Assembly: GCF_002355515.1 (NCBI RefSeq)
Contig: NZ_AP014809.1
Location: forward strand, 4,922,501-4,986,500
Length of the DNA stretch: 64,000 bases
Source of the DNA: Methylorubrum populi
GTDB taxonomy: Bacteria; Pseudomonadota; Alphaproteobacteria; Rhizobiales; Beijerinckiaceae
Reading direction: 5' to 3'
Positions 1 through 64,000 of the stretch are shown here, one piece after another. The first letter of the stretch is position 1. Every line of letters starts with the position of its first letter. The notes under the pieces are model-generated. The model saw only the letters and a program-made list of their open reading frames with translations, was not told the origin of the DNA and ran no database searches. A program made the position numbers and the translations under genes.

Positions 1-32
1 TTCGATGCGGCACGCGATCATGGCGACAGGCG

Positions 33-371
33 TTAGCGCGGCGCGAAGTGAACCGCGAGCCAGATCGTCGGATTCTGCGTGCTCTCGACGCGGTGCCGGC
101 GGTGCGCCGGGATCAGCAGGTGGTCGCCCGCCGCCAGCAGGCGCGGCGCGGGCTCGTCGGCGAACCGCAGTTCGGCGCCGCCCCGGAGCACCGCGACCCA
201 CTCGTCCTCATCCTGGTCGTACCAGAAGCCCGGCGGGCTCGCCTGCCCCGTCGAGACGATACGCTCCACCCGCATGCCGGGGCGGGCGAGCAGGGTCTCG
301 AAGAGTTCCTCATCCGCCTGCGCCGGCAATCCGGCGAACAGATTCGGACAGACGGTGTTGCGGGCGGTCAT
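33..371 (-). CDS. Small cupin-domain protein
   Basis: A 112-residue single-domain cupin with no recognised substrate. A beta-barrel core is visible: residues near 55-70 run from an acidic stretch (DQDEDEW) into VAVLRGGAELRF, and a second motif GDHLLIPAHRRHRV follows at about 82-95. The His and Glu residues resemble the metal ligands of cupins, but the first motif lacks the usual HxH and has acidic residues instead. The ATG at 371 is chosen because GGGGAGA lies about 8 nt upstream; an earlier in-frame start has no such site. It is transcribed divergently from the genes that follow. Small cupins of this kind bind metals or small molecules; function is unknown. Confidence 0.8.
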   Translation of the reverse strand: MTARNTVCPNLFAGLPAQADEELFETLLARPGMRVERIVSTGQASPPGFWYDQDEDEWVAVLRGGAELRFADEPAPRLLAAGDHLLIPAHRRHRVESTQNPTIWLAVHFAPR

Positions 372-456
372 GCGGATGTCTCCCCTGGCCGGGAGCACGC
401 GCCGAAACCCGAGCCGGTGTGCGACCGAGCCGATCTCTCGGCGTTGAATCAGGGAA

Positions 457-478
457 GGCGGCGCGCCCCCGCGCCGCC
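457..478. other. Perfect 9-bp GC hairpin upstream of pcm
   Basis: GGCGGCGCG and CGCGCCGCC flank a four-C loop. It lies between the divergent cupin gene and the pcm region. There is no U-tract on either strand, so it may be a transcript-stabilising or attenuating structure rather than a terminator. Function is inferred only. Confidence 0.4.
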
Positions 479-496
479 GCAGCTTGCGACGGATCG

Positions 497-661
497 ATGC
501 CCGAAACCAACCCCGTGCCGCCCCCGCCGGTCAGCGAGGATGCCGGCCTGCCGACGCCGCCGAGCCCCGGTCGGCTGCCGCCGCCGAATCTGCCGCCGGC
601 TCCGTCCCCCTCCGACGAATCGTCCCCCGGTGACAGGACGGACGGCGGCGGCACGGAGTGA
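497..661 (+). CDS. Possible small proline-rich protein before pcm
   Basis: A possible 54-residue protein, about one third proline (PPPP, PPAP and similar runs) with an acidic, glycine-rich tail. Its stop at 659-661 lies four bases before the GTG proposed for pcm, so translational coupling would be possible. There is no clear ribosome site before the ATG, and low-complexity proline frames arise by chance in DNA this rich in GC. No family is recognised, and it may be only leader sequence of pcm. Confidence 0.25.
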   Translation: MPETNPVPPPPVSEDAGLPTPPSPGRLPPPNLPPAPSPSDESSPGDRTDGGGTE

Positions 662-665
662 GGCG

Positions 666-1319
666 GTGCCGGATCGTGCCGAGGACCGAGCCCGGATGGT
701 CGCGGCGCAGCTGATCGCCCGCGGCATCGGCGACGCCGCCGTCCTCGACGCGATGGGGCGCGTCCCGCGGGAGGCCTTCGTCCCGGCCGATCTCGCGGTG
801 GAGGCCTACGGCGACGGGCCGCTGCCGATCGGGGCCGGACAGACGATCTCGCAGCCCTACGTCCTCGCCCTGATGGTCGAGGCGCTCGCCCTGCGGCCCG
901 GCGACCGGGTGCTGGAGGTCGGCTCCGGCTGCGGCTACGCGGCGGCGGTGATGGCGCGGATGGGGGCGCAGGTCTTCGCGATCGAGCGCCACGCCGCTCT
1001 CGCCGAGCCGGCCCGGACGCGTCTCGCCGCGCTCGGCTTCGCCTCGGTGCATCTGCGCGTCGGCGACGGACAGGTGGGCTGGCCGGAGGCCGCACCCTTC
1101 GACGCGATCCTCGTCTCCGCGGCGGGGTCGGAGGTGCCACGGGCGCTGAAGGATCAGCTTCGCGACGGCGGCCGCCTCGTCATCCCGGCCGGCCCGCCCG
1201 GCGGGCAGACGCTGCTGCGGCTGATCCGGCGCGGGCCGGACCGGTTCGAGACCCGCGATCTCGGCCCGGTCTCCTTCGTGCCGCTGTTGCGGGGCGTGGG
1301 GACGGCGGACGTCCCATGA
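666..1319 (+). CDS. pcm: Protein-L-isoaspartate O-methyltransferase
   Basis: A 217-residue SAM-dependent methyltransferase that methylates L-isoaspartyl residues in damaged proteins so that they can revert to normal aspartyl. The family signature IGAGQTISQPY is at about 56-66. SAM motif I reads VLEVGSGCGYAA at about 83-94, followed by the acidic loop FAIERHA. A later motif, DAILVSAAG, is also present. The length matches bacterial PCMT (about 210). The reading frame stays open far upstream, but homology begins here. The GTG at 666 has GGAGTGAGG just upstream; ATG 696 is an alternative. The next gene is hsp20, another protein-quality function, but it has its own long leader. Confidence 0.88.
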   Translation: MPDRAEDRARMVAAQLIARGIGDAAVLDAMGRVPREAFVPADLAVEAYGDGPLPIGAGQTISQPYVLALMVEALALRPGDRVLEVGSGCGYAAAVMARMGAQVFAIERHAALAEPARTRLAALGFASVHLRVGDGQVGWPEAAPFDAILVSAAGSEVPRALKDQLRDGGRLVIPAGPPGGQTLLRLIRRGPDRFETRDLGPVSFVPLLRGVGTADVP

Positions 1320-1461
1320 CCCGCGTGCGCCTCCCGTCATGTCGGCACCGCGTCGGGGCGAACTTGCCTCCCTTCGGGAACAGCAGAACGCCCTCCTCTG
1401 GAAAATTGCAAAAAATCTCGAAGATGCGGGAACCCGGCGCGGTCATCCGCGTTACGCGCGT

Positions 1462-1552
1462 GTGAGGCCCCGCAGGGCTCACAGGTTGGGCGCCGGACGC
1501 AGGTGTCCGGCGGCCCTCGTCATCACGTTGCTCCAAGGAGGATGTGGTCATG
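1462..1552 (+). ncRNA. ROSE-like RNA thermometer in the hsp20 leader
   Basis: Three successive hairpins precede the hsp20 start. The first is GTGAG-CCC/GGGCTCAC with a bulged G (1462-1482). The second is a perfect CGCCGGAC/GTCCGGCG (1491-1512). The third, 1521 to the start codon, folds CACGTTGCTCC against the Shine-Dalgarno GGAGGATGTG. The TTGCT facing AGGAGG is the conserved core of ROSE elements, which in rhizobial relatives hide the ribosome site of small heat-shock genes until the temperature rises. The layout (several hairpins, the last with imperfect pairing over the ribosome site, directly before hsp20) fits well. Folding was done by eye. Confidence 0.72.
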
Positions 1553-2038
1553 AGGACCTTCGACTTCGCTCCCCTCTACCGTTCCACCGTTGGCTTCGAC
1601 CGACTGTTCTCCCTGCTCGACCAGGCCGAGACCTCGGCCGCTTGGCCGCCCTACGACATCGAGAAGATGTCCGACGACGCCTACCGCATCACCATGGCGG
1701 TCGCCGGGTTCGCGCAGGACGAGATCGAGCTCACCCAGCACGACACCACGCTTCTCGTCACGGGCCAGAAAAAGGCCCAGGAGGGCGAGCGGCAGTACCT
1801 GCACCGGGGCATCGCCGGCCGCACCTTCCGCCAGACCTTCAACCTGGCCCAGCACGTGCGGGTCACGGGCGCGAGCCTGGAAAACGGCCTGCTCACGGTG
1901 GAGTTGAAGCGCGAGGTGCCGGAAGCGCTCAAGCCCCGCCGCATCGCCATCGGCGGCACACAGGCCGCCGTCGGGCAGGACAACGGGCCGGCCCGAAACG
2001 CGCCGGTTCAGGTCGAGGATCGGTCCAAGGCCGCCTGA
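1550..2038 (+). CDS. Small heat-shock protein, Hsp20/IbpA family
   Basis: A 162-residue ATP-independent holdase that binds unfolding proteins in the cytoplasm. The N-terminal segment (RSTVGFDRLFSLLD) and the alpha-crystallin domain (about 35-130) are typical of class A rhizobial/IbpA-type proteins. YDIEKMSDDAYRITMAVAGF opens the domain, and GRTFRQTFNL and LENGLLTVELKRE close it. The ATG at 1550 lies 8 nt after AAGGAGG; an in-frame GTG at 1544 is too close to that site. The ribosome site is buried in a ROSE-like hairpin, so heat-controlled translation is expected. The companion gene at 2141 follows about 100 bases later. Confidence 0.93.
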   Translation: MRTFDFAPLYRSTVGFDRLFSLLDQAETSAAWPPYDIEKMSDDAYRITMAVAGFAQDEIELTQHDTTLLVTGQKKAQEGERQYLHRGIAGRTFRQTFNLAQHVRVTGASLENGLLTVELKREVPEALKPRRIAIGGTQAAVGQDNGPARNAPVQVEDRSKAA

Positions 2039-2140
2039 CCGATCGCGCAAGCGCACACGAGCCGGCATCCCCGGGGCCTCACGCTTCCGGGGACCGCTTC
2101 CTTTTCGCACGAAAACCCCGTGCCTTCAGGGAGATGACCC

Positions 2141-2638
2141 GTGACGATGATGGAAATCGATCCCGCCCGTTCCGGCCCCATGAACCCGGCCGGCGCGCCG
2201 GCCGCCTCGTTCGAGACGTGGCAGGCGCTCGTCGCCCCCGGCGACGTGTTCCGCCATCCGCGCGAGGTGCTGGCCCACCCGCTCCTCGCGCGCGCGGACA
2301 AGCGCGCGATCCTGGCCGCCTGGGCGTCCGATGCCTGCGCCCTCGAGAACGCGCCCGCGATGCGGTGCCTCACCGGCTGCAAGGCCGAGCCGGTGCCGGT
2401 CGATGCCGTGCTCGCCGCGCTCGGCACCCTCGACCAGGAGCGTTCCTCCGCGACGAATCCGTATCCGGGCCGTCGCGCAGAGCCCCGGCGCCCGCGGCGC
2501 TTGTCGAACCGGCACCGGTTCCTTCGCCCTGGGCGCCGGAACGATGACGACGATCCGCCGCCCTGCCCGGCGGCGATGAGGCCGCGCCCGCGGACGCCCC
2601 CGAGCGGCGCGGCCCTGGCGGTCGGCATCCTGGCCTGA
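2141..2638 (+). CDS. Hsp20-linked conserved hypothetical protein
   Basis: A 165-residue protein of unknown function. A conserved-looking core at about 30-95 carries GDVFRHPREVLAHPLLARADKR-type sequence, then AILAAWASDACALE and a short C-x3-C (RCLTGCKAE). The last 60 residues are low-complexity, Arg/Pro-rich, with the run DDDDPPPC. The GTG start follows GGGAGATG, and ATGs two and three codons later are alternatives. It follows hsp20 in the same direction after about 100 bases without a strong terminator, so it may be co-induced by heat. The HPxEVLxHPxL pattern resembles short uncharacterised proteins often found with stress genes in Rhizobiales; this is a family memory, not a search. Confidence 0.68.
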   Translation: MTMMEIDPARSGPMNPAGAPAASFETWQALVAPGDVFRHPREVLAHPLLARADKRAILAAWASDACALENAPAMRCLTGCKAEPVPVDAVLAALGTLDQERSSATNPYPGRRAEPRRPRRLSNRHRFLRPGRRNDDDDPPPCPAAMRPRPRTPPSGAALAVGILA

Positions 2639-2705
2639 CCGCGAGGCGGCGTCCGGGCTCAGCTTGGGTCTGACGCCCGGCGGCGCCCTCCGCGGGAGGA
2701 CGCCG

Positions 2706-4685
2706 TCACCGCCGCCCGAACAGCCGCTCGATATCGGCGAGACCGAGCGTCACGAAGGTCGGGCGGCCGTGATTGCACGAGCCGGAGAGCGGCGTCGCCT
2801 CCATCTCGCGCAGGAGCGCGTTCATCTCCTCGGGCTTGAGGCGGCGCCCGGCGCGGATCGAGCCGTGGCAGCTCATCCGCGAGAGGATCGCGTCGAGGCG
2901 GCGGCTCACCGGGTCGGGATCGCCCGCGCCGGCGGGCCCGCCCTCCTCGACGCCGCTCGCTTCCAGCGCGTCGAGCACGTCGAGCACGAGACCCTTCACC
3001 GAGCCGCCCGCGAGCGCCGACGGCACGGACCGCACCAGCACCGCGCCGGGGCCGAACGCCTCCAGGCTCAGGCCCAGCCGCTCCAGCTCGGGCGCGGCCT
3101 CGACGAGGCGGTCGGCCTCCTCGGGCGCCATCTCGACCACGTCGGGGATGAGCAGGCCCTGGGCGAGCACACCGCCGCCGGCCCGCTCGCGCTTCAGCCG
3201 CTCGTAGACGAGGCGCTCGTGGGCGGCGTGCTGATCGACCAGCACGATCCCGTCGCGGGTCTGGGCGACGATGTAGGTCTCGTGGATCTGCGCCCGGGCG
3301 GCACCGAGCGGATGGGACTCGGGATGCGCCTCGGCTTCCGGCGCCGTCTCCGGCTCGGGCCGCAGGTCGGCGCCGGGTGGGGCGAGATCGGCGGAGAACA
3401 AGGCCTGCGGTGTCTCGGCGAAGCCGGAACGCTCCGCTTGATAAGCCGGGCGCTGCGGCGGGCGGTAGCCCGCCGGCGCGGCCACCGAGGGGCCGGAGAA
3501 CAGGCGGCTCGCTGGACGCGGCATGAGCGGGCTCGCGGCGGTGACGCCCGAATGCACGGCGAAGCCGCCGGCGGATACCATCGGCGGCGCGTCGCCGCCG
3601 CCGGCCCGAAGCGCCTCGAGGGCGGCCTGGGTGCCGGTGCTGGAGGAGCGCGCGCCCGCCCGGCGCAGGGCCTCGTGGATCGCGCTGACGATCAGGGCGC
3701 GGACCAGCCCCGGCTCGCGGAAGCGCAATTCGGTCTTGGCCGGATGCACGTTCACGTCGACGAGGGCGGGATCGCAGGTGAGCATCAGCGCCAGCACGGG
3801 GTGGCGGTCGGAGCTCATCGTGTCGGCATAGGCCCCGCGCACGGCCCCGAGCAGCAGCCGGTCGCGCACCGGGCGCCCGTTGACGACGAAGTGTATGTGG
3901 TTTGCCGCCCCGCGGTGGAAGGTCGGCAGGCCGACATGGCCCTGAAGCGCGAAGCCCTCGCGGGCCATGTCGACGGGCACGGAGTTGCCCGGAAAGTCCG
4001 GCCCCAGCACCGCGCCGAGGCGGCGCAGCAGGGCCGCCGGGCCGGGCTCGCTCTCGGCGGGGAACACGGTCGGGCTGCCGCTCTCGGTGCGCAGGGTGAA
4101 GCGGATCTGCGGCTGCGCCACCGCGAGCCGGCGCAGGATCTCGGAGACCGCCGCCGTCTCGGCCCGGTCGGATTTGAGGAATTTCAGCCGGGCCGGAGTC
4201 GCGGCGAAGAGTTCGGTCACCTCGATCCGGGTGCCCCGCGTCGCGGGCGCCGGCCGCACCGGGCCCTTGGTGCCGGAATCGATCGTCAGGCTCACTCCCT
4301 CCCCGTCGGCGGTGCGCGAGGTCAGGGTGAGGCGCGACACCGCGCCGATCGAGGGCAGCGCCTCGCCGCGGAAACCGAGCGAGCCGATCCGGGTGAGGTC
4401 GCCGTCGGGGAGCTTCGAGGTGGCGTGGCGCTCGACCGCGAGCGCCAGATCCTCCGCCCCCATGCCGATCCCATCGTCGACGACGCGGATCAGGCGCCGA
4501 CCGCCGCCCTCGATCGCCACCTCGATGCTGCGCGCGCCGGCATCGATGGCGTTCTCCACGAGCTCCTTCACGGCGGAGGCCGGCCGCTCGACTACCTCGC
4601 CGGCGGCGATGCGGTCGACCAGGATCGGGTCGAGGCGGCGGACGGCGGTGCGCGGCGGATTGCGGACGTCGGGAGCGGCGGACAT
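2706..4685 (-). CDS. mutL: DNA mismatch repair protein MutL
   Basis: A 659-residue mismatch-repair ATPase that couples MutS to strand removal. The N-terminal GHKL ATPase has ENAIDAG (44-50), DDGIGM (70-75) and GFRGEAL (104-110). The C-terminal dimerisation domain contains DQHAAHERLVYE, matching the DQHA(X)2E(X)4E endonuclease metal motif, and ends with CNHGRPTF. MutL with this motif nicks DNA itself, as in bacteria lacking MutH. A Pro/Ala-rich linker joins the domains. ATG 4685 is preferred over a TTG three codons earlier. mutS lies at 26551-29298 in the same window. The gene is convergent with the 2141 gene and divergent from the thiaminase gene. Confidence 0.96.
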   Translation of the reverse strand: MSAAPDVRNPPRTAVRRLDPILVDRIAAGEVVERPASAVKELVENAIDAGARSIEVAIEGGGRRLIRVVDDGIGMGAEDLALAVERHATSKLPDGDLTRIGSLGFRGEALPSIGAVSRLTLTSRTADGEGVSLTIDSGTKGPVRPAPATRGTRIEVTELFAATPARLKFLKSDRAETAAVSEILRRLAVAQPQIRFTLRTESGSPTVFPAESEPGPAALLRRLGAVLGPDFPGNSVPVDMAREGFALQGHVGLPTFHRGAANHIHFVVNGRPVRDRLLLGAVRGAYADTMSSDRHPVLALMLTCDPALVDVNVHPAKTELRFREPGLVRALIVSAIHEALRRAGARSSSTGTQAALEALRAGGGDAPPMVSAGGFAVHSGVTAASPLMPRPASRLFSGPSVAAPAGYRPPQRPAYQAERSGFAETPQALFSADLAPPGADLRPEPETAPEAEAHPESHPLGAARAQIHETYIVAQTRDGIVLVDQHAAHERLVYERLKRERAGGGVLAQGLLIPDVVEMAPEEADRLVEAAPELERLGLSLEAFGPGAVLVRSVPSALAGGSVKGLVLDVLDALEASGVEEGGPAGAGDPDPVSRRLDAILSRMSCHGSIRAGRRLKPEEMNALLREMEATPLSGSCNHGRPTFVTLGLADIERLFGRR

Positions 4686-5052
4686 GACCCGCAAAATATA
4701 GGGGGTCCGAGGGCCGCCCGATAGGCACCTCCAAAGCCGGCGCCGACGAGCAAAATAAACTCAAAAGAAATTTATCAATTTGAGGTTTCTTAAAATCGCG
4801 TCTCAATCCAGTATCATCGCGCAACCTGAGCGCGAATCGCTCGCTGAAGTGTGATCGGAGCCGAACACAGTCGCAGGTCTCCGCAGTTCGATTGCTCACT
4901 TAATCAAATATTTTGGTCACCATTTGCTTTGCCGCGAAGTCGCGTGGTGAAAATACAAATTATCGTCGCGACAGCTGAATTTTCCTTCGTTCAGCACAAT
5001 CGATTTGCATCGCGAAACAAGGCCAATCGACCAGTTTCACGGAGGATGGATC
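4686..5052. other. AT-rich intergenic region between mutL and thiaminase gene
   Basis: This 367-base gap is far richer in A and T than the window average, with runs such as AAAATAAACTCAAAAGAAA. It must hold promoters for both divergent genes, but no clear -35/-10 pair was recognised. No RNA gene or convincing small frame was found. The composition continues into the thiaminase gene and suggests that gene and leader arrived together. Confidence 0.5.
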
Positions 5053-6492
5053 ATGCCGCCGCCCATTAAGAAAATCAGCCGCGCGCTCAACATTTGGGCT
5101 GCGTCCTTGCTGTTTCTATGTAGTTTTACGCAAATATCGACCGCGGAATCTTTGACGGTCGCTCTCTATCCCTACGTCCCTCGCATCGAACAGTTCAAAA
5201 CCGCGATCACGGAAGCCTGGGCCGAGGTACAGCCGAAGGTCCCGCTGACGTTCCTGCCGACGCGGGACTGGGATGGCGGATACACGAACAACCCGCCGGA
5301 CGGCGCGGACGTCTTTGTCTTCGACGCCATGTACCTCGCCCTGTTCAAGTCGCAGAACAATCTGGTTCCGTTCAGTCGGGCTGAGGTCGATAACATCGAT
5401 GATTTTTTGAGCTATGCAATCCAGGGAGCGTCTTCAGATAACGACATCCTCGCGATACCGCTGCTTGGCTGCGCCAATATTCTTTTCTATCAGAAAAATG
5501 ATGCGCAGCTGGCGCAGGCGGCGACGCTCACAGCCGTGACGAATACGCTCAATCAGTGCACGTTCACCAGCATCAAGCCACCGGATCGGCGCGGTATCAT
5601 GATCGACATGGCCGGCGGTACGACGAACGCCGCGCTCTATGCCGATATCGATCATGCGATCACCGGTATCTATCCCCTGCCGCAGCCCCCATCGGGGGAC
5701 CTCGATGAAAAGGCGATTGCGACGATGAAGCTGCTGTTCGCGACGTCGTCTTACTACAACGCGACAGCCGACACCGTCGATGCCTATGCGCGGAGCGCCT
5801 GGTTTTCGCAAGGTTTCGGGCGATCCGTGGTTGGTTTCACGGAGTCGATGAGCGAGATGAGTCCGCAGACGCTCGAAAATACGGCGTTCAAAGTCATGCC
5901 GCTGTCCGACAATTCGTCCAACCGTCCGCTCTTCTACTCGGACATGATCGGAGTGAACACGGCGACGAGCACACGCGGGACGACGGCACTGGCCAAGCAA
6001 CTCGCCAACGTGATGGCGTCCAGTGCCACGGTCGTCGCAAGCTTCGCCGGTACGGATGCCGGTGTACCGCCGCAATACCTGATGCCGGCACGGCCGAGCG
6101 TGTTCAACGCACTGGCGCCGAAATATCCGATCTACGCGGAGATGTTCAAACTGACGCAGACCAATCCGATCCTGTTCGCCCTCAATGCCGACGCCAGAAA
6201 CTGGGTGAATTCGGTCAAGGACACCATCAAGAGGGACTACAGGCTGAATTATCAGTGCGGATGCGACTATTCGGCCGGTCAGGTGATCGCGAACAACAGC
6301 GCTGCGCCGGCAATCTGCAACCCGATCTGCAGTCAGCACGCCGGCTGGAACGGGAACTGGACCAATGCGTCCTATACCGGCGAGCTGTCGGTCTGCCAGT
6401 GTAACGCCTGCCCCCTGCAGACGGCGACCTCCGTGTCGCAGCAATCGGCCTCGCCGATGTCCCGACGCCCGGCCCGGCCCTCCAAGCCTTGA
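5053..6492 (+). CDS. Secreted thiaminase I-like enzyme with C-terminal lectin-like domain
   Basis: A 479-residue exported protein. A signal peptide (about 1-31, ending STA) is followed by a thiaminase I fold to about residue 395. Thiaminase I (thiamine pyridinylase) swaps the thiazole of thiamine for another nucleophile. Recalled features of the Paenibacillus enzyme are matched: ALYPYVP, DVFVFDAMYL, the nucleophile region IPLLGCANILFY (Cys140), GIMIDMAGGTT, GFTESM (catalytic Glu264), PLFYSD (Asp297) and QYLMPAR. Residues 402-453 add seven cysteines and CSQHAGWNGNWT...SVCQC, resembling MVL-type mannan-binding domains. ATG 5053 has GGAGG 7 nt upstream. Base composition is lower in GC than the neighbours, suggesting transfer. 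No thiamine genes are adjacent. Thiaminase is well supported; the lectin domain is inferred. Confidence 0.87.
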   Translation: MPPPIKKISRALNIWAASLLFLCSFTQISTAESLTVALYPYVPRIEQFKTAITEAWAEVQPKVPLTFLPTRDWDGGYTNNPPDGADVFVFDAMYLALFKSQNNLVPFSRAEVDNIDDFLSYAIQGASSDNDILAIPLLGCANILFYQKNDAQLAQAATLTAVTNTLNQCTFTSIKPPDRRGIMIDMAGGTTNAALYADIDHAITGIYPLPQPPSGDLDEKAIATMKLLFATSSYYNATADTVDAYARSAWFSQGFGRSVVGFTESMSEMSPQTLENTAFKVMPLSDNSSNRPLFYSDMIGVNTATSTRGTTALAKQLANVMASSATVVASFAGTDAGVPPQYLMPARPSVFNALAPKYPIYAEMFKLTQTNPILFALNADARNWVNSVKDTIKRDYRLNYQCGCDYSAGQVIANNSAAPAICNPICSQHAGWNGNWTNASYTGELSVCQCNACPLQTATSVSQQSASPMSRRPARPSKP

Positions 6493-6520
6493 GCATCGGG
6501 TCGGCCTGACCCCTTGCCTA

Positions 6521-6555
6521 CCGCCGGCCCGACGGTGTTTCCGTCGAGCCGGCGG
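6521..6555. terminator. Bidirectional hairpin terminator
   Basis: CCGCCGGC and GCCGGCGG form an outer 8-bp stem. After one mismatch, CGACGG/CCGTCG forms a 6-bp inner stem around a TGTTT loop. It sits exactly between the convergent thiaminase and acyl-CoA dehydrogenase genes, so it could end both transcripts. No strong U-tract is present. Confidence 0.65.
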
Positions 6556-6567
6556 TCTCTCATGGCC

Positions 6568-7809
6568 TCATCCCCGCGGCAGCATCCGGTCGCTGATGAT
6601 GCGGCGCTGGATCTCGCTGGTGCCCTCGAAGATCGTGGTGAGCCGCGCATCGCGCCAGTAGCGCTCGATCCGCCGCTCGGTGGTGTAGCCGTTGCCGCCG
6701 TGGAGCTGCATCGCCTGGTTCGTCACCCGCACCGCCATCTCGGTGGCGAGCAGCTTCACGCCGGCCGATTCGCTCTCGGCGGGCAGGCCCTCGTCGAGGA
6801 GGTGGGCCACCTGCTGCCAGTAGGCGCGGGCCTGGGCCACCTCGGCCGCCATGTCGGCCAGCGCGAAGCGCAGGGCCTGGAACTGGCCGATCGGTTGGCC
6901 GAACTGCTCGCGCTCCTGAAGGTAGGCTGTGCAATCCTCCACCGCGGCGCGGGCCACGCCGACGGCGCGGGCCGCGGTGTGGACCCGGGCGATGTTGAGG
7001 CCGCGCTGGACCGAGGCGAAGCCGCCGGAATCCGCATCCGCCCCCTCGTCGCCGTAGAGGCCGGTGAGCCGGTCGCGCTCGGGCACCCGCACCCCGTCGA
7101 GGGTCAGCTCGAAGGTGAGGAAGCCGTGGTAGCCGATCTTGTCGATCACCGTGCCGGTCATGCCCTTCGGGAAGGTGCCGGGCTCCTTGACGACGAGGAA
7201 GGGCTCCAGCCCGGCCGAGCGCGGCTCGCCGGGCTCGGGGTCGCGTACCCGGGCCAGGACCTCGATAAAGTCGGCGCCTTTCGCGAAGCCGGCCCAGCGC
7301 TTGGTGCCGGTGAGCACCCATTCGTCGCCCTCGCGCACCGCCCGCGTCTGCACGCCGGCCAGATCCGAGCCGGCTTTGGGTTCGGACAGCGCGATCGATC
7401 CGATCCACTGCCCCTTGGCGGATTTGGCGAGCAGCGCCCGGCGGCTCTCGTCGTCGAGGGTCTGGGTGCCGAGCCCCTGGCCGCGGGCCAGGATCGAGCC
7501 GGTGGAGAGCCACGCCCGGGCGAGTTCCTCCGAGATCAGGCAGTACTCGAACACGCCGAGCCCCATCCCGCCATACTCGGCGGGGATGGTGATGCCGAAC
7601 CAGCCCTTCGCCGCCATCTGGTCGATGAGCGCGCGGGGCATCTCGCCTTTCTGCGGGTCGAGTTCGTCGGCGATCGGCAGGATCACGTCGCGGGCGAAAT
7701 CCCGCGCCTCCTGCTGCAGGGCGACGCGCTTCTCCGTGCGCCAGGGCGAGAGCAGCTCGGGCGGGCGCGGCGCCTTGAAGCCCGGCTTGGCGACATCCGG
7801 CTCGGCCAT
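6568..7809 (-). CDS. Acyl-CoA dehydrogenase family protein
   Basis: A 413-residue FAD enzyme of the acyl-CoA dehydrogenase family, which introduces a 2,3-double bond into an acyl-CoA and passes electrons to ETF. The N-terminal helical domain contains GWFGITIPAEYGG. The middle domain has IALSEPKAGSD and GTKRWAGFA. The C-terminal domain has REQFGQPIGQFQA, QLHGGNGYT and the FAD-binding IFEGTSEIQRRII near the end. Length is about average for the family (380-410). ATG 7809 has GGAGG just upstream. Substrate specificity cannot be read from sequence. It stands alone and is divergent from the ABC-F gene. Confidence 0.9.
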   Translation of the reverse strand: MAEPDVAKPGFKAPRPPELLSPWRTEKRVALQQEARDFARDVILPIADELDPQKGEMPRALIDQMAAKGWFGITIPAEYGGMGLGVFEYCLISEELARAWLSTGSILARGQGLGTQTLDDESRRALLAKSAKGQWIGSIALSEPKAGSDLAGVQTRAVREGDEWVLTGTKRWAGFAKGADFIEVLARVRDPEPGEPRSAGLEPFLVVKEPGTFPKGMTGTVIDKIGYHGFLTFELTLDGVRVPERDRLTGLYGDEGADADSGGFASVQRGLNIARVHTAARAVGVARAAVEDCTAYLQEREQFGQPIGQFQALRFALADMAAEVAQARAYWQQVAHLLDEGLPAESESAGVKLLATEMAVRVTNQAMQLHGGNGYTTERRIERYWRDARLTTIFEGTSEIQRRIISDRMLPRG

Positions 7810-7969
7810 GGTTCCTCCGCTCGTTGTTGTCGTTGTTCGTCCGAGCCGAACGCTCAAGCTGGCAAAACGTTCGCGGACGCGCCGGGAATGGACGGCGCGG
7901 GACAGTCGCGGGGCGGTCGCGGGGCGGGCGCTCTTGCACTGAGGCGCGCCCGCCCCCAGAACGCCGCTC

Positions 7970-9832
<1,863 letters not shown>

Positions 9833-9909
9833 GGGTCCCGCCGCGAACCTGTCCGAAGCACGCCGGAACGGTCGATGCCACGGCGGCGGGCTGCCGGGAG
9901 AACCGTCGC

Positions 9910-11289
9910 TCAAACGGGCTCCCGCGAAAGGCGCCCGCCCCCCGGCGCGGCATCGACGGACGGGTCCGTGCCCGACCGGCTGAGTAGAGCCGCGACCAGC
10001 GCCGCCCCCGCCGTGAGCCCCAGCCAGAGCCCGGACGAGTTCGCTTTGGTCGCATCGAACAGCGCCGGAAGCTGCACGAGGTAGAGCGGACCGAGCAGCG
10101 TCCCGAGCCCGCCCGCGAGGACGAACAATCCGGCCGCGGCGGCATTGCGCTCGGGCGGCGCGGCCCGCAGCAGGGCGAGGACGTTGCCGACGACGAACAG
10201 GCCGCGGCCGATTCCGAAGGCGAGGAGGCCAAGGGCCAGGATCGGCCATGCGCGCGCCGTCTCGCCGCCCTCCGGGGGCACCACGGCGAGGGCGGCGAGG
10301 CCGGCCGCCGCGAGCCCCATCCCGATCCGGGGGAGACGCGGCGCGCCGGACCGGCCGGCGGTGAAGCCCGCCCCGGCGCTGAGGGCCGCAAGCCCCAGGA
10401 AGACGATGCCGACGCTGTCCTGCAACAGGCCGTCGAGCGCGTTGAGAGGGGGCATGAGCGCCGTGTCCGCCGCGGTGAGGGCGCCGTTGCCCACGAGCGC
10501 CGCGGCGAGCGGCCAAGCGAATCCCGGTCGCGGGAGAAGGTCGAGCGGCAGCAGCGGCGCCGGCCGCCGCCATTGCTGCCAGATCCACAGCCCCAACCCC
10601 ATCAGGCCGAGATTGAGCACGAGCAGCGCCATCACGGGCCGGATCGCCGCGAGCACGGCCGCGGCCAGGAGCAGCCCAAAGCAAAGCACCGAGAGGACGG
10701 CGCCGAGCCCGTCGAAGCGCGGCCGCGGGGCGTCGTCCTTCGGCAGGGCAAGGAGACCGAGGAACAGGCTCGGCCCCGCCAGGAGAAGGGTGGGGACGAG
10801 GATGCCGAGGCTTCCGAACCGCGGCAGCGCGAACCCAGCCGACATCTGAAGCACCAGCAGCGCCAGCAGGGCGGCCACCTCCCCCAGTCCGAGGCCGAGC
10901 CCGAGACGCGCCTCGCCGAAGAGGCGGCGCAGCAGGCTCCATCCCGCGCAGACGAGAAGCGCCGTGGCGATGCCTTGAGCCAGGCGCAGACCGAGCAGCG
11001 GCACGAGGTCGAGCGGCAGCGCCGCGGTGGGGACGAGCCCCGTGAGGGCGAGGAGCGCGGCGAGGAAGCCGTGCCGCGGTCCGAGGCGCGCGGCCAGCGC
11101 CGCCATCGGCAGTGCGCCCAGGATCAGCCCGTGGGTGTGCGCCGACTGGATCACCGCGGCCGTGGAGACCGGGTACGCCCCCTGCTGCATCACCCACGGC
11201 ATCAGGAACGCCATCCCCGTGGTCGGCAGCACCGTCACTCCGAAACCCGTCAGGACGGCGATGATGGCGAGGACGCGGCGCTCCGGCAT
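9910..11289 (-). CDS. MFS transporter, DHA2-like
   Basis: A 459-residue inner-membrane transporter with about 14 hydrophobic segments spread along the whole chain, the count seen in the DHA2 (14-spanner) drug:proton antiporter group. Sequence features include ILGALPMAALAARLGPRHG between segments 2 and 3 and LLGLRLAQGIATALLVCAGW around segment 4. The central loop is short and basic (PKDDAPRPRFDG). The classical MFS motif A is poorly conserved, so substrate and even direction are uncertain. ATG 11289 is followed directly by a membrane segment. No regulator adjoins it. It converges with the ABC-F gene and is divergent from the hydrolase gene. Confidence 0.82.
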   Translation of the reverse strand: MPERRVLAIIAVLTGFGVTVLPTTGMAFLMPWVMQQGAYPVSTAAVIQSAHTHGLILGALPMAALAARLGPRHGFLAALLALTGLVPTAALPLDLVPLLGLRLAQGIATALLVCAGWSLLRRLFGEARLGLGLGLGEVAALLALLVLQMSAGFALPRFGSLGILVPTLLLAGPSLFLGLLALPKDDAPRPRFDGLGAVLSVLCFGLLLAAAVLAAIRPVMALLVLNLGLMGLGLWIWQQWRRPAPLLPLDLLPRPGFAWPLAAALVGNGALTAADTALMPPLNALDGLLQDSVGIVFLGLAALSAGAGFTAGRSGAPRLPRIGMGLAAAGLAALAVVPPEGGETARAWPILALGLLAFGIGRGLFVVGNVLALLRAAPPERNAAAAGLFVLAGGLGTLLGPLYLVQLPALFDATKANSSGLWLGLTAGAALVAALLSRSGTDPSVDAAPGGGRLSREPV

Positions 11290-11424
11290 CTGGTTCCTTC
11301 CCCCCTTCGTTCGCCTGCAAGCTTAACGGGAAGCCGCCGCGGCGTGAACCGTGGGTGGCAGGCTATCGGAGCAACGCCGGCCCCCGCCCCGCGTTGTCCG
11401 CTGCGAGGCCGGAACGGAGGAACC

Positions 11425-12453
11425 ATGCGCGGCACGAGCCATCCCGTGACACGAAAGAGCGGCAAGGCCCTCGCTCTGCTGCCGCTCGCGGCGGCCGGCG
11501 CCTGGATCGCCTGGAGCCATCTTGGGCTGAACCGGGCCGGCCCCCTGCCTCCGGCCCTGCCGGGGCGGCGCACCACCCTGCGCACGCGCTCCGGCCGGGT
11601 GAACCTCTACGCCGCTGACGCGCAGGGCGGCCGGCCCCTGCTGCTGATCCATTCGATCAACGCCGCCGCCAACGCCTACGAGGTGAAGCCGCTCTACGAG
11701 CATTACCGGGGCAGACGGCCGGTCTACGCGCTCGAATTGCCGGGCTTCGGCTTCTCCGAGCGGGCGGACCGGATCTACACGCCCCGCCTGATGACCGACG
11801 CGATCCTCGACGCGGCGGCCGAGATCGCCGGCCGTCACGGCGGCGCGGCGCTCGACGCCATCGCGCTCTCACTGCCCTGCGCCTATCTCGCCCGCGCCGC
11901 CCTGGAGCGGCCGGACCTGTTCTCGACGCTCGGCCTCATCAGCCCGACCGGCTTCGACGCCCGCCTCTCCGGCCGCGGACCGAAGGACGCCAACCGCGGC
12001 AAGCCGCTGGCCCGTGGGCTCGCCGCCTTCCCGCTCTGGGGCCGCCCGCTCTTCGACGCCCTGGTGAGCCGCCCGAGCATGCGCTTCTTCCTGGAAAAGA
12101 CCTGGGGCAGCCGCGACATCGACGAGGGCCTGTTCGCCTATGACCAGCTCTCGGCCCGCCAGCCGGGGGCCGAGCACGCGCCGTTCTCGTTCCTCTCCGG
12201 CTACCTGTTCCCCGACGACACGATGCGGGTCTACGAGGCTTTGCGCCTGCCCGTCTTCATGGTCCACGGGGCGCGCGGCGATTTCGTCGATTACCGCCAT
12301 GTCGGCGCGGTGGCGGGGCGCCCGAACTGGACGATCTTGCGGCTGCCCACCGGCGCCTTTCCGCATTTCGAGGACCGGGCGGCGGTGACAGGCGCCTACG
12401 ACGCCTTCCTCGCCGCCCATCCCGAGGCGCGGGATCATACCAAATCCGTTTGA
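11425..12453 (+). CDS. Alpha/beta hydrolase, membrane-anchored or exported
   Basis: A 342-residue alpha/beta-fold hydrolase. A basic N-terminus is followed by a hydrophobic segment (ALALLPLAAAGAWIAW, about 14-29), which could be a signal anchor. The core has PLLLIHSINAAANAYE (oxyanion region) and LELPGFGFSERADR. The nucleophile elbow reads AIALSLPC, replacing the usual G-x-S-x-G. A likely acid and His follow in HGARGDFVD and GAFPHFED. The Ser-Asp-His triad thus appears complete although the elbow is unusual. ATG 11425 follows GGAGGAACC. The frame remains open for 850 bases upstream, but that stretch is antisense to the MFS gene and is not coding. Substrate is unknown. Confidence 0.85.
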   Translation: MRGTSHPVTRKSGKALALLPLAAAGAWIAWSHLGLNRAGPLPPALPGRRTTLRTRSGRVNLYAADAQGGRPLLLIHSINAAANAYEVKPLYEHYRGRRPVYALELPGFGFSERADRIYTPRLMTDAILDAAAEIAGRHGGAALDAIALSLPCAYLARAALERPDLFSTLGLISPTGFDARLSGRGPKDANRGKPLARGLAAFPLWGRPLFDALVSRPSMRFFLEKTWGSRDIDEGLFAYDQLSARQPGAEHAPFSFLSGYLFPDDTMRVYEALRLPVFMVHGARGDFVDYRHVGAVAGRPNWTILRLPTGAFPHFEDRAAVTGAYDAFLAAHPEARDHTKSV

Positions 12454-12476
12454 TCCCTTCGGGATGGTGGATTTGG
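12440..12476. terminator. Hairpin overlapping the hydrolase stop codon
   Basis: CCAAATCC (12440-12447) pairs with GGATTTGG (12469-12476), and ATCCC/GGGAT pairs inside. The stop codon of the hydrolase gene lies within it. Together with the hairpin at 12504-12543 it separates two convergent genes. Confidence 0.5.
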
Positions 12477-12503
12477 ACGTCGCTCAGGCGCCGCGCGGGC
12501 TTG

Positions 12504-12543
12504 CTGATACGGTCTTCGCTTTGATCAAGCGAAACCGTATCAG
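12504..12543. repeat. Long perfect-stem palindrome, terminator or dispersed repeat
   Basis: CTGATACGGT pairs with ACCGTATCAG, and TTCGCTT with AAGCGAA, around a TGATC loop. Only one base is bulged in 17 pairs. The palindrome includes the stop codon of the RibD-like gene at 12542. Its moderate AT content differs from the surrounding GC-rich hairpins, which hints at a mobile palindromic unit; its copy number is unknown from this window. Confidence 0.6.
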
Positions 12544-13256
12544 CCGACCGATTCGATCCGGTAGCGCAGCCAGACCGTGCCATCGTCGAACGGCTCGCAG
12601 GCGGTACGGGTGAGGCGGCGGCGCGAACCCATGGACGCGTCCTCGCCGCCCTCGAAGTCGAACAGGGCCGGCGTGCCGATCACGCCGTCGACGGCCGGCG
12701 CCAGCAGCAGGCTGAGTTCGTCCACGAGCCCGGCCTTCAGCATCGAGCCGTTGATGCGCCCGCCGCCCTCCACCAACAGCCGCTCGATGCCGAACAGGCG
12801 CTTGAGCTTGGCCAGCGCCAGGGCGAAATCGACCTCGTGCGCGCCGGCGATGATGTAGGACTGGCCGCCGGCCTTCAGGCGGCGCAGACGGTCGTCCGAG
12901 GCCTGTCCCGTGGTGAGCACGATGACGTGATCGCCCTCGATGTCGTTGCGCGCGCCCCAATCCATCGCGCCGCGGGCATCGAGCGCCACCGCGTAGCCGG
13001 GCGCGTCGGTGCGGGCGACGTGGTCTTCGCGCGACACCGGCTCGTCCGAGGGCGCGGAGGCCAGCGGCTTGGCGCTGTCGGCATAGCCCTGCATGGTGAT
13101 GCGTCCGCACATCCAGGCATCGCCCCCGAGGCGCTTATGGACCTCCTCGTAGTGCGAATCCGCGTCGATGGTGGTCCAGCGCCGGACCTTGATGCGCCCA
13201 TCGACCGAGGTGGTCATGTGGCACAGGACGTAGGGGCGCTCCGCGGTGTCGGCCAT
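12540..13256 (-). CDS. RibD C-terminal/DHFR-fold reductase
   Basis: A 238-residue protein of the RibD C-terminal (bacterial bifunctional deaminase-reductase) fold, related to dihydrofolate reductase. Recognisable parts are VLCHMTTSVDGRI near the N-terminus, WMCGRITMQGY, and LLVEGGGRINGSMLKAGLVDEL, the strand-turn that binds the NADPH phosphates. Stand-alone members reduce pyrimidine or pterin-like substrates, but the true substrate is generally unknown. There is no deaminase domain and no riboflavin gene nearby, so a riboflavin role should not be assumed. ATG 13256 gives a normal length; its ribosome site (AGGAAA) is modest. It diverges from the OsmC gene. Confidence 0.85.
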   Translation of the reverse strand: MADTAERPYVLCHMTTSVDGRIKVRRWTTIDADSHYEEVHKRLGGDAWMCGRITMQGYADSAKPLASAPSDEPVSREDHVARTDAPGYAVALDARGAMDWGARNDIEGDHVIVLTTGQASDDRLRRLKAGGQSYIIAGAHEVDFALALAKLKRLFGIERLLVEGGGRINGSMLKAGLVDELSLLLAPAVDGVIGTPALFDFEGGEDASMGSRRRLTRTACEPFDDGTVWLRYRIESVG

Positions 13257-13393
13257 GGCGGCGGGTTTCCTGCTGTTCGGGATCGGAGGCCGCAACTAGA
13301 CCGCCTTCGGCCGCCGGCCAGGGGCAGGGCGCGCCGCCTTTCTTGCGTAGGGCGCCGCGGATAGGCTGCGCGCCGGACACGAGGAGACCGAGC

Positions 13394-13846
13394 ATGGCGA
13401 CCTACACCGCGGATCTCCGCTGGACGCTCGCCGCCGGCGAGGACTTTGCCGCCGGGCGCTACAGCCGCGGCCACACCCTGCGCTTCGACGGCGGGGTGGA
13501 ACTCGCGGGCTCGGCCTCGCCGCACGTCGTCGGAAAGTGGGCGGTGGCGTCGGCGGTCGATCCCGAGGAGATGCTGGTGGCGGCCCTCTCCTCCTGCCAC
13601 ATGCTGAGCTTCCTCCACGTCGCGCGGCTCGCCGGCTTCGTCGCGCAGGCCTACCGCGACCATGCCGAGGGCAGCATGGCAGACATCGCCCCCGGCCGGC
13701 AGGCGGTGACGCGGGTGGTGCTGCACCCGCGCATCGAGTGGGCCGGCGCGGCGCCCGATGCGGAGCGGCTCGCCGCCCTCCACACGCAAGCGCACGAAAC
13801 CTGCTTCATCGCCAATTCCGTGCGCACGGAGGTGACGGTCGCCTGA
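13394..13846 (+). CDS. OsmC family peroxiredoxin-like protein
   Basis: A 150-residue OsmC/Ohr-fold protein. The family's two reactive cysteines appear in LSSCHMLSFLH and ETCFIANS, about 70 residues apart, consistent with thiol-dependent hydroperoxide reduction. The N-terminal strand region (TADLRWT...YSRGHTLRFDGG) and SPHVVGKWAVASAVDPEEML match the YhfA/OsmC style rather than Ohr, although separating these needs an alignment. ATG 13394 has GAGGAGA upstream. It is divergent from the RibD-like gene and followed in the same direction by the GlcG/HbpS gene after about 95 bases. A role in peroxide or general stress defence is inferred from family. Confidence 0.9.
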   Translation: MATYTADLRWTLAAGEDFAAGRYSRGHTLRFDGGVELAGSASPHVVGKWAVASAVDPEEMLVAALSSCHMLSFLHVARLAGFVAQAYRDHAEGSMADIAPGRQAVTRVVLHPRIEWAGAAPDAERLAALHTQAHETCFIANSVRTEVTVA

Positions 13847-13940
13847 GGGCGGCGCTTGCCCGCGCTTCGAGCCGCGCTTGGCGAAACCGCCTCCGCCGGT
13901 GCATGTCCTCGGGACGACCTGCCCCTTCGAGGACATCCGG

Positions 13941-14378
13941 ATGACCGACCTGACGCTCGCCGCCGCCCAGACCCTCGTGGCGACCGCCCTGAAGACCGCG
14001 CGCGAACGCAACCTGAAGCCGCTGGCGGTGGTGGTCTACGACGCCCGCGGCGCTCTCAAATGCCTCGCGGCCGAGGACGGCACCTCCCTGCGCCGGGCCG
14101 AGATCGCCCGCGGCAAGGCCAACGGCGCGCTGGCGCTCGGCCTCGGCTCGCGGGCGATTGCCAAGCGCGCCGAGGAGCAGCCGCATTTCGTGGCCGCCGT
14201 GAGCCACCTCGTCGGCCCGGACGCGCTGGTGCCGGTGCCCGGCGGCGTGCTGATCCGCGATGCCGGCGGCCGTCTGCTCGGCGCGGTTGGCGTTTCCGGC
14301 GATACCTCCGACAACGACGAGATCTGCGCGCTCGCCGGCATCGAGGCGGCGGGCTTGAAGGGAGATACGGGGGCGTGA
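13941..14378 (+). CDS. GlcG/HbpS family heme-binding-like protein
   Basis: A 145-residue protein of the GlcG/HbpS (DUF336) family. It shows the typical opening LTLAAAQTLVATALKTARERNLKPLA, then VVVYDARGALKCLAAEDG, the helix with GKANGALALGLGSR, and PGGVLIRDAGG...LLGAVGVSGDTSDNDE. Members include HbpS, which binds heme and senses redox stress, and GlcG of the glycolate locus, whose role is unclear. There is no signal peptide from the chosen ATG, so a cytoplasmic location is expected; an earlier in-frame ATG lacks support. No glycolate oxidase genes adjoin it. Family assignment is strong, function weak. Confidence 0.87.
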   Translation: MTDLTLAAAQTLVATALKTARERNLKPLAVVVYDARGALKCLAAEDGTSLRRAEIARGKANGALALGLGSRAIAKRAEEQPHFVAAVSHLVGPDALVPVPGGVLIRDAGGRLLGAVGVSGDTSDNDEICALAGIEAAGLKGDTGA

Positions 14379-14418
14379 GCGCCTGACGGCCGTGGTCGGC
14401 GACGCGCACCGCCTGACT

Positions 14419-14503
14419 CCTCTCCCCGATCAAAGTCGGGCTCGCCCGACTTTGGCGACGGCTGATCTGATCCCGGACAAGCCCGGGATCAGGCGGGGAG
14501 AGG
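14419..14503. repeat. Nested palindromic repeat unit
   Basis: CCTCTCCCC (14419-14427) and GGGGAGAGG (14495-14503) form an outer stem enclosing two further hairpins. These are AAAGTCGGG/CCCGACTTT (14432-14453) and CTGATCCCGG/CCGGGATCAG (14467-14492). The design is a three-way, cloverleaf-like palindrome. It occupies the gap after the GlcG-like gene, and its outer arms recur at 24162, 54508 and 63374. Confidence 0.72.
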
Positions 14504-14555
14504 CCCGCAGGCTCCTTGTCGTGCCTGCGGGAAGCGCAGGCGAAGCTGGAGCAAG

Positions 14556-14675
14556 GGTGAGGGGGTATGTCCGGATGAGACTCCTCCGTAGCCGCCCCCT
14601 CACCTTCGGCTGCCGCCTCGCTGCGCTCCCCGACAAGGGGGAGACGCGGCCCTCTCCCCGCAAGCGGGGCGAGGG
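14556..14675. repeat. Further palindromes before the peptide transporter
   Basis: GGTGAGGGGG (14556-14565) pairs with CCCCCTCACC (14595-14604). A second hairpin, CCCTC-CCCCG/CGGGG-GAGGG, spans 14650-14675 with one mismatch and a CAAG loop. With the unit at 14419 they fill almost all of the 330-base gap 14379-14708; no gene was seen there. Because they directly precede the binding-protein gene they may also lie in its leader. Confidence 0.6.
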
Positions 14676-14708
14676 GAATGAAGCGGCACCCCGCAGGCGG
14701 TCCGTTCC

Positions 14709-16307
14709 ATGACCCTCCCCCGCCGCACCGTCCTTCGCAGCGGCGCGGCGCTCGCCGCCGGGCTCGCCCTCCCCGCGCCCGCGCGGGCGGCCGCCCCCGT
14801 CTATCGCCGCGGCAACGACGCCGATCCGGAAACGCTCGATCCGCACAAGACCTCGACGGTGGCCGAGGCGCACATCCTGCGCGACCTGTTCGAGGGACTG
14901 CTGACCTACGACAACCGCGGCACCATCATCCCCGGCATGGCCGAGGGCTGGACCGTCTCCGACGACCGCCTCACCTACCGCTTCCATCTCCGCCCCGACG
15001 GGCGCTGGTCGAACGGCGATGCGGTGAGCGCCGACGACTTCCTGTTCTCGCTGCGCCGCATCCTCGATCCGAAGACGGCGGCGAAATACGCCGAGGTGCT
15101 GTTCCCGATCCGCGGGGCGGCGGCCGTCAATGCGGGCGAGCAGCCGCCGGAGACCCTGGCGGTGGCGGCTCCCGATGCCCGGACGCTGGAGATCGGGCTG
15201 TCCGAGCCGGTGCCCTACCTCCTCGAACTCCTCACCCACCAGACCTCGCTGCCGGTCCACCGCCCCTCGCTGGAGCGCTGGGGCGACGCCTTCGCGCGGC
15301 CCGGCAACCTCGTCTCGAACGGCCCCTACGCCCTGGTCGATTGGGTGCCGAACGACCGCATCACCCTGACGAAGAACCCGCATTACCGCGACGCCGCCGC
15401 GATCCCGATCGAGCGGGTCGACGTCATCCCGACCCCCGACCTCGCCGCGGCGGTGCGGCGCTACGCGGGCGGTGAGATCGATTCGCTGTCCGACCTGCCC
15501 GCCGACCAGATCGCCTCGCTGAAACAGCGCTTCGGCACCCAGGTGCAGCTCGGGCCGGGGCTCGGCCTGCTCGCCATCGCCTTCAACCTGCGAAAAAAAC
15601 CCTTCGACGATGTCCGGGTCCGCCGCGCCCTCTCGCTCGCCATCGACCGGGAATTCCTGGCCGAGATCGTGTGGGGGCAGACCATGGCCCCGGCCTATTC
15701 CTTCTGCCCGCCGGGCCTCGACAACGCTTTGCCGCCCCCGCTCCTGCCGGGGCGCGAGGACGGGCCGATCGACCGCGAGGAGGAGGCTTTGCGGCTGCTG
15801 GCGCAGGCCGGCTACGGGCCGGGCAATCCCCTGAGAATCGAGTACCGCTTCAACGTCACCGACAACAATCGCAACACGGCGATCGCGCTGGCCGATGCCT
15901 GGCGCGGCATCGGCGTCGAGACCCGCTTCGTCTCCACCGACGCCAAGACCCACTTCGCCTATCTGCGCGACGGCGGCCCCTTCGACCTCGCCCGGATGTC
16001 CTGGGTCGCCGACTATTCCGATCCGCAGAATTTTCTGTTTCTGCTGCGCACCGGCAATGACGGGTTCAATGCTGGGCGCTGGTCGAACCCGGCCTTCGAC
16101 GGGCTGCTGACGCGGGCGGCGCAGGAGCGCGACGTGCAGGCCCGCGCGCGGATGCTGTTCGACGCGGAAACCATTGTGCTCGACGAGCTGCCCTGGCTGC
16201 CGCTGCTGCATTACCGGTCGAAGGCGCTGGTCTCGCCGCGGCTGCACGGGATGCACCCGAACATCCGCAACGTCGCCCCCACCCGCTATCTCTGGCTCGA
16301 TCCGTGA
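14709..16307 (+). CDS. ABC importer substrate-binding protein, OppA/DppA type
   Basis: A 532-residue periplasmic binding protein of the peptide/opine/nickel family (SBP_bac_5). The N-terminus has a twin-arginine-like signal (PRRTVLRSGAALAAGLALPAPARA). The mature protein opens with RGNDADPETLDPHKT and contains GMAEGWTVSDDRLTYRFHLRPDGRWSNG in two adjoining blocks. Later blocks are VSNGPYALVDWVPND and FDDVRVRRALSLAIDRE. Length and domain order match OppA, which captures oligopeptides. The ATG overlaps palindromic repeats and its ribosome site is weak. Its stop overlaps the start of the first permease gene (16304), so the three genes form one operon. Confidence 0.92.
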   Translation: MTLPRRTVLRSGAALAAGLALPAPARAAAPVYRRGNDADPETLDPHKTSTVAEAHILRDLFEGLLTYDNRGTIIPGMAEGWTVSDDRLTYRFHLRPDGRWSNGDAVSADDFLFSLRRILDPKTAAKYAEVLFPIRGAAAVNAGEQPPETLAVAAPDARTLEIGLSEPVPYLLELLTHQTSLPVHRPSLERWGDAFARPGNLVSNGPYALVDWVPNDRITLTKNPHYRDAAAIPIERVDVIPTPDLAAAVRRYAGGEIDSLSDLPADQIASLKQRFGTQVQLGPGLGLLAIAFNLRKKPFDDVRVRRALSLAIDREFLAEIVWGQTMAPAYSFCPPGLDNALPPPLLPGREDGPIDREEEALRLLAQAGYGPGNPLRIEYRFNVTDNNRNTAIALADAWRGIGVETRFVSTDAKTHFAYLRDGGPFDLARMSWVADYSDPQNFLFLLRTGNDGFNAGRWSNPAFDGLLTRAAQERDVQARARMLFDAETIVLDELPWLPLLHYRSKALVSPRLHGMHPNIRNVAPTRYLWLDP

Positions 16308-17227
16308 TCGCCCTCATCCTGCGCCGGATCGCCCAGAGCCTGCCGACCCTGTTCCTCGTGGTGGCGGGCAGCTTCTTCCTGATCCGGCTGGCGCCGGGCG
16401 GCCCGTTCGATCTGGAGCGGCCGCTGCCGCCGGCGGCGATGGAGAACCTGCGCCGGGTCTACGGCCTCGATCAGCCGCTGATCGTGCAGTTCGGGCGCTA
16501 CCTCCTGAGCCTGCTGCGGGGCGATCTCGGCCCCTCCTTCACGTTTCGCGACCTCACCGTCACCGACCTGTTCGCCCGCGGCCTGCCGGTCTCGCTGACG
16601 CTCGGCAGCCTCGCGCTCGCGCTCGCGCTGGCCCTCGGCTTGGCGGTCGGGAGCCTCGCCGCGTTCGACCGCGGCGGAACCGCCGACCGGCTGGTGGGGC
16701 TCGCCGCCTCCCTCGGGCTCGCGGTGCCGAACTTCGTCACCGCGCCCCTGTTCCAGATCGTGTTCGGCCTCGGGCTCGCCTGGCTCCCCGTCGGCGGCTG
16801 GGCCGACGGGAATCCGAGAAACCTCGTCCTGCCGGTCCTCACGCTCGCCCTGCCCCATGCGGCGGGCATCGCCCGCCTCACCCGCGCCTCGCTGGCTGAG
16901 GTGCTGATCCAGCCGCATATCCGAACCCAGCGCGCCATGGGGCTGTCGCGGGCCCGTATCGCCCGGCACGCGCTGCGCGGGGCGCTGCTCCCCGTCGTCG
17001 CGACGTTGGGGCCGCTGGCGGCGGCGCTGATGACCGGCTCCGTGGTGGTCGAGACCATCTTCGGCCTGCCCGGGATCGGGCGCTACTTCGTCGAGGGGGC
17101 GCTCAACCGCGACTACACCCTGGTGATGGGCACGGTGGTGCTGGTGGCCGTGCTGGTGATCGTCTTCAACCTGATCGCCGACCTGATCGCCGCCGCCCTC
17201 GATCCGCGCCTGAGGCTCTCGGCATGA
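16304..17227 (+). CDS. ABC transporter permease, OppB type
   Basis: A 307-residue inner-membrane permease with six predicted membrane segments. It starts with the usual OppB helix (LILRRIAQSLPTLFLVVAGS). Diagnostic blocks are LAPGGPFDLERPLPP, YGLDQPLIVQFGRYL and the EAA-loop region RTQRAMGLSRARIARHALRGA, which docks on the ATPase. FGLPGIGRYFVEGALNRDY lies near the end. It overlaps the binding-protein gene by four bases and the next permease gene by four bases, which suggests coupled translation. It forms half of the membrane channel. Confidence 0.92.
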   Translation: MIALILRRIAQSLPTLFLVVAGSFFLIRLAPGGPFDLERPLPPAAMENLRRVYGLDQPLIVQFGRYLLSLLRGDLGPSFTFRDLTVTDLFARGLPVSLTLGSLALALALALGLAVGSLAAFDRGGTADRLVGLAASLGLAVPNFVTAPLFQIVFGLGLAWLPVGGWADGNPRNLVLPVLTLALPHAAGIARLTRASLAEVLIQPHIRTQRAMGLSRARIARHALRGALLPVVATLGPLAAALMTGSVVVETIFGLPGIGRYFVEGALNRDYTLVMGTVVLVAVLVIVFNLIADLIAAALDPRLRLSA

Positions 17228-18342
17228 GCGCGGCGCTGGCTCACCTCGCCCGCCGCCTCGCCCGCGACCGGCCGGCGCTCGCGGCCCTGGCGAGCCTCGT
17301 GCTGATCGTGCTGGCCTGCCTGATCGGCCCGTTCCTCACCGGCCACCCGCCGGAGCGGATCTATCCGGATTTCGTGCGGATCCCCCCGAGCCTCGCCGCC
17401 CATCCGCAGCCCGACGCGCTGCGCCCGGCGCTTCAACGCCTCGCCTTCCGGATGCGGGTCTCGCTGGAGGATGTGGCGCAGGAGGGCGACCGGGTTCGCC
17501 TGACCCTGACGGCGCCAAAACCCATCGACGCGCGCGCCCTGCGCCTGCTGTCCCGCTCCGGCCTGTTCGGCGCGGCGACCGTGCTGGAGCGGTCGGCGGA
17601 TGGCCGCCGGCTCGTGGCCGAGGCGCCGGTCCGAAGGCTGTATTTCCTCCTCGGCACCGATGCGCTGGGGCGCGACCTTCTCACCCGCTGCCTCGCGGCG
17701 GGGCGGGTCTCCCTGCTGATCGGGCTCACCGCGGCGCTCGCCGCGCTCCTCATCGGCGTCGCCTACGGCGCGGTCTCCGGCATGGCCGGGGGCGCGGTCG
17801 ATGCGCTGATGATGCGCCTCCTCGACATCCTCTACGCCCTGCCCTTCGTGTTCTTCGTCATCATGCTGCTGGTGTTCTTCCGCGCCGGGCTGTGGCTGGT
17901 GCTGGTGGCGGTGGCGGCGGTCGAGTGGCTCGACATGGCCCGCATCGTCCGCACCCAGACGCTCTCCCTGAAAAGCCGCGACTTCGTCCGTGCCGCCTAT
18001 GCCCTGGGGCTCTCGACGGAGTCGGTCATCGCCCGCCACATCGTGCCCAACACGCTCGGGCCGATCATCGCGGCGGCGACCCTGCTGGTGCCGCGGGTGA
18101 TCCTGCTGGAGAGCTTCCTGTCCTTCCTCGGCCTCGGCGTGCAGGAGCCGGCAACCTCCTGGGGCGTGCTGATCGCGGAAGGGTCGCGGGCGCTCGAATC
18201 CGCGCCCTGGATGCTCGCGGCACCGGCAGGTTTCCTCGTCGTCACCCTGATGGCCTTGAACCGGCTCGGCGACGGCCTCGGCGAGGCGCTCGATCCGCGA
18301 TATCAGCGGGACTCAGGTCCGCGGGACTCGGCCGGCAGGTAG
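17224..18342 (+). CDS. ABC transporter permease, OppC type, with enlarged periplasmic loop
   Basis: A 372-residue permease partner. The first membrane segment (about 20-40) is followed by an insertion of roughly 100 residues before FLLGTDALGRDLLTRCLAAG, the point where OppC proteins normally resume. The insertion is rich in charged residues (MRVSLEDVAQEGDRVRLTLT) and probably forms a small periplasmic domain. The EAA loop reads LKSRDFVRAAYALGLSTES, and FLSFLGLGVQEPATSWG is near the end. No OppD/OppF ATPase gene follows, so energy must come from ATPases encoded elsewhere. The 3' end overlaps the convergent small gene by 40 bases. Confidence 0.9.
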   Translation: MSAALAHLARRLARDRPALAALASLVLIVLACLIGPFLTGHPPERIYPDFVRIPPSLAAHPQPDALRPALQRLAFRMRVSLEDVAQEGDRVRLTLTAPKPIDARALRLLSRSGLFGAATVLERSADGRRLVAEAPVRRLYFLLGTDALGRDLLTRCLAAGRVSLLIGLTAALAALLIGVAYGAVSGMAGGAVDALMMRLLDILYALPFVFFVIMLLVFFRAGLWLVLVAVAAVEWLDMARIVRTQTLSLKSRDFVRAAYALGLSTESVIARHIVPNTLGPIIAAATLLVPRVILLESFLSFLGLGVQEPATSWGVLIAEGSRALESAPWMLAAPAGFLVVTLMALNRLGDGLGEALDPRYQRDSGPRDSAGR

Positions 18343-18620
18343 CCCTGATAGACGATGCGCACCGTGCGCCGCTCGCCGGGCAGGTCCGAGACCGGGATCG
18401 CCCGCGACCCGCGCAGGGCGGGCACGGCCGGGCCGGCTTCGGCGATTGCTGAACCGGGAGGCGCGATCGGCGCGGTCGGTGCTTTGGGCCGCAGCGCCCA
18501 GCGCTCGGCGCCGCCGGCACTCGCCAGCGTCGAGAGTGCGAGCACGGCGCCCATGGAAGCCAGTCCGGCGGCGATCGGGGGAAGCAGGGTTCTGACGGAA
18601 AGATGCGCGAAAAAAGTCAT
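18303..18620 (-). CDS. Small exported or membrane hypothetical protein
   Basis: A 105-residue protein of unknown function. A hydrophobic stretch at about 12-33 (LLPPIAAGLASMGAVLALSTLASAGG) looks like a signal peptide or anchor. A Pro/Ala-rich linker follows, then a C-terminal region RGSRAIPVSDLPGERRTVRIVYQ. The start is uncertain: ATG 18620 is used, with 18647 as an alternative, and neither has a strong ribosome site. Its last 40 bases are antisense to the end of the OppC-type gene. It might be only a chance frame, but the signal-like segment and polar tail argue for a real gene. Confidence 0.5.
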   Translation of the reverse strand: MTFFAHLSVRTLLPPIAAGLASMGAVLALSTLASAGGAERWALRPKAPTAPIAPPGSAIAEAGPAVPALRGSRAIPVSDLPGERRTVRIVYQGYLPAESRGPESR

Positions 18621-18740
18621 GGCGGGTGGCCCGGCGAATGGGGCCATTCCGCAACCTGAAGCGTTTCCGAACGCCGCCGCCTGCTCTCACCGGGCCGGTT
18701 TTGCGAACAATTTTACCGAGTCAGGGTAAACGGAGGGGCA

Positions 18741-20219
18741 ATGACGAGCCGAGCGGAAGGTCAGGCCGGGGCGGCTGCCCCCGAGCGCGTGGCGGCCGGC
18801 ACCGTCATCGACACCGACATCTCCGCCCGGCTCGACCGCCTGCCCTTCGGCCGCTTCCACACCCTCGTCATCGTCGCGCTCGGCATCACCTGGGTGCTCG
18901 ACGGGCTCGAAGTGACGCTGGCCGGCGCCCTGGTCGGGGCCCTGCGCAAGGCGCCGATGTCCTTCACCGAGTTCGACGTCGGCCTTGCCGCGAGTTCCTA
19001 CCTCGTCGGCGCGGTGACGGGGGCGGTCGGCTTCGGCTGGCTCACCGACCGGATCGGGCGCAAGAAGCTGTTCTTCATCACGCTGGCCCTCTACCTCGTG
19101 GCCACCGCGGCCACGGGCCTGTCGTGGAATATCTGGAGCTTCTGCCTGTTCCGCTTCCTCACGGGGGCGGGCATCGGCGGCGAGTACACCGCGATCAACT
19201 CGACCATCCAGGAGCTGATCCCGGCCCGCGTGCGCGGCTGGACCGATCTCGTCATCAACGGCTCGTTCTGGATCGGCGCGGCTTTGGGCTCCTTCCTCTC
19301 GATCGCGCTGCTGCGCCCGGAATGGATCGACCCGGCCTGGGGCTGGCGCATCGCCTTCTTCGTCGGCGGCGGCATCGGCCTCGTGATCCTGCTCCTGCGC
19401 ACCTGGATCCCCGAGAGCCCGCGCTGGCTCGTCACCCACGGCTACGCCGCGGAGGCCGACCGGGTGGTGACGGGCATCGAGAAGCGCTTCACCGACGAGG
19501 GCATCACCCTGCCCCCGCCGGACGAGAAGCGGCGCCTCAAGCTCAAGGTCCGCAGCCATACGCCGCTCGCGGAAGTGGCGCAGGCGATGTTCGTCACCAG
19601 CCGCCGCCAGACCATGGTCGGGCTGGCACTGATGATCGCCCAGGCCTTCTTCTACAACGCCCTGTTCTTCACCTACGCCCTGGTGCTGGAGCGCTTCTAC
19701 GACGTGCCCGGCGGCGATGTCGGCTGGTACCTGCTGCCCTTCGCACTCGGCTCCTTCCTCGGCCCGCTGCTCCTGGGCCGCCTGTTCGACACGGTGGGCC
19801 GGCGCCCGATGATCGGAGCCACCTACGGCATCTCGGCAGTGCTGCTCGCCGTCGTCGGCCTCGTCTTCCGCGCCGACCTGCTCGGCCCCGTGGGCCAGAC
19901 CGCGGCGTGGATGGGCGTGTTCTTCTTCGCCTCGGCGGCCGCGAGCTCCGCCTACCTCACCGTGGCCGAGACCTTCCCGCTCGAGATCCGGGCGCTGGCG
20001 ATCGCCGCCTTCTACGCCATCGGCACCGGCATCGGCGGCGTCTCCGGCCCGCTCCTGTTCGGCACCCTGGTCGAGACCGGCTCGCGCGACCTCGTGCTGG
20101 TCGGCTACCTCATCGGCGCGGCGCTGATGGCGGTGGCGGCCGTGGTCGGCGCGGTCTGGGGCACGGCGGCCGAGGGCAAGTCGCTGGAGGACGTGTCGAA
20201 GCCGCTGGCCTCGGCGTGA
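18741..20219 (+). CDS. MFS transporter, sugar/organic-acid porter type
   Basis: A 492-residue transporter with 12 membrane segments. The first motif after segment 2 reads GWLTDRIGRKKLF, a classic MFS motif A (G-x3-D-R-x-G-R-[KR]). The repeat in the second half is LGRLFDTVGRRPMIG. FRFLTGAGIGGEYTAINSTIQE matches the segment 4 signature of the sugar porter and metabolite:H+ groups, and IPESPRWLV ends segment 6 as in sugar porters. The central loop is about 60 residues and charged. Substrate cannot be assigned. ATG 18741 follows GGAGG. The next genes are convergent ParDE, so it appears to be a single-gene unit. Confidence 0.92.
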   Translation: MTSRAEGQAGAAAPERVAAGTVIDTDISARLDRLPFGRFHTLVIVALGITWVLDGLEVTLAGALVGALRKAPMSFTEFDVGLAASSYLVGAVTGAVGFGWLTDRIGRKKLFFITLALYLVATAATGLSWNIWSFCLFRFLTGAGIGGEYTAINSTIQELIPARVRGWTDLVINGSFWIGAALGSFLSIALLRPEWIDPAWGWRIAFFVGGGIGLVILLLRTWIPESPRWLVTHGYAAEADRVVTGIEKRFTDEGITLPPPDEKRRLKLKVRSHTPLAEVAQAMFVTSRRQTMVGLALMIAQAFFYNALFFTYALVLERFYDVPGGDVGWYLLPFALGSFLGPLLLGRLFDTVGRRPMIGATYGISAVLLAVVGLVFRADLLGPVGQTAAWMGVFFFASAAASSAYLTVAETFPLEIRALAIAAFYAIGTGIGGVSGPLLFGTLVETGSRDLVLVGYLIGAALMAVAAVVGAVWGTAAEGKSLEDVSKPLASA

Positions 20220-20228
20220 GCCATGACG

Positions 20229-20543
20229 CTACGGCGTCTCGTCGGCCGCGAAAACATCGTCGATGTCCCGCCGGGAATGAAGGATGTTCACGATCTCGAA
20301 CCGATCGCCGAGATAGCGGAAGAAGATGATGTAACCCCGGTACGGGCTGCTGCGAATGTCGGGCTGCAGGTCCGGCCGGGCTCGGCCCAAGGTGCCGGGA
20401 AGACCTGCGAGGCGGTGGCACTGCGCCCGCAATTGGCGAACGAAGCTCTGCCCCGTCGCAAGGCTTCCGCTGGCGCGGGTCACATCCTCGAGAATCTGCA
20501 GGAGGTCGGCTCTGGCGGCGGCCAGGAAGACGGGTCGTCTCAC
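20229..20543 (-). CDS. parE: Type II toxin, ParE/RelE superfamily
   Basis: A 104-residue RelE/ParE-fold protein. The middle shows AARADLLQILEDVTRASGS, and GLPGTLGRARPDLQPDIRSSPYRGY follows as two blocks. The tail, IIFFRYLGDRFEIVNILHSRRD, is the strand pair typical of ParE, which poisons gyrase; RelE-type mRNA cleavage cannot be excluded. A GTG at 20543 gives the standard length and lies 16 bases after the antitoxin stop; its ribosome site is weak, suggesting coupling to antitoxin translation. The frame is intact, so the toxin may be active. The antitoxin gene lies immediately upstream, the usual order. Confidence 0.83.
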   Translation of the reverse strand: MRRPVFLAAARADLLQILEDVTRASGSLATGQSFVRQLRAQCHRLAGLPGTLGRARPDLQPDIRSSPYRGYIIFFRYLGDRFEIVNILHSRRDIDDVFAADETP

Positions 20544-20559
20544 GCTCGGACAGTCGAGA

Positions 20560-20805
20560 TCAGAAGCCCTCGGCTTCGAGCTGCGCGCTCCGAGCCGCGA
20601 GCGCGGCATCGATCTCGCTCTCGCTGACCTCTCCTCCCGCTGCAAGGGACGCAGCAAGCGTTTCCCGAAGAGCGCCGAGGCGCGCTTCCCGTTCCTCGAC
20701 CAGCCGCAGCCCCTCGCGCACGACGTCACCCGCGGACGCATAACGCCCCTCGCGCACGACCTGCTCGATGAATCCTTCCCAGCGATCACCCACGGAAACG
20801 TTCAT
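20560..20805 (-). CDS. parD: Type II antitoxin, ParD family
   Basis: An 81-residue ParD-like antitoxin. It starts MNVSVGDRWEGFIEQVVREGRY and continues ASAGDVVREGLRLVEEREARL, the ribbon-helix-helix DNA-binding segment followed by a charged helix. The C-terminal tail (VSESEIDAALAARSAQ) is the part expected to wrap the toxin. ParD proteins repress their own promoter, so an operator should lie just upstream of 20805. It forms an operon with parE. Regional GC is slightly lower than that of the flanks, consistent with a mobile gene pair. Confidence 0.88.
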   Translation of the reverse strand: MNVSVGDRWEGFIEQVVREGRYASAGDVVREGLRLVEEREARLGALRETLAASLAAGGEVSESEIDAALAARSAQLEAEGF

Positions 20806-20853
20806 ACCGCTCTCCTCAGCCTGTCGAGGATAGCAGAAAACGCGCGGATTGGA

Positions 20854-21459
20854 TCAGCCGCTCATGGTTGAGGCCGTCGACGGCTCTCCGGATCGATCCT
20901 TCCGCCGCAGCCAGATCGCCGAGGCCACCGCCAGGGCGTCGAGCGGGAGCGTCACGGCGCCCTGGCGCTTGCCCCACAGGTCGAGGCCGCCGAAGCCGAC
21001 GCGGCGGATCTCCAGCCACGCGCCGAACGGGAACACCGTCTCGGCTCCCTCACCGGGGCCGAAGCATTCCTCGAAGGCCAGGGGATCGACCATGATCGCG
21101 TCGTACTTGGCAAGGTGATCGACGATCGCGACCTTGGAGCGGAACGGGCCGCGGTCGCGGCGGAACGAGGCGAAGCAGGGCTCGAACTCCGTGAGCGTCA
21201 CCCGCAGCTTGCCGCCGATGCGCAGGTAGGGCGGGTTCGGGCCCTCGGTGCCGAAATTCTCCGGGCCCCAGCCCGCTTCGCGCATCAGGGACTCGGCGAG
21301 CGTCACCGGCTCGCCGGGATGATCGGTGCCCACCGGCCGATCGAGCGCAGCCGTGGCGTCATCGGACAGGGCGGGACCGGTCATGCCGCCCTCTGCCAGG
21401 CCGCCGGGATTCGAGCCGCCCGGGGGAGAGCCGCTCTCGGTCACGCCACCGTGGATCAT
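20854..21459 (-). CDS. Hypothetical protein downstream of trcR
   Basis: A 201-residue protein with no recognised domain. The first 45 residues are Gly/Ser/Pro-rich and probably disordered. The rest looks folded: LMREAGWGPENFGTEGPNPP, YLRIGGKLRVTLTEFEPCFASF, KYDAIMVDPLAFEECFGPG and FGAWLEIRRVGFGGLDLWG. No signal peptide or membrane segment is present. ATG 21459 has GAGG about 10 bases upstream; an earlier start would add more low-complexity sequence. It lies 140 bases after trcR in the same direction and might be read through from it. The many aromatic and acidic residues suggest a soluble domain of unknown role. Confidence 0.65.
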   Translation of the reverse strand: MIHGGVTESGSPPGGSNPGGLAEGGMTGPALSDDATAALDRPVGTDHPGEPVTLAESLMREAGWGPENFGTEGPNPPYLRIGGKLRVTLTEFEPCFASFRRDRGPFRSKVAIVDHLAKYDAIMVDPLAFEECFGPGEGAETVFPFGAWLEIRRVGFGGLDLWGKRQGAVTLPLDALAVASAIWLRRKDRSGEPSTASTMSG

Positions 21460-21599
21460 GCCACGTCCTCGCGCTGCCGCCGCTCCGCGGGAGCGGCCGG
21501 CTGGCATTATTTCTCATTTGGCGTGGGTGGGCGAGCAGTTTCTTTCCTTCAGCCGGCCGTCGCCCGCGAGCGGCGGTTCTCGGCCCGGCCTCGGCCCAA

Positions 21600-22304
21600 T
21601 CAATCCTCGTCGTCGTCCTCGTCGATGCGGCTCATACCCTTGAGCTTGGCGAAGACCGCGTCGGCGTTGAGATCCTCCTCGTCGCGCTCCTCCTCCCGCT
21701 CCTCGGCGGCCGGGGCGGTCGAGATCTCGGTCGGCAGGAGCTTGGCGCCGCCGTCGGTCGGCAGCACGGCGGGGCGGTCCTTGGCGGCGCGCTGGACCTC
21801 GAAGTCGAGGTCGATCTGCGAGCACAGGCCGAGCGTGACCGGGTCCATCGGCTGGAGCGAGGCGGAATTCCAGTGGGTGCGCTCGCGGATCTGCTGGATC
21901 GTCGCCTTGGTGGTGCCGACGAGGCGGATGATCTGCGCGTCCTTCAACTCGGGATGGTTGCGGATCAGCCAGAGGATCGCGTTCGGTCGGTCCTGGCGGC
22001 GCGACAGGGGCGTGTAGCGCGGGCCCTTGGTGGTGCGCTTGACCTCGGGCAGCTTCACCTTCGAGACCGCGACCTTGAGCCGGTAGTGCGGCGATTTCTG
22101 CGCCTTCTCGATCTCGTCGCGGGTGAGCTGGCCGGTGGTGATCGGGTCGAGGCCCTTGATGCCGGCGGCGACCTCGCCGTCGGCGATGCCCTTCACCTCG
22201 AGCGGGTGCAGCTTGCAGAAGTCGGCGATCTGCTCGAAGGCGAGCGAGGTGTTCTCGACGAGCCACACGGCGGTCGCCTTGGGCATCAGCGGACCTTGGG
22301 ACAT
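21600..22304 (-). CDS. trcR: Cell-cycle transcriptional regulator TrcR (DUF1013)
   Basis: A 234-residue DUF1013 protein, conserved in alphaproteobacteria and known as the cell-cycle regulator TrcR. The opening MPKATAVWLVENTSLAFEQ and IADFCKLHPLEVKGIADGE form one helical DNA-binding-like unit. A second lies in NAILWLIRNHPELKDAQI and IRLVGTTKATIQQIRERTHW, which reads as a helix-turn-helix. FCSQIDLDFEV-like sequence and a strongly acidic tail (EEREEERDEED, DEDDDED) complete it. ATG 22304 has GGAG about 9 bases upstream. It stands as a single gene or with the 20854 gene. Family assignment is from remembered sequence. Confidence 0.88.
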   Translation of the reverse strand: MSQGPLMPKATAVWLVENTSLAFEQIADFCKLHPLEVKGIADGEVAAGIKGLDPITTGQLTRDEIEKAQKSPHYRLKVAVSKVKLPEVKRTTKGPRYTPLSRRQDRPNAILWLIRNHPELKDAQIIRLVGTTKATIQQIRERTHWNSASLQPMDPVTLGLCSQIDLDFEVQRAAKDRPAVLPTDGGAKLLPTEISTAPAAEEREEERDEEDLNADAVFAKLKGMSRIDEDDDED

Positions 22305-22478
22305 CGGACAAAGCTCCAGGCAGTTTTTCGTGGTTCGCGGCGGGGAAAGGCGCGGGAACCCGGAAAGGCTCTCCCGCGGCCTCCGGCCCGGTCAGGTCCG
22401 AAGGATCCCATGTCGCGATGAATGAGGGGATCGCCTCTTATACAGGCGGGACCGGCCGATGCGCAATTGCATTGACCG

Positions 22479-23363
22479 TCAGCATCCTTCCACGCTGCGC
22501 CCCTCCAGGGCGGGGCGCAGCGGCCCGACTTCGGCGGCGACATGGTCCATGAAGGCGCGCACCCGTGCCGCGTGGCGCAGGTCCGGATGGGTCAGGAGCC
22601 AGAGCGTGCCGGCCAGCTCCGGCTCCGGCCCCGAGAGGCGGCGCAGGGAGGCGAGCCGGTCGCCGCGATAGCAGGGCAGCGGGCCGATGCCGACGCCCTC
22701 GCAGATCGCCTCGCACAGGCCCTGCACGGTGTTGAGGCGCAGGGCCACCCGTTCCGGCCCGGCACGGGCAGCGACGAAGCGGGCGAACAGGCCGCCGGCC
22801 ACCGCCTCGCTCGGGCTGACCCAGTCGGCCTCGGCGCCGTCCGCCCTCCCTTGCGCCGGGCCGTAGACCGCCCAGGCGATGGTGGCGAGCCGGCGCCCGA
22901 CGAGGTTGGACGGCGGGTCGCGGGTGGCGCGCAAGGCCACGTCGGCGTCGCGGCGGGACAGGTTCAGCGCCTCCTCGGAGGTGACGAGTTCGAGCTGGAC
23001 CTGTCGGTAGCGCGCCCGGAAGCGGCCGAGCATCGGCATCAGGAGGTCGGTCACCAGGGTCGCGGCGGCGGTGACGCGCAGCAGCCCCGAGGGGGTCTGC
23101 GCCCGGTCGGCGACCTCCCGGTCGAAGCGGGCCACCTCCTCCTCCATCCGGGCGGCGGCGGCGGCCATCGCCTCGCCCGCCGGCGTCGCCACGTAGCCGG
23201 AGCGGTGGCGCTCGAACAGGCGCGCGCCGAGTTCGGCCTCGACCGCGGCGAGGCGGCGGAAGGCGGTGGAGGGATTGATGCCGAGATGCGCCGCGGCCGG
23301 TGCCAGCGCCCCCCGCTCGGCGATGGCCCGCACGAGGCGGAACTCGTCCCAGGCCACCGGCAC
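22479..23363 (-). CDS. LysR-family transcriptional regulator
   Basis: A 294-residue LysR regulator. The N-terminal winged helix reads [20 protein letters not shown] and [26 protein letters not shown]; a linker helix and a periplasmic-binding-like effector domain follow from about residue 85. A GTG at 23363 is preferred because AAGGAGG lies about 8 bases upstream, whereas the upstream ATG would add a tail not seen in LysR proteins. It is divergent from wrbA with a 184-base shared control region. That region carries an inverted repeat (23376-23391) that may be its binding site. Control of wrbA is inferred from position. Confidence 0.9.
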
Positions 23364-23375
23364 TCCGCCCTCCTC

Positions 23376-23391
23376 CTTGCAGACTTGCAAG
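23376..23391. promoter_or_regulatory. Candidate LysR-type operator
   Basis: CTTGCA and TGCAAG flank a GACT spacer, giving a perfect dyad that begins with T and ends with A in the style of LysR boxes. A related CTTGCAC lies at 23398. The dyad is 13 bases upstream of the LysR start codon and would overlap its ribosome site, suggesting autoregulation. Confidence 0.4.
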
Positions 23392-23547
23392 GATGGTCTT
23401 GCACGACGGGGCATTTCTGCAAAGAGGGCGAACCGCCATACTCGCCGCGCATTCGACGCTCGGGCCAGCGCGAGCGCATCGTTCTCCGATCGGAAGCGGA
23501 ACCCGCTTTCGGACGATGCGCCGGGCCCGCGAACAGGAGAGACGACG

Positions 23548-24147
23548 ATGGCGAAGGTTCTGGTGCTCTACTACTCGTCCTGGGGCCATGTGGAGCAGAT
23601 GGCCAAGGCGGTGGCCGAGGGCGCCCGCGAGGCCGGGGCCGAGGTCGCGGTCAAGCGCGTGCCGGAGCTGGTGCCGGAAGAGGTCGCCCGGCAGTTCCAC
23701 TACAAGCTCGACCAGGAGGCGCCGGTCGCCACCGTCGAGGAGCTGGCCGATTACGACGCGATCATCTTCGGCACGCCGACCCGCTACGGCAACATGGCCT
23801 CGCAGATGAAGCAGTTCATCGACCAGACCGGCGGGCTCTGGGCCAAGGGCGCGCTCGTCGGCAAGGTCGGCTCGGCCTTCACCTCGACCGCCTCGCAGCA
23901 CGGCGGCCAGGAGACCACGCTGACGAGCTTCCACACCGTGATGTTCCACCACGGCATGGTGGTGGTGGGCCTGCCCTACAGCTTCAGTGGTCAGAACGGC
24001 GTCGAGCAGGTGAAGGGCAACTCCCCCTACGGCGCCACCACGATCGCCGACGGCGACGGCTCGCGCCAGCCCTCCCAGGTCGAACTCGACGGCGCCCGCT
24101 ACCAGGGCCGCCACGTGGCCGGGATCGCGGCCAAGCTCGCGGGCTGA
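23548..24147 (+). CDS. wrbA: NAD(P)H:quinone oxidoreductase WrbA
   Basis: A 199-residue flavodoxin-like enzyme that reduces quinones by two electrons and so limits semiquinone and superoxide formation. The FMN-binding loop reads [13 protein letters not shown] at the N-terminus. The WrbA-specific blocks are [21 protein letters not shown], in two adjoining parts, and [30 protein letters not shown] and [18 protein letters not shown] follow. Length equals E. coli WrbA. ATG 23548 follows CAGGAGAGACG. It is divergent from the LysR gene, which may control it, and converges with the DsbD-like gene. Confidence 0.95.
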
Positions 24148-24161
24148 GGCGAATTTTTCCC

Positions 24162-24188
24162 CCCTCTCCCCGCTGGGCGGGGAGAGGG
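24162..24188. terminator. CCCTCTCCCC palindrome between wrbA and the DsbD-like gene
   Basis: CCCTCTCCCCGC and GCGGGGAGAGGG form a perfect 12-bp stem with a TGG loop. It lies between convergent genes and belongs to the palindrome family also present at 14419, 54508 and 63374. A TTTTT run precedes it on the plus strand rather than following it, so it does not match a textbook terminator exactly. Confidence 0.6.
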
Positions 24189-24211
24189 AATGCGCTGAAC
24201 CGGATCGAGCC

Positions 24212-26362
24212 CTACTGGAGCGTGCCCTGCTGGGCCGCCGCGACGTCCTTCTGCCCGATGGCCGCCAGCACGATGCCTTCCGTCAGGATCTGCGGCAGCA
24301 CCTGCGCCTCGCCCATTCCGCGATAGACGAGGTAGAGCGGCACGCCGCTGCGGCCGTGGCGCTCGAGGAGGCGAGTGATCTCCGGGTTCTGGTTGGTCCA
24401 GTCGCCCTTCAGATAGGCCACCTGGCCTGCCCGGAACGCCGCCTGCACCGCGTCGCGGGCGATGACGGTCCGCTCGTTGACCTGGCAGGTGATGCACCAC
24501 GCCGCGGTCATGTCCACGAACACCGTGCGCCCCTCCGCCCGCAGCCTGTCGAGGCGGGCCTGCGTGAACGCCTCTTCGCCCTGGGCCAGGGCGGCGCGCG
24601 CGGTGGCGCGGTCGCCGTCGAGGACGGCGACGAGGCCGAGGGAGGCGGCGAGGGCGACGAGGGCCGCCGCCCGGCTGAGCCCCGTGCCGAGCCGTCCCGC
24701 GTGGCGGGCGCGCTCCCAGGCCCAGGCGGCCAGCGCCACCAGCACGAGACCGGTCAGCCCCGCGAGCAGCCCGTCCGGCCCGACCTGCTGCGCCAGCACC
24801 CAGACCAGCCACGCCACGGTGGCGTAGACGGGGAAGGCGAGCGCACCCTTCAGCACGTCCATCCAGGCGCCGGGCCGCGGCAGCAGGCGCAGCGCCTGCG
24901 GAAACAGGGTGAGGCCCAGGAACGGCAGGGCGAGCCCGAGGCCGAGGCTCGCGAAGACGGTGAGCGCGGTCAGCGGCGATTGCGTCAGGGCGAAGCCCAC
25001 CGCCGCGCCCATGAACGGCGCGGTACAGGGCGTGGCGACGAGCGTCGCCAGCACGCCGGTGAAGAACGAGCCCTGATAGCCCGCCCGCCGGGTCAGGCCG
25101 TCGCCGAGCCCGGCGATTCCCCCGCCGAGATGCACCACGCCCGACAGACTGAGGCCCATGGCGAACAGCCCGTAGGCCAGCAGCGCCACCACCACCGGCG
25201 ACTGGAGCTGGAAGCCCCAGCCGATCCCGGCGCCGCCGGCCTTCAGCGCGATCAGCAGCCCGGCGAGCCCGAGGAAGCTCGCGAGCACGCCCGCGGTGTA
25301 GGCGAGCCCGTGCAGCCGCACGCGGGTCGCGGATTCGCCCGCCTGCCGCACGAGGCTCAGCACCTTGATCGAGAGGACCGGGAAGACGCAGGGCATCAGG
25401 TTGAGGAGGAGGCCGCCCAGCAGCGCCAGACCGGCGGCGCTCCACAGGGTTAGCGTCTCCTCTGCCGCCGTGGCGGGCGGCGTCTCGGGCGCGGCGGGCA
25501 CGGCCGCGGCCGCCGTCGGTGCGGGTGCGGGCTCCGGTCCCAGCGCGTAGGCCCGGCGCGCCCCGTCCTCGGTGAGGGCGAGCACGCCGGCAAGCGCCTC
25601 GGGGGCCTGTCCCGCATCGCCCGGCGTGAGGGCGAGGCGCAGGCCGGCGGCATCGACGGCGAGATCCTGCGGGGCGGCGTTGTCGAGCGCGCCTTCCGCG
25701 TAGGGGAAGAACGCCGCGCTGCTCACGCCCGCGAGGCCCGGCCGGTCGAGATGCAGCACCAGCCGGTCGCCCTCGCGGGTGGTGCGATGGGGACCGGGCG
25801 CGGCCTCGGGCAGGGCGGCCCGCGCGCGGGCGAACAGGGCGGCCTGGCCCGAGGCCGGCTCGGCGGTGCCCGCCACCGGCAGGTCGAGGCTCAGCTCCGC
25901 CGAGCCCGGAATGCAGATCTCCTCGCAGACGAGGTAGGAGAGCGTGCCGGCGAGCCGCACCGTGTCGCCGGCCTTGGCGTTCTCCTTGGCGCTCTCCGGC
26001 ACTGTGAGCGGCACCAGCAGGGTGACGGCGCCCTCGTAGCCGAAATTCATCAGGGTCTGGACCGGGATGCGCTCCGGGACCGGCCACTGCACCGGGCCGA
26101 CCGTGAAGCCCTCCGGCAGGCGCCACGCCATCTCCGGCGGCAGGCCGGAATCGCCGGGATTGCGCCAGTAGACGTGCCAGCCCGGCTTCATCGCCATGTG
26201 CAGGCCGAGCGTCACCGTACGGCCGGGCACCAGCGCATCGCTCTCGGCGACGAGGCTGGCGCGCACGAGATCCCGGGCCTTGGCCGCCGTCATCGCGCCC
26301 TGCGCCCCGGCGAGGCCGGGGGCGGCAAGCGTCAGGAGGAGGGCGAGGAGAAGGCGGAGCAT
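24212..26362 (-). CDS. Thiol:disulfide interchange protein, DsbD/ScsB family
   Basis: A 716-residue membrane protein that carries reducing power from cytoplasmic thioredoxin to periplasmic partners. After a signal peptide (about 1-20), the large N-terminal domain has KPGWHVYWRNPGDSGLPPE and the cysteine pair LVCEEICIPG. The membrane domain has its two redox cysteines in NLMPCVFPVLSIK and ATPCTAPFMGA. The C-terminal thioredoxin-like domain has AAWCITCQVNE. All three Cys pairs are intact. The big N-terminal domain resembles ScsB proteins linked to copper tolerance more than E. coli DsbD. No scs partner genes adjoin. ATG 26362 directly precedes the signal. Confidence 0.9.
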   Translation of the reverse strand: MLRLLLALLLTLAAPGLAGAQGAMTAAKARDLVRASLVAESDALVPGRTVTLGLHMAMKPGWHVYWRNPGDSGLPPEMAWRLPEGFTVGPVQWPVPERIPVQTLMNFGYEGAVTLLVPLTVPESAKENAKAGDTVRLAGTLSYLVCEEICIPGSAELSLDLPVAGTAEPASGQAALFARARAALPEAAPGPHRTTREGDRLVLHLDRPGLAGVSSAAFFPYAEGALDNAAPQDLAVDAAGLRLALTPGDAGQAPEALAGVLALTEDGARRAYALGPEPAPAPTAAAAVPAAPETPPATAAEETLTLWSAAGLALLGGLLLNLMPCVFPVLSIKVLSLVRQAGESATRVRLHGLAYTAGVLASFLGLAGLLIALKAGGAGIGWGFQLQSPVVVALLAYGLFAMGLSLSGVVHLGGGIAGLGDGLTRRAGYQGSFFTGVLATLVATPCTAPFMGAAVGFALTQSPLTALTVFASLGLGLALPFLGLTLFPQALRLLPRPGAWMDVLKGALAFPVYATVAWLVWVLAQQVGPDGLLAGLTGLVLVALAAWAWERARHAGRLGTGLSRAAALVALAASLGLVAVLDGDRATARAALAQGEEAFTQARLDRLRAEGRTVFVDMTAAWCITCQVNERTVIARDAVQAAFRAGQVAYLKGDWTNQNPEITRLLERHGRSGVPLYLVYRGMGEAQVLPQILTEGIVLAAIGQKDVAAAQQGTLQ

Positions 26363-26550
26363 CGATCTGTTTCCGAGCAGCCCGGCGCCTCTCCCCCCGC
26401 GGATGGTGCGGTCCCAGGGCAAGCCCGAGACCGCGCAGGGCGGAGAAGCCGGTCGGGCCGGGGCGGGCCGGCTGTCACGAGCCGAGCGGTATAGCAGACC
26501 TTCCCCGCCCCGTGAGCCGCACGGCCCCGCGGCCTCGAACCGCGCCGCCC

Positions 26551-29298
26551 TCAGCCCGCGGCGCGCTCCTTCTTCAGCCGGTAGAGCGCGTCGAGCGCCT
26601 CGCGCGGGGTCAGCGCGTCGGGATCGAGGGCATCGATCAATCGGCCGAGCCGGTCGTCCGGTTCGGGCTTCGCCGGCTCCGGCGGCGGGGGCGGCGCGGC
26701 GGAAAGGCTCGCAAAGAGCGGCAGGTCCTCGATCTTGCGGCGGGCGGGGCGCTCGCGCTCGGAGCTTTCGAGACCTTTGAGGATCGCGCCGGCGCGGGCC
26801 ACCACGCTCGGCGGCAGGCCGGCGAGGCGGGCGACCTGCAGGCCGTAGGAGCGTTCGGCCACGCCCGGCACCACCTCGTGCAGGAACACCACGTCGCCCC
26901 GGTCCTCGGCCACCTTCAGGGTCGCGTTGTCGAGGCGCGGCAGGCGCTGGCTCAGTGCCGTCAGCTCGTGGAAATGGGTGGCGAACAGCGCCCGGCAGCC
27001 GTTCTTCTCGTGCAGGTGCTCCAGGCAGGCCCAGGCGATGGAGAGGCCGTCGAAGGTCGCGGTGCCCCGCCCGATCTCGTCGAGCACCACCAGCGAGCGG
27101 CGGGTCGCCTGATTGAGGATCGCGGCGGTCTCGACCATCTCGACCATGAAGGTCGAGTGGCCCCGCGCGAGGTCGTCGGCCGCGCCGACGCGGGAGAACA
27201 GGCGGTCCACCACGCCGAGCCGGGCGGAGGCCGCCGGCACGAAGGCGCCCATCTGCGCCAGCACGGCGATCAGCGCGTTCTGGCGCAGGAAGGTCGACTT
27301 GCCGCCCATGTTCGGGCCGGTGACGAGGCGGATGCGCCCGGCCTCGTCGCCCGACAGGTCGCAGGCATTGGCGATGAAGGCCTCGCCCGCCTTGACCAGC
27401 GCCGCCTCCACGACAGGATGGCGCCCGCCCTTGATCTCGAAGGCGAGGCTCTCGTCGATGACGGGACGGGTCCAGGCGAGTTCGACCGCGAGTTCCGCGT
27501 GGCTTGCCGCCACGTCGAGGCCCGACAGCGCCTCGGCGATATCGGCGATCGCCTCCGCGCCCTCGCTCACCCGCGCGCTCAACGCGTCGAACACCGCCGA
27601 TTCGAGGGCCAGCACCCGGTCGGAAGCGCCGGCGATCTTCGATTCCAGCTCGCCGAGTTCGACGCTGGTGAAGCGCATCGCGTCGACCATGGTCTGGCGA
27701 TGCACGAAGTCCTGCATCAGGCCCTTGAGGCAGGCCTCGCCCACCGCCTGCGGCACCTCGATGTAGTAGCCCAGCACGTTGTTGTGCTTGATCCGGAGCG
27801 TCCTGCAGCCGGTGGCCTCGGCATAGCGCGCCTGGAGCGCGGCGATGACCTTGCGCGAGTCCTGGCCGAGGAGGCGCGCCTCGTCGATCTCGGCGTGGTA
27901 GCCCGCGCGCACGAAACCACCGTCGCGGCGGTTGAGCGGCAGGTCGTCGGCGAGCGCGGCGGCCAGTTCCTCCGTGAGCGCCCGGTCGGCCTTGTCGAGG
28001 CGGCGGGCGAGGCGGGCGAGCCCGTCCGGCAAATCCTCCCGCGCCAGCCGCTCGCTGATGGTCGCGGCGGCCGCGAGCCCGTCGCGCAGGGCGGCGAGGT
28101 CGCGCGGGCCGGCCCGGTTCAGGCCGATGCGGGAGAGCGCCCGGGCGATGTCGGGGGCGGCGTGGAGCGCGTCGCGCAGTTGCGCGCGCAGGGCGCCGTC
28201 ATCGGCGAGGAAGGCGACGGCGTCGTGGCGGCGCCCGATCTTCGTCAGGTCCGTCAGGGGGCCGGCGAGGTGTTCGGCCAGCAGCCGGGCGCCGCCCGCC
28301 GAGACCGTGCGGTCGATGGCGTCGAGCAGGCTGCCCTGGCGCTCGCCCGAGAGGGTGCGGGTGAGTTCGAGGTTGGCGCGGGTGGCCGCGTCGATGGCGA
28401 GCGTCGCCCCCGTCGCCTCCCGGCTCGGCGCCGAGAGCGGCACGCGGGTGCCGAGCTGCGTCCGCTCCAGATAGAGCAAAGCCGCCCCGGCGGCGGCGAT
28501 CTCCGCCCGGCTGAAAGTCCCGAACCCGTCCAGGGTCTTGACGCCGAACTGCTCGCGGATGCGCCGCTCGGCCGAGGCCGGCTCCAACTCGCCCTGGGCC
28601 AGCGGCACCACCGCGGCCTTGGTCTCCCGCCACAGCTTGGCGAGTGCCGGATCGGCGTGGATGACTTCCGAGAGCACGATCTCCCGCGGCTCGTGCCGGG
28701 CGATCGCGGCGGCGAGTTCGGAGCCCTCCACCTCGCTCAAGGAGAAGCGGCCGGTGGAGATGTCGAGGGCGGCGAGCCCGTAGGCCTCGCGGTTGTCCGA
28801 GACCCTCCGCCGCCCGATGGCGAGCAGCAGGTTGGCCCGCGTCGGGTCGAGCAGGCGGTCCTCGGTGAGCGTGCCCGGCGTGACGAGGCGGATCACCTCG
28901 CGCCGCACCACCGATTTCGGGCCCCGCTTCTTGGCCTCGGCGGCGTCCTCGGTCTGCTGGCAGACGGCGACGCGGTGGCCCAGTGCGATCAGCCGGTGGA
29001 GATAATCGTCGGCCCGCTCCAGGGGCACGCCGCACATCGGGATGTCGGCGCCGCCGTGCTTGCCCCGCTTGGTCAGGACGATGCCCAGCGCCCGGGAGGC
29101 GATCTCCGCATCCTCGAAGAACAGCTCGTAGAAGTCGCCCATCCGGTAGAACAGCAGGCAGTCCGGATTGGCGGCCTTGATCTCGATGTACTGCGCCATC
29201 ATCGGCGTGGCGCCGGGGATGTCGAGGGGCGAGGAAGTCACCGTATCCGCCGCCTGGGCACGCCGTTCGAGGGGTTGGGGACGCTGGGGTCTGGGCAT
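26551..29298 (-). CDS. mutS: DNA mismatch repair protein MutS
   Basis: A 915-residue mismatch-recognition ATPase. The mismatch-binding Phe-x-Glu is seen in [12 protein letters not shown] (Phe56, Glu58). The connector and lever domains follow, then the clamp. The ATPase has [10 protein letters not shown] (Walker A), [15 protein letters not shown] and [15 protein letters not shown] (Walker B), and ATHFHELT. The tail ([16 protein letters not shown]) is the small helical tetramer/dimer element. The first 30 residues before the conserved MMAQYIEIK are extra. ATG 29298 is chosen as the first good start. Its partner mutL is about 22 kb away in the same window; no mutH was seen. Confidence 0.97.
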
Positions 29299-29419
29299 GG
29301 ATCGGAGGCTAGCAGCCCCGCCTGCGCCGGGCACCGCCGGCCGGCCGTGAAGACCGTGGACAAGTGGGCGCTCTCCCCAGCCCTCGCAAGCGGCGACGGG
29401 GCCAGCGAGAACAGCCGAA

Positions 29420-29446
29420 GCCCGCCCGGCATTGCCCCGGACGGGC
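29420..29446 (-). terminator. Hairpin downstream of the His/Arg-rich gene
   Basis: On the minus strand GCCCGTCCGG pairs with CCGGGCGGGC through one G-U wobble, around a 7-base loop. It is followed by TTCGGCTGTTCTC. The mismatch exists only on the plus strand, so it folds better in the minus-strand transcript, as expected for the end of the 29481 gene. Confidence 0.5.
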
Positions 29447-29480
29447 CTCTTTCAACAAACCTGCTTCCGGAGGCCGAAGC

Positions 29481-29804
29481 TCAGTAGCGCGGGCCGCCCG
29501 TGGTGTTGCCGAGCTGCTGCTGGTAGCCGGACCGCTCCGGGTTGCGGGCGTTCGGGTTGCCGTGGCGATAGGTGTTCATGCGGCGGCGATGGCGCTCGGC
29601 CTTGGTCGAGTGGTGGTGGCCGAGCACGCTGCGGTGGGAGCGGTGCCAGCGCCGGTGATGGCGGCCATGGTCGCGAACGATCTCGACCGTGTCGCCGGCG
29701 ATCACGCCGGGCGCGGGCATCGCGGGGGCGGCCGATGCGGCCCCGATTCCCAGGCCGAAGCTGCCGAGCAGCACACCGGCTGCGAGTGTCAGGGCAATAC
29801 GCAT
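29481..29804 (-). CDS. Small exported His/Arg-rich protein
   Basis: A 107-residue protein with a clear signal peptide (MRIALTLAAGVLLGSFGLGIG, then AASA). The mature part is short, PAMPAPGVIAGDTVEIVRDHG, then very basic and histidine-rich: GRHHRRWHRSHRSVLGHHH and KAERHRRRMNTYRHGN. The tail is Asn/Gly/Gln-rich. No domain is recognised. The His clusters could bind metal or polyanions. ATG 29804 has GGAGAAAG upstream, and a longer frame has no signal at its start. It is divergent from hrpB, with an AT-rich shared control region (29805-29981). Confidence 0.72.
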   Translation of the reverse strand: MRIALTLAAGVLLGSFGLGIGAASAAPAMPAPGVIAGDTVEIVRDHGRHHRRWHRSHRSVLGHHHSTKAERHRRRMNTYRHGNPNARNPERSGYQQQLGNTTGGPRY

Positions 29805-29981
29805 CGTCGTCTTTCTCCGTCGCGTGCATGGGACGCACGCCGAGCGCACAAGTCGTCGTTCACCCCTCCGTTCCGGGTAGAGATCAAGCTATGTTAACAA
29901 ATTTTCGTGTTGGATTACTTTGATCAATCAACCGTAGCGGGACGGTTGCACCCGCGCGCGAACCGCGGCACCTCCCGAACC

Positions 29982-32462
29982 ATGTCGCCGCCTGCCTCCG
30001 CACTCCCGATCGAAGCCGCCCTCCCCGCCCTGCGGGCGGCCCTGTCCGCGCGCAGCTCCGCCGTGCTCGTGGCGCCGCCGGGAGCCGGCAAGACCACGCG
30101 GGTGCCGCTGGCCCTCCTCGATGAACCTTGGATCGGGGGGAAGAAGATCATCCTCCTCGAACCCCGGCGCCTCGCGGCCCGCGGTGCCGCCGAGCGCATG
30201 GCGGCCACCCTCGGCGAGCGGGTCGGCGACACGGTCGGCCTGCGGGTGCGGCTCGGCTCCAAGATCTCGGCCCGCACCCGGATCGAGGTCGTCACCGAGG
30301 GGGTGTTCACCCGCATGATCCTCGACGATCCGGAGCTTGCCGGCATCGGCGCGGTCCTGTTCGACGAGTTCCACGAACGCTCGCTCGACGCCGATCTCGG
30401 ACTGGCCTTCGCCCTCGATGCCCAGGGGGCGCTGCGGGAGGACCTGCGGATCCTGGCCATGTCGGCGACCCTCGACGGGGCTCGGGTCGCGGGGCTCCTC
30501 GGCGACGCGCCGGTCGTGGAATCCGAAGGGCGCGCCTATCCGGTCGAGACGCGCCATCTCGACCGCGACGGAAGCGAGCGCATCGAGGACGCGATGGCCG
30601 CCGCGATCCTGCGGGCGCTGCGGGCCGATCCCGGCTCGGTTCTGGCCTTCCTGCCGGGGCAGGCGGAGATCCGCCGCACCGCCGAGCGGCTGGCGGAGCG
30701 CCTGCCGGCCGACACCGACCTCGCCCCCCTCTACGGCGCGCTGAGCCAGGGCGAGCAGGACCGGGCGGTGGCGCCCGCCCCGCCCGGGCGGCGCAAGGTG
30801 GTGCTCGCGACCTCCATCGCCGAGACCTCGCTGACGATCCAGGGCGTGCGCATCGTCGTCGATTCCGGGCTCGCCCGCGTGCCGCTCTACGAGCCCGGTA
30901 ACGGCATGACCCGCCTCGTCACCGCGCGGGCCTCGCGCGCCTCGGTCGACCAGCGCCGGGGCCGCGCCGGCCGCACCGAGCCCGGCGTGTGCTGGCGGCT
31001 CTGGCCGGAGGCGGCGACCGCCGCGCTCGAACCCTTCGCCCGGCCCGAGATTCTTTCCGCCGATCTGGCCGGCCTCACCCTCGACTGCGCCGCCTGGGGC
31101 GTCACCGACCCGACCGCCCTGCCCTTCCTCGATCCGCCGCCGGCTCCGGCGCTGGCCGAGGCGCGGGCGATGCTGACCGATCTCGGCGCCCTCGACCCGG
31201 ACGGGCGACTCACCGCCACCGGACACACCCTGCGCAGCCTGCCGCTGCCGCCCCGTCTCGCCCGGATGGTCGCCCGCGCCGCCGAATCCGGTCAGGCGCG
31301 GGCCGCCGCCGATCTCGCCGCCGTGCTGGTCGAGCGCGGCCTCGGCGGCGACGCGGCCGATCTCGCCGAGCGCCTCGACCGCTTCCGCCGCGACCGCGGC
31401 GGCCGGGCCGCCGATATGCGCCGCCTCGCCGAAGGCTGGGCGCGGCAGGCGGCCCGGGCTTCGGGCGATGCGGCCGATCCCGATCCCGCTCTCGCCGAGC
31501 CCGGTGCCCTGCTGGCGCTGGCCTACCCGGATCGGGTGGCGCGGGCGCGGGGTCGGGATGGGGCGTTCCTGATGGCCAATGGCCGCGCCGGCCTCGTCGA
31601 CCCCGCGAGCCCGCTCGCCCGCGAGCCCTTCATCGTCGTCGCCGACCTCACCGGCGCCGCGGCCTCCGCCCGCATCCTCTCGGCCGCCGCGATTTCCTCC
31701 GAGTCCATCGACGCCCTGTTCCGCGACCGGATCGAAACCGTGCGCAGCGTCGGCTTCGACGGGCAAGCCCGCGCGCTGCGCGCCCGCGAGGGGCGCCGGC
31801 TCGGGGCCGTCACCCTGGACGAGCGCACGATGCCCGTCCCCGCCGACGCGGAGGCGGCGCGGGTGCTGGCCCGCGGCGTGGCCGGGCTCGGCCTCGACCG
31901 CCTGCCCTGGACACCCGCATTGGCGCAGTGGCGGGCCCGCATCCGCTTCCTCCACGAGGCCGAGGGCGGGGAATGGCCGGACCTGTCCGACGAGGCTCTG
32001 GCCGCCGGTGTCGAGGAGTGGCTCGCCCCAGCCATCCTCGGGCGCGCCTCGCTGGCGGCGATCACCGCCGACGATCTCGGCCAGGCGCTGCAGGGCCTGC
32101 TGCCCTGGACCCTGCGCACCCGCCTGGAGGCGGAGGCGCCGAGCCATATCGAGGTGCCGACGGGCTCGCGCATCCCGATCGACTACGAATCAGGCCCCGA
32201 ACCTGTGCTCGCGGTGCGGGTGCAGGAGCTGTTCGGGCTCGACCGTCACCCCACCCTCGGCGGCGGACGCGTGCCGCTGGTGCTCCACCTGCTCTCGCCG
32301 GCCCACCGCCCGATCCAGATCACCCGCGACCTGCCGGGTTTTTGGCGCGGCTCGTGGAGTGCCGTGCGCTCGGAGATGCGGGGGCGGTACCCGCGCCATC
32401 CCTGGCCGGAGGATCCGCTCAGCGAGGCGCCGACCCGCCGTGCGAAGCCGCGGGGGACGTGA
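29982..32462 (+). CDS. hrpB: ATP-dependent helicase HrpB
   Basis: An 826-residue DExH-box RNA helicase-like protein. Motif I is APPGAGKTT, motif II LFDEFHERS (DEFH), motif III AMSATLD and motif VI DQRRGRAGRTEPG. The helicase-associated domain follows. The HrpB-specific C-terminal domain has HIEVPTGSRIPIDYESG, VRVQELFGLDRHPTLGGG and PGFWRGSWSAVRSEMRGRYP, all diagnostic. The physiological role of HrpB is not settled; it resembles the mRNA-processing helicase HrpA. ATG 29982 is the first start within the conserved region; an upstream ATG adds unconserved residues. Its 3' end overlaps the convergent membrane-protein gene by 44 bases. Confidence 0.95.
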   Translation: MSPPASALPIEAALPALRAALSARSSAVLVAPPGAGKTTRVPLALLDEPWIGGKKIILLEPRRLAARGAAERMAATLGERVGDTVGLRVRLGSKISARTRIEVVTEGVFTRMILDDPELAGIGAVLFDEFHERSLDADLGLAFALDAQGALREDLRILAMSATLDGARVAGLLGDAPVVESEGRAYPVETRHLDRDGSERIEDAMAAAILRALRADPGSVLAFLPGQAEIRRTAERLAERLPADTDLAPLYGALSQGEQDRAVAPAPPGRRKVVLATSIAETSLTIQGVRIVVDSGLARVPLYEPGNGMTRLVTARASRASVDQRRGRAGRTEPGVCWRLWPEAATAALEPFARPEILSADLAGLTLDCAAWGVTDPTALPFLDPPPAPALAEARAMLTDLGALDPDGRLTATGHTLRSLPLPPRLARMVARAAESGQARAAADLAAVLVERGLGGDAADLAERLDRFRRDRGGRAADMRRLAEGWARQAARASGDAADPDPALAEPGALLALAYPDRVARARGRDGAFLMANGRAGLVDPASPLAREPFIVVADLTGAAASARILSAAAISSESIDALFRDRIETVRSVGFDGQARALRAREGRRLGAVTLDERTMPVPADAEAARVLARGVAGLGLDRLPWTPALAQWRARIRFLHEAEGGEWPDLSDEALAAGVEEWLAPAILGRASLAAITADDLGQALQGLLPWTLRTRLEAEAPSHIEVPTGSRIPIDYESGPEPVLAVRVQELFGLDRHPTLGGGRVPLVLHLLSPAHRPIQITRDLPGFWRGSWSAVRSEMRGRYPRHPWPEDPLSEAPTRRAKPRGT

Positions 32463-33174
32463 CGGGGACTTTGGGTATCAGCCGGATCAGGAGCCGGTGG
32501 GTCGGCCAGCAGATCAGCAGCGGGATGCCGGCGACGAGGCCCGCGAACCATGCCCAGGCCGGCATCATCGTCTGGGCGGCGTGGTCGCCCATGCCCCAGA
32601 CGTAGTTGATGTTGACCGGCGTCAGCCCGGGATCGGGCCGCGGCGGCGGCATCAGGAAGAAGCAGACGAACAGGACGAGCACGGCCAGCGCCGACCACGC
32701 GGTCCAGGCGCGGCGGTCGTAGCCGAGCCGCCACACGAGGAAGACGAGCAGGAACGGCAGCCAGCCGTGGAACAGCGACAGCCCCCGAAGGAACGGCGAG
32801 GTCTCGCGGTTGAACATGTAGGCGGTCATGCCGGTCAGCGGGGTGCCCGCCGCCTCGGCCGCGAAATCGACGACCCAGAGCGTCTGCGGTGCGAGGAGAC
32901 CGACGGCGCAGACCGAGACGAGCAGCGCGCTCTCGGCCCAGATGCCGACGAGGGTCAGGATCAGGGCGATGTCGCAGAAATACAGGAAGTTCGTGGGCCC
33001 GTACTGGGTGAGATAGACCGGAACCAGCACCGCCATGAAGGCCGAGTAGGCGAGCTTGAGGCTCAGGGGGATGCGCGCGGGGCTGCGCGCGCGGACGCCC
33101 CTGACACCGTCTCTGACGCCGTCCTGCCCGATCACGGGCTCATCTGCCGTCGCCGCATTGCCGGAAGGACTCAT
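32419..33174 (-). CDS. Integral membrane protein of unknown function
   Basis: A 251-residue membrane protein with about six hydrophobic segments, such as LAYSAFMAVLVPVYLTQYGP, LYFCDIALILTLVGIWAE, LLVSVCAVGLLAPQTLWVVD, WLPFLLVFLVWRLGY and ALAVLVLFVCFFLMPPP. Loops hold conserved-looking polar sequence: NFLYFCD, FNRETSPFLRGLSLFHGW and PGLTPVNINYVWGMG. No transporter motif is recognised. The pattern is of a compact, probably enzymatic or structural membrane protein. ATG 33174 follows AGGGGGCGG. It overlaps the end of hrpB by 44 bases and is divergent from the 33285 gene. Homologues are probably annotated only as membrane proteins. Confidence 0.78.
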   Translation of the reverse strand: MSPSGNAATADEPVIGQDGVRDGVRGVRARSPARIPLSLKLAYSAFMAVLVPVYLTQYGPTNFLYFCDIALILTLVGIWAESALLVSVCAVGLLAPQTLWVVDFAAEAAGTPLTGMTAYMFNRETSPFLRGLSLFHGWLPFLLVFLVWRLGYDRRAWTAWSALAVLVLFVCFFLMPPPRPDPGLTPVNINYVWGMGDHAAQTMMPAWAWFAGLVAGIPLLICWPTHRLLIRLIPKVPVTSPAASHGGSAPR

Positions 33175-33284
33175 TGCCGCCCCCTGTCGTTTCCGGCTTG
33201 ACCGTGGCCGAGATTCGCTCGCCTGAGCGTGAGGGAGCGCACGCGGCACGCCGCGCCCACGCGAGACGGGAAGGATACGATTCC

Positions 33285-33677
33285 ATGGGTTCAGCGACCG
33301 GCCGCACCTGCGTACCGATCCCGGCCCTGATCCCGGCGCTCATGCTCGCAGGCCTCGTCGCCGGTGCGGCCCGCGCAGAGACGGCGCCCGACGTCAGCGG
33401 CGCCCGTCCGCTGGTCATCCCCCAGGTCGAAGGCGAGCGCCAGGGCAAGGTCCTCGGCCGGGCGCTGGCCTGCGGCGCGGAGCGCGGGCGGATCGAGCGT
33501 GTGCTGAGGGCCGGCCGCGAGCGCATGCTGGCAGCGGTCGGCCGGGCGCTGACCGAGGAGCGCTACGCGCTCGCCCTGGACGACGCGATGCGCCTGGAAA
33601 CGAGCCTGCCGGCGCCCTCTCCGGGCGCGTGCGACAAGGCGCTGGCGGGTCTCGAGCGGCTGGAGAAGGCGCCGTAG
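33285..33677 (+). CDS. Small periplasmic hypothetical protein
   Basis: A 130-residue protein with a signal peptide (CVPIPALIPALMLAGLVAG, then AARA-E). The mature part of about 98 residues is mostly helical. It has VIPQVEGERQGKVLGRALAC, ERGRIERVLRAGRERML and ALTEERYALALDDAMRLE. Two mature cysteines (ALAC and GACDK) could form a disulfide. No family is recognised. GGAAGGA precedes ATG 33285 at good spacing. It is divergent from the membrane-protein gene and ends just before the convergent gloA. Confidence 0.7.
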   Translation: MGSATGRTCVPIPALIPALMLAGLVAGAARAETAPDVSGARPLVIPQVEGERQGKVLGRALACGAERGRIERVLRAGRERMLAAVGRALTEERYALALDDAMRLETSLPAPSPGACDKALAGLERLEKAP

Positions 33678-33690
33678 CGTCTCCCGGAAG

Positions 33691-34086
33691 TCAGGCGAAG
33701 CGGCCGCCCTTCTGGATCACCTCGATCTTGTAGCCGTCCGGATCGGTGGCGAAGAAGAAGGTCGCGAGCGCGGTGCCGCCGTGCTTGAGCGTCTTGACCG
33801 GCGTGACCGGAAACCCTTCGCGCTCGAAGCGGGCGTGCTCCGCCTCCGCGTCCTCCACCACGAAGGCGAGGTGGCCGTAGCCGTCGCCGAGATTGTAGGG
33901 CTCCGAACGGTCCTTGTTGACAGTCAGTTCGAGTTCGAACGGCGAGGACGGGTCGCGCAGGTAGAGCAGCGTGAAGTCCGGGAAGTCGAAGCGGTCGGCC
34001 GGCTCCAGGCCGAAGGCGCGGGCGTAGTAGTCGCGGGAACGCGCCTCGTCGCGGACGCGGATCATGGTGTGGACGGGCTTGGCCAT
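33691..34086 (-). CDS. gloA: Lactoylglutathione lyase (glyoxalase I)
   Basis: A 131-residue VOC-fold enzyme that isomerises the methylglyoxal-glutathione hemithioacetal to S-lactoylglutathione. The glyoxalase I signature appears as VHTMIRVRDEARSRDYYARAFG and FELELTVNKD. GYGHLAFVVEDAEA and DPDGYKIEVIQKG follow. Metal ligands His6, Glu in FELEL, His in GYGHLAF and Glu in YKIEVIQ are all present. Length matches the E. coli enzyme (135). It stands alone, divergent from xerC. Methylglyoxal detoxification is a core function. Confidence 0.93.
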   Translation of the reverse strand: MAKPVHTMIRVRDEARSRDYYARAFGLEPADRFDFPDFTLLYLRDPSSPFELELTVNKDRSEPYNLGDGYGHLAFVVEDAEAEHARFEREGFPVTPVKTLKHGGTALATFFFATDPDGYKIEVIQKGGRFA

Positions 34087-34237
34087 CGGCCCTCTCTTTC
34101 TGAGCGAACGTACCCTTGGGGGAACGCCCTCGGGCGAACCTGAGCGAATGTGCGCTCATCTGGCGCGTGGGCGGCCGGGCGGAAAGGGTTTTGCGCCTTA
34201 ACCCTTCGTCAACCTTAAGGGATCTTTGCTGGCCGCG

Positions 34238-35374
34238 ATGATGCGAGCCGCGTCCCCCGATGCCGTCGATGCCGACGCCCTGCTGCCGCCGGGCGATGCC
34301 GCCCTGCGCGCTGCGATGCGCGGCTGGCGCGAGGCGCTGGCCCGCGAGCGGCGCCTGGCGGCCAACACCGTCGAGGCCTACGAGCGGGACCTGCGCCAGT
34401 TCCTGATCCATCGCGCCGGCCGGTCCGGCACGCCGACCATTGCCGGGCTGATCGCCCTCAAACCCCGCGACCTGCGCGCCTTCATGGCCGCGCGCCGGGC
34501 GGAGGGCGTCGGCGGGCGCTCCCTGATGCGGATGCTGGCGGGTCTGCGCTCCTTCGCCCGCTTCCTCGAGCGCGAAGGGCACGGCAGCGTGGCCGCACTC
34601 GGCGCGGTGCGCTCGCCCAAGGTCGAGCGGCGCCTGCCGCGCCCGCTGCCGGTGTCCGCCGCCCTCGCGATGACCGCGCCCGAGACCCGCCCCGACGATG
34701 CCCGCGACCCTTGGGTGCTCGCCCGCGACGCGGCGGTGATCGCGCTGCTCTACGGTTCGGGCCTGCGCATCTCCGAGGCGCTGGGGCTCGCCGCCCGCGA
34801 CGCGCCGGTTCCCGGCATCGACGAGGTCCGGGTGACGGGCAAGGGCGGCAAGGTCCGCGCCGTGCCCGTGTTGCCGGCGGTGGCGGAGGCGGTGGCCGCC
34901 TACCTGTCGCTCTGCCCGCACCCCCTCGATCCGGAGGGGCCGCTCTTCGTCGGCGTGAAGGGCGGACCGCTCTCGCCGCGGGTGGTGCAATATGCGGTGG
35001 CCGCCCTGCGCGGCGCGCTCGGACTGCCCGAGAGCGCGACCCCGCACGCCCTGCGCCACTCCTTCGCGACGCATCTCCTAGCCCGCCAGGGGGAGCTGCG
35101 GGCGATCCAGGAACTGCTCGGCCACGCCTCGCTCTCGACCACGCAGATCTACACCAAGGTCGATGCCGCCCGCCTGATGAGCGCCTTCGAGGACGCCCAT
35201 CCCCGCGCACGGCGGCGGCCGCCGCGGCCCGAAGCGGGCCGGGCGCCGATCGAATCCGTTGACGCGGAACAAGGTTCGGGCGCCCATGCCGGCTATGCTG
35301 TTCGGAAGGCCGGCCCGGGCGAGCCGAGGCGAGAGACGAGACGAGAGCCCGGCGCGGAGCGCAGAAATGCGTGA
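34238..35374 (+). CDS. xerC: Tyrosine recombinase XerC
   Basis: A 378-residue tyrosine recombinase. The N-terminal SAM-like core-binding domain holds AANTVEAYERDLRQFL and GGRSLMRMLAGLRSFARFL. The catalytic domain has the complete set: Arg177 (SGLRISE), Lys202 (TGKGGK), His270 and Arg273 (HALRHS), His296 (LGHASLS) and the nucleophile Tyr305 (TQIYTKVD). It is closest in style to XerC, which with XerD resolves chromosome dimers. A 60-residue Arg/Pro/Glu-rich tail extends beyond the usual end (about 300). The start is uncertain: a TTG at 34226 is also in frame. Mobile-element integrase is less likely because no att repeats or phage genes adjoin. Confidence 0.9.
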   Translation: MMRAASPDAVDADALLPPGDAALRAAMRGWREALARERRLAANTVEAYERDLRQFLIHRAGRSGTPTIAGLIALKPRDLRAFMAARRAEGVGGRSLMRMLAGLRSFARFLEREGHGSVAALGAVRSPKVERRLPRPLPVSAALAMTAPETRPDDARDPWVLARDAAVIALLYGSGLRISEALGLAARDAPVPGIDEVRVTGKGGKVRAVPVLPAVAEAVAAYLSLCPHPLDPEGPLFVGVKGGPLSPRVVQYAVAALRGALGLPESATPHALRHSFATHLLARQGELRAIQELLGHASLSTTQIYTKVDAARLMSAFEDAHPRARRRPPRPEAGRAPIESVDAEQGSGAHAGYAVRKAGPGEPRRETRREPGAERRNA

Positions 35375-35473
35375 ATGTGCCCCGTTTACCTTGGTCTTGC
35401 CGCGATTGAGTGGCGGACTGTCCTCAACCGGGTGGCCCGGCGCCGCCGAGTCAGAAGCTTCAGGGAGTGTCCG

Positions 35474-35608
35474 ATGCGCGTGAGCGGTATCTGTCTCGCA
35501 ATCCTGCCCGTCGTCGCCGTCCTCGCCGTGACCGCGACGGTCAAGACTCTGCTCCTTCCCGTCACCGCCGTGCGGCTGCTCGCCCGCGGGCGCGCCGCCC
35601 GCGCCTGA
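35474..35608 (+). CDS. Possible single-span small membrane protein
   Basis: A possible 44-residue protein, MRVSGICLAILPVVAVLAVT continuing with a basic tail (RLLARGRAARA). It has one hydrophobic helix and a positively charged C-terminus, so an inner-membrane orientation with the tail inside is plausible. GGGAG stands about 7 bases before the ATG, and a 9-bp hairpin follows at 35615-35637. These signals support translation, but no homologue is recalled and the frame is short. It lies between xerC and a convergent phosphatase gene. Confidence 0.45.
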   Translation: MRVSGICLAILPVVAVLAVTATVKTLLLPVTAVRLLARGRAARA

Positions 35609-35614
35609 CCGGCC

Positions 35615-35637
35615 CCGGACGCGCCGCGCGCGTCCGG
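35615..35637. terminator. GC hairpin between convergent genes
   Basis: CCGGACGCG and CGCGTCCGG form a perfect 9-bp stem around CCGCG. It lies seven bases after the small membrane-protein frame and before the end of the convergent phosphatase gene. No U-tract follows. Confidence 0.5.
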
Positions 35638-35705
35638 CACCGGGCTGCGGACACGGCGGCCGGGCGGGGTGGCTCGTCGCTGCCCGCGCTTGTCCCGAAG
35701 GGCGC

Positions 35706-36314
35706 TCACGCCCAGCGCCAGCCCTTGGCCTCGATGACGAGAATGCTGCCCTGGCGGATGCCGAGCCGCGGGGCGGCGTAGATGTCGAGATGGCCGAGGA
35801 TGACCAGCAGCACCCGGGCGACGCCGCCATGGGCGACCATCACGGTCGGGCGGCGTAATTCGGCCACCACCTCCTCCACCCGCGTCTCGACCATGGCGTA
35901 GCTCTCCGCGCCCTCCCCGCGCGGCTGGTAGCCCCAGCGGTCGCGGTCGCGCGCCGCCGCCCCCGACGGATCGCGCCGCCGGATCTCCGCCCAGGTCTGG
36001 CCCTCCCAGGTACCGAACCCGATCTCTTTAAGCCGCGCATCGGCACGGAAGCCCGTCGGAGGCAGCCCGATGCCGGCGCGCAGGATCTCCATCGTCCTGC
36101 GGGCGCGGGTGAGCGGGCTCGCCACGTAATCGGCCGTCGGCAGTTCCGCCCCGGCGACGCGGCGCAGGCGCTCGGCCGCCTCCGCCGCGTGGGCGAGCCC
36201 ACTTGGGTTGAGATCGGTGTCGCGATGGCCCTGGAGGCGCCCTTCCGCGTTCCAGTCGGTCTGGCCGTGGCGCACGAACCAGATCGTCGGCACTCCGCTC
36301 ATGCCCTCGCTCAT
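35706..36314 (-). CDS. Histidine phosphatase family protein
   Basis: A 202-residue phosphoglycerate-mutase-like phosphatase. The RHG motif IWFVRHGQTDWNAEGRLQGH carries the phospho-accepting His16. ASPLTRARRTMEI provides the second Arg, KEIGFGTWEGQTW the Glu region, and VMVAHGGVARVLL the second catalytic His. All catalytic residues are present. Members act on small phospho-metabolites (for example phosphoglycolate, alpha-ribazole phosphate, sugar phosphates); which one cannot be told. The frame stays open upstream across the PPK2 gene, but homology starts here. ATG 36302 is an alternative start with GAGGG close by. It is divergent from the PPK2 gene. Confidence 0.9.
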   Translation of the reverse strand: MSEGMSGVPTIWFVRHGQTDWNAEGRLQGHRDTDLNPSGLAHAAEAAERLRRVAGAELPTADYVASPLTRARRTMEILRAGIGLPPTGFRADARLKEIGFGTWEGQTWAEIRRRDPSGAAARDRDRWGYQPRGEGAESYAMVETRVEEVVAELRRPTVMVAHGGVARVLLVILGHLDIYAAPRLGIRQGSILVIEAKGWRWA

Positions 36315-36473
36315 GCGGTCGCTACGCCGCGGCCGGCATATCCGCTCGCAAACCCCGACGCGCCGGATCGGGAACGGCGAAGGCGGCGCATCTGTTGGGG
36401 CTCCAAGCTTTTCCCTTCCTGCGGGCCCGCACCGGCGGCCTCGCGAACGGCTCGTGAGCGGATAATCTTCGGC

Positions 36474-37472
36474 ATGGCGCGCAAGAACGGCAAGGACGGC
36501 AGCGGCTCCGCAAGTGACAAAGCGGCCGACAAAGCCGCGGAAACAAAGTCGCAGGCGGGCTGGCGCGACCATCCGCCCTCCTTCGCCGGCTGGGCCCGGG
36601 CCGCGATCGCGGGTAGCGGCACGGCACCGAGCCTGTCGCCGCATCTCCACCAGGTCCTGCCGCCGGCCGCGCCCGGCATCGTCACCGTCGAGCCCGGCCA
36701 GAGCGTCGATCTCTCCACGATCGATCCCGACGCCACCGGCGGCCTCGACAAGGCGGAGGCCAAGGCGGCGCTGGACGCGCAGCGCGCGCGTATCAGGGCC
36801 CTGCAGGAAAAGCTCTACGCCGAGCACCGCCATGCCCTGCTCGTGGTGTTCCAGGCCATCGACACCGGCGGCAAGGACGGCACCATCCGCAACGTGCTGG
36901 AGGGGGTGAACCCGCAGGGGTGCCAAGTCTCGTCGTTCAAGGTGCCGAGCCCGCAGGAGCTCGATCAGGACTTCCTCTGGCGCTACCACCTGCGCACGCC
37001 CGGCCGCGGCCTGATCGGCGTGTTCAACCGCAGCCATTACGAGGACGTGCTGGTGGTGCGGGTGAAGGGGCTCGTGCCGGAGGAGACGTGGCGCGAGCGC
37101 TACGGGCTCATCAACGATTTCGAGCGGCTCCTGACGCTCTCGGGCACGGTCATCCTCAAATTCTTCCTCCACATCTCCAAGGACGAGCAGAAGGAGCGCC
37201 TGGAGGCGCGCCTCGCCGATCCGGAAAAGCACTGGAAGTTCGATCCCGCCGACCTCGTGGAGCGCAAGAGCTGGGACGTGTACCAGACCGTGTTCAACGA
37301 CGCGCTCGCCCGCTGCTCGACGCCCTACGCCCCCTGGCACGTGGTGCCGGCCAACCGCAAATGGGCCCGCAACGTCATGGTCGCCCGCACCATCGCCGAC
37401 ACCCTGGAGGCGATGGATCCGCGCTTCCCGGAGCCGCGCGAGGGGCTCGTGGGGATCAAGGTGCCGGATTGA
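36474..37472 (+). CDS. Polyphosphate kinase 2 family protein
   Basis: A 332-residue PPK2-family kinase that moves phosphate between polyphosphate and nucleotides. The Walker A loop is QAIDTGGKDGT (127-137). Further motifs are FLWRYHLRTPGRG, IGVFNRSHYEDVLV, FFLHISKDEQKERL and VPANRKWARN. About 90 residues precede the kinase core: a Lys/Ser/Ala-rich start, then a Pro-rich segment. Which nucleotide is phosphorylated (AMP, ADP or GDP) depends on the PPK2 class and was not resolved. ATG 36474 is used; no strong ribosome site is visible. The 3' end overlaps the convergent 37456 gene by 17 bases. Confidence 0.9.
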   Translation: MARKNGKDGSGSASDKAADKAAETKSQAGWRDHPPSFAGWARAAIAGSGTAPSLSPHLHQVLPPAAPGIVTVEPGQSVDLSTIDPDATGGLDKAEAKAALDAQRARIRALQEKLYAEHRHALLVVFQAIDTGGKDGTIRNVLEGVNPQGCQVSSFKVPSPQELDQDFLWRYHLRTPGRGLIGVFNRSHYEDVLVVRVKGLVPEETWRERYGLINDFERLLTLSGTVILKFFLHISKDEQKERLEARLADPEKHWKFDPADLVERKSWDVYQTVFNDALARCSTPYAPWHVVPANRKWARNVMVARTIADTLEAMDPRFPEPREGLVGIKVPD

Positions 37473-38070
37473 TTCCTTTTTCCAAGTCGACATCCGAGGC
37501 CAGGGGGCCGGGAAGGGCCGAAGCCATCCCGCACGTCGCCGCGACCGAGCGGAGCCGCCGCATCATCTCGGCCGGTTCGGGGGCAGCGCTGGGCATTCGA
37601 TCGATGCGAGATGCCATCCGTTCGAGGGAGAACAGCCGGGATCTGACGCCGGATAAGATCCAGTTCTGATCCTTCTCTCTCCAGGCTACGACCTTAGCCA
37701 AGGCCACATCCTCAATGTCGGGCACGATCGCGGTCACGCCGGGGCATCCGGTGCCTCGATAGTGCTGAACGCGATCCATCCAGTCGCTCGGCATCACCGA
37801 TGTGCCGGGCGAAACCCCGTCTGCGTAGTATCCGTACTGGCGATGGAAAGCGGATCCCTGGCCGATATTGGCGTCGATCATATCCGATAGCGCTTCGGTC
37901 TCGCTCGTGTCGGGGACATAAACGTCCGCCTCGCGCGTCATCAACATGTCGCCTGGGATATTCCGGCATCGAACGACGATCACCGATGAGCCGACAAGAA
38001 CGAAGGTATCGTGGCCCGTGACGCCTGCCGCAGCACGCAGGATGTGGTCGAGCCTGTCCCGCCGCATCAT
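37456..38070 (-). CDS. Nucleotidyltransferase-like protein, possibly DUF6036
   Basis: A 204-residue soluble protein. The N-terminus MRRDRLDHILRAAAGVTGHD and TFVLVGSSVIVVRCRNIPGD looks like the start of a minimal nucleotidyltransferase (G-S followed by an acidic pair), with TREADVYVPDTSE supplying Asp residues. IEDVALAKVVAWREKDQNWI resembles the helix found after the catalytic core in DUF6036/AbiEii-like proteins, where LAxxKxxAxREKD recurs. Its start overlaps the stop of the 38067 gene by four bases (ATGA), so the two are one operon. Base composition is clearly lower in GC than the surroundings. A toxin-antitoxin or defence role is possible but inferred. Confidence 0.7.
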   Translation of the reverse strand: MMRRDRLDHILRAAAGVTGHDTFVLVGSSVIVVRCRNIPGDMLMTREADVYVPDTSETEALSDMIDANIGQGSAFHRQYGYYADGVSPGTSVMPSDWMDRVQHYRGTGCPGVTAIVPDIEDVALAKVVAWREKDQNWILSGVRSRLFSLERMASRIDRMPSAAPEPAEMMRRLRSVAATCGMASALPGPLASDVDLEKGINPAP

Positions 38071-38450
38071 TCACGGCGTTCCGGACTGGCAGTGGGTCGG
38101 TACTGAAGTCCGACCATCTCGGCCATTTTGCTTCCTTGCGAGGAGATGACCGTGAAGACGGGCTGCGTATCCCGGAGCAGTTCGCCTTTCGGCGAATCCT
38201 CCAGCATCTGGCGCACGATCTGGCTGATGTCCTGATCCAGAAGCGCGTTCCATAGGGAGTAGGCGTGGGCCTGGGCCGGGTCAGGGCGGACGAAGCGGTC
38301 CAGGTAGGACCTGCCGCTGGCGACGAGTTCGGGATCGTCGATCAGGCGCGCCGCGATCCGTCGCGTCAGCTCGTAGGACCGACGCTTGTTCCCGTCGTGG
38401 AAGTCGGCCTTGCGCGGAAGTGATCCGACAAAGCGCTCTCCTTCCGTCAT
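38067..38450 (-). CDS. Hypothetical partner of the nucleotidyltransferase-like gene
   Basis: A 127-residue protein of unknown function, first gene of a two-gene operon. It is mostly helical: GNKRRSYELTRRIAARLID, DPELVASGRSYLDRFVRPD, AHAYSLWNALLDQDISQIV and RQMLEDSPKGELLRDTQPVF. No DNA-binding motif, signal peptide or membrane segment is evident, though the basic N-terminal half could bind nucleic acid. ATG 38450 has GGGGA about 8 bases upstream. The overlap with the next gene and the shared composition suggest they act and move together, for example as antitoxin with toxin. It is divergent from the AAA ATPase gene at 38603. Confidence 0.68.
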   Translation of the reverse strand: MTEGERFVGSLPRKADFHDGNKRRSYELTRRIAARLIDDPELVASGRSYLDRFVRPDPAQAHAYSLWNALLDQDISQIVRQMLEDSPKGELLRDTQPVFTVISSQGSKMAEMVGLQYRPTASPERRE

Positions 38451-38602
38451 GTGGCATCCCCGGCGATCGGCAACGGCTCTTCTCGAATGCTAACCTCTTC
38501 TCGTCATGGGAAAAAGATGGACGAGAGCGATCAGGGCCGCACGTTCCTTCCCGAATCATGCCAACGGTCTAGATTGTTCCCCTTCAACGCGTGAGGTCGC
38601 CG

Positions 38603-39742
38603 ATGCCGACGGTTCGCGAGATCGAGGCGGCCGGGTACCGGTCGCTGAGGAGCATCCGCTTTCCGGTCGGGCTGCTCTCGGTCTTCGTCGGCGGCAACGG
38701 CACCGGCAAGACCAACCTCTACCGCGCCCTCTCCCTGCTCCAGGCGGCCGCCTCCGGCCAGTTGACGCGGGCGCTCGCCGCCGAGGGCGGAATGGAATCG
38801 GTGCTCTGGGCGGGGCTCCGACGCAAAGGCGAGCCCGCGCGGGTGCGGCTGTCCGCCGAGCTGTCCGACGACGTCACCGGCCACGTCTACACCTACGCCG
38901 TCGAAGTCGGCATCCCGCCGCTGATGACGGCCGCGGCCTTCGCCCTGGAGCCGCAGGTGAAGACCGAGCGGCTCACCGTACAGACCGGCGCGCGGCCGGT
39001 GACCGTGCTCGACCGCGACGGGCCGGCGGGCTTCGTGCGCGACGAGGAGGGCCGCCGGCGACCTTTCGGCGCCGACCTGCTGCCGACCGAGACGGCGCTC
39101 GCCGCGCTGCAGGACGCCGTGCGCTTTCCCGAGTTGCAGATCGTGCGGCAGGCGCTCGGCGCGTGGCGCTTCTACCACGACGTGCGCACCGATGCGGGCT
39201 CGCCCCTGCGCCGCCCCTGCCTGGCGGTGACGACGCCGACGCTGGCCTCCAACGGGGCCGACCTCGCCGCCGTCTTCGCGACGCTGGCCCATATCCGCGG
39301 CGACACCGCCGACCTCGACGCGGCGTTCGCCGACGCCTTCTCCGGCGCCCGCCTCGTGGTGCCGCCGCCGGACCGCGAGGCGCGGTTCGGCGTGATCTTT
39401 CCCGACTATCCCAAGCGGACCTTCGAGCCCTCGGAACTCTCCGACGGGACGCTGCGCTACCTCGCGCTGGCGGGCGCGCTGCTCGCCTACCGGCTGCCGC
39501 CCTTCCTGGCGCTCAACGAGCCCGAGACCAGCCTGCACCCCGACCTGATGGAACCGCTGGCGCGGATGATCGTCCGGGCGTCGGGGCGCACGCAGGTCTG
39601 GCTCGTGACGCATTCCGAGCGCCTCGCCGCGGCGGTGGCCGAACACGGGGGCGTGCGTCCGCGGATCGTGCTCAAGCGCGAGGGTGCGACTTGGATCGAG
39701 GGCCTGCGGCTCTCCGGTGATTTTTCCGATGGAGACGATTGA
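38603..39742 (+). CDS. AAA family ATPase, RecF/OLD-like
   Basis: A 379-residue single-chain ATPase of the AAA_21/RecF-SMC-like group. It has FVGGNGTGKTNLYRALSLLQA (Walker A, in GGNGTGKT) early. LSDGTLRYLALAGALL (ABC-like signature) lies late, then LALNEPETSLHPDLMEPLA (Walker B region) and VWLVTHSERLA (switch His). The order matches stand-alone OLD-like ATPases without the Toprim nuclease. Such proteins occur in defence systems with a nuclease partner and also as housekeeping proteins. ATG 38603 has GAGG 6 bases upstream; GTG 38591 is an alternative. The MOSC gene follows after three bases, so they are co-transcribed. Confidence 0.88.
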   Translation: MPTVREIEAAGYRSLRSIRFPVGLLSVFVGGNGTGKTNLYRALSLLQAAASGQLTRALAAEGGMESVLWAGLRRKGEPARVRLSAELSDDVTGHVYTYAVEVGIPPLMTAAAFALEPQVKTERLTVQTGARPVTVLDRDGPAGFVRDEEGRRRPFGADLLPTETALAALQDAVRFPELQIVRQALGAWRFYHDVRTDAGSPLRRPCLAVTTPTLASNGADLAAVFATLAHIRGDTADLDAAFADAFSGARLVVPPPDREARFGVIFPDYPKRTFEPSELSDGTLRYLALAGALLAYRLPPFLALNEPETSLHPDLMEPLARMIVRASGRTQVWLVTHSERLAAAVAEHGGVRPRIVLKREGATWIEGLRLSGDFSDGDD

Positions 39743-39745
39743 GCG

Positions 39746-40429
39746 ATGCGGATCGTGATCGGGGCCGTGCTGACCGGGCGCGTCGCGCCGCTCGGGACGG
39801 CGGCGAGCGCCATCGCCAAGATCCCCGTGCAGGAGCCGGTCGCAGTGGGGCCGCTCGGTCTCGCGGGCGACGCGCAGGCCGACCGCCGCTTCCACGGCGG
39901 ACCGGAAAAGGCCGTCCACCACTATGCCCTCGACCATGCCGCCGCGTGGCGCGCCGACCTGCCCGGCTTGCCCGACCTGCTGGAGCGGCCCGGCGCCTTC
40001 GGCGAAAATATTTCGACATCGGGGCTGACGGAGCGCGACGTCTGCGTCGGCGACCTGTGGCAGACGGGCAGCGCCCTGCTCCAGGTCTCGCAGGCGCGCC
40101 AGCCCTGCTTCAAGCTGAACCTGCGCTTCGGCGTGCCCGACATGGCGCGCCGGGTGCAGGCGAGCGGGCGCACCGGCTGGTACTACCGGGTGATCGAGGA
40201 AGGCGTCGTTTCGGCCGGCGACCGGCTGGAGCTGGTCGGGCGCCCGCATCCGGACTGGCCGCTGTCGCGGCTTCTGCACCACCTCTACGTCGATCGCCTC
40301 GACGCGGCGGCGCTGCGGGCGATCGCCGGGCTCGCCGCCCTCACGCCATCCTGGCGCGAACTCGCCGCCCGCCGGCTCGCGAGCGGCGCCGTGGAGGATT
40401 GGCGCCGCAGGCTCGGGGAGGAGGCCTGA
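39746..40429 (+). CDS. MOSC domain protein (YiiM-like)
   Basis: A 227-residue MOSC protein. The domain runs from about 25 to 165, with GLAGDAQADRRFHGGPEKAVHHY in two adjoining blocks, RPGAFGENISTSGLTERDVC and LLQVSQARQPCFKLNLRFG. The conserved MOSC cysteine is the one in RQPCFKL. A 3-alpha domain (LLHHLYVDRLDAAALRAIAG) follows, as in E. coli YiiM, which reduces N-hydroxylated compounds with a molybdenum cofactor. It starts three bases after the AAA ATPase gene, an arrangement with no obvious functional logic, and ends one base before the convergent fabI stop. Confidence 0.9.
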   Translation: MRIVIGAVLTGRVAPLGTAASAIAKIPVQEPVAVGPLGLAGDAQADRRFHGGPEKAVHHYALDHAAAWRADLPGLPDLLERPGAFGENISTSGLTERDVCVGDLWQTGSALLQVSQARQPCFKLNLRFGVPDMARRVQASGRTGWYYRVIEEGVVSAGDRLELVGRPHPDWPLSRLLHHLYVDRLDAAALRAIAGLAALTPSWRELAARRLASGAVEDWRRRLGEEA

Positions 40430-40430
40430 A

Positions 40431-41258
40431 CTAGTCCCGCTCGCGGGTGATGTCGGGCGCGTCGGGGTTCTTCATGCCGACGACGTGGTAGCCGGCATCG
40501 ACGTGAAGGATCTCCCCGGTCATACCGCGGGACATGTCGGAGAACAGGTAGGCCGCGGTCTCGCCGACCTCCTCGATCGTCACGGTCCGCCGCATCGGCG
40601 CGTTGTACTCGTTCCACTTGAGGATGTAGCGGAAATCGCCGATGCCCGAGGCCGCCAGCGTCTTGATCGGCCCGGCCGAGATCGCGTTGACGCGGATCTG
40701 CTTCGGGCCGAGATCGGCGGCGAGGTAGCGCACGGAGGCTTCCAGCGCGGCCTTGGCGACGCCCATCACGTTGTAGTGGGGCATCCACTTCTCGGCGCCG
40801 TAATAGGTCAGGGTCAGCATCGAGCCGCCCTCGCGCATGATCTTCTCCGCCCGCTGCGCCACGGCCGTGAACGAGTAGCAGGAGATCAGGAGCGATTTCG
40901 TGAAATTCGCCTCGGAGGTCTCGATGTAGCGCCCGGTCAGCTCGTCCTTGTCGGAGAAGGCGATGCAGTGGACGACGAAATCGATCCCTTCGGGGAAGAC
41001 CTCGGCGGTGGCCGCGAAGGCGGAATCGATCGAGGCCGGGTCGGTGACGTCGCAATGGCCGACCACGTGGGCGTTCAGTTCGCGCGCCAGGGGCTCGACG
41101 CGCTTCTTGAGCGCCTCGCCCTGATAGGTGAAGGCCAGCTCCGCCCCGTGCGCGGCAGCGCTGCGGGCGATGCCCCAGGCGATCGAGCGGTTGTTGGCCA
41201 CTCCCAGCACCAACCCGCGCTTGCCCGCGAGCAGCCCGCCCGGCTTCTGTTCCGACAT
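40431..41258 (-). CDS. fabI: Enoyl-[acyl-carrier-protein] reductase (NADH) FabI
   Basis: A 275-residue reductase that finishes each round of fatty-acid elongation by reducing trans-2-enoyl-ACP. It is an atypical SDR: the cofactor loop GVANNRSIAWGIA replaces the usual TGxxxGIG. The catalytic pair is Tyr152 (TYYGAEKWMP) and Tyr162 (HYNVMGVAKAAL), with Lys169. Length matches E. coli FabI (262) plus short tails. FabI is the target of triclosan and isoniazid-type drugs. It is convergent with the MOSC gene with no gap. It lies downstream of the J-domain gene in the same direction but 249 bases away, with a hairpin between. Confidence 0.96.
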   Translation of the reverse strand: MSEQKPGGLLAGKRGLVLGVANNRSIAWGIARSAAAHGAELAFTYQGEALKKRVEPLARELNAHVVGHCDVTDPASIDSAFAATAEVFPEGIDFVVHCIAFSDKDELTGRYIETSEANFTKSLLISCYSFTAVAQRAEKIMREGGSMLTLTYYGAEKWMPHYNVMGVAKAALEASVRYLAADLGPKQIRVNAISAGPIKTLAASGIGDFRYILKWNEYNAPMRRTVTIEEVGETAAYLFSDMSRGMTGEILHVDAGYHVVGMKNPDAPDITRERD

Positions 41259-41360
41259 GCGTCACCTTCGCTTCGGCCGCGCGGGCGCCTCTCGAGGGAC
41301 GGCCCTGCGCCGGGGGCTTCCTTAGCGGAGGGTGGCCGGAGGGGGAAGCCTCAAGGCGTT

Positions 41361-41384
41361 CGGGATCGCGTCAGGGCGATCCCG
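41361..41384. terminator. 9-bp hairpin between the J-domain gene and fabI
   Basis: CGGGATCGC and GCGATCCCG pair around GTCAGG. It lies in the 249-base gap 41259-41507 and would form in the transcript leaving the J-domain gene, upstream of fabI. It could be a terminator or a leader structure. Nothing else was recognised in this gap. Confidence 0.45.
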
Positions 41385-41507
41385 GTGATTTATTCCGGCC
41401 TCGAACGCCGGCGGTCGCCCTCACGGGTGCTTTTCGCGCCGGCTATACGGTACGCGTCCGTCTTTCGGGCCAGCCTGCCGGGGAGGCCGCGATGCGGCCC
41501 CGCCGGG

Positions 41508-42452
41508 TCAGGCCGTCCCGGCCTTCGCCTCGCGGCGGCGGCGGGCATACTCGGTGAGCGCCGCGTCGTCGTCGGCCGGCAGGACGACCGCGGTGGTGGC
41601 GAAGAGATCGCCGCGGCTGCCGTCCTTCTTCGGCAGCCCCTTGCCGCGCAGGCGGAAGGTGCGGCCGGAACTCGTCATCGCCGGCACCTTCATCTCGACC
41701 GCGCCGGTGAGTGTCGGCACCCGCAACGACCCGCCGAGCACCGCATCCTCCAGCGGCAGATCGACGGTGGCGCGCAGGTCCGCCCCGTCCACCTTGAACA
41801 GCGGGTGGGGCAGGACACGGATGGTCAGGAGCGCGTCGCCCGGCTCGCCGCGGGGGCCGCCGGCGCCGCCGAGGCCGCGCAGGCGGATCGTCTGGCCGTC
41901 GACGACACCCTTGGGGATCATCACGTCGACGTCGCGCCCGCCCGGCAGGCCGATGCGCATCTTCTCCTCGCCCGCGACCTGTTCGAGCGTCACGCTGAGC
42001 TCGGCCGCGACATCCTCGCCGCGGACCGGTCCGCCGCGGGAGAACCCGCCGGGCCCGGCGCCGCCGGCGCGGAACGCCTCGCCGAAGATGTGGCTGATGA
42101 AGTCCTCGCCGACGCCGCCGGGGCCCGCTCCGCCGCCTCCGCCCGCGCCGCGGCGCTGCGTGAAGCCCTCGAAGTCGAAGCCGCCGCGGCCGCCACCGAA
42201 GCCGGAAAAGCCCTCGAAGCCGGTCGCCCGCGGCTTGCCCTCGGCATCGATCTCGCCGCGGTCGAACTGCGCGCGCTTCTCCTTGTCGCCGAGAATCTCG
42301 TAGGCGGTATTCGCCTCCGCGAAGCGCTCGGCGGCCTTCGGATCCTTGTTGCTGTCGGGGTGATAGGCCTTGGCGAGCTTGCGGAAGGCCTTCTTGATCT
42401 CGGCCTCGCCCGCGCCCTTGGGCACACCCAGAACGTCGTAGGGGTTTCGCAT
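41508..42452 (-). CDS. J-domain co-chaperone, CbpA/DnaJ type without zinc finger
   Basis: A 314-residue DnaJ-family protein. The J domain (1-65) has [20 protein letters not shown] and the catalytic HPD in [11 protein letters not shown] long Gly/Phe-rich region (about 75-140) follows. No CxxCxGxG zinc repeats exist, so this is a class II co-chaperone like CbpA. Two substrate-binding beta domains follow, with [40 protein letters not shown] and the end [15 protein letters not shown]. It stimulates the ATPase of DnaK. ATG 42452 is the natural start. It is transcribed in the same direction as fabI. Confidence 0.94.
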
Positions 42453-42635
42453 CGGGGTTCTTTTGTGGGGATCGCAACCGTCTAGGGATACGGCCTCTGC
42501 CGCGTGGCTTCAACGTGGGAAGGGCGTTGCGGTTCTGCAACACCCTCGCGAGCCCGCTTCACCGCTCCGCGACCGGTCATTTCGCGCAACCCTGTCCGGC
42601 CTCGTCAGGAGCGGAACTGGCAGGATCCGGCCGCG

Positions 42636-43184
42636 TCAGGACCGCGCTTCCACGGAGCCGCGCAGGCGCTTCAGCTCCCACTCGCCGCCGGAGGGCTTGC
42701 AGCCGGTGCCGCGCACGAAGCGGCTGTTGGCGCCGCCCACCACGGTGGCGAGGAAGTCGCGGCAGATCTCGTCGCCGGCCACGTAGGGCAGCCCGGTCGG
42801 GTTGATCGCGCCGCGCATGGCGGTCTCCGGGTTCTCCCACTTCACCGGGCGCCCGTTGCCCTGCGGATCGAGGGCGACCGAGAGGGCGGCGTGGGCCCGG
42901 CGCCAATCCTCGCCGTCGAGGTCGCGTCCGAAGCTTGCCGGCCGCTTCGGAATGCTGCCCGTGACGAGCGGCTCGGGCGCGGCCGGCGGCTCCTCCGTCT
43001 TGAAGGACAGGATCGGCCCGCTGCAGGCGCCGCAGGAGAAGGCGGCGAGGCCGAGCGTCACAACGCCCGCGATCCGACCCGCGACACCGTGCCGGAACGC
43101 GGGTGCGCGCGTCGAAGCGGCCTCCCGGTCGAAGAGCGGTCGGGCGAGGGCTTTACCGAGGACTTTACACGGACGCAGACGCAT
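42636..43184 (-). CDS. Surface-antigen-like exported protein (RT0821/Lpp0805 family)
   Basis: A 182-residue protein. A basic leader is followed by a hydrophobic segment (IAGVVTLGLAAFSCGACSG, about 38-56) that could be an uncleaved anchor or lipoprotein signal; the cysteines there only loosely match a lipobox. The folded C-terminal part carries WRRAHAALSVALDPQGNG, KWENPETAMRGAINPTG, ICRDFLATVV and GTGCKPSGGEWELKRL. This is the pattern of the RT0821/Lpp0805 surface proteins of alphaproteobacteria, related to the rickettsial 17-kDa antigen. The start is uncertain because the leader is long. It is divergent from pdxH. Confidence 0.78.
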   Translation of the reverse strand: MRLRPCKVLGKALARPLFDREAASTRAPAFRHGVAGRIAGVVTLGLAAFSCGACSGPILSFKTEEPPAAPEPLVTGSIPKRPASFGRDLDGEDWRRAHAALSVALDPQGNGRPVKWENPETAMRGAINPTGLPYVAGDEICRDFLATVVGGANSRFVRGTGCKPSGGEWELKRLRGSVEARS

Positions 43185-43270
43185 TACACCTGAACTCGAG
43201 ACAGACGGGGGTCCGACGGGGTGTGCTGCCCACGTCGGTGCCCCCCGACCCGGCTGCCACAGGGATGAAA

Positions 43271-43915
43271 ATGACCATCGATCGGTTAAGAGAGGGTGAT
43301 GCGGGCGCGCCGCCGGTCGACCCGCAGGATTTCACGTTATCGTCAGACCCCTGGGCGCTGTTCGCCGCCTGGATGGCGGAGGCGGAGGCTTCGGAGCCTT
43401 GCGACGCCAACGCCATGGCGCTCGCCACCGCCGGCCCGGACGGCCTGCCCGATGTGCGGGTGGTGCTGCTGAAGGGCTTCGATGCGCGCGGGCTCGTCTT
43501 CTACACCAATGCCGAATCGGCCAAGGGCGAGCAATTGCTGGCCAACCCGCAGGCGGCGACGGTGCTGTACTGGAAGTCGCTCGGCCGGCAGATCCGGGCC
43601 CGCGGCCCCGTCTCCCGCGTCACTCGCGAGGAGGCCGACGCCTATTTCGAAAGCCGCCACCGCGACAGCCGCATCGGTGCCATCGCCAGCCAGCAGTCGC
43701 GCCCGCTTCAGGACCGCCCGACCCTGATGGCGGAGGTCGCCGCCCTGTCGCAGAAGTACGAGAACGGCCCGGTGCCGCGCCCCGAACACTGGTTCGGCTT
43801 CCGCATCGCCCCGGTGCAGCTGGAGTTCTGGCAGAACGGCGACTACCGCCTGCACGACCGCGTCCGCTTCACCCGCGCGGGCGACGGCTGGACACGCGCG
43901 CGGCTCTATCCCTGA
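43271..43915 (+). CDS. pdxH: Pyridoxamine 5'-phosphate oxidase
   Basis: A 214-residue FMN enzyme that oxidises pyridoxine or pyridoxamine 5'-phosphate to pyridoxal phosphate. Family blocks are DPWALFAAWMAEAEASEPCD, NAMALATAGPDGLPDVRVVL, VFYTNAESAKGEQL, WKSLGRQIRARG and IGAIASQQSRPL. The C-terminal signature VQLEFWQNGDYRLHDRVRF ends in ARLYP, as in E. coli PdxH (218 residues). ATG 43271 is preferred since AGGGA precedes it at fair spacing; ATG 43265 is two codons earlier. It converges with the receiver gene 25 bases away. Confidence 0.95.
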   Translation: MTIDRLREGDAGAPPVDPQDFTLSSDPWALFAAWMAEAEASEPCDANAMALATAGPDGLPDVRVVLLKGFDARGLVFYTNAESAKGEQLLANPQAATVLYWKSLGRQIRARGPVSRVTREEADAYFESRHRDSRIGAIASQQSRPLQDRPTLMAEVAALSQKYENGPVPRPEHWFGFRIAPVQLEFWQNGDYRLHDRVRFTRAGDGWTRARLYP

Positions 43916-43940
43916 TGTCGCGGGAGCCGGTTAGGGCCCT

Positions 43941-44324
43941 TCAGGGCATCACCGAGCGGATCGCCGAGATCAGGCCTTCCTCGGTGTAGGGCTTGCGGAT
44001 GTACAGGCCGTCGGTCGGCACGTCGCCGGGGGCCGGCCGCACCTTGCCTGAGGTGATGACGATGCCGATCCCCGGCCAGCGCCGGTCGATACAGGCGGCC
44101 AGCTTGATGCCGTCGATGCCGAGGGGCATGTCGATGTCGGTCACGACGACGCACACCGCCTCGCCCGCCTCCTCGCTGGCGTCGAGCATGCGGATCGCCT
44201 CGTTGCCGTTGCGGGCTTCGCGCACGGCGTAGCCGGCCTCGGCGATCAGCTCCACCGCGGCGTGCCGGGTCACGGCATCGTCCTCCACGACGAGGACGGT
44301 CGGCCTCGCTTCGGCTTCGCTCAC
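43941..44324 (-). CDS. Single-domain response regulator
   Basis: A 127-residue CheY-like receiver with no output domain. The acidic pocket is VLVVEDD and the phospho-accepting Asp lies in VVVTDIDMP. Switch residues are in VITSGK and the Lys in IRKPYTEEGL. Such proteins work by protein contact or as phosphate relays; no histidine kinase gene adjoins it. A GTG at 44324 has AAGGATG about 8 bases upstream and begins the domain cleanly; a longer frame would add an unrelated leader. It is divergent from the SDR gene. Confidence 0.87.
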   Translation of the reverse strand: MSEAEARPTVLVVEDDAVTRHAAVELIAEAGYAVREARNGNEAIRMLDASEEAGEAVCVVVTDIDMPLGIDGIKLAACIDRRWPGIGIVITSGKVRPAPGDVPTDGLYIRKPYTEEGLISAIRSVMP

Positions 44325-44605
44325 GCGCGTCGCATCCTTCGCCCCCACGCCCTGTCCGATCTCTTGAACCCGCGAACCCCATCCCGGGGTTGCACGAAGG
44401 TCGTGACAGAACAAGCGCGGAAAGCGGGCGCAGCCGCCGAGACCGGGGCGGGCGGAGGCGCGGGTCGCGCCGCGGCGTCCGTCAGGGTTTTCGCAATGCA
44501 GCGCCGCCCTGGATTTCCGGCGGGGCGCGGCTTATCCCTTGGGGCGAAGACCCGCTCAGGCCCGCTCACCGCGGTGCGCATCGCGGGCAGCGAGGGACCC
44601 CGGCC

Positions 44606-45358
44606 TTGGCCTCATCCAACGACCGTCGACGGGTGATGCTGCTCACCGGCGCGAGCCGCGGCATCGGGCACGCCACCGTCAAGCGCTTCTCCGCCGCGGG
44701 CTGGCGCGTCATCACCTGCTCGCGCCACGCATTCCCCGAGAACTGCCCGTGGGAGATGGGTCCGGAGGACCACCTCCAGGTCGATCTCGCCGATGCGGCC
44801 GACACCGTGCGCGGCGTGCGCGAGGTGGCCGAACGGCTCGCCGCCGAGGGCGGCCTGCTGCACGCGCTCGTCAACAATGCCGGCATCTCGCCCAAGGGGC
44901 CGGAGGGCGAGCGCCTCGGCGCGCTGAGCACGGAATACGAGGATTGGGCCCGCGTCTTTCAGGTCAACTTCTTCGCGCCGATCCTGCTGGCGCGGGGGCT
45001 CACCGACGAGCTGACCCGCGCGCGCGGATCGATCGTCAACGTCACCTCGATCGCCGGCTCGCGGGTCCACCCCTTCGCGGGGGCGGCCTACGGCACCTCG
45101 AAGGCCGCGCTCGCCGGCCTCACCCGCGAGATGGCCGCGGATTTCGGGCCGCTCGGCGTGCGGGTCAACGCGATCTCGCCCGGCGAGATCGACACCTCGA
45201 TCCTCTCGCCCGGCACCGACAAGCTGGTGCAGCAGATCCCGCAGCGCCGGCTCGGCACGCCGGACGAGGTCGCGAAGGCGATCTACTTCCTCTGCACCGA
45301 AGCCTCCTCCTACGTGAACGGCGCCGAACTCCACATCAACGGCGGCCAGCATGTTTGA
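44606..45358 (+). CDS. Short-chain dehydrogenase/reductase
   Basis: A 250-residue SDR oxidoreductase. The cofactor loop is LLTGASRGIGHATV, the structural motif LVNNAGISP, the catalytic Ser in IVNVTSIAGS and the Tyr/Lys in AAYGTSKAAL. The end, YVNGAELHINGGQHV, is typical of classical SDRs. Cofactor preference is probably NADP since an Arg follows in TCSRHAF. Substrate is unknown. A TTG at 44606, with GAGGGA 8 bases upstream, starts the protein; ATG 44636 is a shorter alternative. Its end overlaps the next gene by eight bases, so an operon with the exported protein, Nudix and TIGR02301 genes is likely. Confidence 0.9.
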   Translation: MASSNDRRRVMLLTGASRGIGHATVKRFSAAGWRVITCSRHAFPENCPWEMGPEDHLQVDLADAADTVRGVREVAERLAAEGGLLHALVNNAGISPKGPEGERLGALSTEYEDWARVFQVNFFAPILLARGLTDELTRARGSIVNVTSIAGSRVHPFAGAAYGTSKAALAGLTREMAADFGPLGVRVNAISPGEIDTSILSPGTDKLVQQIPQRRLGTPDEVAKAIYFLCTEASSYVNGAELHINGGQHV

Positions 45359-46487
45359 CCGCCGGGCGGTGCTCGCCGCCCTGGTGTCGCTGCACGCCCT
45401 TCCCGCTCTCGCGGCGGAGGACGGGCCGCGCGCCGAGCCGGTCACGCTGCCCTTTGCCGTCAAGGCGATGCGCGGCCCCGGCAGCGACGTGGCGCTCTCG
45501 GTCGCGACGTCCGGCCTCCTGCCGATCGCTCGCGCCCCAGCGAGCGCCGACCCGAAGGCGAGCGCCGACACCGCGCCGCCGCCCGTCGTCGTGGTCTGGG
45601 GCGAGGGCGGCGGCGCCGTGCTCAGCCTCGACGGCGCGACCCTGCGCACCACGCTGATCGGCGCCGAGGCGATCGAGGGCTTTGCCGCCGCCGAGACGCC
45701 GCGCGGCGCCGTGCCAGGTTCGCGCCGCGCCCTCGACGGACCCTTGAGCGCCTATCTCACCGGGCCGACCCGCGCCCTCGGCGGCGCCCCGGGCCAGGGC
45801 GCGGTGCTGACCCTGCGCGAGCGCCAGCCGCTCGGCGTCACCGCCGAGCCGAAGGCGGTGCCGGTGACGACGCACACCCTCGCGCCGGGGGACGACCGGG
45901 TCTTCGCCGGCCGCACCCCGCGCATCACCCGCCTCGACGGCCGCCCGGCGGCGGTTGCCGTGACCGCGCAGGGGGCGGCAGGCTCCGGCCTCGCCCTTGC
46001 GGCCAAGGGGAAGGACGGCGCCTGGACGCTGGCGGCGCAGACGCCGCCGCAGGCTGGCAAGGCGCCGGAGGGCGCCCCGCTGGCGCTCGCCGGCCTGGCC
46101 GACTTCATCGGAGCCGGCCAGCCGCAGATCGCCACGATCCGCGCTCCCGACGGCGAGGGCGTGCTGCAGCTCTGGCGCTTCGCCGACGGTGCCTTGAGCC
46201 TCGTGGGCGAGGGACCCGGCTATGCCGGCCCGGCCGCGGGCGAGAAGGCGGATCTCGCCGCCCCCGTTCCCCGCAGCGGTCGTCCGCCGGACCTCGCCCT
46301 GCCCGTGGCGGGCCGCGGCGCCCTCGCCGTGGTCGCGTTCAAGGGCGGCCGCCCGGAGGAGCGCCTCCGCATCCCGCTGCCCGCTCCGGCCGCCCACGGC
46401 GTCGCCGTGCTCGATGCGGGCGGAGTCGCCCGAAAGATCCTCGTTGGCCTCGCCGATGGCCGCCTCGTCGCGGTACCGGCTCCGTGA
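45351..46487 (+). CDS. Exported protein, possible beta-propeller
   Basis: A 378-residue exported protein: signal peptide MFDRRAVLAALVSLHALPAL-AA, then a chain rich in short strands. Repeated-looking pieces such as ARTPRITRLDGRPAAVAV, AGQPQIATIRAPDGEGVLQL and RPPDLALPVAGRGALAVVAF suggest blades of a VCBS/FG-GAP-like beta-propeller. No catalytic motif or cysteine pattern is seen. It overlaps the SDR gene by eight bases and the Nudix gene by four, so translation is coupled along the operon. A periplasmic role is likely; its partner or ligand is unknown. Confidence 0.75.
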   Translation: MFDRRAVLAALVSLHALPALAAEDGPRAEPVTLPFAVKAMRGPGSDVALSVATSGLLPIARAPASADPKASADTAPPPVVVVWGEGGGAVLSLDGATLRTTLIGAEAIEGFAAAETPRGAVPGSRRALDGPLSAYLTGPTRALGGAPGQGAVLTLRERQPLGVTAEPKAVPVTTHTLAPGDDRVFAGRTPRITRLDGRPAAVAVTAQGAAGSGLALAAKGKDGAWTLAAQTPPQAGKAPEGAPLALAGLADFIGAGQPQIATIRAPDGEGVLQLWRFADGALSLVGEGPGYAGPAAGEKADLAAPVPRSGRPPDLALPVAGRGALAVVAFKGGRPEERLRIPLPAPAAHGVAVLDAGGVARKILVGLADGRLVAVPAP

Positions 46488-46981
46488 GCGGCCGGGAGCA
46501 GGAGGACGGGCGGCTGTTTCCGGCCCGCCCGCTGATCGGCGTGTCGATCGCGGTGATCCGCGGCGGCCGCGTCCTGCTGGCCGCCCGGGCCAACGAGCCG
46601 ATGCGCGGCGTCTGGACCTTGCCCGGCGGACTCGTCGAGGCCGGCGAGTCCCTCGCCGCCGGCGCCCTGCGCGAGTTGCAGGAGGAGGTCGGCGCGCTCG
46701 CCGAGATCGTCGGTCCGAGCCTGACCCCCACCGAGATCATCCTGCGGGACGAGGCCGGCCGCATCCGCCACCACTACGTGATCCATCCCCACGCCGCGCT
46801 CTGGCGCGCGGTCGAGCCGGTGCCGGGCCCTGAGGCGCTCGACGTGCGCTGGGCCACGCTCGACGAGGTCGCGGGCCTGTCCACCACGCCGGGGCTGATC
46901 GACACCCTGCGCGAAGCGTTTTCCCGTGTGGGCTCGGTACCGGAAGGTTCGGCAGAAGGTTCGGCAGAAGGTTCGGTATGA
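46484..46981 (+). CDS. Nudix hydrolase
   Basis: A 165-residue Nudix enzyme that hydrolyses a nucleoside diphosphate linked to another group. The Nudix box GGLVEAGESLAAGALRELQE and EVGA fits GX5EX7REUXEEXGU. The region before it (LIGVSIAVIRGGRVLLAARA) and the tryptophan-containing WTLPGG are typical of the ADP-ribose/house-cleaning group. Substrate is unknown. The GTG start overlaps the previous gene by four bases. The last residues (PEGSAEGSAEGSV) are encoded by a 12-base tandem repeat, so the tail may vary in length. Its stop overlaps the next start (ATGA). Confidence 0.92.
   Translation: MSGREQEDGRLFPARPLIGVSIAVIRGGRVLLAARANEPMRGVWTLPGGLVEAGESLAAGALRELQEEVGALAEIVGPSLTPTEIILRDEAGRIRHHYVIHPHAALWRAVEPVPGPEALDVRWATLDEVAGLSTTPGLIDTLREAFSRVGSVPEGSAEGSAEGSV
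46943..46976 (+). repeat. 12-base tandem repeat in the Nudix gene tail
   Basis: The unit GAAGGTTCGGCA occurs twice in full and a third time for ten bases. It encodes the repeat EGSA near the C-terminus and keeps the frame in multiples of four codons. Copy-number change would only shorten or lengthen the tail before the overlapping start of the next gene. Confidence 0.85.
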
Positions 46982-47433
46982 GTACGGGATTCGTCCGCCT
47001 GATCCTCGCCGCCCTGCTCGCCCTCACGCCTGCGACGGAGGCGTTCGCGCAGCAGCGCTCCGGCTCGACCAAGTCCGCCCCGAAGCCGCCCGAGAAGGAG
47101 AAGGAGCCGCCACCCCCGGCCGAGCCGCCGCCCGCGCCCTACGATCGCGACCTGATGCGGCTCTCGGAGATCGTCGGGGCGCTCGCCTTCCTGCGCAGCC
47201 TCTGCTCAGAGCCAGACGCAGTCGAATGGCCGGCGCGGATGAAGGCGATCCTCGACAGCGAGGGGGTGACGCCGACCCGCCGCGACCGGCTCGCCGGCGC
47301 CTATAACCGCGGCTTTCGCGGCTACAGCCTGACCTATCGGGTCTGCACCCCCGCCGCGGGCGAGGCTGCCCGCCGCTACATCGCCGAGGGCGAGCGGCTC
47401 TCGCACGCCATTGCCGGACGGTTCGGAGGGTAG
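46978..47433 (+). CDS. TIGR02301 family exported protein
   Basis: A 151-residue periplasmic protein: signal peptide (about 1-24), a Lys/Pro/Glu-rich linker (KSAPKPPEKEKEPPPPAEPP), then a helical domain. The domain has DLMRLSEIVGALAFLRSLC, RMKAILDSEG and LAGAYNRGFRGYSLTYRVC. Two cysteines may pair. The family (TIGR02301) is confined to alphaproteobacteria and its function is unknown; it is commonly found beside a Nudix gene, as here. ATG 46978 overlaps the Nudix stop (ATGA). A hairpin with a GNRA loop follows at 47443-47460. Confidence 0.85.
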   Translation: MSTGFVRLILAALLALTPATEAFAQQRSGSTKSAPKPPEKEKEPPPPAEPPPAPYDRDLMRLSEIVGALAFLRSLCSEPDAVEWPARMKAILDSEGVTPTRRDRLAGAYNRGFRGYSLTYRVCTPAAGEAARRYIAEGERLSHAIAGRFGG

Positions 47434-47442
47434 AACAGCGCC

Positions 47443-47460
47443 TGTGGCGGGAACGCCACA
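47443..47460 (+). terminator. Hairpin after the TIGR02301 operon
   Basis: TGTGGCG and CGCCACA form a 7-bp stem capped by the stable tetraloop GGAA, ten bases after the last stop codon of the four-gene operon. Only TT follows, so termination strength is uncertain. Confidence 0.5.
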
Positions 47461-47471
47461 TTGCGGGGCCG

Positions 47472-47518
47472 TTGCGAAAATCCTTCGCAATTGCGCCTTC
47501 ACATTAACCTCTTCGCAA
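47472..47518. promoter_or_regulatory. Repeated TTCGCAA motifs upstream of a small gene
   Basis: TTGCGAA (47472-47478) and TTCGCAA (47484-47490) form a dyad with a 5-base spacer. A third copy, TTCGCAA, lies at 47512-47518, about 30 bases downstream. The arrangement resembles an operator for a dimeric regulator in front of the 47605 gene. The regulator is unknown. Confidence 0.35.
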
Positions 47519-47604
47519 TTCCCTGCTTCCCGGCCCGCTAAGGCTGCCGTATCGTGGCGATGTCTTGCCGGCACTGTTCCGGCCGAGAAACGAAGCCGTT
47601 CGCC

Positions 47605-47859
47605 ATGATCCACGATTCCGACACCGCAGCCTTCGACGTCGATGCGGAGAGCAAGCGCCTCGCGCTCGGACTCGTGACGGAGGCCTTCGCCGAAGGCTGC
47701 CTCGACGGGATCGACGGCGACTGCATGGCCCAGGCCGCCCTGTTCGCGGCCTTCCAGGAACTGGTCGCCACCTACGGCGAGGACGCCACCGCCCGCTACG
47801 CCGAGACCCTGCCCGAGCGCATCCGCGGCGGCGGCTTCACCACGACGCTGCAGCACTGA
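47605..47859 (+). CDS. Small acidic hypothetical protein
   Basis: An 84-residue acidic, helical protein with no recognised family. Its sequence includes DVDAESKRLALGLVTEAFAE, GCLDGIDGDCMAQAALFAAF and ELVATYGEDATARYAETLPE. Two cysteines are present in the middle. No signal peptide or membrane helix is visible. ATG 47605 is chosen because the coding-like composition begins there; no strong ribosome site precedes it. It is preceded by TTCGCAA repeats, which may control it, and followed by a hairpin at 47880. Confidence 0.65.
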   Translation: MIHDSDTAAFDVDAESKRLALGLVTEAFAEGCLDGIDGDCMAQAALFAAFQELVATYGEDATARYAETLPERIRGGGFTTTLQH

Positions 47860-47879
47860 CGAAGACGGGCGCGCGGGAT

Positions 47880-47896
47880 CCGCTCGCGACGAGCGG
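47880..47896. terminator. Hairpin between the small acidic gene and pyrC
   Basis: CCGCTCG and CGAGCGG pair around CGA in the 109-base gap between two convergent genes. It is a plausible shared terminator, although without a U-tract. Confidence 0.45.
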
Positions 47897-47968
47897 GGGC
47901 AAGATCCGGCCGCTCTGGCGAGGCGAGGGTTAAGAACGCGAGAGCCGCGTCCCGAACCCGGCGCGGGC

Positions 47969-49309
47969 TCAGCCCGCCGCCGGCAGCGCCTCCTCGAACA
48001 GGACCGCCTCGCCCCGCGACGGGTTGGCCAGCTCGCCCTGCCACATCACCGGCGTGCCCCGCACCACGGTGCCCACCGGCCAGCCGGTGACGGTGACGCC
48101 GTCATAGGGGGTCCAGCCGCATTTCGAGGCGATCCACTCGTTGCGGATGGTCTCCCGGCGCTTGAGATCGACCACGGTCACGTCGGCGTCGTAGCCCACG
48201 GCGAGCCGCCCCTTGCGGGCGATGCCGAACAGCCGCTTCGGCCCGGCGCTGGTCAGATCGACGAAGCGGGCGAGCGAGAGCCGGCCGGCATTCACGTGGT
48301 CGAGCATGATCGGCACCAGCGTCTGCACGCCGGTCATCCCCGAGGGGGAGTCCGGATAGGGCTTGGCCTTCTCCTCGAGGGTGTGCGGCGCGTGGTCGGA
48401 GCCGAGCACGTCCACCACACCGTCGCCGAGCCCGCGCCAGATCCCGTCGCGGTGCCCGGCGTCGCGCACCGGCGGGTTCATCTGCACCAGCGTGCCCAGC
48501 CGGGCGTAAGCCTCGCTACCGTCGATCGTCAGGTGGTGCGGCGTCACCTCGACGCTCGCCACGTCCTTCGCCTCGGCGAGGATCGGCATCTCGTCCCGGG
48601 TCGAGATGTGCAGGATGTGGATGCGCGCGCCGGTCTCCCGCGCGATCGCGATCAGGCGCTGCGTCGCCTTCACCGCCACCTCCGGCGAGCGCCAGACCGG
48701 GTGGGAGGCGGGATCGCCCGCCACGCGCAGCCCCTTGCGCTCGCGCAGCATCGGCTCGTCCTCGGAATGGAAGGCGGCGCGACGGCGGATGCGGCTTAGG
48801 ATCGCGCGCACGCCGGCATCGTCCTCGACGAGCAGCGAGCCGGTGGAGGAGCCGATGAACACCTTGATCCCCGCCGCCCCCGGCAGCCGCTCCAGCTCGG
48901 CGACTTCGGCCGCGTTCTCGTGGGTGCCGCCGACCCAGAAGGCGAAGTCGCAATGCATCCGGTGATGGGCGCGGGCGACCTTGTCGGCGAGCGCCGCGGC
49001 GCTCGTCGTCTGCGGGTTGGTGTTGGGCATCTCGAACACCGCCGTGACGCCGCCCATCACCGCCGCGCGCGAGCCCGTCTCCAGATCCTCCTTGTGGTCG
49101 AGGCCCGGCTCGCGGAAATGCACCTGGCTGTCGATCACGCCCGGCAGGAGGTGCAGGCCGCGACAGTCGCGCCGCTCCGCCGTCGCGGCCCCCGCGAGGT
49201 CGCCGATCGCCGCCACCCGTCCGCCGCGGATGCCGAGGTCGGCGCGATGCTCGCCGTCGTGGTTCACCAGCGTGCCGCCGGACAGGACGAGGTCGAAAGG
49301 CGCTTCCAT
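47969..49309 (-). CDS. pyrC: Dihydroorotase, amidohydrolase family
   Basis: A 446-residue amidohydrolase. The family features are GVIDSQVHFREPG (metal His-x-His replaced by the F-R-E type of class I), GIKVFIGSSTGSLL with the likely carboxylated Lys, AAFHSEDEPM, IHILHISTRDEM and GSDHAPHTLEEK with the catalytic Asp. PSGMTGVQTLVPIML is the substrate loop. Sequence and length fit type I dihydroorotase (PyrC/PyrX style), which closes carbamoyl aspartate to dihydroorotate in pyrimidine synthesis. Allantoinase (AllB) is a close relative and cannot be wholly excluded, but no purine-catabolism genes adjoin it. It is divergent from ygfZ. Confidence 0.88.
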   Translation of the reverse strand: MEAPFDLVLSGGTLVNHDGEHRADLGIRGGRVAAIGDLAGAATAERRDCRGLHLLPGVIDSQVHFREPGLDHKEDLETGSRAAVMGGVTAVFEMPNTNPQTTSAAALADKVARAHHRMHCDFAFWVGGTHENAAEVAELERLPGAAGIKVFIGSSTGSLLVEDDAGVRAILSRIRRRAAFHSEDEPMLRERKGLRVAGDPASHPVWRSPEVAVKATQRLIAIARETGARIHILHISTRDEMPILAEAKDVASVEVTPHHLTIDGSEAYARLGTLVQMNPPVRDAGHRDGIWRGLGDGVVDVLGSDHAPHTLEEKAKPYPDSPSGMTGVQTLVPIMLDHVNAGRLSLARFVDLTSAGPKRLFGIARKGRLAVGYDADVTVVDLKRRETIRNEWIASKCGWTPYDGVTVTGWPVGTVVRGTPVMWQGELANPSRGEAVLFEEALPAAG

Positions 49310-49422
49310 CGGGCTCTCCCGGTTCGCATCGTGCGATTGAGACGAGGATAGGCGCGGCTTATGTCAGGCGTCCCACCCGCGCAACGCCACCCGTGCCTCG
49401 CCCGCGCCCCGAAGGAGATGCC

Positions 49423-50289
49423 ATGCCGATCGCCCTGCTGCCGGACCGAGCCGTCGTCGCCGTGTCGGGGCCGGACGCGCTCCCCTTCCTGCAGGGCATC
49501 CTCACCTGCAATGTCGAGACGCTGCCGGAGGGCGAGGCGCGGCTCGGCGCGCTGCTGACGCCCCAGGGCAAGATCCAGTTCGATTTCCTGGTATCCCGCG
49601 CGGAGGATGGCTTCCGTCTCGACGTCGCCGCCGAGCGCGTCGCCGATCTCGTCAAGCGGCTCGGGCTCTATCGCCTGCGCGCCAAGGTGACGGTGGCCGC
49701 CGACCCGACGCTCGGCGTCGCCGCCGCCTGGGCAAAGGACGGGAGCCAAGCGGAGACCGCGGCCGAGACGGTGCGCGTGCGCGACGGGCGCCTCCCCGCT
49801 CTCGGCGAGCGGCTGTACTTTTCGCAAGGCGCCTTCTCAGCGGACGCGACGGAGGACGATTACCACGCCCACCGCATTGGCCTCGGCGTGCCGGAGGGAG
49901 GGCGCGACTTCGCGCTCAGTGACGCCTTCCCGCACGAGGCGCTGATGGACCAGCTCGGCGGCGTCGATTTCAAGAAGGGCTGCTATGTCGGCCAGGAGGT
50001 CGTCTCGCGGATGCAGCACCGCGGCACTGCCCGCACCCGCATCCTGCCCATCGTCTACCGCGGCGGCCCGGCCCCGGCGCCCGGCACCGAGGTGACGGCG
50101 GGCGCCCGCAGCCTCGGAGTGACGGGCAGCGCGGCGGGGGATCGCGGCCTCGCCACCATCCGCCTCGACCGCCTCGGCGATGCACTGGCCGCCGGCGAGC
50201 CGGTGCGGGCGGGGGGCAGCATCGCGGCGGTCGGCAAGCCCGATTTCGCGACCTTCGCCTTCCCCACCGACACGGCCGCCGCCGGATGA
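49423..50289 (+). CDS. ygfZ: Folate-binding iron-sulfur protein YgfZ
   Basis: A 288-residue GcvT-like protein that helps assemble or repair iron-sulfur clusters using tetrahydrofolate. The YgfZ signature K-G-C-[FY]-x-G-Q-E is seen as FKKGCYVGQEVVSRMQHRG, with the essential Cys. The N-terminal part (RAVVAVSGPDALPFLQGILT, then CNVETLPEGEARLGALLTPQ) is typical of the family. ATG 49423 follows AAGGAGAT. The stop overlaps the start of tag by four bases (ATGA), so it heads an operon with tag, the HD-domain gene and probably the phosphatase gene. The coding partner on the other strand is pyrC. Confidence 0.92.
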   Translation: MPIALLPDRAVVAVSGPDALPFLQGILTCNVETLPEGEARLGALLTPQGKIQFDFLVSRAEDGFRLDVAAERVADLVKRLGLYRLRAKVTVAADPTLGVAAAWAKDGSQAETAAETVRVRDGRLPALGERLYFSQGAFSADATEDDYHAHRIGLGVPEGGRDFALSDAFPHEALMDQLGGVDFKKGCYVGQEVVSRMQHRGTARTRILPIVYRGGPAPAPGTEVTAGARSLGVTGSAAGDRGLATIRLDRLGDALAAGEPVRAGGSIAAVGKPDFATFAFPTDTAAAG

Positions 50290-50912
50290 GCGACGCCGCG
50301 TCCGGCCTCATCACCCATCCCGACGGCTGCCCGCGCTGCTGGTGGCCGGGGCTCGACCCGTTCTACGTCGCCTATCACGACACCGAGTGGGGCGTGCCCG
50401 AATATGATTCCCGCGCGCTCTACGAAAAACTGATCCTCGACGGGTTCCAGGCCGGCCTGTCGTGGATCACCATCCTGCGCCGCCGCGACGGGTTTCGTCG
50501 CGCCTTCGAGGGCTTCGAGCCGGAGCGCATCGCCCGCTTCACGGAAGCCGATGTCGAGCGGCTGATGGGCGACACCGGCATCATCCGCAACCGCGCCAAG
50601 ATCCGCGGCGCGATCAACGGCGCCCGCGCCTGGCTCGCCATCGAGGAGAGCGGCCCCGGCTTCTCGCCCTTCCTCTGGGATTTCTGCGACGGCCGGCCGA
50701 TCCAGACGAATGCCGCCAGCCGGGCCGAGATCGCCACCGAAACCGATGTCTCGCGAAAGATGGGCAAGGCCCTGAAGGCGAAGGGCTTTACCTTCTGCGG
50801 GCCCACCATCGTCCACGCCTTCATGCAGGCGGTCGGCATGGTCAACGACCACCTCACCGGCTGCCATCGCCACGCGGCCTGCGCTGCCATGGGTCAGGAC
50901 CGCCATCCGTGA
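50286..50912 (+). CDS. tag: DNA-3-methyladenine glycosylase I
   Basis: A 208-residue glycosylase that removes 3-methyladenine from alkylated DNA. The N-terminal zinc region CPRCWWPGLDPFYVAYHD and TEWGVP is diagnostic, followed by ALYEKLILDGFQAGLSWITI and LRRRDGFRRAFEGF. The C-terminal block GFTFCGPTIVHAFMQAVGMV and NDHLTGCHRH supplies further zinc ligands (Cys, His). The active-site Glu lies in the YEKLILDGFQ segment. It overlaps ygfZ by four bases and the HD-domain gene by four, so they are co-translated. Alkylation repair is also represented by ada at the window end. Confidence 0.95.
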   Translation: MSDAASGLITHPDGCPRCWWPGLDPFYVAYHDTEWGVPEYDSRALYEKLILDGFQAGLSWITILRRRDGFRRAFEGFEPERIARFTEADVERLMGDTGIIRNRAKIRGAINGARAWLAIEESGPGFSPFLWDFCDGRPIQTNAASRAEIATETDVSRKMGKALKAKGFTFCGPTIVHAFMQAVGMVNDHLTGCHRHAACAAMGQDRHP

Positions 50913-51526
50913 GTGCCGCCGCGAAGAAGCCGGTACGGGCGTGGCAGCGGATGCTGTCGGGCCGTCGCCTCGATCTGCTCGACCCCTCGCCCCTCGATGT
51001 CGAGATCACCGACATCGCCCACGGGCTCGCCCGCGTCGCCCGCTGGAACGGGCAGACGGCGGGTCCGCACGTCTTCTCCGTGGCGCAGCACTCGCTGCTG
51101 GTGGAGGCGGTCGGCGGCGCCCTCGATCCGCGGATCGGTCCGCCGGAGCGGCTCGAACTGCTGCTGCACGACGCGCCGGAATACGTGATCGGCGACATCA
51201 TCTCGCCGCTCAAGGCCGCCATCGGCGATGCCTATCGCAGCGTCGAGCGGCGTCTGCTCGCGGCGATCCGCCAGCGCTTCGGGCTCGCCGCCCCCTCCCC
51301 GGCCCTGTCGCGCCTGGTCAAGCGCGCCGACCGGATCGCCGCCGCGATCGAGGCGACCCGGCTCGCCGGCTTCTCGAGCGCGGAGGCCGACGGGATCTTC
51401 GGCCGCCCGCCGGCCCTGCCCGATCCCATTCGCGGGGAGATCGAGCGGCTGGTCGCCGGATGGCCGACGGCGGAGGCGGAGGCGTGCTATCTCGCCCGCT
51501 TCGAGACGCTCCAGCGCGGAGCGTGA
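50909..51526 (+). CDS. HD-domain phosphohydrolase
   Basis: A 205-residue HD-superfamily protein. Metal ligands appear in VAQHSLLVE (His61), ELLLHDAPEYVIGD (His87-Asp88) and a later DRIAAAIEA (Asp). The opening WQRMLSGRRLDLLDPSPLDV and EITDIAHGLARVARWNGQT is characteristic of a group of HD hydrolases widespread in Rhizobiales and close to YfbR-type 5'-nucleotidases. Substrate is unknown. The GTG start overlaps the tag stop (GTGA). The phosphatase gene follows 12 bases after its stop. Confidence 0.88.
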   Translation: MSAAAKKPVRAWQRMLSGRRLDLLDPSPLDVEITDIAHGLARVARWNGQTAGPHVFSVAQHSLLVEAVGGALDPRIGPPERLELLLHDAPEYVIGDIISPLKAAIGDAYRSVERRLLAAIRQRFGLAAPSPALSRLVKRADRIAAAIEATRLAGFSSAEADGIFGRPPALPDPIRGEIERLVAGWPTAEAEACYLARFETLQRGA

Positions 51527-51538
51527 GACCGGACACGG

Positions 51539-52051
51539 ATGCCGAGCCTCCACATCTGCCCCCTCTCCCGCCTGCCCGAGACCGTCGCGGCCACCGGCGC
51601 GAGCCATCTCGTGACGCTGGCCACCCTCGGCAGCACGGTAGAGCGCCCGGCCGCGATCCGGCCGGAGCACCACCTGCGGGTGGGGTTCAGCGACATCGTC
51701 GCGCCGATGGAGGGCCACCTGCCGCCGGGCGAGGCGCATGTCCGGGCTGTCCTCGACTTCGTCGGTGCCTGGCCGCGCGAGAAACCGATGGTAATCCACT
51801 GCTATGCCGGGATCAGCCGCTCGACGGCCGCCGCCTTCGCCGCGGCCTGCGCCCTGAGGCCGGACCGGGACGAGGCGGAACTCGCGCGGGACCTGCGGCG
51901 GCTCGCGCCGAGCGCCACGCCGAATCGCCTGTTCGTCGAGATCGCCGACCGCCTGCTCGGACGCGAGGGGCGGATGAGCGCGGCCATCGCCGGAATCGGG
52001 CGCGGGGCGGAGGCCTTCGAGGGAACGCCGTTCCAATTCACCCTGGCGTGA
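51539..52051 (+). CDS. Tyrosine/dual-specificity phosphatase-like protein
   Basis: A 170-residue protein with the cysteine-phosphatase loop [12 protein letters not shown] (Cys88, Arg94), matching HCx5R. The start [20 protein letters not shown] and a likely general acid in [12 protein letters not shown] complete the fold. Proteins of this type in Rhizobiales are annotated as protein-tyrosine phosphatases, but lipid, RNA or small-molecule phosphates are possible substrates. It follows the HD-domain gene by 12 bases and probably closes the ygfZ-tag-HD operon. No cognate tyrosine kinase was seen. Confidence 0.88.
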
Positions 52052-52149
52052 GCGGGCGGCGGCCGACCGCGGAGATCGGTCGCACGCAATCGACCCGGGC
52101 TTGTGCGACCGCACGTCGCCCGTCATAACCCGCCCCAAAGGGAATCCGG

Positions 52150-52431
52150 ATGAACGATCAGACACCCGACGGATCTGCACCCGACGCCGCTGCGGCGCAG
52201 ACGCCGGACGATCTGCCGTTCGAGCGGGCGATGGAGCAGCTCGAGGAGATCGTGCGCCGGCTGGAGCGGGGCGATGTTCCCCTCGACGAGTCGGTGGCGA
52301 TCTACGAGCGCGGCGAGGCGCTCAAGCGCCATTGCGAGACCCTGCTGAAGCGGGCCGAGGCGCGGATCCAGAAGATCGCCATCGGGCCGGACGGCCGGGC
52401 CGCCGGCACCGCGCCGCTCGACGTCGAGTAG
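52150..52431 (+). CDS. xseB: Exodeoxyribonuclease VII small subunit
   Basis: A 93-residue XseB protein. The family's core is clear: [20 protein letters not shown], then [20 protein letters not shown] and [15 protein letters not shown], two long helices that wrap the large subunit. About 20 disordered residues precede it. With XseA it degrades single-stranded DNA. XseA is not encoded in this window, and the lone xseB upstream of dxs is the order seen in many alphaproteobacteria. ATG 52150 is used. The gene is 90 bases upstream of dxs in the same direction and probably shares its transcript. Confidence 0.94.
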
Positions 52432-52520
52432 GCGGATCGGGTGCGGGTTCACTTCCAACAAAACTCATCGCGCGCAAAGGTTTGCGCGCCTTTTCTCACT
52501 TCGGGCATGAGGCTGGTCCG

Positions 52521-54497
52521 GTGGCACTAGCGGACACGACGATCCTCGAGGGTCTTGAGACGCCGGATCGTCTCCGGCTACTGCCGGAGAGCGAGCTGCA
52601 GCGGGTGGCTGACGCGGTGCGCGCCGAGATGATCGACGCCGTGTCGATCACCGGCGGCCATCTCGGCTCGGGGCTCGGCGTGGTCGAACTCACGGTGGCG
52701 CTCCACCACGTCTTCGACACCCCCAACGACCGCATCGTCTGGGACGTCGGCCACCAGTGCTACCCGCACAAAATCCTCACCGGCCGCCGCGACCGCATCC
52801 GCACCCTGCGCCAGGGCGGCGGCCTGTCCGGCTTCACCAAGCGCTCGGAGAGCGAATACGACCCCTTCGGCGCGGCCCACTCCTCGACCTCGATCTCGGC
52901 GGCGCTCGGCATGGCGGTGGCGCGCGACCTCGACGATGCCGAGACCAAGGCCCGGGGCGAGGCGCCGAAGAAGCGCCGCAACATGGTCGCGGTGATCGGC
53001 GACGGCTCGATGTCGGCGGGCATGGCCTATGAGGCCATGAACAATGCCGGCGCGCTGCACTCGCGCCTCATCGTCATCCTCAACGACAACGACATGTCGA
53101 TCGCGCCCCCCGTCGGCGCGATGTCGGCCTACCTCGCCCGGCTGGCTTCCGGCGGCACCTACCGGAGCTTGCGCGAGACCGCCAAGCAACTGGGAAAACT
53201 GCTGCCGAAGGCGCTCTACCAGCGCGCGGCGGCCGCGGAAGAATATGCCCGCTCGCTGATCGTGGGCGGCGGCACGATGTTCGAGGAGATGGGCTTCCAC
53301 TATGTGGGGCCGGTGGACGGGCACAACCTCGACCACCTGCTGCCGGTCCTCAAGAACGTGCGCGACTCGGATCAGGGCCCGATCCTGCTCCACGTGGTGA
53401 CGCAGAAGGGCAAGGGCTACGCCCCGGCCGAGGCCTCGGCCGACCGCTACCACGGCGTGGTCAAGTTCGACGTGGTCTCGGGCGTGCAGGCCAAGGCGAA
53501 GGCCAACGCCCCGGCCTATACCCGCGTGTTCGGCGAGAGCCTGATCAAGGCGGCCGATGCCGATCCGAAGGTGGTGGCGATCACCGCGGCAATGCCCGGC
53601 GGCACCGGCATCGACCTGTTCGGCAAGGCGCATCCCGACAAGACCTTCGACGTCGGCATCGCCGAGCAGCACGCGGTGACCTTTGCCGGCGGCTTGGCGA
53701 CCGAGGGCTACAAGCCGTTCGTGGCGATCTACTCGACCTTCCTGCAGCGGGCCTACGATCAGGTCGTGCACGATGTGGCGCTGCAGAACCTGCCGGTGCG
53801 GTTCTGCCTGGACCGCGCCGGTCTGGTGGGCGCGGACGGCGCCACGCATGCGGGCGCGTTCGATCTGGCCTATCTGTGCTGCCTGCCGAACATGACGGTG
53901 ATGGCGGCGGCCGACGAGGCGGAGCTGGTGCACATGGTGGCGACCGCCCACGCGCATGACAGCGGGCCGATCGCCCTGCGCTACCCGCGCGGCGAGGGGG
54001 TGGGCGTGGAGCTGCCGGAGAACGGCGAGCCGCTCGCCATCGGCCGCGGCCGCGTGGTGCGCCGTCCGGAGGGGGCGCGGGTGGCGCTGCTGTCGCTGGG
54101 CACACGGCTGTCGGAGGCGCTGAAGGCGGCCGACGCGCTGGAGGCGGAGGGCGTGGCGGTGAGCGTGGCGGATGCGCGCTTTGCCAAGCCGCTGGATGCC
54201 GAGCTGATCGTGGATCTGGCGATGAGCCACGAGGTTCTGGTGACGGTGGAGGAGGGCTCGGTCGGCGGCTTCGGGGCGATGGTGCTGCACCTTCTCGCGG
54301 AGCGGGGTGTTCTGGATGCGGGCCGGGTCCGGGTGCGCACGCTGACGCTGCCCGACACCTACCAGGACCACGACAAGCCGGAGAAGATGTACGCCGAGGC
54401 CGGTCTCGATGCCGAGGGCATCCTCAAGGCCGTCCGCGCCGCACTGCCGGAGAAGGCGGCACAGCGCGAGGGCAGCGTGGTCAGCCTGAAGCGGTAG
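52521..54497 (+). CDS. dxs: 1-deoxy-D-xylulose-5-phosphate synthase
   Basis: A 658-residue thiamine-diphosphate enzyme that joins pyruvate and glyceraldehyde 3-phosphate in the first step of the MEP isoprenoid pathway. Key pieces are [20 protein letters not shown] (His47), [17 protein letters not shown] (His78 region), [17 protein letters not shown], the cofactor motif [20 protein letters not shown] and, later, [17 protein letters not shown] with the catalytic Glu. Length matches E. coli Dxs (620) plus short extensions. The GTG at 52521, 8 bases after GAGG, starts the protein; the frame is open further upstream across xseB. A strong terminator follows at 54616. Confidence 0.96.
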
Positions 54498-54507
54498 TAC
54501 CACAGCA

Positions 54508-54533
54508 ACCCTCTCCCCTCTGCGGGAGAGGGT
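54508..54533. repeat. CCCTCTCCC palindrome after dxs
   Basis: ACCCTCTCCC and GGGAGAGGGT form a perfect 10-bp stem around CTCTGC, ten bases after the dxs stop. It is a further member of the palindrome family at 14419, 24162 and 63374. A CCCCTCTCCC half-arm and GCCTGC/GCAGGC hairpin follow at 54592-54614, so the whole 54508-54644 gap is palindromic. Confidence 0.7.
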
Positions 54534-54615
54534 GGCCACCGAAGGCGGTCAGGTGAGGGGTGCGACGTTTCCGGACAATGCGGAGCCGACCCCTCTCCCG
54601 CCTGCTCCGCAGGCA

Positions 54616-54644
54616 CCCTCCCCCGCAAAGGGGGGAGGGTTTTT
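54616..54644 (+). terminator. Rho-independent terminator of dxs
   Basis: CCCTCCCCC pairs with GGGGGAGGG around GCAAAG and is followed at once by five T residues (54640-54644). This is the clearest classical terminator in the window, oriented to stop dxs transcription before the convergent sodC gene. Confidence 0.85.
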
Positions 54645-54650
54645 CAGGGA

Positions 54651-55256
54651 CTACTTAATCACCGCGCAGCCGATGCGCGGGCCCGCCCCGCCGATGGGCT
54701 GACTGGTGTGGTCGTCCTCGTTGGCGTGGATGATCAGCGCCGAGCCGTCGCCGTCGCGCAGGCCGCCCTCGCCGGTCAGCGGGGTCTCGCTCGACACCTC
54801 CGCATTCACCGAGCCGTCGGCATTGGCGTAGACGTTGGGCAGGTCGCCCTCGTCCGGGCCGTCGGCATTGAGCAGGCCGTGCTTGCTCTGGTCGTGGTTC
54901 ACGTGGGCCTTCGACTTCTCGAACTTCTCGGTGTCCGAGCAATCGCCGACCGCGTGGAAATGGATGCCGTGCCAGCCCGGCGGCAGGCCGCCGGCCCCGA
55001 TCGTCAGCCGCATCACCAGGGAGTTCGCCCCGTCGCGGATCAGGATCTTGCCGATGGTCTCGCCCTTGCCGTTGGTGATCCCGCTCTCGTAGGTCTGCGG
55101 CGCGCCGGACGTCTCCGCCTTGGCGGGCGCGGGCTCCTTCGGGGCCTCCTTGGCGTCCTGCGCGAGGGCGGACTCGGCCAGGCCCGCGAGCAGGGTCGCG
55201 GCAAGAGGAATCGCAAGCGGAAGGCGTCGAATGGCAGGCGTCGTGGCCCCTCGCAT
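54651..55256 (-). CDS. sodC: Copper/zinc superoxide dismutase
   Basis: A 201-residue exported Cu/Zn superoxide dismutase. A signal peptide (LPLAIPLAATLLAGLAESALA, about 12-32) and a 25-residue Lys/Pro/Ala-rich linker precede the enzyme. The metal site reads GWHGIHFHAVGDCSD, with a later HVNHDQSKHG and HANEDDHTSQPIGG. The end GAGPRIGCAVIK carries the active-site Arg and a disulfide Cys. All expected ligands are visible. It converts periplasmic superoxide to peroxide. ATG 55256 has AGAGG 8 bases upstream; another ATG lies five codons earlier. It is divergent from tlyA, sharing the 250-base region 55257-55506, in which nothing else was recognised. Confidence 0.95.
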   Translation of the reverse strand: MRGATTPAIRRLPLAIPLAATLLAGLAESALAQDAKEAPKEPAPAKAETSGAPQTYESGITNGKGETIGKILIRDGANSLVMRLTIGAGGLPPGWHGIHFHAVGDCSDTEKFEKSKAHVNHDQSKHGLLNADGPDEGDLPNVYANADGSVNAEVSSETPLTGEGGLRDGDGSALIIHANEDDHTSQPIGGAGPRIGCAVIK

Positions 55257-55506
55257 GATGGCACCTCTCATGAACTGACTCACTCCGTTGCTGCACCCCA
55301 TCCGGCGCCGCGCCACCGCTTGAGGCGGTGCTAGATCCGGGCTACCGCGGCCGGCGGATCCGGCACGCCCTGTTCGGACCGTGCGGCACGCCCCGTCCCC
55401 GGGCGATGCTCTAGGTAACGCGAAGCGGCACCTTTCGACAGGGGACAAGCCGCTTCCATCTCTGCCACCATGACGCGGCCGGGCGCTTTTCCGGAAGGGA
55501 GATCCG

Positions 55507-56256
55507 ATGACGGGCGAGCGCCTGCGGGCCGACCGGTTCCTGGTCGAGCACGGGCATTTCCGCAGCCGGGCGCAGGCGCGGGCGGCGATCGAGGCCGGCC
55601 TCGTCCGCGCCGATGGCGGCCTCGTCACGCGTCCCTCGGACCTCATCGGCGCGGGCGCGCGGATCGAGGCCTCGGCCCCTCACCCCTACGTCTCCCGCGG
55701 CGGCCTCAAGCTCGCCGCGGCGCTCGACGCCTTCGGCCTCGACCCCGCCGGCCTGCCCTGTCTCGATGTCGGCGCCTCGACCGGCGGCTTCACCGACGTG
55801 CTGCTGCGGCGCGGCGCTGCCCATGTCCACGCCGTCGATGTCGGCCGTGACCAGCTCGACGCCGCCTTGCGCGCCGACCCGCGGGTGACCAGCTTGGAGG
55901 GCACCGACATCCGCGCGCTGCCCCCCGGCGCGATCGAGCCGGCGCCGCGTCTGGCCACCATCGATGTCAGCTTCATCGGCCTGCGGCTGGTCCTGCCGGC
56001 GGTGGCGGCGCAGCTCGCCGGAGAGGCGGCCATCGCCGCGCTGATCAAGCCGCAATTCGAGGCCGGGCGCGAGCGGGTCGGGCGCGGCGGCATCGTGCGC
56101 GAGCCGGACGTCCATGCCGAGGTCTGCGAGGGCGTGCGCGCCGTGCTCGTCGGCCTCGGCTTCACCGTGTCCGGGCCGATCCCCTCCCCGATCGAGGGCG
56201 GCGACGGCAACCGCGAATTTCTGGTCGCCGCGAGGCGCTCCGCTCAAGATGAATGA
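55507..56256 (+). CDS. tlyA: TlyA family rRNA methyltransferase
   Basis: A 249-residue protein with an N-terminal S4 RNA-binding domain (RADRFLVEHGHFRSRAQARA, then AIEAGLVRADG) and a C-terminal FtsJ-like methyltransferase. SAM motif I is LDVGASTGGFTDVLLRRGA, followed by HAVDVGRDQLD, TIDVSFIGLRLVLP and ALIKPQFEAGRE, the K-P-Q-F typical of TlyA. TlyA 2'-O-methylates 16S and/or 23S rRNA cytidines; some homologues are also called hemolysins. Position near dxs is conserved in alphaproteobacteria. Its stop overlaps the start of the next gene by eight bases. Confidence 0.93.
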   Translation: MTGERLRADRFLVEHGHFRSRAQARAAIEAGLVRADGGLVTRPSDLIGAGARIEASAPHPYVSRGGLKLAAALDAFGLDPAGLPCLDVGASTGGFTDVLLRRGAAHVHAVDVGRDQLDAALRADPRVTSLEGTDIRALPPGAIEPAPRLATIDVSFIGLRLVLPAVAAQLAGEAAIAALIKPQFEAGRERVGRGGIVREPDVHAEVCEGVRAVLVGLGFTVSGPIPSPIEGGDGNREFLVAARRSAQDE

Positions 56257-57559
56257 CATGTCCGACGTTGCCGAAGAATCCCCGGTCGAAGAGACCCTCA
56301 CCATCGCCCGGCTCGGCGCCCGCGGCGACGGCCTCACCGAGGGCGCGCTGGCGGTGCCCGGCGCGCTGCCCGGCGAGCGGGTGCGGGTGCGCCGCGGCGA
56401 TCGCGTCGCTACGCTGATCGCCGTGGAGGAGCCCTCGCCGGACCGGATCGCGCCGTTCTGCCCCTATTTCTCGGCCTGCGGCGGCTGCGCCGTGCAGCAC
56501 CTCGCGCCCGGCCCTTACGCGGAGTGGAAGCGCGGCCTCGTCGCCGGCGCCCTGGCCCAGGCGCGGATCGAGACGGAGCTTGCGCCGCTCGTCGATGCCC
56601 GCGGGGCCGGCCGGCGGCGGATCACCCTGCACGTGCGCGAGATCGAGGGCCGGGCCGAGGCCGGGCTGATGGCGGCGCGCAGCCACGCGCTGGTGGCGAT
56701 CGACCATTGCCCGATCACCGTGCCCGCCCTGCACCGGGCGCCCGCGGTGGCGGAGGCGCTGGCCGCCCCGCTCGGGCACGGCCACAAACCTCTCGACATC
56801 GCCGCGACCGCCACCGTCACCGGCCTCGACATCGACATCCGCGGCCACGGCGCGGTGAGCGAGGGCGTGCGCGGCGTGCTCACCCGGCTCGCCGGCGAAC
56901 TCGACCTCGCCCGGCTCTCGATCCACGGCGACGTGGTGGTGGAGCGCCGCCCGCCCGCCGTCGGCGAGGGTCCGGCCCGGCGCGTGCCCCCGCCCGGCGG
57001 CTTCCTCCAGGCGACGCAGGCCGGCGAGGCGGCCCTGACCGCCCTGGTTCTGGAGGCGATGGACGAGGGCAAGGCCAAGGTGCGGCGCGTCGGCGACCTG
57101 TTCTGCGGCAGCGGCCCCTTCGCCCTGGCGCTCGCCGCCGGAGGCCGCGAAGTCCACGCTGCCGAGGGCGAGGCGGCGGCGATCACCAGCCTCACCCGCG
57201 CCTACCGGGCCGGGGCCGGCTATGCCCGGATCACGGCGGAGGCCCGCGACCTGTTCCGCCGCCCCCTGCTCGGGCCGGAGCTCGATGCCCTCGACGCCGT
57301 GGTGTTCGATCCGCCCCGGGCTGGGGCCGAGGCGCAGGCGCGCCGGATCGCGGAATCGAAGGTGCCCCTCGTCGTCGGCGTCGCCTGCGATCCCGGCACC
57401 TTCGCCCGCGACGCGGCGACCCTGATCGCCGGCGGCTACCGGCTGGAGCGGGTCACGCCGGTCGATCAGTTCGCGTGGTCGGCCCATGTCGAGCTGGTCG
57501 GGGTCTTCCGCAAGGCGGCGCGCAAGCCCGCCGGACGGACGTTGCGGCGCCCGCGCTGA
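56249..57559 (+). CDS. TrmA/RlmD-family RNA methyltransferase
   Basis: A 436-residue class I SAM-dependent methyltransferase of the TrmA/RumA group, which makes 5-methyluridine in rRNA or tRNA. The N-terminal TRAM-like domain (TIARLGARGDGLTEGALAVP, ERVRVRRGDR) is followed by the iron-sulfur cysteines CPYFSACGGCAVQHL and DHCPITVP. The catalytic domain has DLFCGSGPFALALAAGG, VFDPPRAGAEAQ and ACDPGTFARD with the nucleophile Cys. Cluster cysteines suggest RlmD-like enzymes. ATG 56249 overlaps tlyA by eight bases, so the two RNA modifiers are co-translated. A terminator follows at 57569. Confidence 0.9.
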   Translation: MNDMSDVAEESPVEETLTIARLGARGDGLTEGALAVPGALPGERVRVRRGDRVATLIAVEEPSPDRIAPFCPYFSACGGCAVQHLAPGPYAEWKRGLVAGALAQARIETELAPLVDARGAGRRRITLHVREIEGRAEAGLMAARSHALVAIDHCPITVPALHRAPAVAEALAAPLGHGHKPLDIAATATVTGLDIDIRGHGAVSEGVRGVLTRLAGELDLARLSIHGDVVVERRPPAVGEGPARRVPPPGGFLQATQAGEAALTALVLEAMDEGKAKVRRVGDLFCGSGPFALALAAGGREVHAAEGEAAAITSLTRAYRAGAGYARITAEARDLFRRPLLGPELDALDAVVFDPPRAGAEAQARRIAESKVPLVVGVACDPGTFARDAATLIAGGYRLERVTPVDQFAWSAHVELVGVFRKAARKPAGRTLRRPR

Positions 57560-57568
57560 GTCCCGGAA

Positions 57569-57595
57569 GGAGGCCGGGGCTCCGCCCCGGCCTCC
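57569..57595. terminator. Strong 12-bp hairpin between convergent genes
   Basis: GGAGGCCGGGGC and GCCCCGGCCTCC pair perfectly around TCC. It separates the RNA methyltransferase gene from the convergent glycosyltransferase gene and can serve both. No U-tract is present. Confidence 0.65.
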
Positions 57596-57631
57596 CGCCG
57601 AAGGGATGATCCCTCTGGAATCCCCGGAACC

Positions 57632-58891
57632 TTATCGCAGACCTGCGGTCGCGAGGGCCTCGCGCAGGGGCTCGGGGTCGATCGCAAAATCCCAAAGATA
57701 TTCGGGCCCCTCCGACGGGATCCGCGGGCCGAAGACGGCCGCGTAGCCCTGGCCGCAGGCGGTGGCGATCTCGCCGTAGAAGGGGTCCTCCCAGCCCTCC
57801 GGCACGAGGTGGATGACCGGTGTGCCGGGCCGGCAGAACACCGTGTTGGCCATGCCCGCCCCGGCGATGCCGACCACGATCTCGGCCCCCGAGAAGCGCA
57901 CCGCCTGCTGCCGCACGCTGGTGAGTTCCGGATCGAAGACCTCGAAGCCGAGTCCGCGCAGCACGGCGAGCACCGCCTCGCGGTTGGCGAGCCCCCGCCC
58001 CCGCCCCGGATGCCGATCGGCGAACAGGCGGCGTCCCCGCCCGGTGAGCTGCCGGATCCCGAACAGCGCGCGCGGCAGGCGCGTCCGCGCACGCACCTGC
58101 CGAGTGAGGAAGCGCAGCGCGTGCGGAGACTTGCCCGTGCTCGGCAGGCTGCACGGCGTAGCATGGTGCAGGCGGGCGAAGTGGTAGGACTTGGACCGGT
58201 CGAGGAAGCGGATCGAGACGCCGTGTCCGACGCCGAGAAGAAGCTCGATGGAGGTGCGCCGGGCCGCATCGATATGCGGGAAGTAGGACACCAGCGCCAC
58301 GGTGATCGGCTCCCCGGGACGGTGCGCGCGCAGCCCGTCGAGCGCGTGCAGGCGGGGCAGGTCGTCGATGAGCCAGTGGCCGTAGTTGAACGAGCCCGCC
58401 GAGTTGACGAGGAAGACGGGGCCCGGCGCCGCGACGGTCTCGTCCACCTGCAGGAAATCGGGGCCGGGACCGGGCACCACGTGCCGCTCCTGCGGCCGAT
58501 AGGTCTCGAACAGCACCTGCGGCCGACCGTCCGCCACGTGGAACAGGGCGTTGCCCGCGAGCCGGACGTCGCGGGTCTCGCACAGGAGCGAGGGCGGCCC
58601 CGCCGGGCGCGGGGCCGCGAGCGCGGCGCCCTGCTTCTCGCGGAAGGCGGCGCTGCCGCCGAACAGGCGCGGCGGCGCGGGATCGTGAGCGGGAAAACCC
58701 GGAAAGACCTCGCCGAGCACCCGGGTCAGCGGGCTCACCCGCCCCCGCAGCCGGTCGAGAAGGGCGGCTTCGCCGGCAAATCCTCCGTCGCGATAGAGCT
58801 GCCCGGCGTCGCAGGTGAGGACGAGGTTGTCCTCGATCAGCCGCGCATGCGCCGCGTCCGCTCCCGTCCTGTTCACGCCTGGCCCGTCCAA
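57632..58891 (-). CDS. Glycosyltransferase family 61 protein
   Basis: A 419-residue protein of the GT61 (DUF563) group. The hallmark blocks are FLVNSAGSFNYGHWLIDDLP with RLHAL, and later EIVVGIAGAGMANTVFCRPG with TPVIHLVPEGW. The N-terminal 150 residues are less typical and hold LLCETRDVRLAGNALFHVAD. No signal peptide or membrane helix is evident. GT61 members transfer sugars such as xylose or GlcNAc in eukaryotes; bacterial ones are mostly unstudied and often sit in surface-polysaccharide loci. The start is uncertain: a TTG at 58891 or a GTG at 58876. It is divergent from the AlgX-like gene at 59083, its likely functional partner. Confidence 0.85.
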   Translation of the reverse strand: MDGPGVNRTGADAAHARLIEDNLVLTCDAGQLYRDGGFAGEAALLDRLRGRVSPLTRVLGEVFPGFPAHDPAPPRLFGGSAAFREKQGAALAAPRPAGPPSLLCETRDVRLAGNALFHVADGRPQVLFETYRPQERHVVPGPGPDFLQVDETVAAPGPVFLVNSAGSFNYGHWLIDDLPRLHALDGLRAHRPGEPITVALVSYFPHIDAARRTSIELLLGVGHGVSIRFLDRSKSYHFARLHHATPCSLPSTGKSPHALRFLTRQVRARTRLPRALFGIRQLTGRGRRLFADRHPGRGRGLANREAVLAVLRGLGFEVFDPELTSVRQQAVRFSGAEIVVGIAGAGMANTVFCRPGTPVIHLVPEGWEDPFYGEIATACGQGYAAVFGPRIPSEGPEYLWDFAIDPEPLREALATAGLR

Positions 58892-59082
58892 GTCCGTTCC
58901 TCGCGGATCGTCGTCCGCTCAAGCAGATCGCAGCAACGGCTAGCATATCGTCGGGGGCGAAGTCCGACGCATGTCCCTGCCCTCCGCCGCATTTGCCTTG
59001 GGGCCGCCGGGGCCTGTAGGGAGCCTCGGCCCGCCCGCGCGTTCGGCATCGGCGAAGACGGTTGAGGAAGAGCGGGACCTGC

Positions 59083-60078
59083 GTGTCGGACACGGCCACC
59101 GATCATATTCACGTCGGCAGGGACGGCTGGCTCTTCGTCGTCGCCGGCAGCAACAACGTCATCGCCCAGTTCAACGCGTCGGGCTTCATGGCGCACCAAT
59201 CCGAGCTGTGGCGCCAGCGCATCGCCGCCCGCGCGGCGCGGGCGCGCGGTCTCGGCATCGCCTACCACCACGTCGTCGTCCCGGAAAAGCTCAGCGTCTA
59301 CGACAACTTCCTCGACGGGATCGCGGTCGATCACCGCCTCTCCCCGGCCCGCCGCCTGATCCGCGGCCTGCCGCGCCGCCACTGGTTCTCGCGGCTGAAG
59401 GGTTGGCTCCGGGAATGGCCCACGACGCGCGTCCTGCGGCGGACCTGCATCGACCTCGTCGAGCCGATGCGGGCCGCGCGGTCGGGCGAGGATCTGTTCT
59501 ACCGCACCGACAGCCACTGGAGCTTTGCCGGCTGCCACCTCGCCTATGGCGAGATCTGCCGCGCGCTGCGGGCCGAGCCCTGTCCGGATCTCGCGGCGCG
59601 CGGTGCCCGCGAGACCGAGATCTCCGGCGATCTGGGGGGACGCTTCGATCCGCCCCGCACGGAGCGGACCCGGATCCATGAGATCCAGCGCGACGCCGTG
59701 CGCCGCTACGCCAGCCCGATCGTGGCGGCGCGGGAAGCGGCCGGCCGCGCCGACACGCTCCATGTCGGCTCGCACGTGATCTACGCCAACGCCGCCGCGC
59801 GCGACCCGCGCCGCCTCGTTCTCTTCGGCGATTCCTACTCCCATTTCGCGCCGCTGATGCTCACCATCATGCTGGCGGAGACGTTCGCCGAGGTGCATTT
59901 CGTCTGGAGCACCTCGGTCGATTGGGGCTACGTCGAGCGGGTCCGGCCCGACATCCTGCTCACCGAAATCGCCGAACGCTTCATGTTCCGCGTCCCCGAC
60001 GACGACTTCGACCTGGAGGCCTACGCCGCGGAACGGTTCGGGGCGGAGCTCAGGGGGGAGAGCGGCGCGGCGGCCTGA
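59083..60078 (+). CDS. AlgX/AlgJ-like SGNH acetyltransferase-type protein
   Basis: A 331-residue protein with the AlgX/AlgJ SGNH-like layout. It has HVGRDGWLFVVAGSNN near the N-terminus, YHHVVVPEKLSVYDN, the Asp-x-His motif FYRTDSHWSFAGCHLAY and the nucleophile region LVLFGDSYSHFAP. These positions match Ser-His-Asp residues of alginate O-acetyl transfer proteins. There is no clear signal peptide from the chosen GTG, which is odd because AlgX/AlgJ act in the periplasm; a missed upstream start or a cytoplasmic role is possible. It is divergent from the GT61 gene, suggesting a polysaccharide pair. Confidence 0.82.
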   Translation: MSDTATDHIHVGRDGWLFVVAGSNNVIAQFNASGFMAHQSELWRQRIAARAARARGLGIAYHHVVVPEKLSVYDNFLDGIAVDHRLSPARRLIRGLPRRHWFSRLKGWLREWPTTRVLRRTCIDLVEPMRAARSGEDLFYRTDSHWSFAGCHLAYGEICRALRAEPCPDLAARGARETEISGDLGGRFDPPRTERTRIHEIQRDAVRRYASPIVAAREAAGRADTLHVGSHVIYANAAARDPRRLVLFGDSYSHFAPLMLTIMLAETFAEVHFVWSTSVDWGYVERVRPDILLTEIAERFMFRVPDDDFDLEAYAAERFGAELRGESGAAA

Positions 60079-60091
60079 GGCGGGCGGCGCT

Positions 60092-60829
60092 TCAGAACAG
60101 CTCGCCCTGAACGGCCTTCGGCGTCGCCGGAGCCGCACGGCCGGCGGGCGGCTCCGCGGCCACCGGCTCGGGCAGGCCGGCATCGTCGTTGCGCACGCTG
60201 TTGACGCGCTCGCTCACGCGGTCGAGCCGCAGCCAGTCGTCGGGGCAGGGCCGGCACAGGCGGGCCGCCTCGGGCGCATCCACCGCCGCGTCGAGCCACG
60301 CGCCGATCGCTTCCGGCGCCAGGATCGCCGGCATCCGCTCGTGGATCGCGCTGAGCGTCCCGTTGGCCGAGCAGGTGACGATGGCGGCGGTGTCGACCTC
60401 CGAGCCGTCCGCTCCCATCCAGGGCTCCCAAAGGCCGGCGAGCGCCATCGGCGCGCCGTCGGTCCGGCGCACGGCAAACGGCGTCTTCGTTGCGGTTCTG
60501 CCCTCCCCGTCGCGGCGCCACTCGTAGAACCCATCGGCGAGGAAGATGCAGCGGCGGTGGCGCAGTGCCCCGCGGAAGGCCGGCTTCTCGGCGGCCGTCT
60601 CGATGCGGGCGTTGAACAGGACGGGGAAGTCCGACGGGTCCTTGAGCCAGCCCGGCCACAGGCCCCAGCGCATCAGCCGGAAATGCCGCTCACCCTGCTC
60701 ACGCACCACCACGGGCACCGGCTGGGTCGGGGCCACGTTGAAGCGGCCGGGGAAGTTCGGCTGTTCCGGGTAGCCGTAGGAGGCGCGGTAGACCTCCGGC
60801 GGCTGGCCGATGAAGAAGCGCCCGCACAT
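60092..60829 (-). CDS. SRAP/HMCES-family abasic-site protein (YedK-like)
   Basis: A 245-residue SRAP-domain protein. The catalytic cysteine is residue 2 (MCGRFF), exposed when the start Met is removed; this fixes the start at 60829 although the frame is open for 12 codons more. Other family residues are in FNVAPTQPVPVV, MRWGLWPGW, FNARIETAAEKPAFRG, DGFYEWRRDG and IHERMPAIL. SRAP proteins cross-link to abasic sites in single-stranded DNA and shield them; they are called SOS-response-associated peptidases in bacteria. It joins the other DNA-repair genes in this window. It converges with the AlgX-like gene. Confidence 0.94.
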   Translation of the reverse strand: MCGRFFIGQPPEVYRASYGYPEQPNFPGRFNVAPTQPVPVVVREQGERHFRLMRWGLWPGWLKDPSDFPVLFNARIETAAEKPAFRGALRHRRCIFLADGFYEWRRDGEGRTATKTPFAVRRTDGAPMALAGLWEPWMGADGSEVDTAAIVTCSANGTLSAIHERMPAILAPEAIGAWLDAAVDAPEAARLCRPCPDDWLRLDRVSERVNSVRNDDAGLPEPVAAEPPAGRAAPATPKAVQGELF

Positions 60830-60989
60830 GCGGTCGATATGGTCGTGCGGCGGGTGCCGGATCAAGCGGTTCGGACACGTGAGTCACAGCGGCGGCTGGC
60901 CCGCTTCACGCCGGATTCCCGTTTTGTCGCGCCTCGCATGTGCCGAACCGCTATCCACTTCCGCGCACAGGCGCTCTACCTTGGCGTCC

Positions 60990-62210
60990 ATGACCACCCC
61001 CGCGACGGCGAACGCTCCCGAGCCCGTCCTGCAGGTGCGCGCCGTGCCGGGCATGGCCCGGTTCGACGCGGCCGAGTGGGACGCCTGCGCCACCTCCCCC
61101 GAGACGCTGGGCGCCGGCGACGAGACCTTCAACCCGTTCACCTCCCACGCCTTCCTCTCGGCGTTGGAAGAGGCGGGCTGCGTCTCCCGCCACACCGGCT
61201 GGCTGCCGCTGCATGTCCGCGTCGAGCGCGAGGGCAAGCTCGTCGGCGCGGCGCCCTGCTACCTGAAATCCCACAGCCAGGGCGAGTACGTGTTCGACCA
61301 CGGCTGGGCCGACGCCTACGAGCGGGCCGGGGGCAGCTACTATCCGAAGCTCCAGGTGAGCGTGCCGTTCACGCCCGTCACCGGCCCCCGCTTCCTCGTC
61401 GCGCCGGGCGAGAACCCCGACGCCGCGGCCTCGGCCCTCGTCGCGGGCTTGCGCGCCCTGCGGGCCGAGACGGAGGCCTCCTCGATCCACGCCACCTTCA
61501 TGCGCGAGCGGGAGGCCGAGCAGGCGGAGGCGCTCGGAATGCTGCCGCGCATGGATCAGCAGTTCCACTGGTTGAACGAGGGCTATGCCGGCTTCGACGA
61601 CTTTCTCGGGGCGCTCGCCTCGCGCAAGCGCAAGGCGATCCGGCGCGAGCGGCGGGACGCCCTGAGCCGGGGCATCACGGTCGAGCACAGGACCGGTGCC
61701 GACATCTCGGAAGCCGACTGGGATGCCTTCTACGAGTTCTATCAGGATACCGGCGCCCGCAAATGGGGCCGGCCCTACCTCAACCGCACATTCTTCTCGC
61801 TGATCGGCGAGCGGATGGCGGATCGCATCCTGCTGGTGATCGCCAGGAATGCGGGCCGGCCGATCGCCGGGGCCATCAACTTCATCGGCGACACGGCGCT
61901 CTACGGGCGCAACTGGGGCTGCATCGAGGATCACCCCTTCCTGCATTTCGAGGTCTGTTACTATCAGGCCATCGACTTCGCGATCGCCCGCGGGTTGAAA
62001 CGGGTCGAGGCCGGCGCCCAGGGCGAGCACAAGCTCGCCCGCGGCTACCGCCCGGTGCCGATGTACTCGGCCCACGACATCGCCGACCCGGCGCTGGCCC
62101 GTGCCGTCGCCGATTACCTGAAGCGGGAGCGCCGCCACGTGCGCGCGGCCATCGCCGAGTACGAGGCGATGTCGCCCTTCCGCCGGACCTGCGAGGACGC
62201 CAGCGAATGA
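60990..62210 (+). CDS. FemAB/GNAT-like acyltransferase (DUF482)
   Basis: A 406-residue protein of the DUF482/FemAB-like group, made of two GNAT folds. Recognisable blocks are FNPFTSHAFLSALEEAGCVS, PCYLKSHSQGEYVFDHGWAD, YYPKLQVSVPFTPVTGPRFL, DQQFHWLNEGYAGFDDFLGA and ASRKRKAIRRERRDA. GAINFIGDTALYGRNWGCIE and HFEVCYYQAIDFAIARG follow. FemAB enzymes add amino acids to peptidoglycan precursors from aminoacyl-tRNA; DUF482 members have no proven substrate. Its stop overlaps the start of the M20 gene (ATGA), so the transferase and the amidohydrolase are one unit and may act on opposite sides of one amide bond. Confidence 0.9.
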   Translation: MTTPATANAPEPVLQVRAVPGMARFDAAEWDACATSPETLGAGDETFNPFTSHAFLSALEEAGCVSRHTGWLPLHVRVEREGKLVGAAPCYLKSHSQGEYVFDHGWADAYERAGGSYYPKLQVSVPFTPVTGPRFLVAPGENPDAAASALVAGLRALRAETEASSIHATFMREREAEQAEALGMLPRMDQQFHWLNEGYAGFDDFLGALASRKRKAIRRERRDALSRGITVEHRTGADISEADWDAFYEFYQDTGARKWGRPYLNRTFFSLIGERMADRILLVIARNAGRPIAGAINFIGDTALYGRNWGCIEDHPFLHFEVCYYQAIDFAIARGLKRVEAGAQGEHKLARGYRPVPMYSAHDIADPALARAVADYLKRERRHVRAAIAEYEAMSPFRRTCEDASE

Positions 62211-63364
62211 ACACGATCGACCGCATCCGTGAATACGCCGACGAGTTGACCGCCCTGCGGCGGGATCTCCACGCCCATCCCGAGATCGGCTTCGAGGAGG
62301 TCCGCACCTCGGGGATCGTCGCCGAGCAGCTGGAGAAATTCGGGATCGAGGTGCATCGGGGGCTGGGCAAGACCGGCGTCGTCGGCGTGCTGCAGGGCCG
62401 GCCGGGCTCCCGCCGGATCGGCCTGCGCGCCGACATGGATGCCCTGCCGATCACCGAGGAGACCAACCTCCCCTACCGCTCCACGGTGCCGGGGAAGATG
62501 CATGCCTGCGGGCATGACGGGCACACCACCATGCTGATCGGCGCCGCCCGCTACCTCGCCGAGACCCGCGATTTCGACGGCACCGCCGTGTTCGTGTTCC
62601 AGCCGGCAGAGGAGGGATTGGGCGGCGCCCGCGCGATGATCGCCGACGGTCTCTTCGAGAAGTTTCCGGTCGACGAGATCTACGCCATCCACAACGCGCC
62701 GCACGGGCCGCACGGCGTGTTGCAGGTGAAGCCCGGCCCGATCATGGCGGCGGCCGACTTCTTCGACATCCGCATCACCGGCCGCGGCGCGCACGCGGCG
62801 ATGCCGCACCAGGGCATCGACCCGATCGTGATCGCCACGGGGCTCGCCCAGGCGATGCAGTCGATCGTCAGCCGCAACAGCAACCCGCTCAAATCCGCCG
62901 TGGTCTCGATCACCCAGATCCATGCGGGCGCGGCCTACAACGTCATCCCCGAGGGCGCGCACCTCGCCGGCACGGTGCGCACCTTCGACGCCGATCTGCG
63001 CAAGCTGATCGCGGGACGCATCCGCGAACTGGCGGCCGGTTTCGCGGCGGCCTACGACGCCACCATCGAGGTGGACCTGCGCGACGTGTTCTCGGTGCTC
63101 GACAACCATCCGGAGCAGGCGGCGGCCGCCGCCGAGATCGCGACCGAGCTGTTCGGCTCCGAGAAGGTCGAAGCCAACACCGTGCCGCGCATGGGCAGCG
63201 AGGACTTTGCCGACATGGTCGCGGCGGTGCCCGGTGCCTATGCCTGGCTCGGCGCGACGCCGGGGCCGGGCCTGCACAATGCGAGCTTCGACTTCGACGA
63301 CAGCCTGATCCCGCTCGGTGCCGCCTACCTGGCGCGGATGGTGGAGCGGCGCACGGCGGCTTGA
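62207..63364 (+). CDS. M20-family amidohydrolase (hippurate hydrolase-like)
   Basis: A 385-residue zinc/cobalt amidohydrolase. Metal-binding segments are GLRADMDALPITEETN, MHACGHDGHTTMLIGAARYL and FQPAEEGLGGARAMI (catalytic Glu). GRGAHAAMPHQGIDPI marks the lid domain and RMGSEDFADM a late ligand. Members remove acyl groups from amino acids (hippurate, N-acetyl-diaminopimelate, IAA conjugates). Specificity is unknown. It overlaps the FemAB-like gene by four bases. A perfect 11-bp palindrome follows (63374-63403), so the operon likely ends here. Confidence 0.93.
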   Translation: MNTIDRIREYADELTALRRDLHAHPEIGFEEVRTSGIVAEQLEKFGIEVHRGLGKTGVVGVLQGRPGSRRIGLRADMDALPITEETNLPYRSTVPGKMHACGHDGHTTMLIGAARYLAETRDFDGTAVFVFQPAEEGLGGARAMIADGLFEKFPVDEIYAIHNAPHGPHGVLQVKPGPIMAAADFFDIRITGRGAHAAMPHQGIDPIVIATGLAQAMQSIVSRNSNPLKSAVVSITQIHAGAAYNVIPEGAHLAGTVRTFDADLRKLIAGRIRELAAGFAAAYDATIEVDLRDVFSVLDNHPEQAAAAAEIATELFGSEKVEANTVPRMGSEDFADMVAAVPGAYAWLGATPGPGLHNASFDFDDSLIPLGAAYLARMVERRTAA

Positions 63365-63373
63365 CGAAGCTGA

Positions 63374-63403
63374 GCCCCTCTCCCCGCGTGCAGGGAGAGG
63401 GGC
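63374..63403 (+). terminator. CCCCTCTCCC palindrome after the M20 gene
   Basis: GCCCCTCTCCC and GGGAGAGGGGC pair perfectly over 11 bases around CGCGTGCA. It lies 10 bases after the M20 stop and before the ada gene. It belongs to the dispersed palindrome family. Confidence 0.65.
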
Positions 63404-63497
63404 TTGCGACGGCATCGGGATTTGACCGCAAGAGACGGGATGCGCGCGCCGCGCCGGTCCGTCAGGATCGCCGCATCCCCGTCTCCCGGAGGAGTCC

Positions 63498-64000
63498 ATG
63501 CTTGCCGAATCCAAAACCCGCTTCCCCGACGCGGTGCCCCTGACCGAGGCCCGCATGCGCGCGGCCGTCCTCGCGCGCGATGCCGGCTTCGACGGGCGCT
63601 TCGTCTACGCGGTACGCTCCACGGGCGTGTATTGCCGGCCGGGCTGTCCGTCTCGGGCGGCGCGGCCGGAAAACCTGTCCTTCCACGCCGATCCTGCGCA
63701 AGCCGAGGCCGCGGGCTTCCGGCCCTGCCGACGCTGCCGGCCAAGTGAGCCGGCCTTGTTCGATCAGCAGGCCGAAAGAATCACCCGCGCCTGCCGGCTG
63801 ATCGAGGCGGCGCAGATGCCGCCCTCCCTCGACGCCCTGGCGCGGGCGGCGGGTCTGAGCCCGTTCCACTTCCACCGGACCTTCAAGGCCGTGACCGGGG
63901 TGACGCCGGCGGCCTACGCGCAGGCGCACCGCGCCGCCCGCGCCGCCGATAGCCTTGCGGAGGGCAAAAGCGTGACCGAGAGCGTCTACGCGGCGGGCTA
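63498..64000 (+). CDS. ada: Ada methyltransferase/AraC-type regulator (5' part, cut by window end)
   Basis: The first 167 codons of a longer gene that runs off the window. The N-terminal Ada zinc domain is complete: VYCRPGC and FRPCRRCRP give Cys46, Cys50, Cys77 and Cys80, spaced exactly as the four ligands of E. coli Ada (38, 42, 69, 72). The first cysteine accepts methyl groups from phosphotriesters and turns on the regulon. An AraC-type helix-turn-helix follows (SLDALARAAGLSPFHFHRTF with KAVTGVTPAAY). The O6-methylguanine methyltransferase half should lie beyond 64000. ATG 63498 follows GGAGG. It follows the M20 gene by 133 bases. Confidence 0.93.
   Translation, partial: MLAESKTRFPDAVPLTEARMRAAVLARDAGFDGRFVYAVRSTGVYCRPGCPSRAARPENLSFHADPAQAEAAGFRPCRRCRPSEPALFDQQAERITRACRLIEAAQMPPSLDALARAAGLSPFHFHRTFKAVTGVTPAAYAQAHRAARAADSLAEGKSVTESVYAAG

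Follow-up and report, generated by a model that had tools for sequence, protein, structure and literature searches.

The gene at 5053..6492 (+) of the window (the whole 64,000-nucleotide stretch of Methylorubrum populi DNA analyzed) encodes a thiaminase I whose C-terminal tail is shaped like a lectin, and this tail is the usual build of one branch of the thiaminase I family, not a one-off fusion. With sugar binding set aside, the protein is very likely an intact, probably Sec-exported thiaminase I extended by a disulfide-rich module from one repeat of MVL (Microcystis viridis mannan-binding lectin; PF12151; PDB 1zhq, 1zhs), encoded on a horizontally acquired single-gene insert. Why bacteria export thiaminase I has, to our knowledge, long been an open question, and a conserved lectin-fold tail is a direct handle on it.

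An intact thiaminase I core and a tail that shares descent with MVL repeats

The open reading frame of 479 amino acids begins with an ATG at 5053, behind a GGAGGA that resembles a ribosome-binding site and may act as one (5041..5046, +), and is open throughout to its stop at 6490-6492. Its thiaminase I core occupies residues 33-395 (5149..6237, +). Residues 24-385 matched the thiaminase I equivalog model TIGR04541 at 400.7 bits, well past the curated cut-off of 175; PF22141 scored 156.8 bits on the protein (cut-off 27), a PDB sequence search returned four thiaminase I chain sequences (E 1.3e-71 to 7e-63), and the predicted structure of the core has the thiaminase I fold. The predicted nucleophile C140 (5470..5472, +) and the predicted base E264 (5842..5844, +) align with positions 113 and 241 of 2thi_A, which we take to be the catalytic Cys (nucleophile) and Glu of that chain, and the conserved motif Asp, D297 (5941..5943, +), was located by alignment with PDB chains; all three are invariant in a 31-sequence alignment. 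The window protein is thus a thiaminase I with aligned catalytic residues and the family fold, in agreement with the first-pass annotation, which had assigned residues 32-395 to this enzyme and placed Cys140, Glu264 and Asp297 in the expected motifs.

In thiaminase I, a Cys displaces the thiazole with a Glu as base, and a second nucleophile then takes the pyrimidine. Family membership implies that the window protein would cleave thiamine likewise: C140 would displace the thiazole of vitamin B1, E264 acting as base, before a second nucleophile took the pyrimidine. Over residues 30-392 the protein shares its core fold, its length and its catalytic residues with thiaminase I/thiamine pyridinylase BcmE (TIGR04541; PDB 2thi, 3thi, 4kys), but these solved chains stop without a cysteine-rich tail, and the window protein is ~85 residues longer. 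It begins with a signal-peptide-like segment (residues 1-32; 5053..5148, +) that contains a hydrophobic 11-mer from residue 14 and was modeled, at low confidence, with a helix at 6-24. A regular-expression lipobox rule did not class the protein as a lipoprotein, and its N-terminal sequence suggests that it is probably exported by Sec.

The tail spans residues 402-453 (6256..6411, +) and holds the seven cysteines and MVL-like pattern that the first-pass annotation had described (C402, C404, C422, C426, C448, C450 and C453), which may be paired in disulfides. The Pfam MVL model PF12151 matched residues 415-450 (6295..6402, +) at 16.6 bits (E 0.0078), short of the gathering cut-off of 25; PF25323, at 16.1 bits, was also under its cut-off and was taken as a chance match. 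An HMM built from 14 MVL repeats of non-thiaminase proteins gave the tail 27.3 bits, versus at most 6.2 for 200 shuffles in which the cysteines were held fixed (a score was returned for 139 of these), so that a chance cluster of cysteines is ruled out as an explanation of the tail. An hhalign comparison of the tail with MVL gave 98.7%, and the predicted structure of the tail has the MVL fold. Thus the suggested kinship with MVL held in descent and fold, while the Pfam score itself stayed under the cut-off. The likeness lies in the fold and in the WxGxW...SVC pattern of one repeat. The window tail differs from MVL in being a single repeat with seven cysteines, in having Ala in place of an MVL Trp, in being fused to an enzyme, and in its sub-threshold Pfam score; only one strong tail domain was found in the window frame, versus two repeats per chain in MVL itself.

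Two other searches were uninformative on the tail: Foldseek with the whole model returned thiaminases first, followed by sugar-binding proteins and their fusions, and the PF12151 profile matched nothing in the window's own genome or in control genomes, although a profile of the tail did find the window. Assembly or frame artefact as the origin of the tail was excluded, the same tail being present in eight near relatives at 61-98% identity.

Distribution of the tail within the thiaminase I family

To place the tail in its family, we collected 264 proteins, comprising the window protein, a Photorhabdus translation and the matches listed in three similarity searches, two of them centered on tail-less proteins (best 120 of 296, 89 of 89, and best 120 of 147; 8000 candidates were scored in the first and third). 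Three were dropped, namely one duplicate (the Photorhabdus translation) and two fragments. Among the remaining 261 near-full-length sequences the tail is present in 179 and missing from 82, a ratio that is not a natural frequency. Most of the tail-less proteins (74 of 82) end no more than 25 residues past the core; two of the 82 (P0178 and P0186) are partial sequences. A regular expression found the tail motif in 118 of 121 proteins (the window protein and the best 120 of 296 relatives), the other three carrying a substitution, and PF12151 appears in the precomputed domain column of 99 of those 120 listed relatives.

The earlier statement that thiaminase I normally ends before the tail is therefore misleading, since it describes the 82 tail-less proteins and not the 179 tailed ones among the matches listed, and the idea of a unique fusion is rejected on the same count. 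What stood of the first-pass interpretation as a whole was the identity of the enzyme, its catalytic residues and the MVL-like tail; what did not was the exceptional character of the fusion. Burkholderia, Moorena, Crocosphaera, Aquibium, Bradyrhizobium and others have tailed enzymes with the same two-part build, the nearest listed (P0002) being 98% identical to the window protein. A profile scan of genome contigs found at least 11 thiaminase loci, and the tail was present at all 10 loci examined in their genomes (the Photorhabdus locus was left out). Four listed Photorhabdus and Xenorhabdus enzymes end at the start of the tail, just past its first cysteine, and no tail remnant was seen behind the Photorhabdus gene.

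Trees built from the core only place the tail on one side, with scattered losses. In a FastTree tree of all 261 rows the tail label changes 7 times, one of these being due to a truncated sequence, and 71 tail-less rows fall together. In an 80-row core tree under a mixture model (17 chosen rows plus random ones, neither partial tail-less sequence among them) there are 6 label changes (6 at both the 5th and the 95th percentile of the bootstrap trees) versus 25.5 in shuffles; an earlier 85-row tree had 4. One gain of the tail followed by several losses is the simplest reading of these trees, whose root was not inferred and in which some rows are long-branched. One protein inside the tailed branch (P0158) has DUF5710 in place of the tail, possibly through misassembly.

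Lipobox-like N-termini were found by the regular-expression rule in 12 of 28 tail-less versus 14 of 154 tailed enzymes (n 182, after the exclusion of five of 187 that were duplicate, partial or fragmentary). We do not claim that tail and lipoprotein anchor trade off against each other, because independent pairs on the tree lent this idea no support (median p 1), and it was dropped.

The lectin-fold tail is visible in database domain columns and is undiscussed in the open-licence PMC papers found: as far as titles and the first parts of abstracts go, none describes a fusion of thiaminase I to a lectin domain, and the only one found to name PF12151 (PMC10655256) contains no word beginning with "thiamin". 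A Burkholderia paper treats thiaminase I as unique to Burkholderia among Gram-negatives (PMC4475313), a view that our lists of relatives do not support.

Residue conservation, sugar binding and the purpose of export

In all 179 thiaminase tails, four Cys and two Trp (C422, C426, W432, W436, C448 and C450) are invariant, and all seven cysteines are kept in 172. The Trp of the MVL PIWN motif, common to all 13 other MVL repeats compared, occurs in only 14 of the 179 tails and is Ala413 in the window; the Thr-Thr of MVL repeats at 438-439 is Asn-Ala in the window tail. Q435 is kept in 148 of 179 tails; the window tail and those of its eight nearest listed relatives have N there. These nine carry WNGNWT and SVCQC, in contrast to the WNGQWT and SVCGC of most others. 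None of the 13 aligned MVL repeats has the cysteines of the CxCD start or the one at position 453. The frame of the tail is thus conserved, unlike part of the presumed sugar site. Since the window tail is missing the Trp common to 13 of 13 MVL repeats, sugar binding by it is uncertain, and we lean slightly against it.

The same pattern fits a tail that no longer binds sugar, and that instead serves as a disulfide-clamped module stabilizing or dimerizing the exported enzyme. This is a serious contender, if a little short of an even prospect: it would account for invariant Cys and Trp beside a scarce MVL Trp and a replaced Q435, for cysteines at the CxCD start and position 453 that MVL repeats do not have, and for a core that appears whole in tail-less relatives. 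A pure stabilizer, however, would not account for the recurrence of MVL domains elsewhere, on other proteins, or for a C-terminal jacalin domain in a tail-less relative. These two facts favor the aiming of the enzyme at glycans, a reading that the Ala413 in place of the MVL Trp weakens.

The tail profile matched in 10 of 398 Pseudomonadota genomes, the window's own included; one of the ten (G423) is a stop-ridden stretch. Among the other eight are lectin-like proteins with two MVL repeats (L035, L037, L038 and L039), a small secreted-looking protein (L032), and a carbon-nitrogen hydrolase with a C-terminal MVL domain (1483-2691, -, of L033; PF00795 77.3 bits, PF12151 56.7 bits), an enzyme-lectin fusion like that of thiaminase. 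In L034 and L036, MVL domains lie on frames (348 and 545 residues) that have no other Pfam match, and in L035 a second two-repeat protein (1929-2723; a 265-residue frame) lies directly behind the first two-repeat lectin-like gene. The jacalin domain follows the thiaminase I core of P0161 (E 7.2e-27), the sole carrier of PF01419 among the matches listed in the three relative searches and the only one of the 82 tail-less proteins with more than 120 residues past the core. Like the window protein, P0161 has its core followed by a domain of a lectin family, but that family is unrelated, the branch is one without the MVL tail, and it is a single sequence.

In our proposal, the disulfide-rich module at the C-terminus, which stems from a single repeat of an MVL-type mannan-binding lectin, would keep the enzyme at a surface that bears glycans (outside the cell, in vesicles, or on a partner's wall), and B1 would therefore be removed locally. 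The window would then encode a mobile, exported thiaminase I that its tail may keep near such a surface. A bolder extension, which we consider unlikely, is that one deep branch of thiaminase I, spanning alphaproteobacteria, Burkholderia, cyanobacteria, acidobacteria and Desulfovibrio, is glycan-anchored by an MVL-derived tail gained perhaps once and strongly constrained since, and that the jacalin lineage reached the same solution. Were it true, thiaminase I would serve as a weapon or scavenger that targets vitamin B1 at surfaces, movable between bacteria as a single gene.

As a scavenger, thiaminase I would act on external thiamine or on damaged analogues and supply the host with the pyrimidine (and thiazole), while its tail kept it near the cell. 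Because the host genome carries thiC together with two TenA-family matches, the pyrimidine can enter a working pathway; thiaminase-based salvage reportedly gives Burkholderia thailandensis a growth advantage. Yet no thiamine gene lies among the eight neighboring ORFs scanned between 1544 and 14378, as the first-pass annotation had said of adjoining salvage genes, and the best genome match to PF02110, the family of the thiazole kinase ThiM, covers half of the model and, at 26 bits, falls just short of the cut-off (27); a host with thiC also needs salvage less. We regard this role as improbable.

As a weapon, the exported enzyme would starve thiamine-dependent neighbors (fungi, oomycetes, algae or bacteria) with its tail fixed on their glycans, a role that we hold to be tentative but slightly better placed than salvage. 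The core of oligomannose glycans is a reported ligand of MVL (PMC3407925), and the myxobacterial thiaminase I CcThi1, a secreted enzyme acting on neighbors as the window protein would in this role, is reported to starve Phytophthora from within vesicles (PMC10499793). Against this, no target is known and residues of the presumed sugar site are altered. According to the same report, moreover, the CcThi1 family consists mostly of lipoproteins, and the enzyme is 18-19% identical to solved bacterial ones and works without its lipoprotein signal; none of the words domain, lectin and mannan occurs in the main text (PMC10499793).

The insert and the empty site in a relative

A 1,841-bp segment of low GC (4727..6567; delimited by blastn against L070) carries the gene. 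This segment has no counterpart at the same site in a relative (G005), where flanks 89% and 87% identical to the window's are separated by 27 bp. The left flank is mutL (2706..4694, -; NF000953 828.4 bits, cut-off 693), whose product is 93% identical in G005, and the right flank is an acyl-CoA dehydrogenase gene (6568..7992, -; PF00441, PF02771). A second relative (G006) is uninformative on the empty site because its match (L071) covers mutL only. GC content is 0.591 in the thiaminase gene and 0.489 in the DNA in front of it; in the flanking genes, mutL and the dehydrogenase gene, it is 0.746 and 0.712, respectively. At third positions the thiaminase gene has 0.762, versus 0.928 and 0.914 in these two. 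Of 59 sampled genomes from the genus, only the window's own encodes the enzyme, and one of 398 genomes of a phylum sample does so (E 1e-20). Within the family, one of 199 genomes exceeded the cut-off, and 17 more gave weak matches of ~18-25 bits that were taken as other binding proteins.

These observations point to horizontal acquisition as a single-gene insert, probably into the window's lineage. The empty site between near-identical flanks also offers a natural pair of strains with and without the gene in which to study its effect. The junctions show no direct repeat, and none of the eight neighboring ORFs scanned (between 1544 and 14378) is a mobility gene; scans for repeats, promoters and terminators gave nothing firm. 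A search of plasmids by DNA gave no match, and a search by protein found the plasmid of one Rhodococcus fascians strain, in two records annotated bcmE, with 31% identity over 77% of the query.

Two minor features were seen nearby. A 16-bp inverted repeat, 94% complementary, lies behind the thiaminase gene (6520-6556), and a ROSE RNA thermometer (1461-1556, +; RF00435, 55.8 bits) directly precedes and overlaps the start of an Hsp20 gene (1544-2038).
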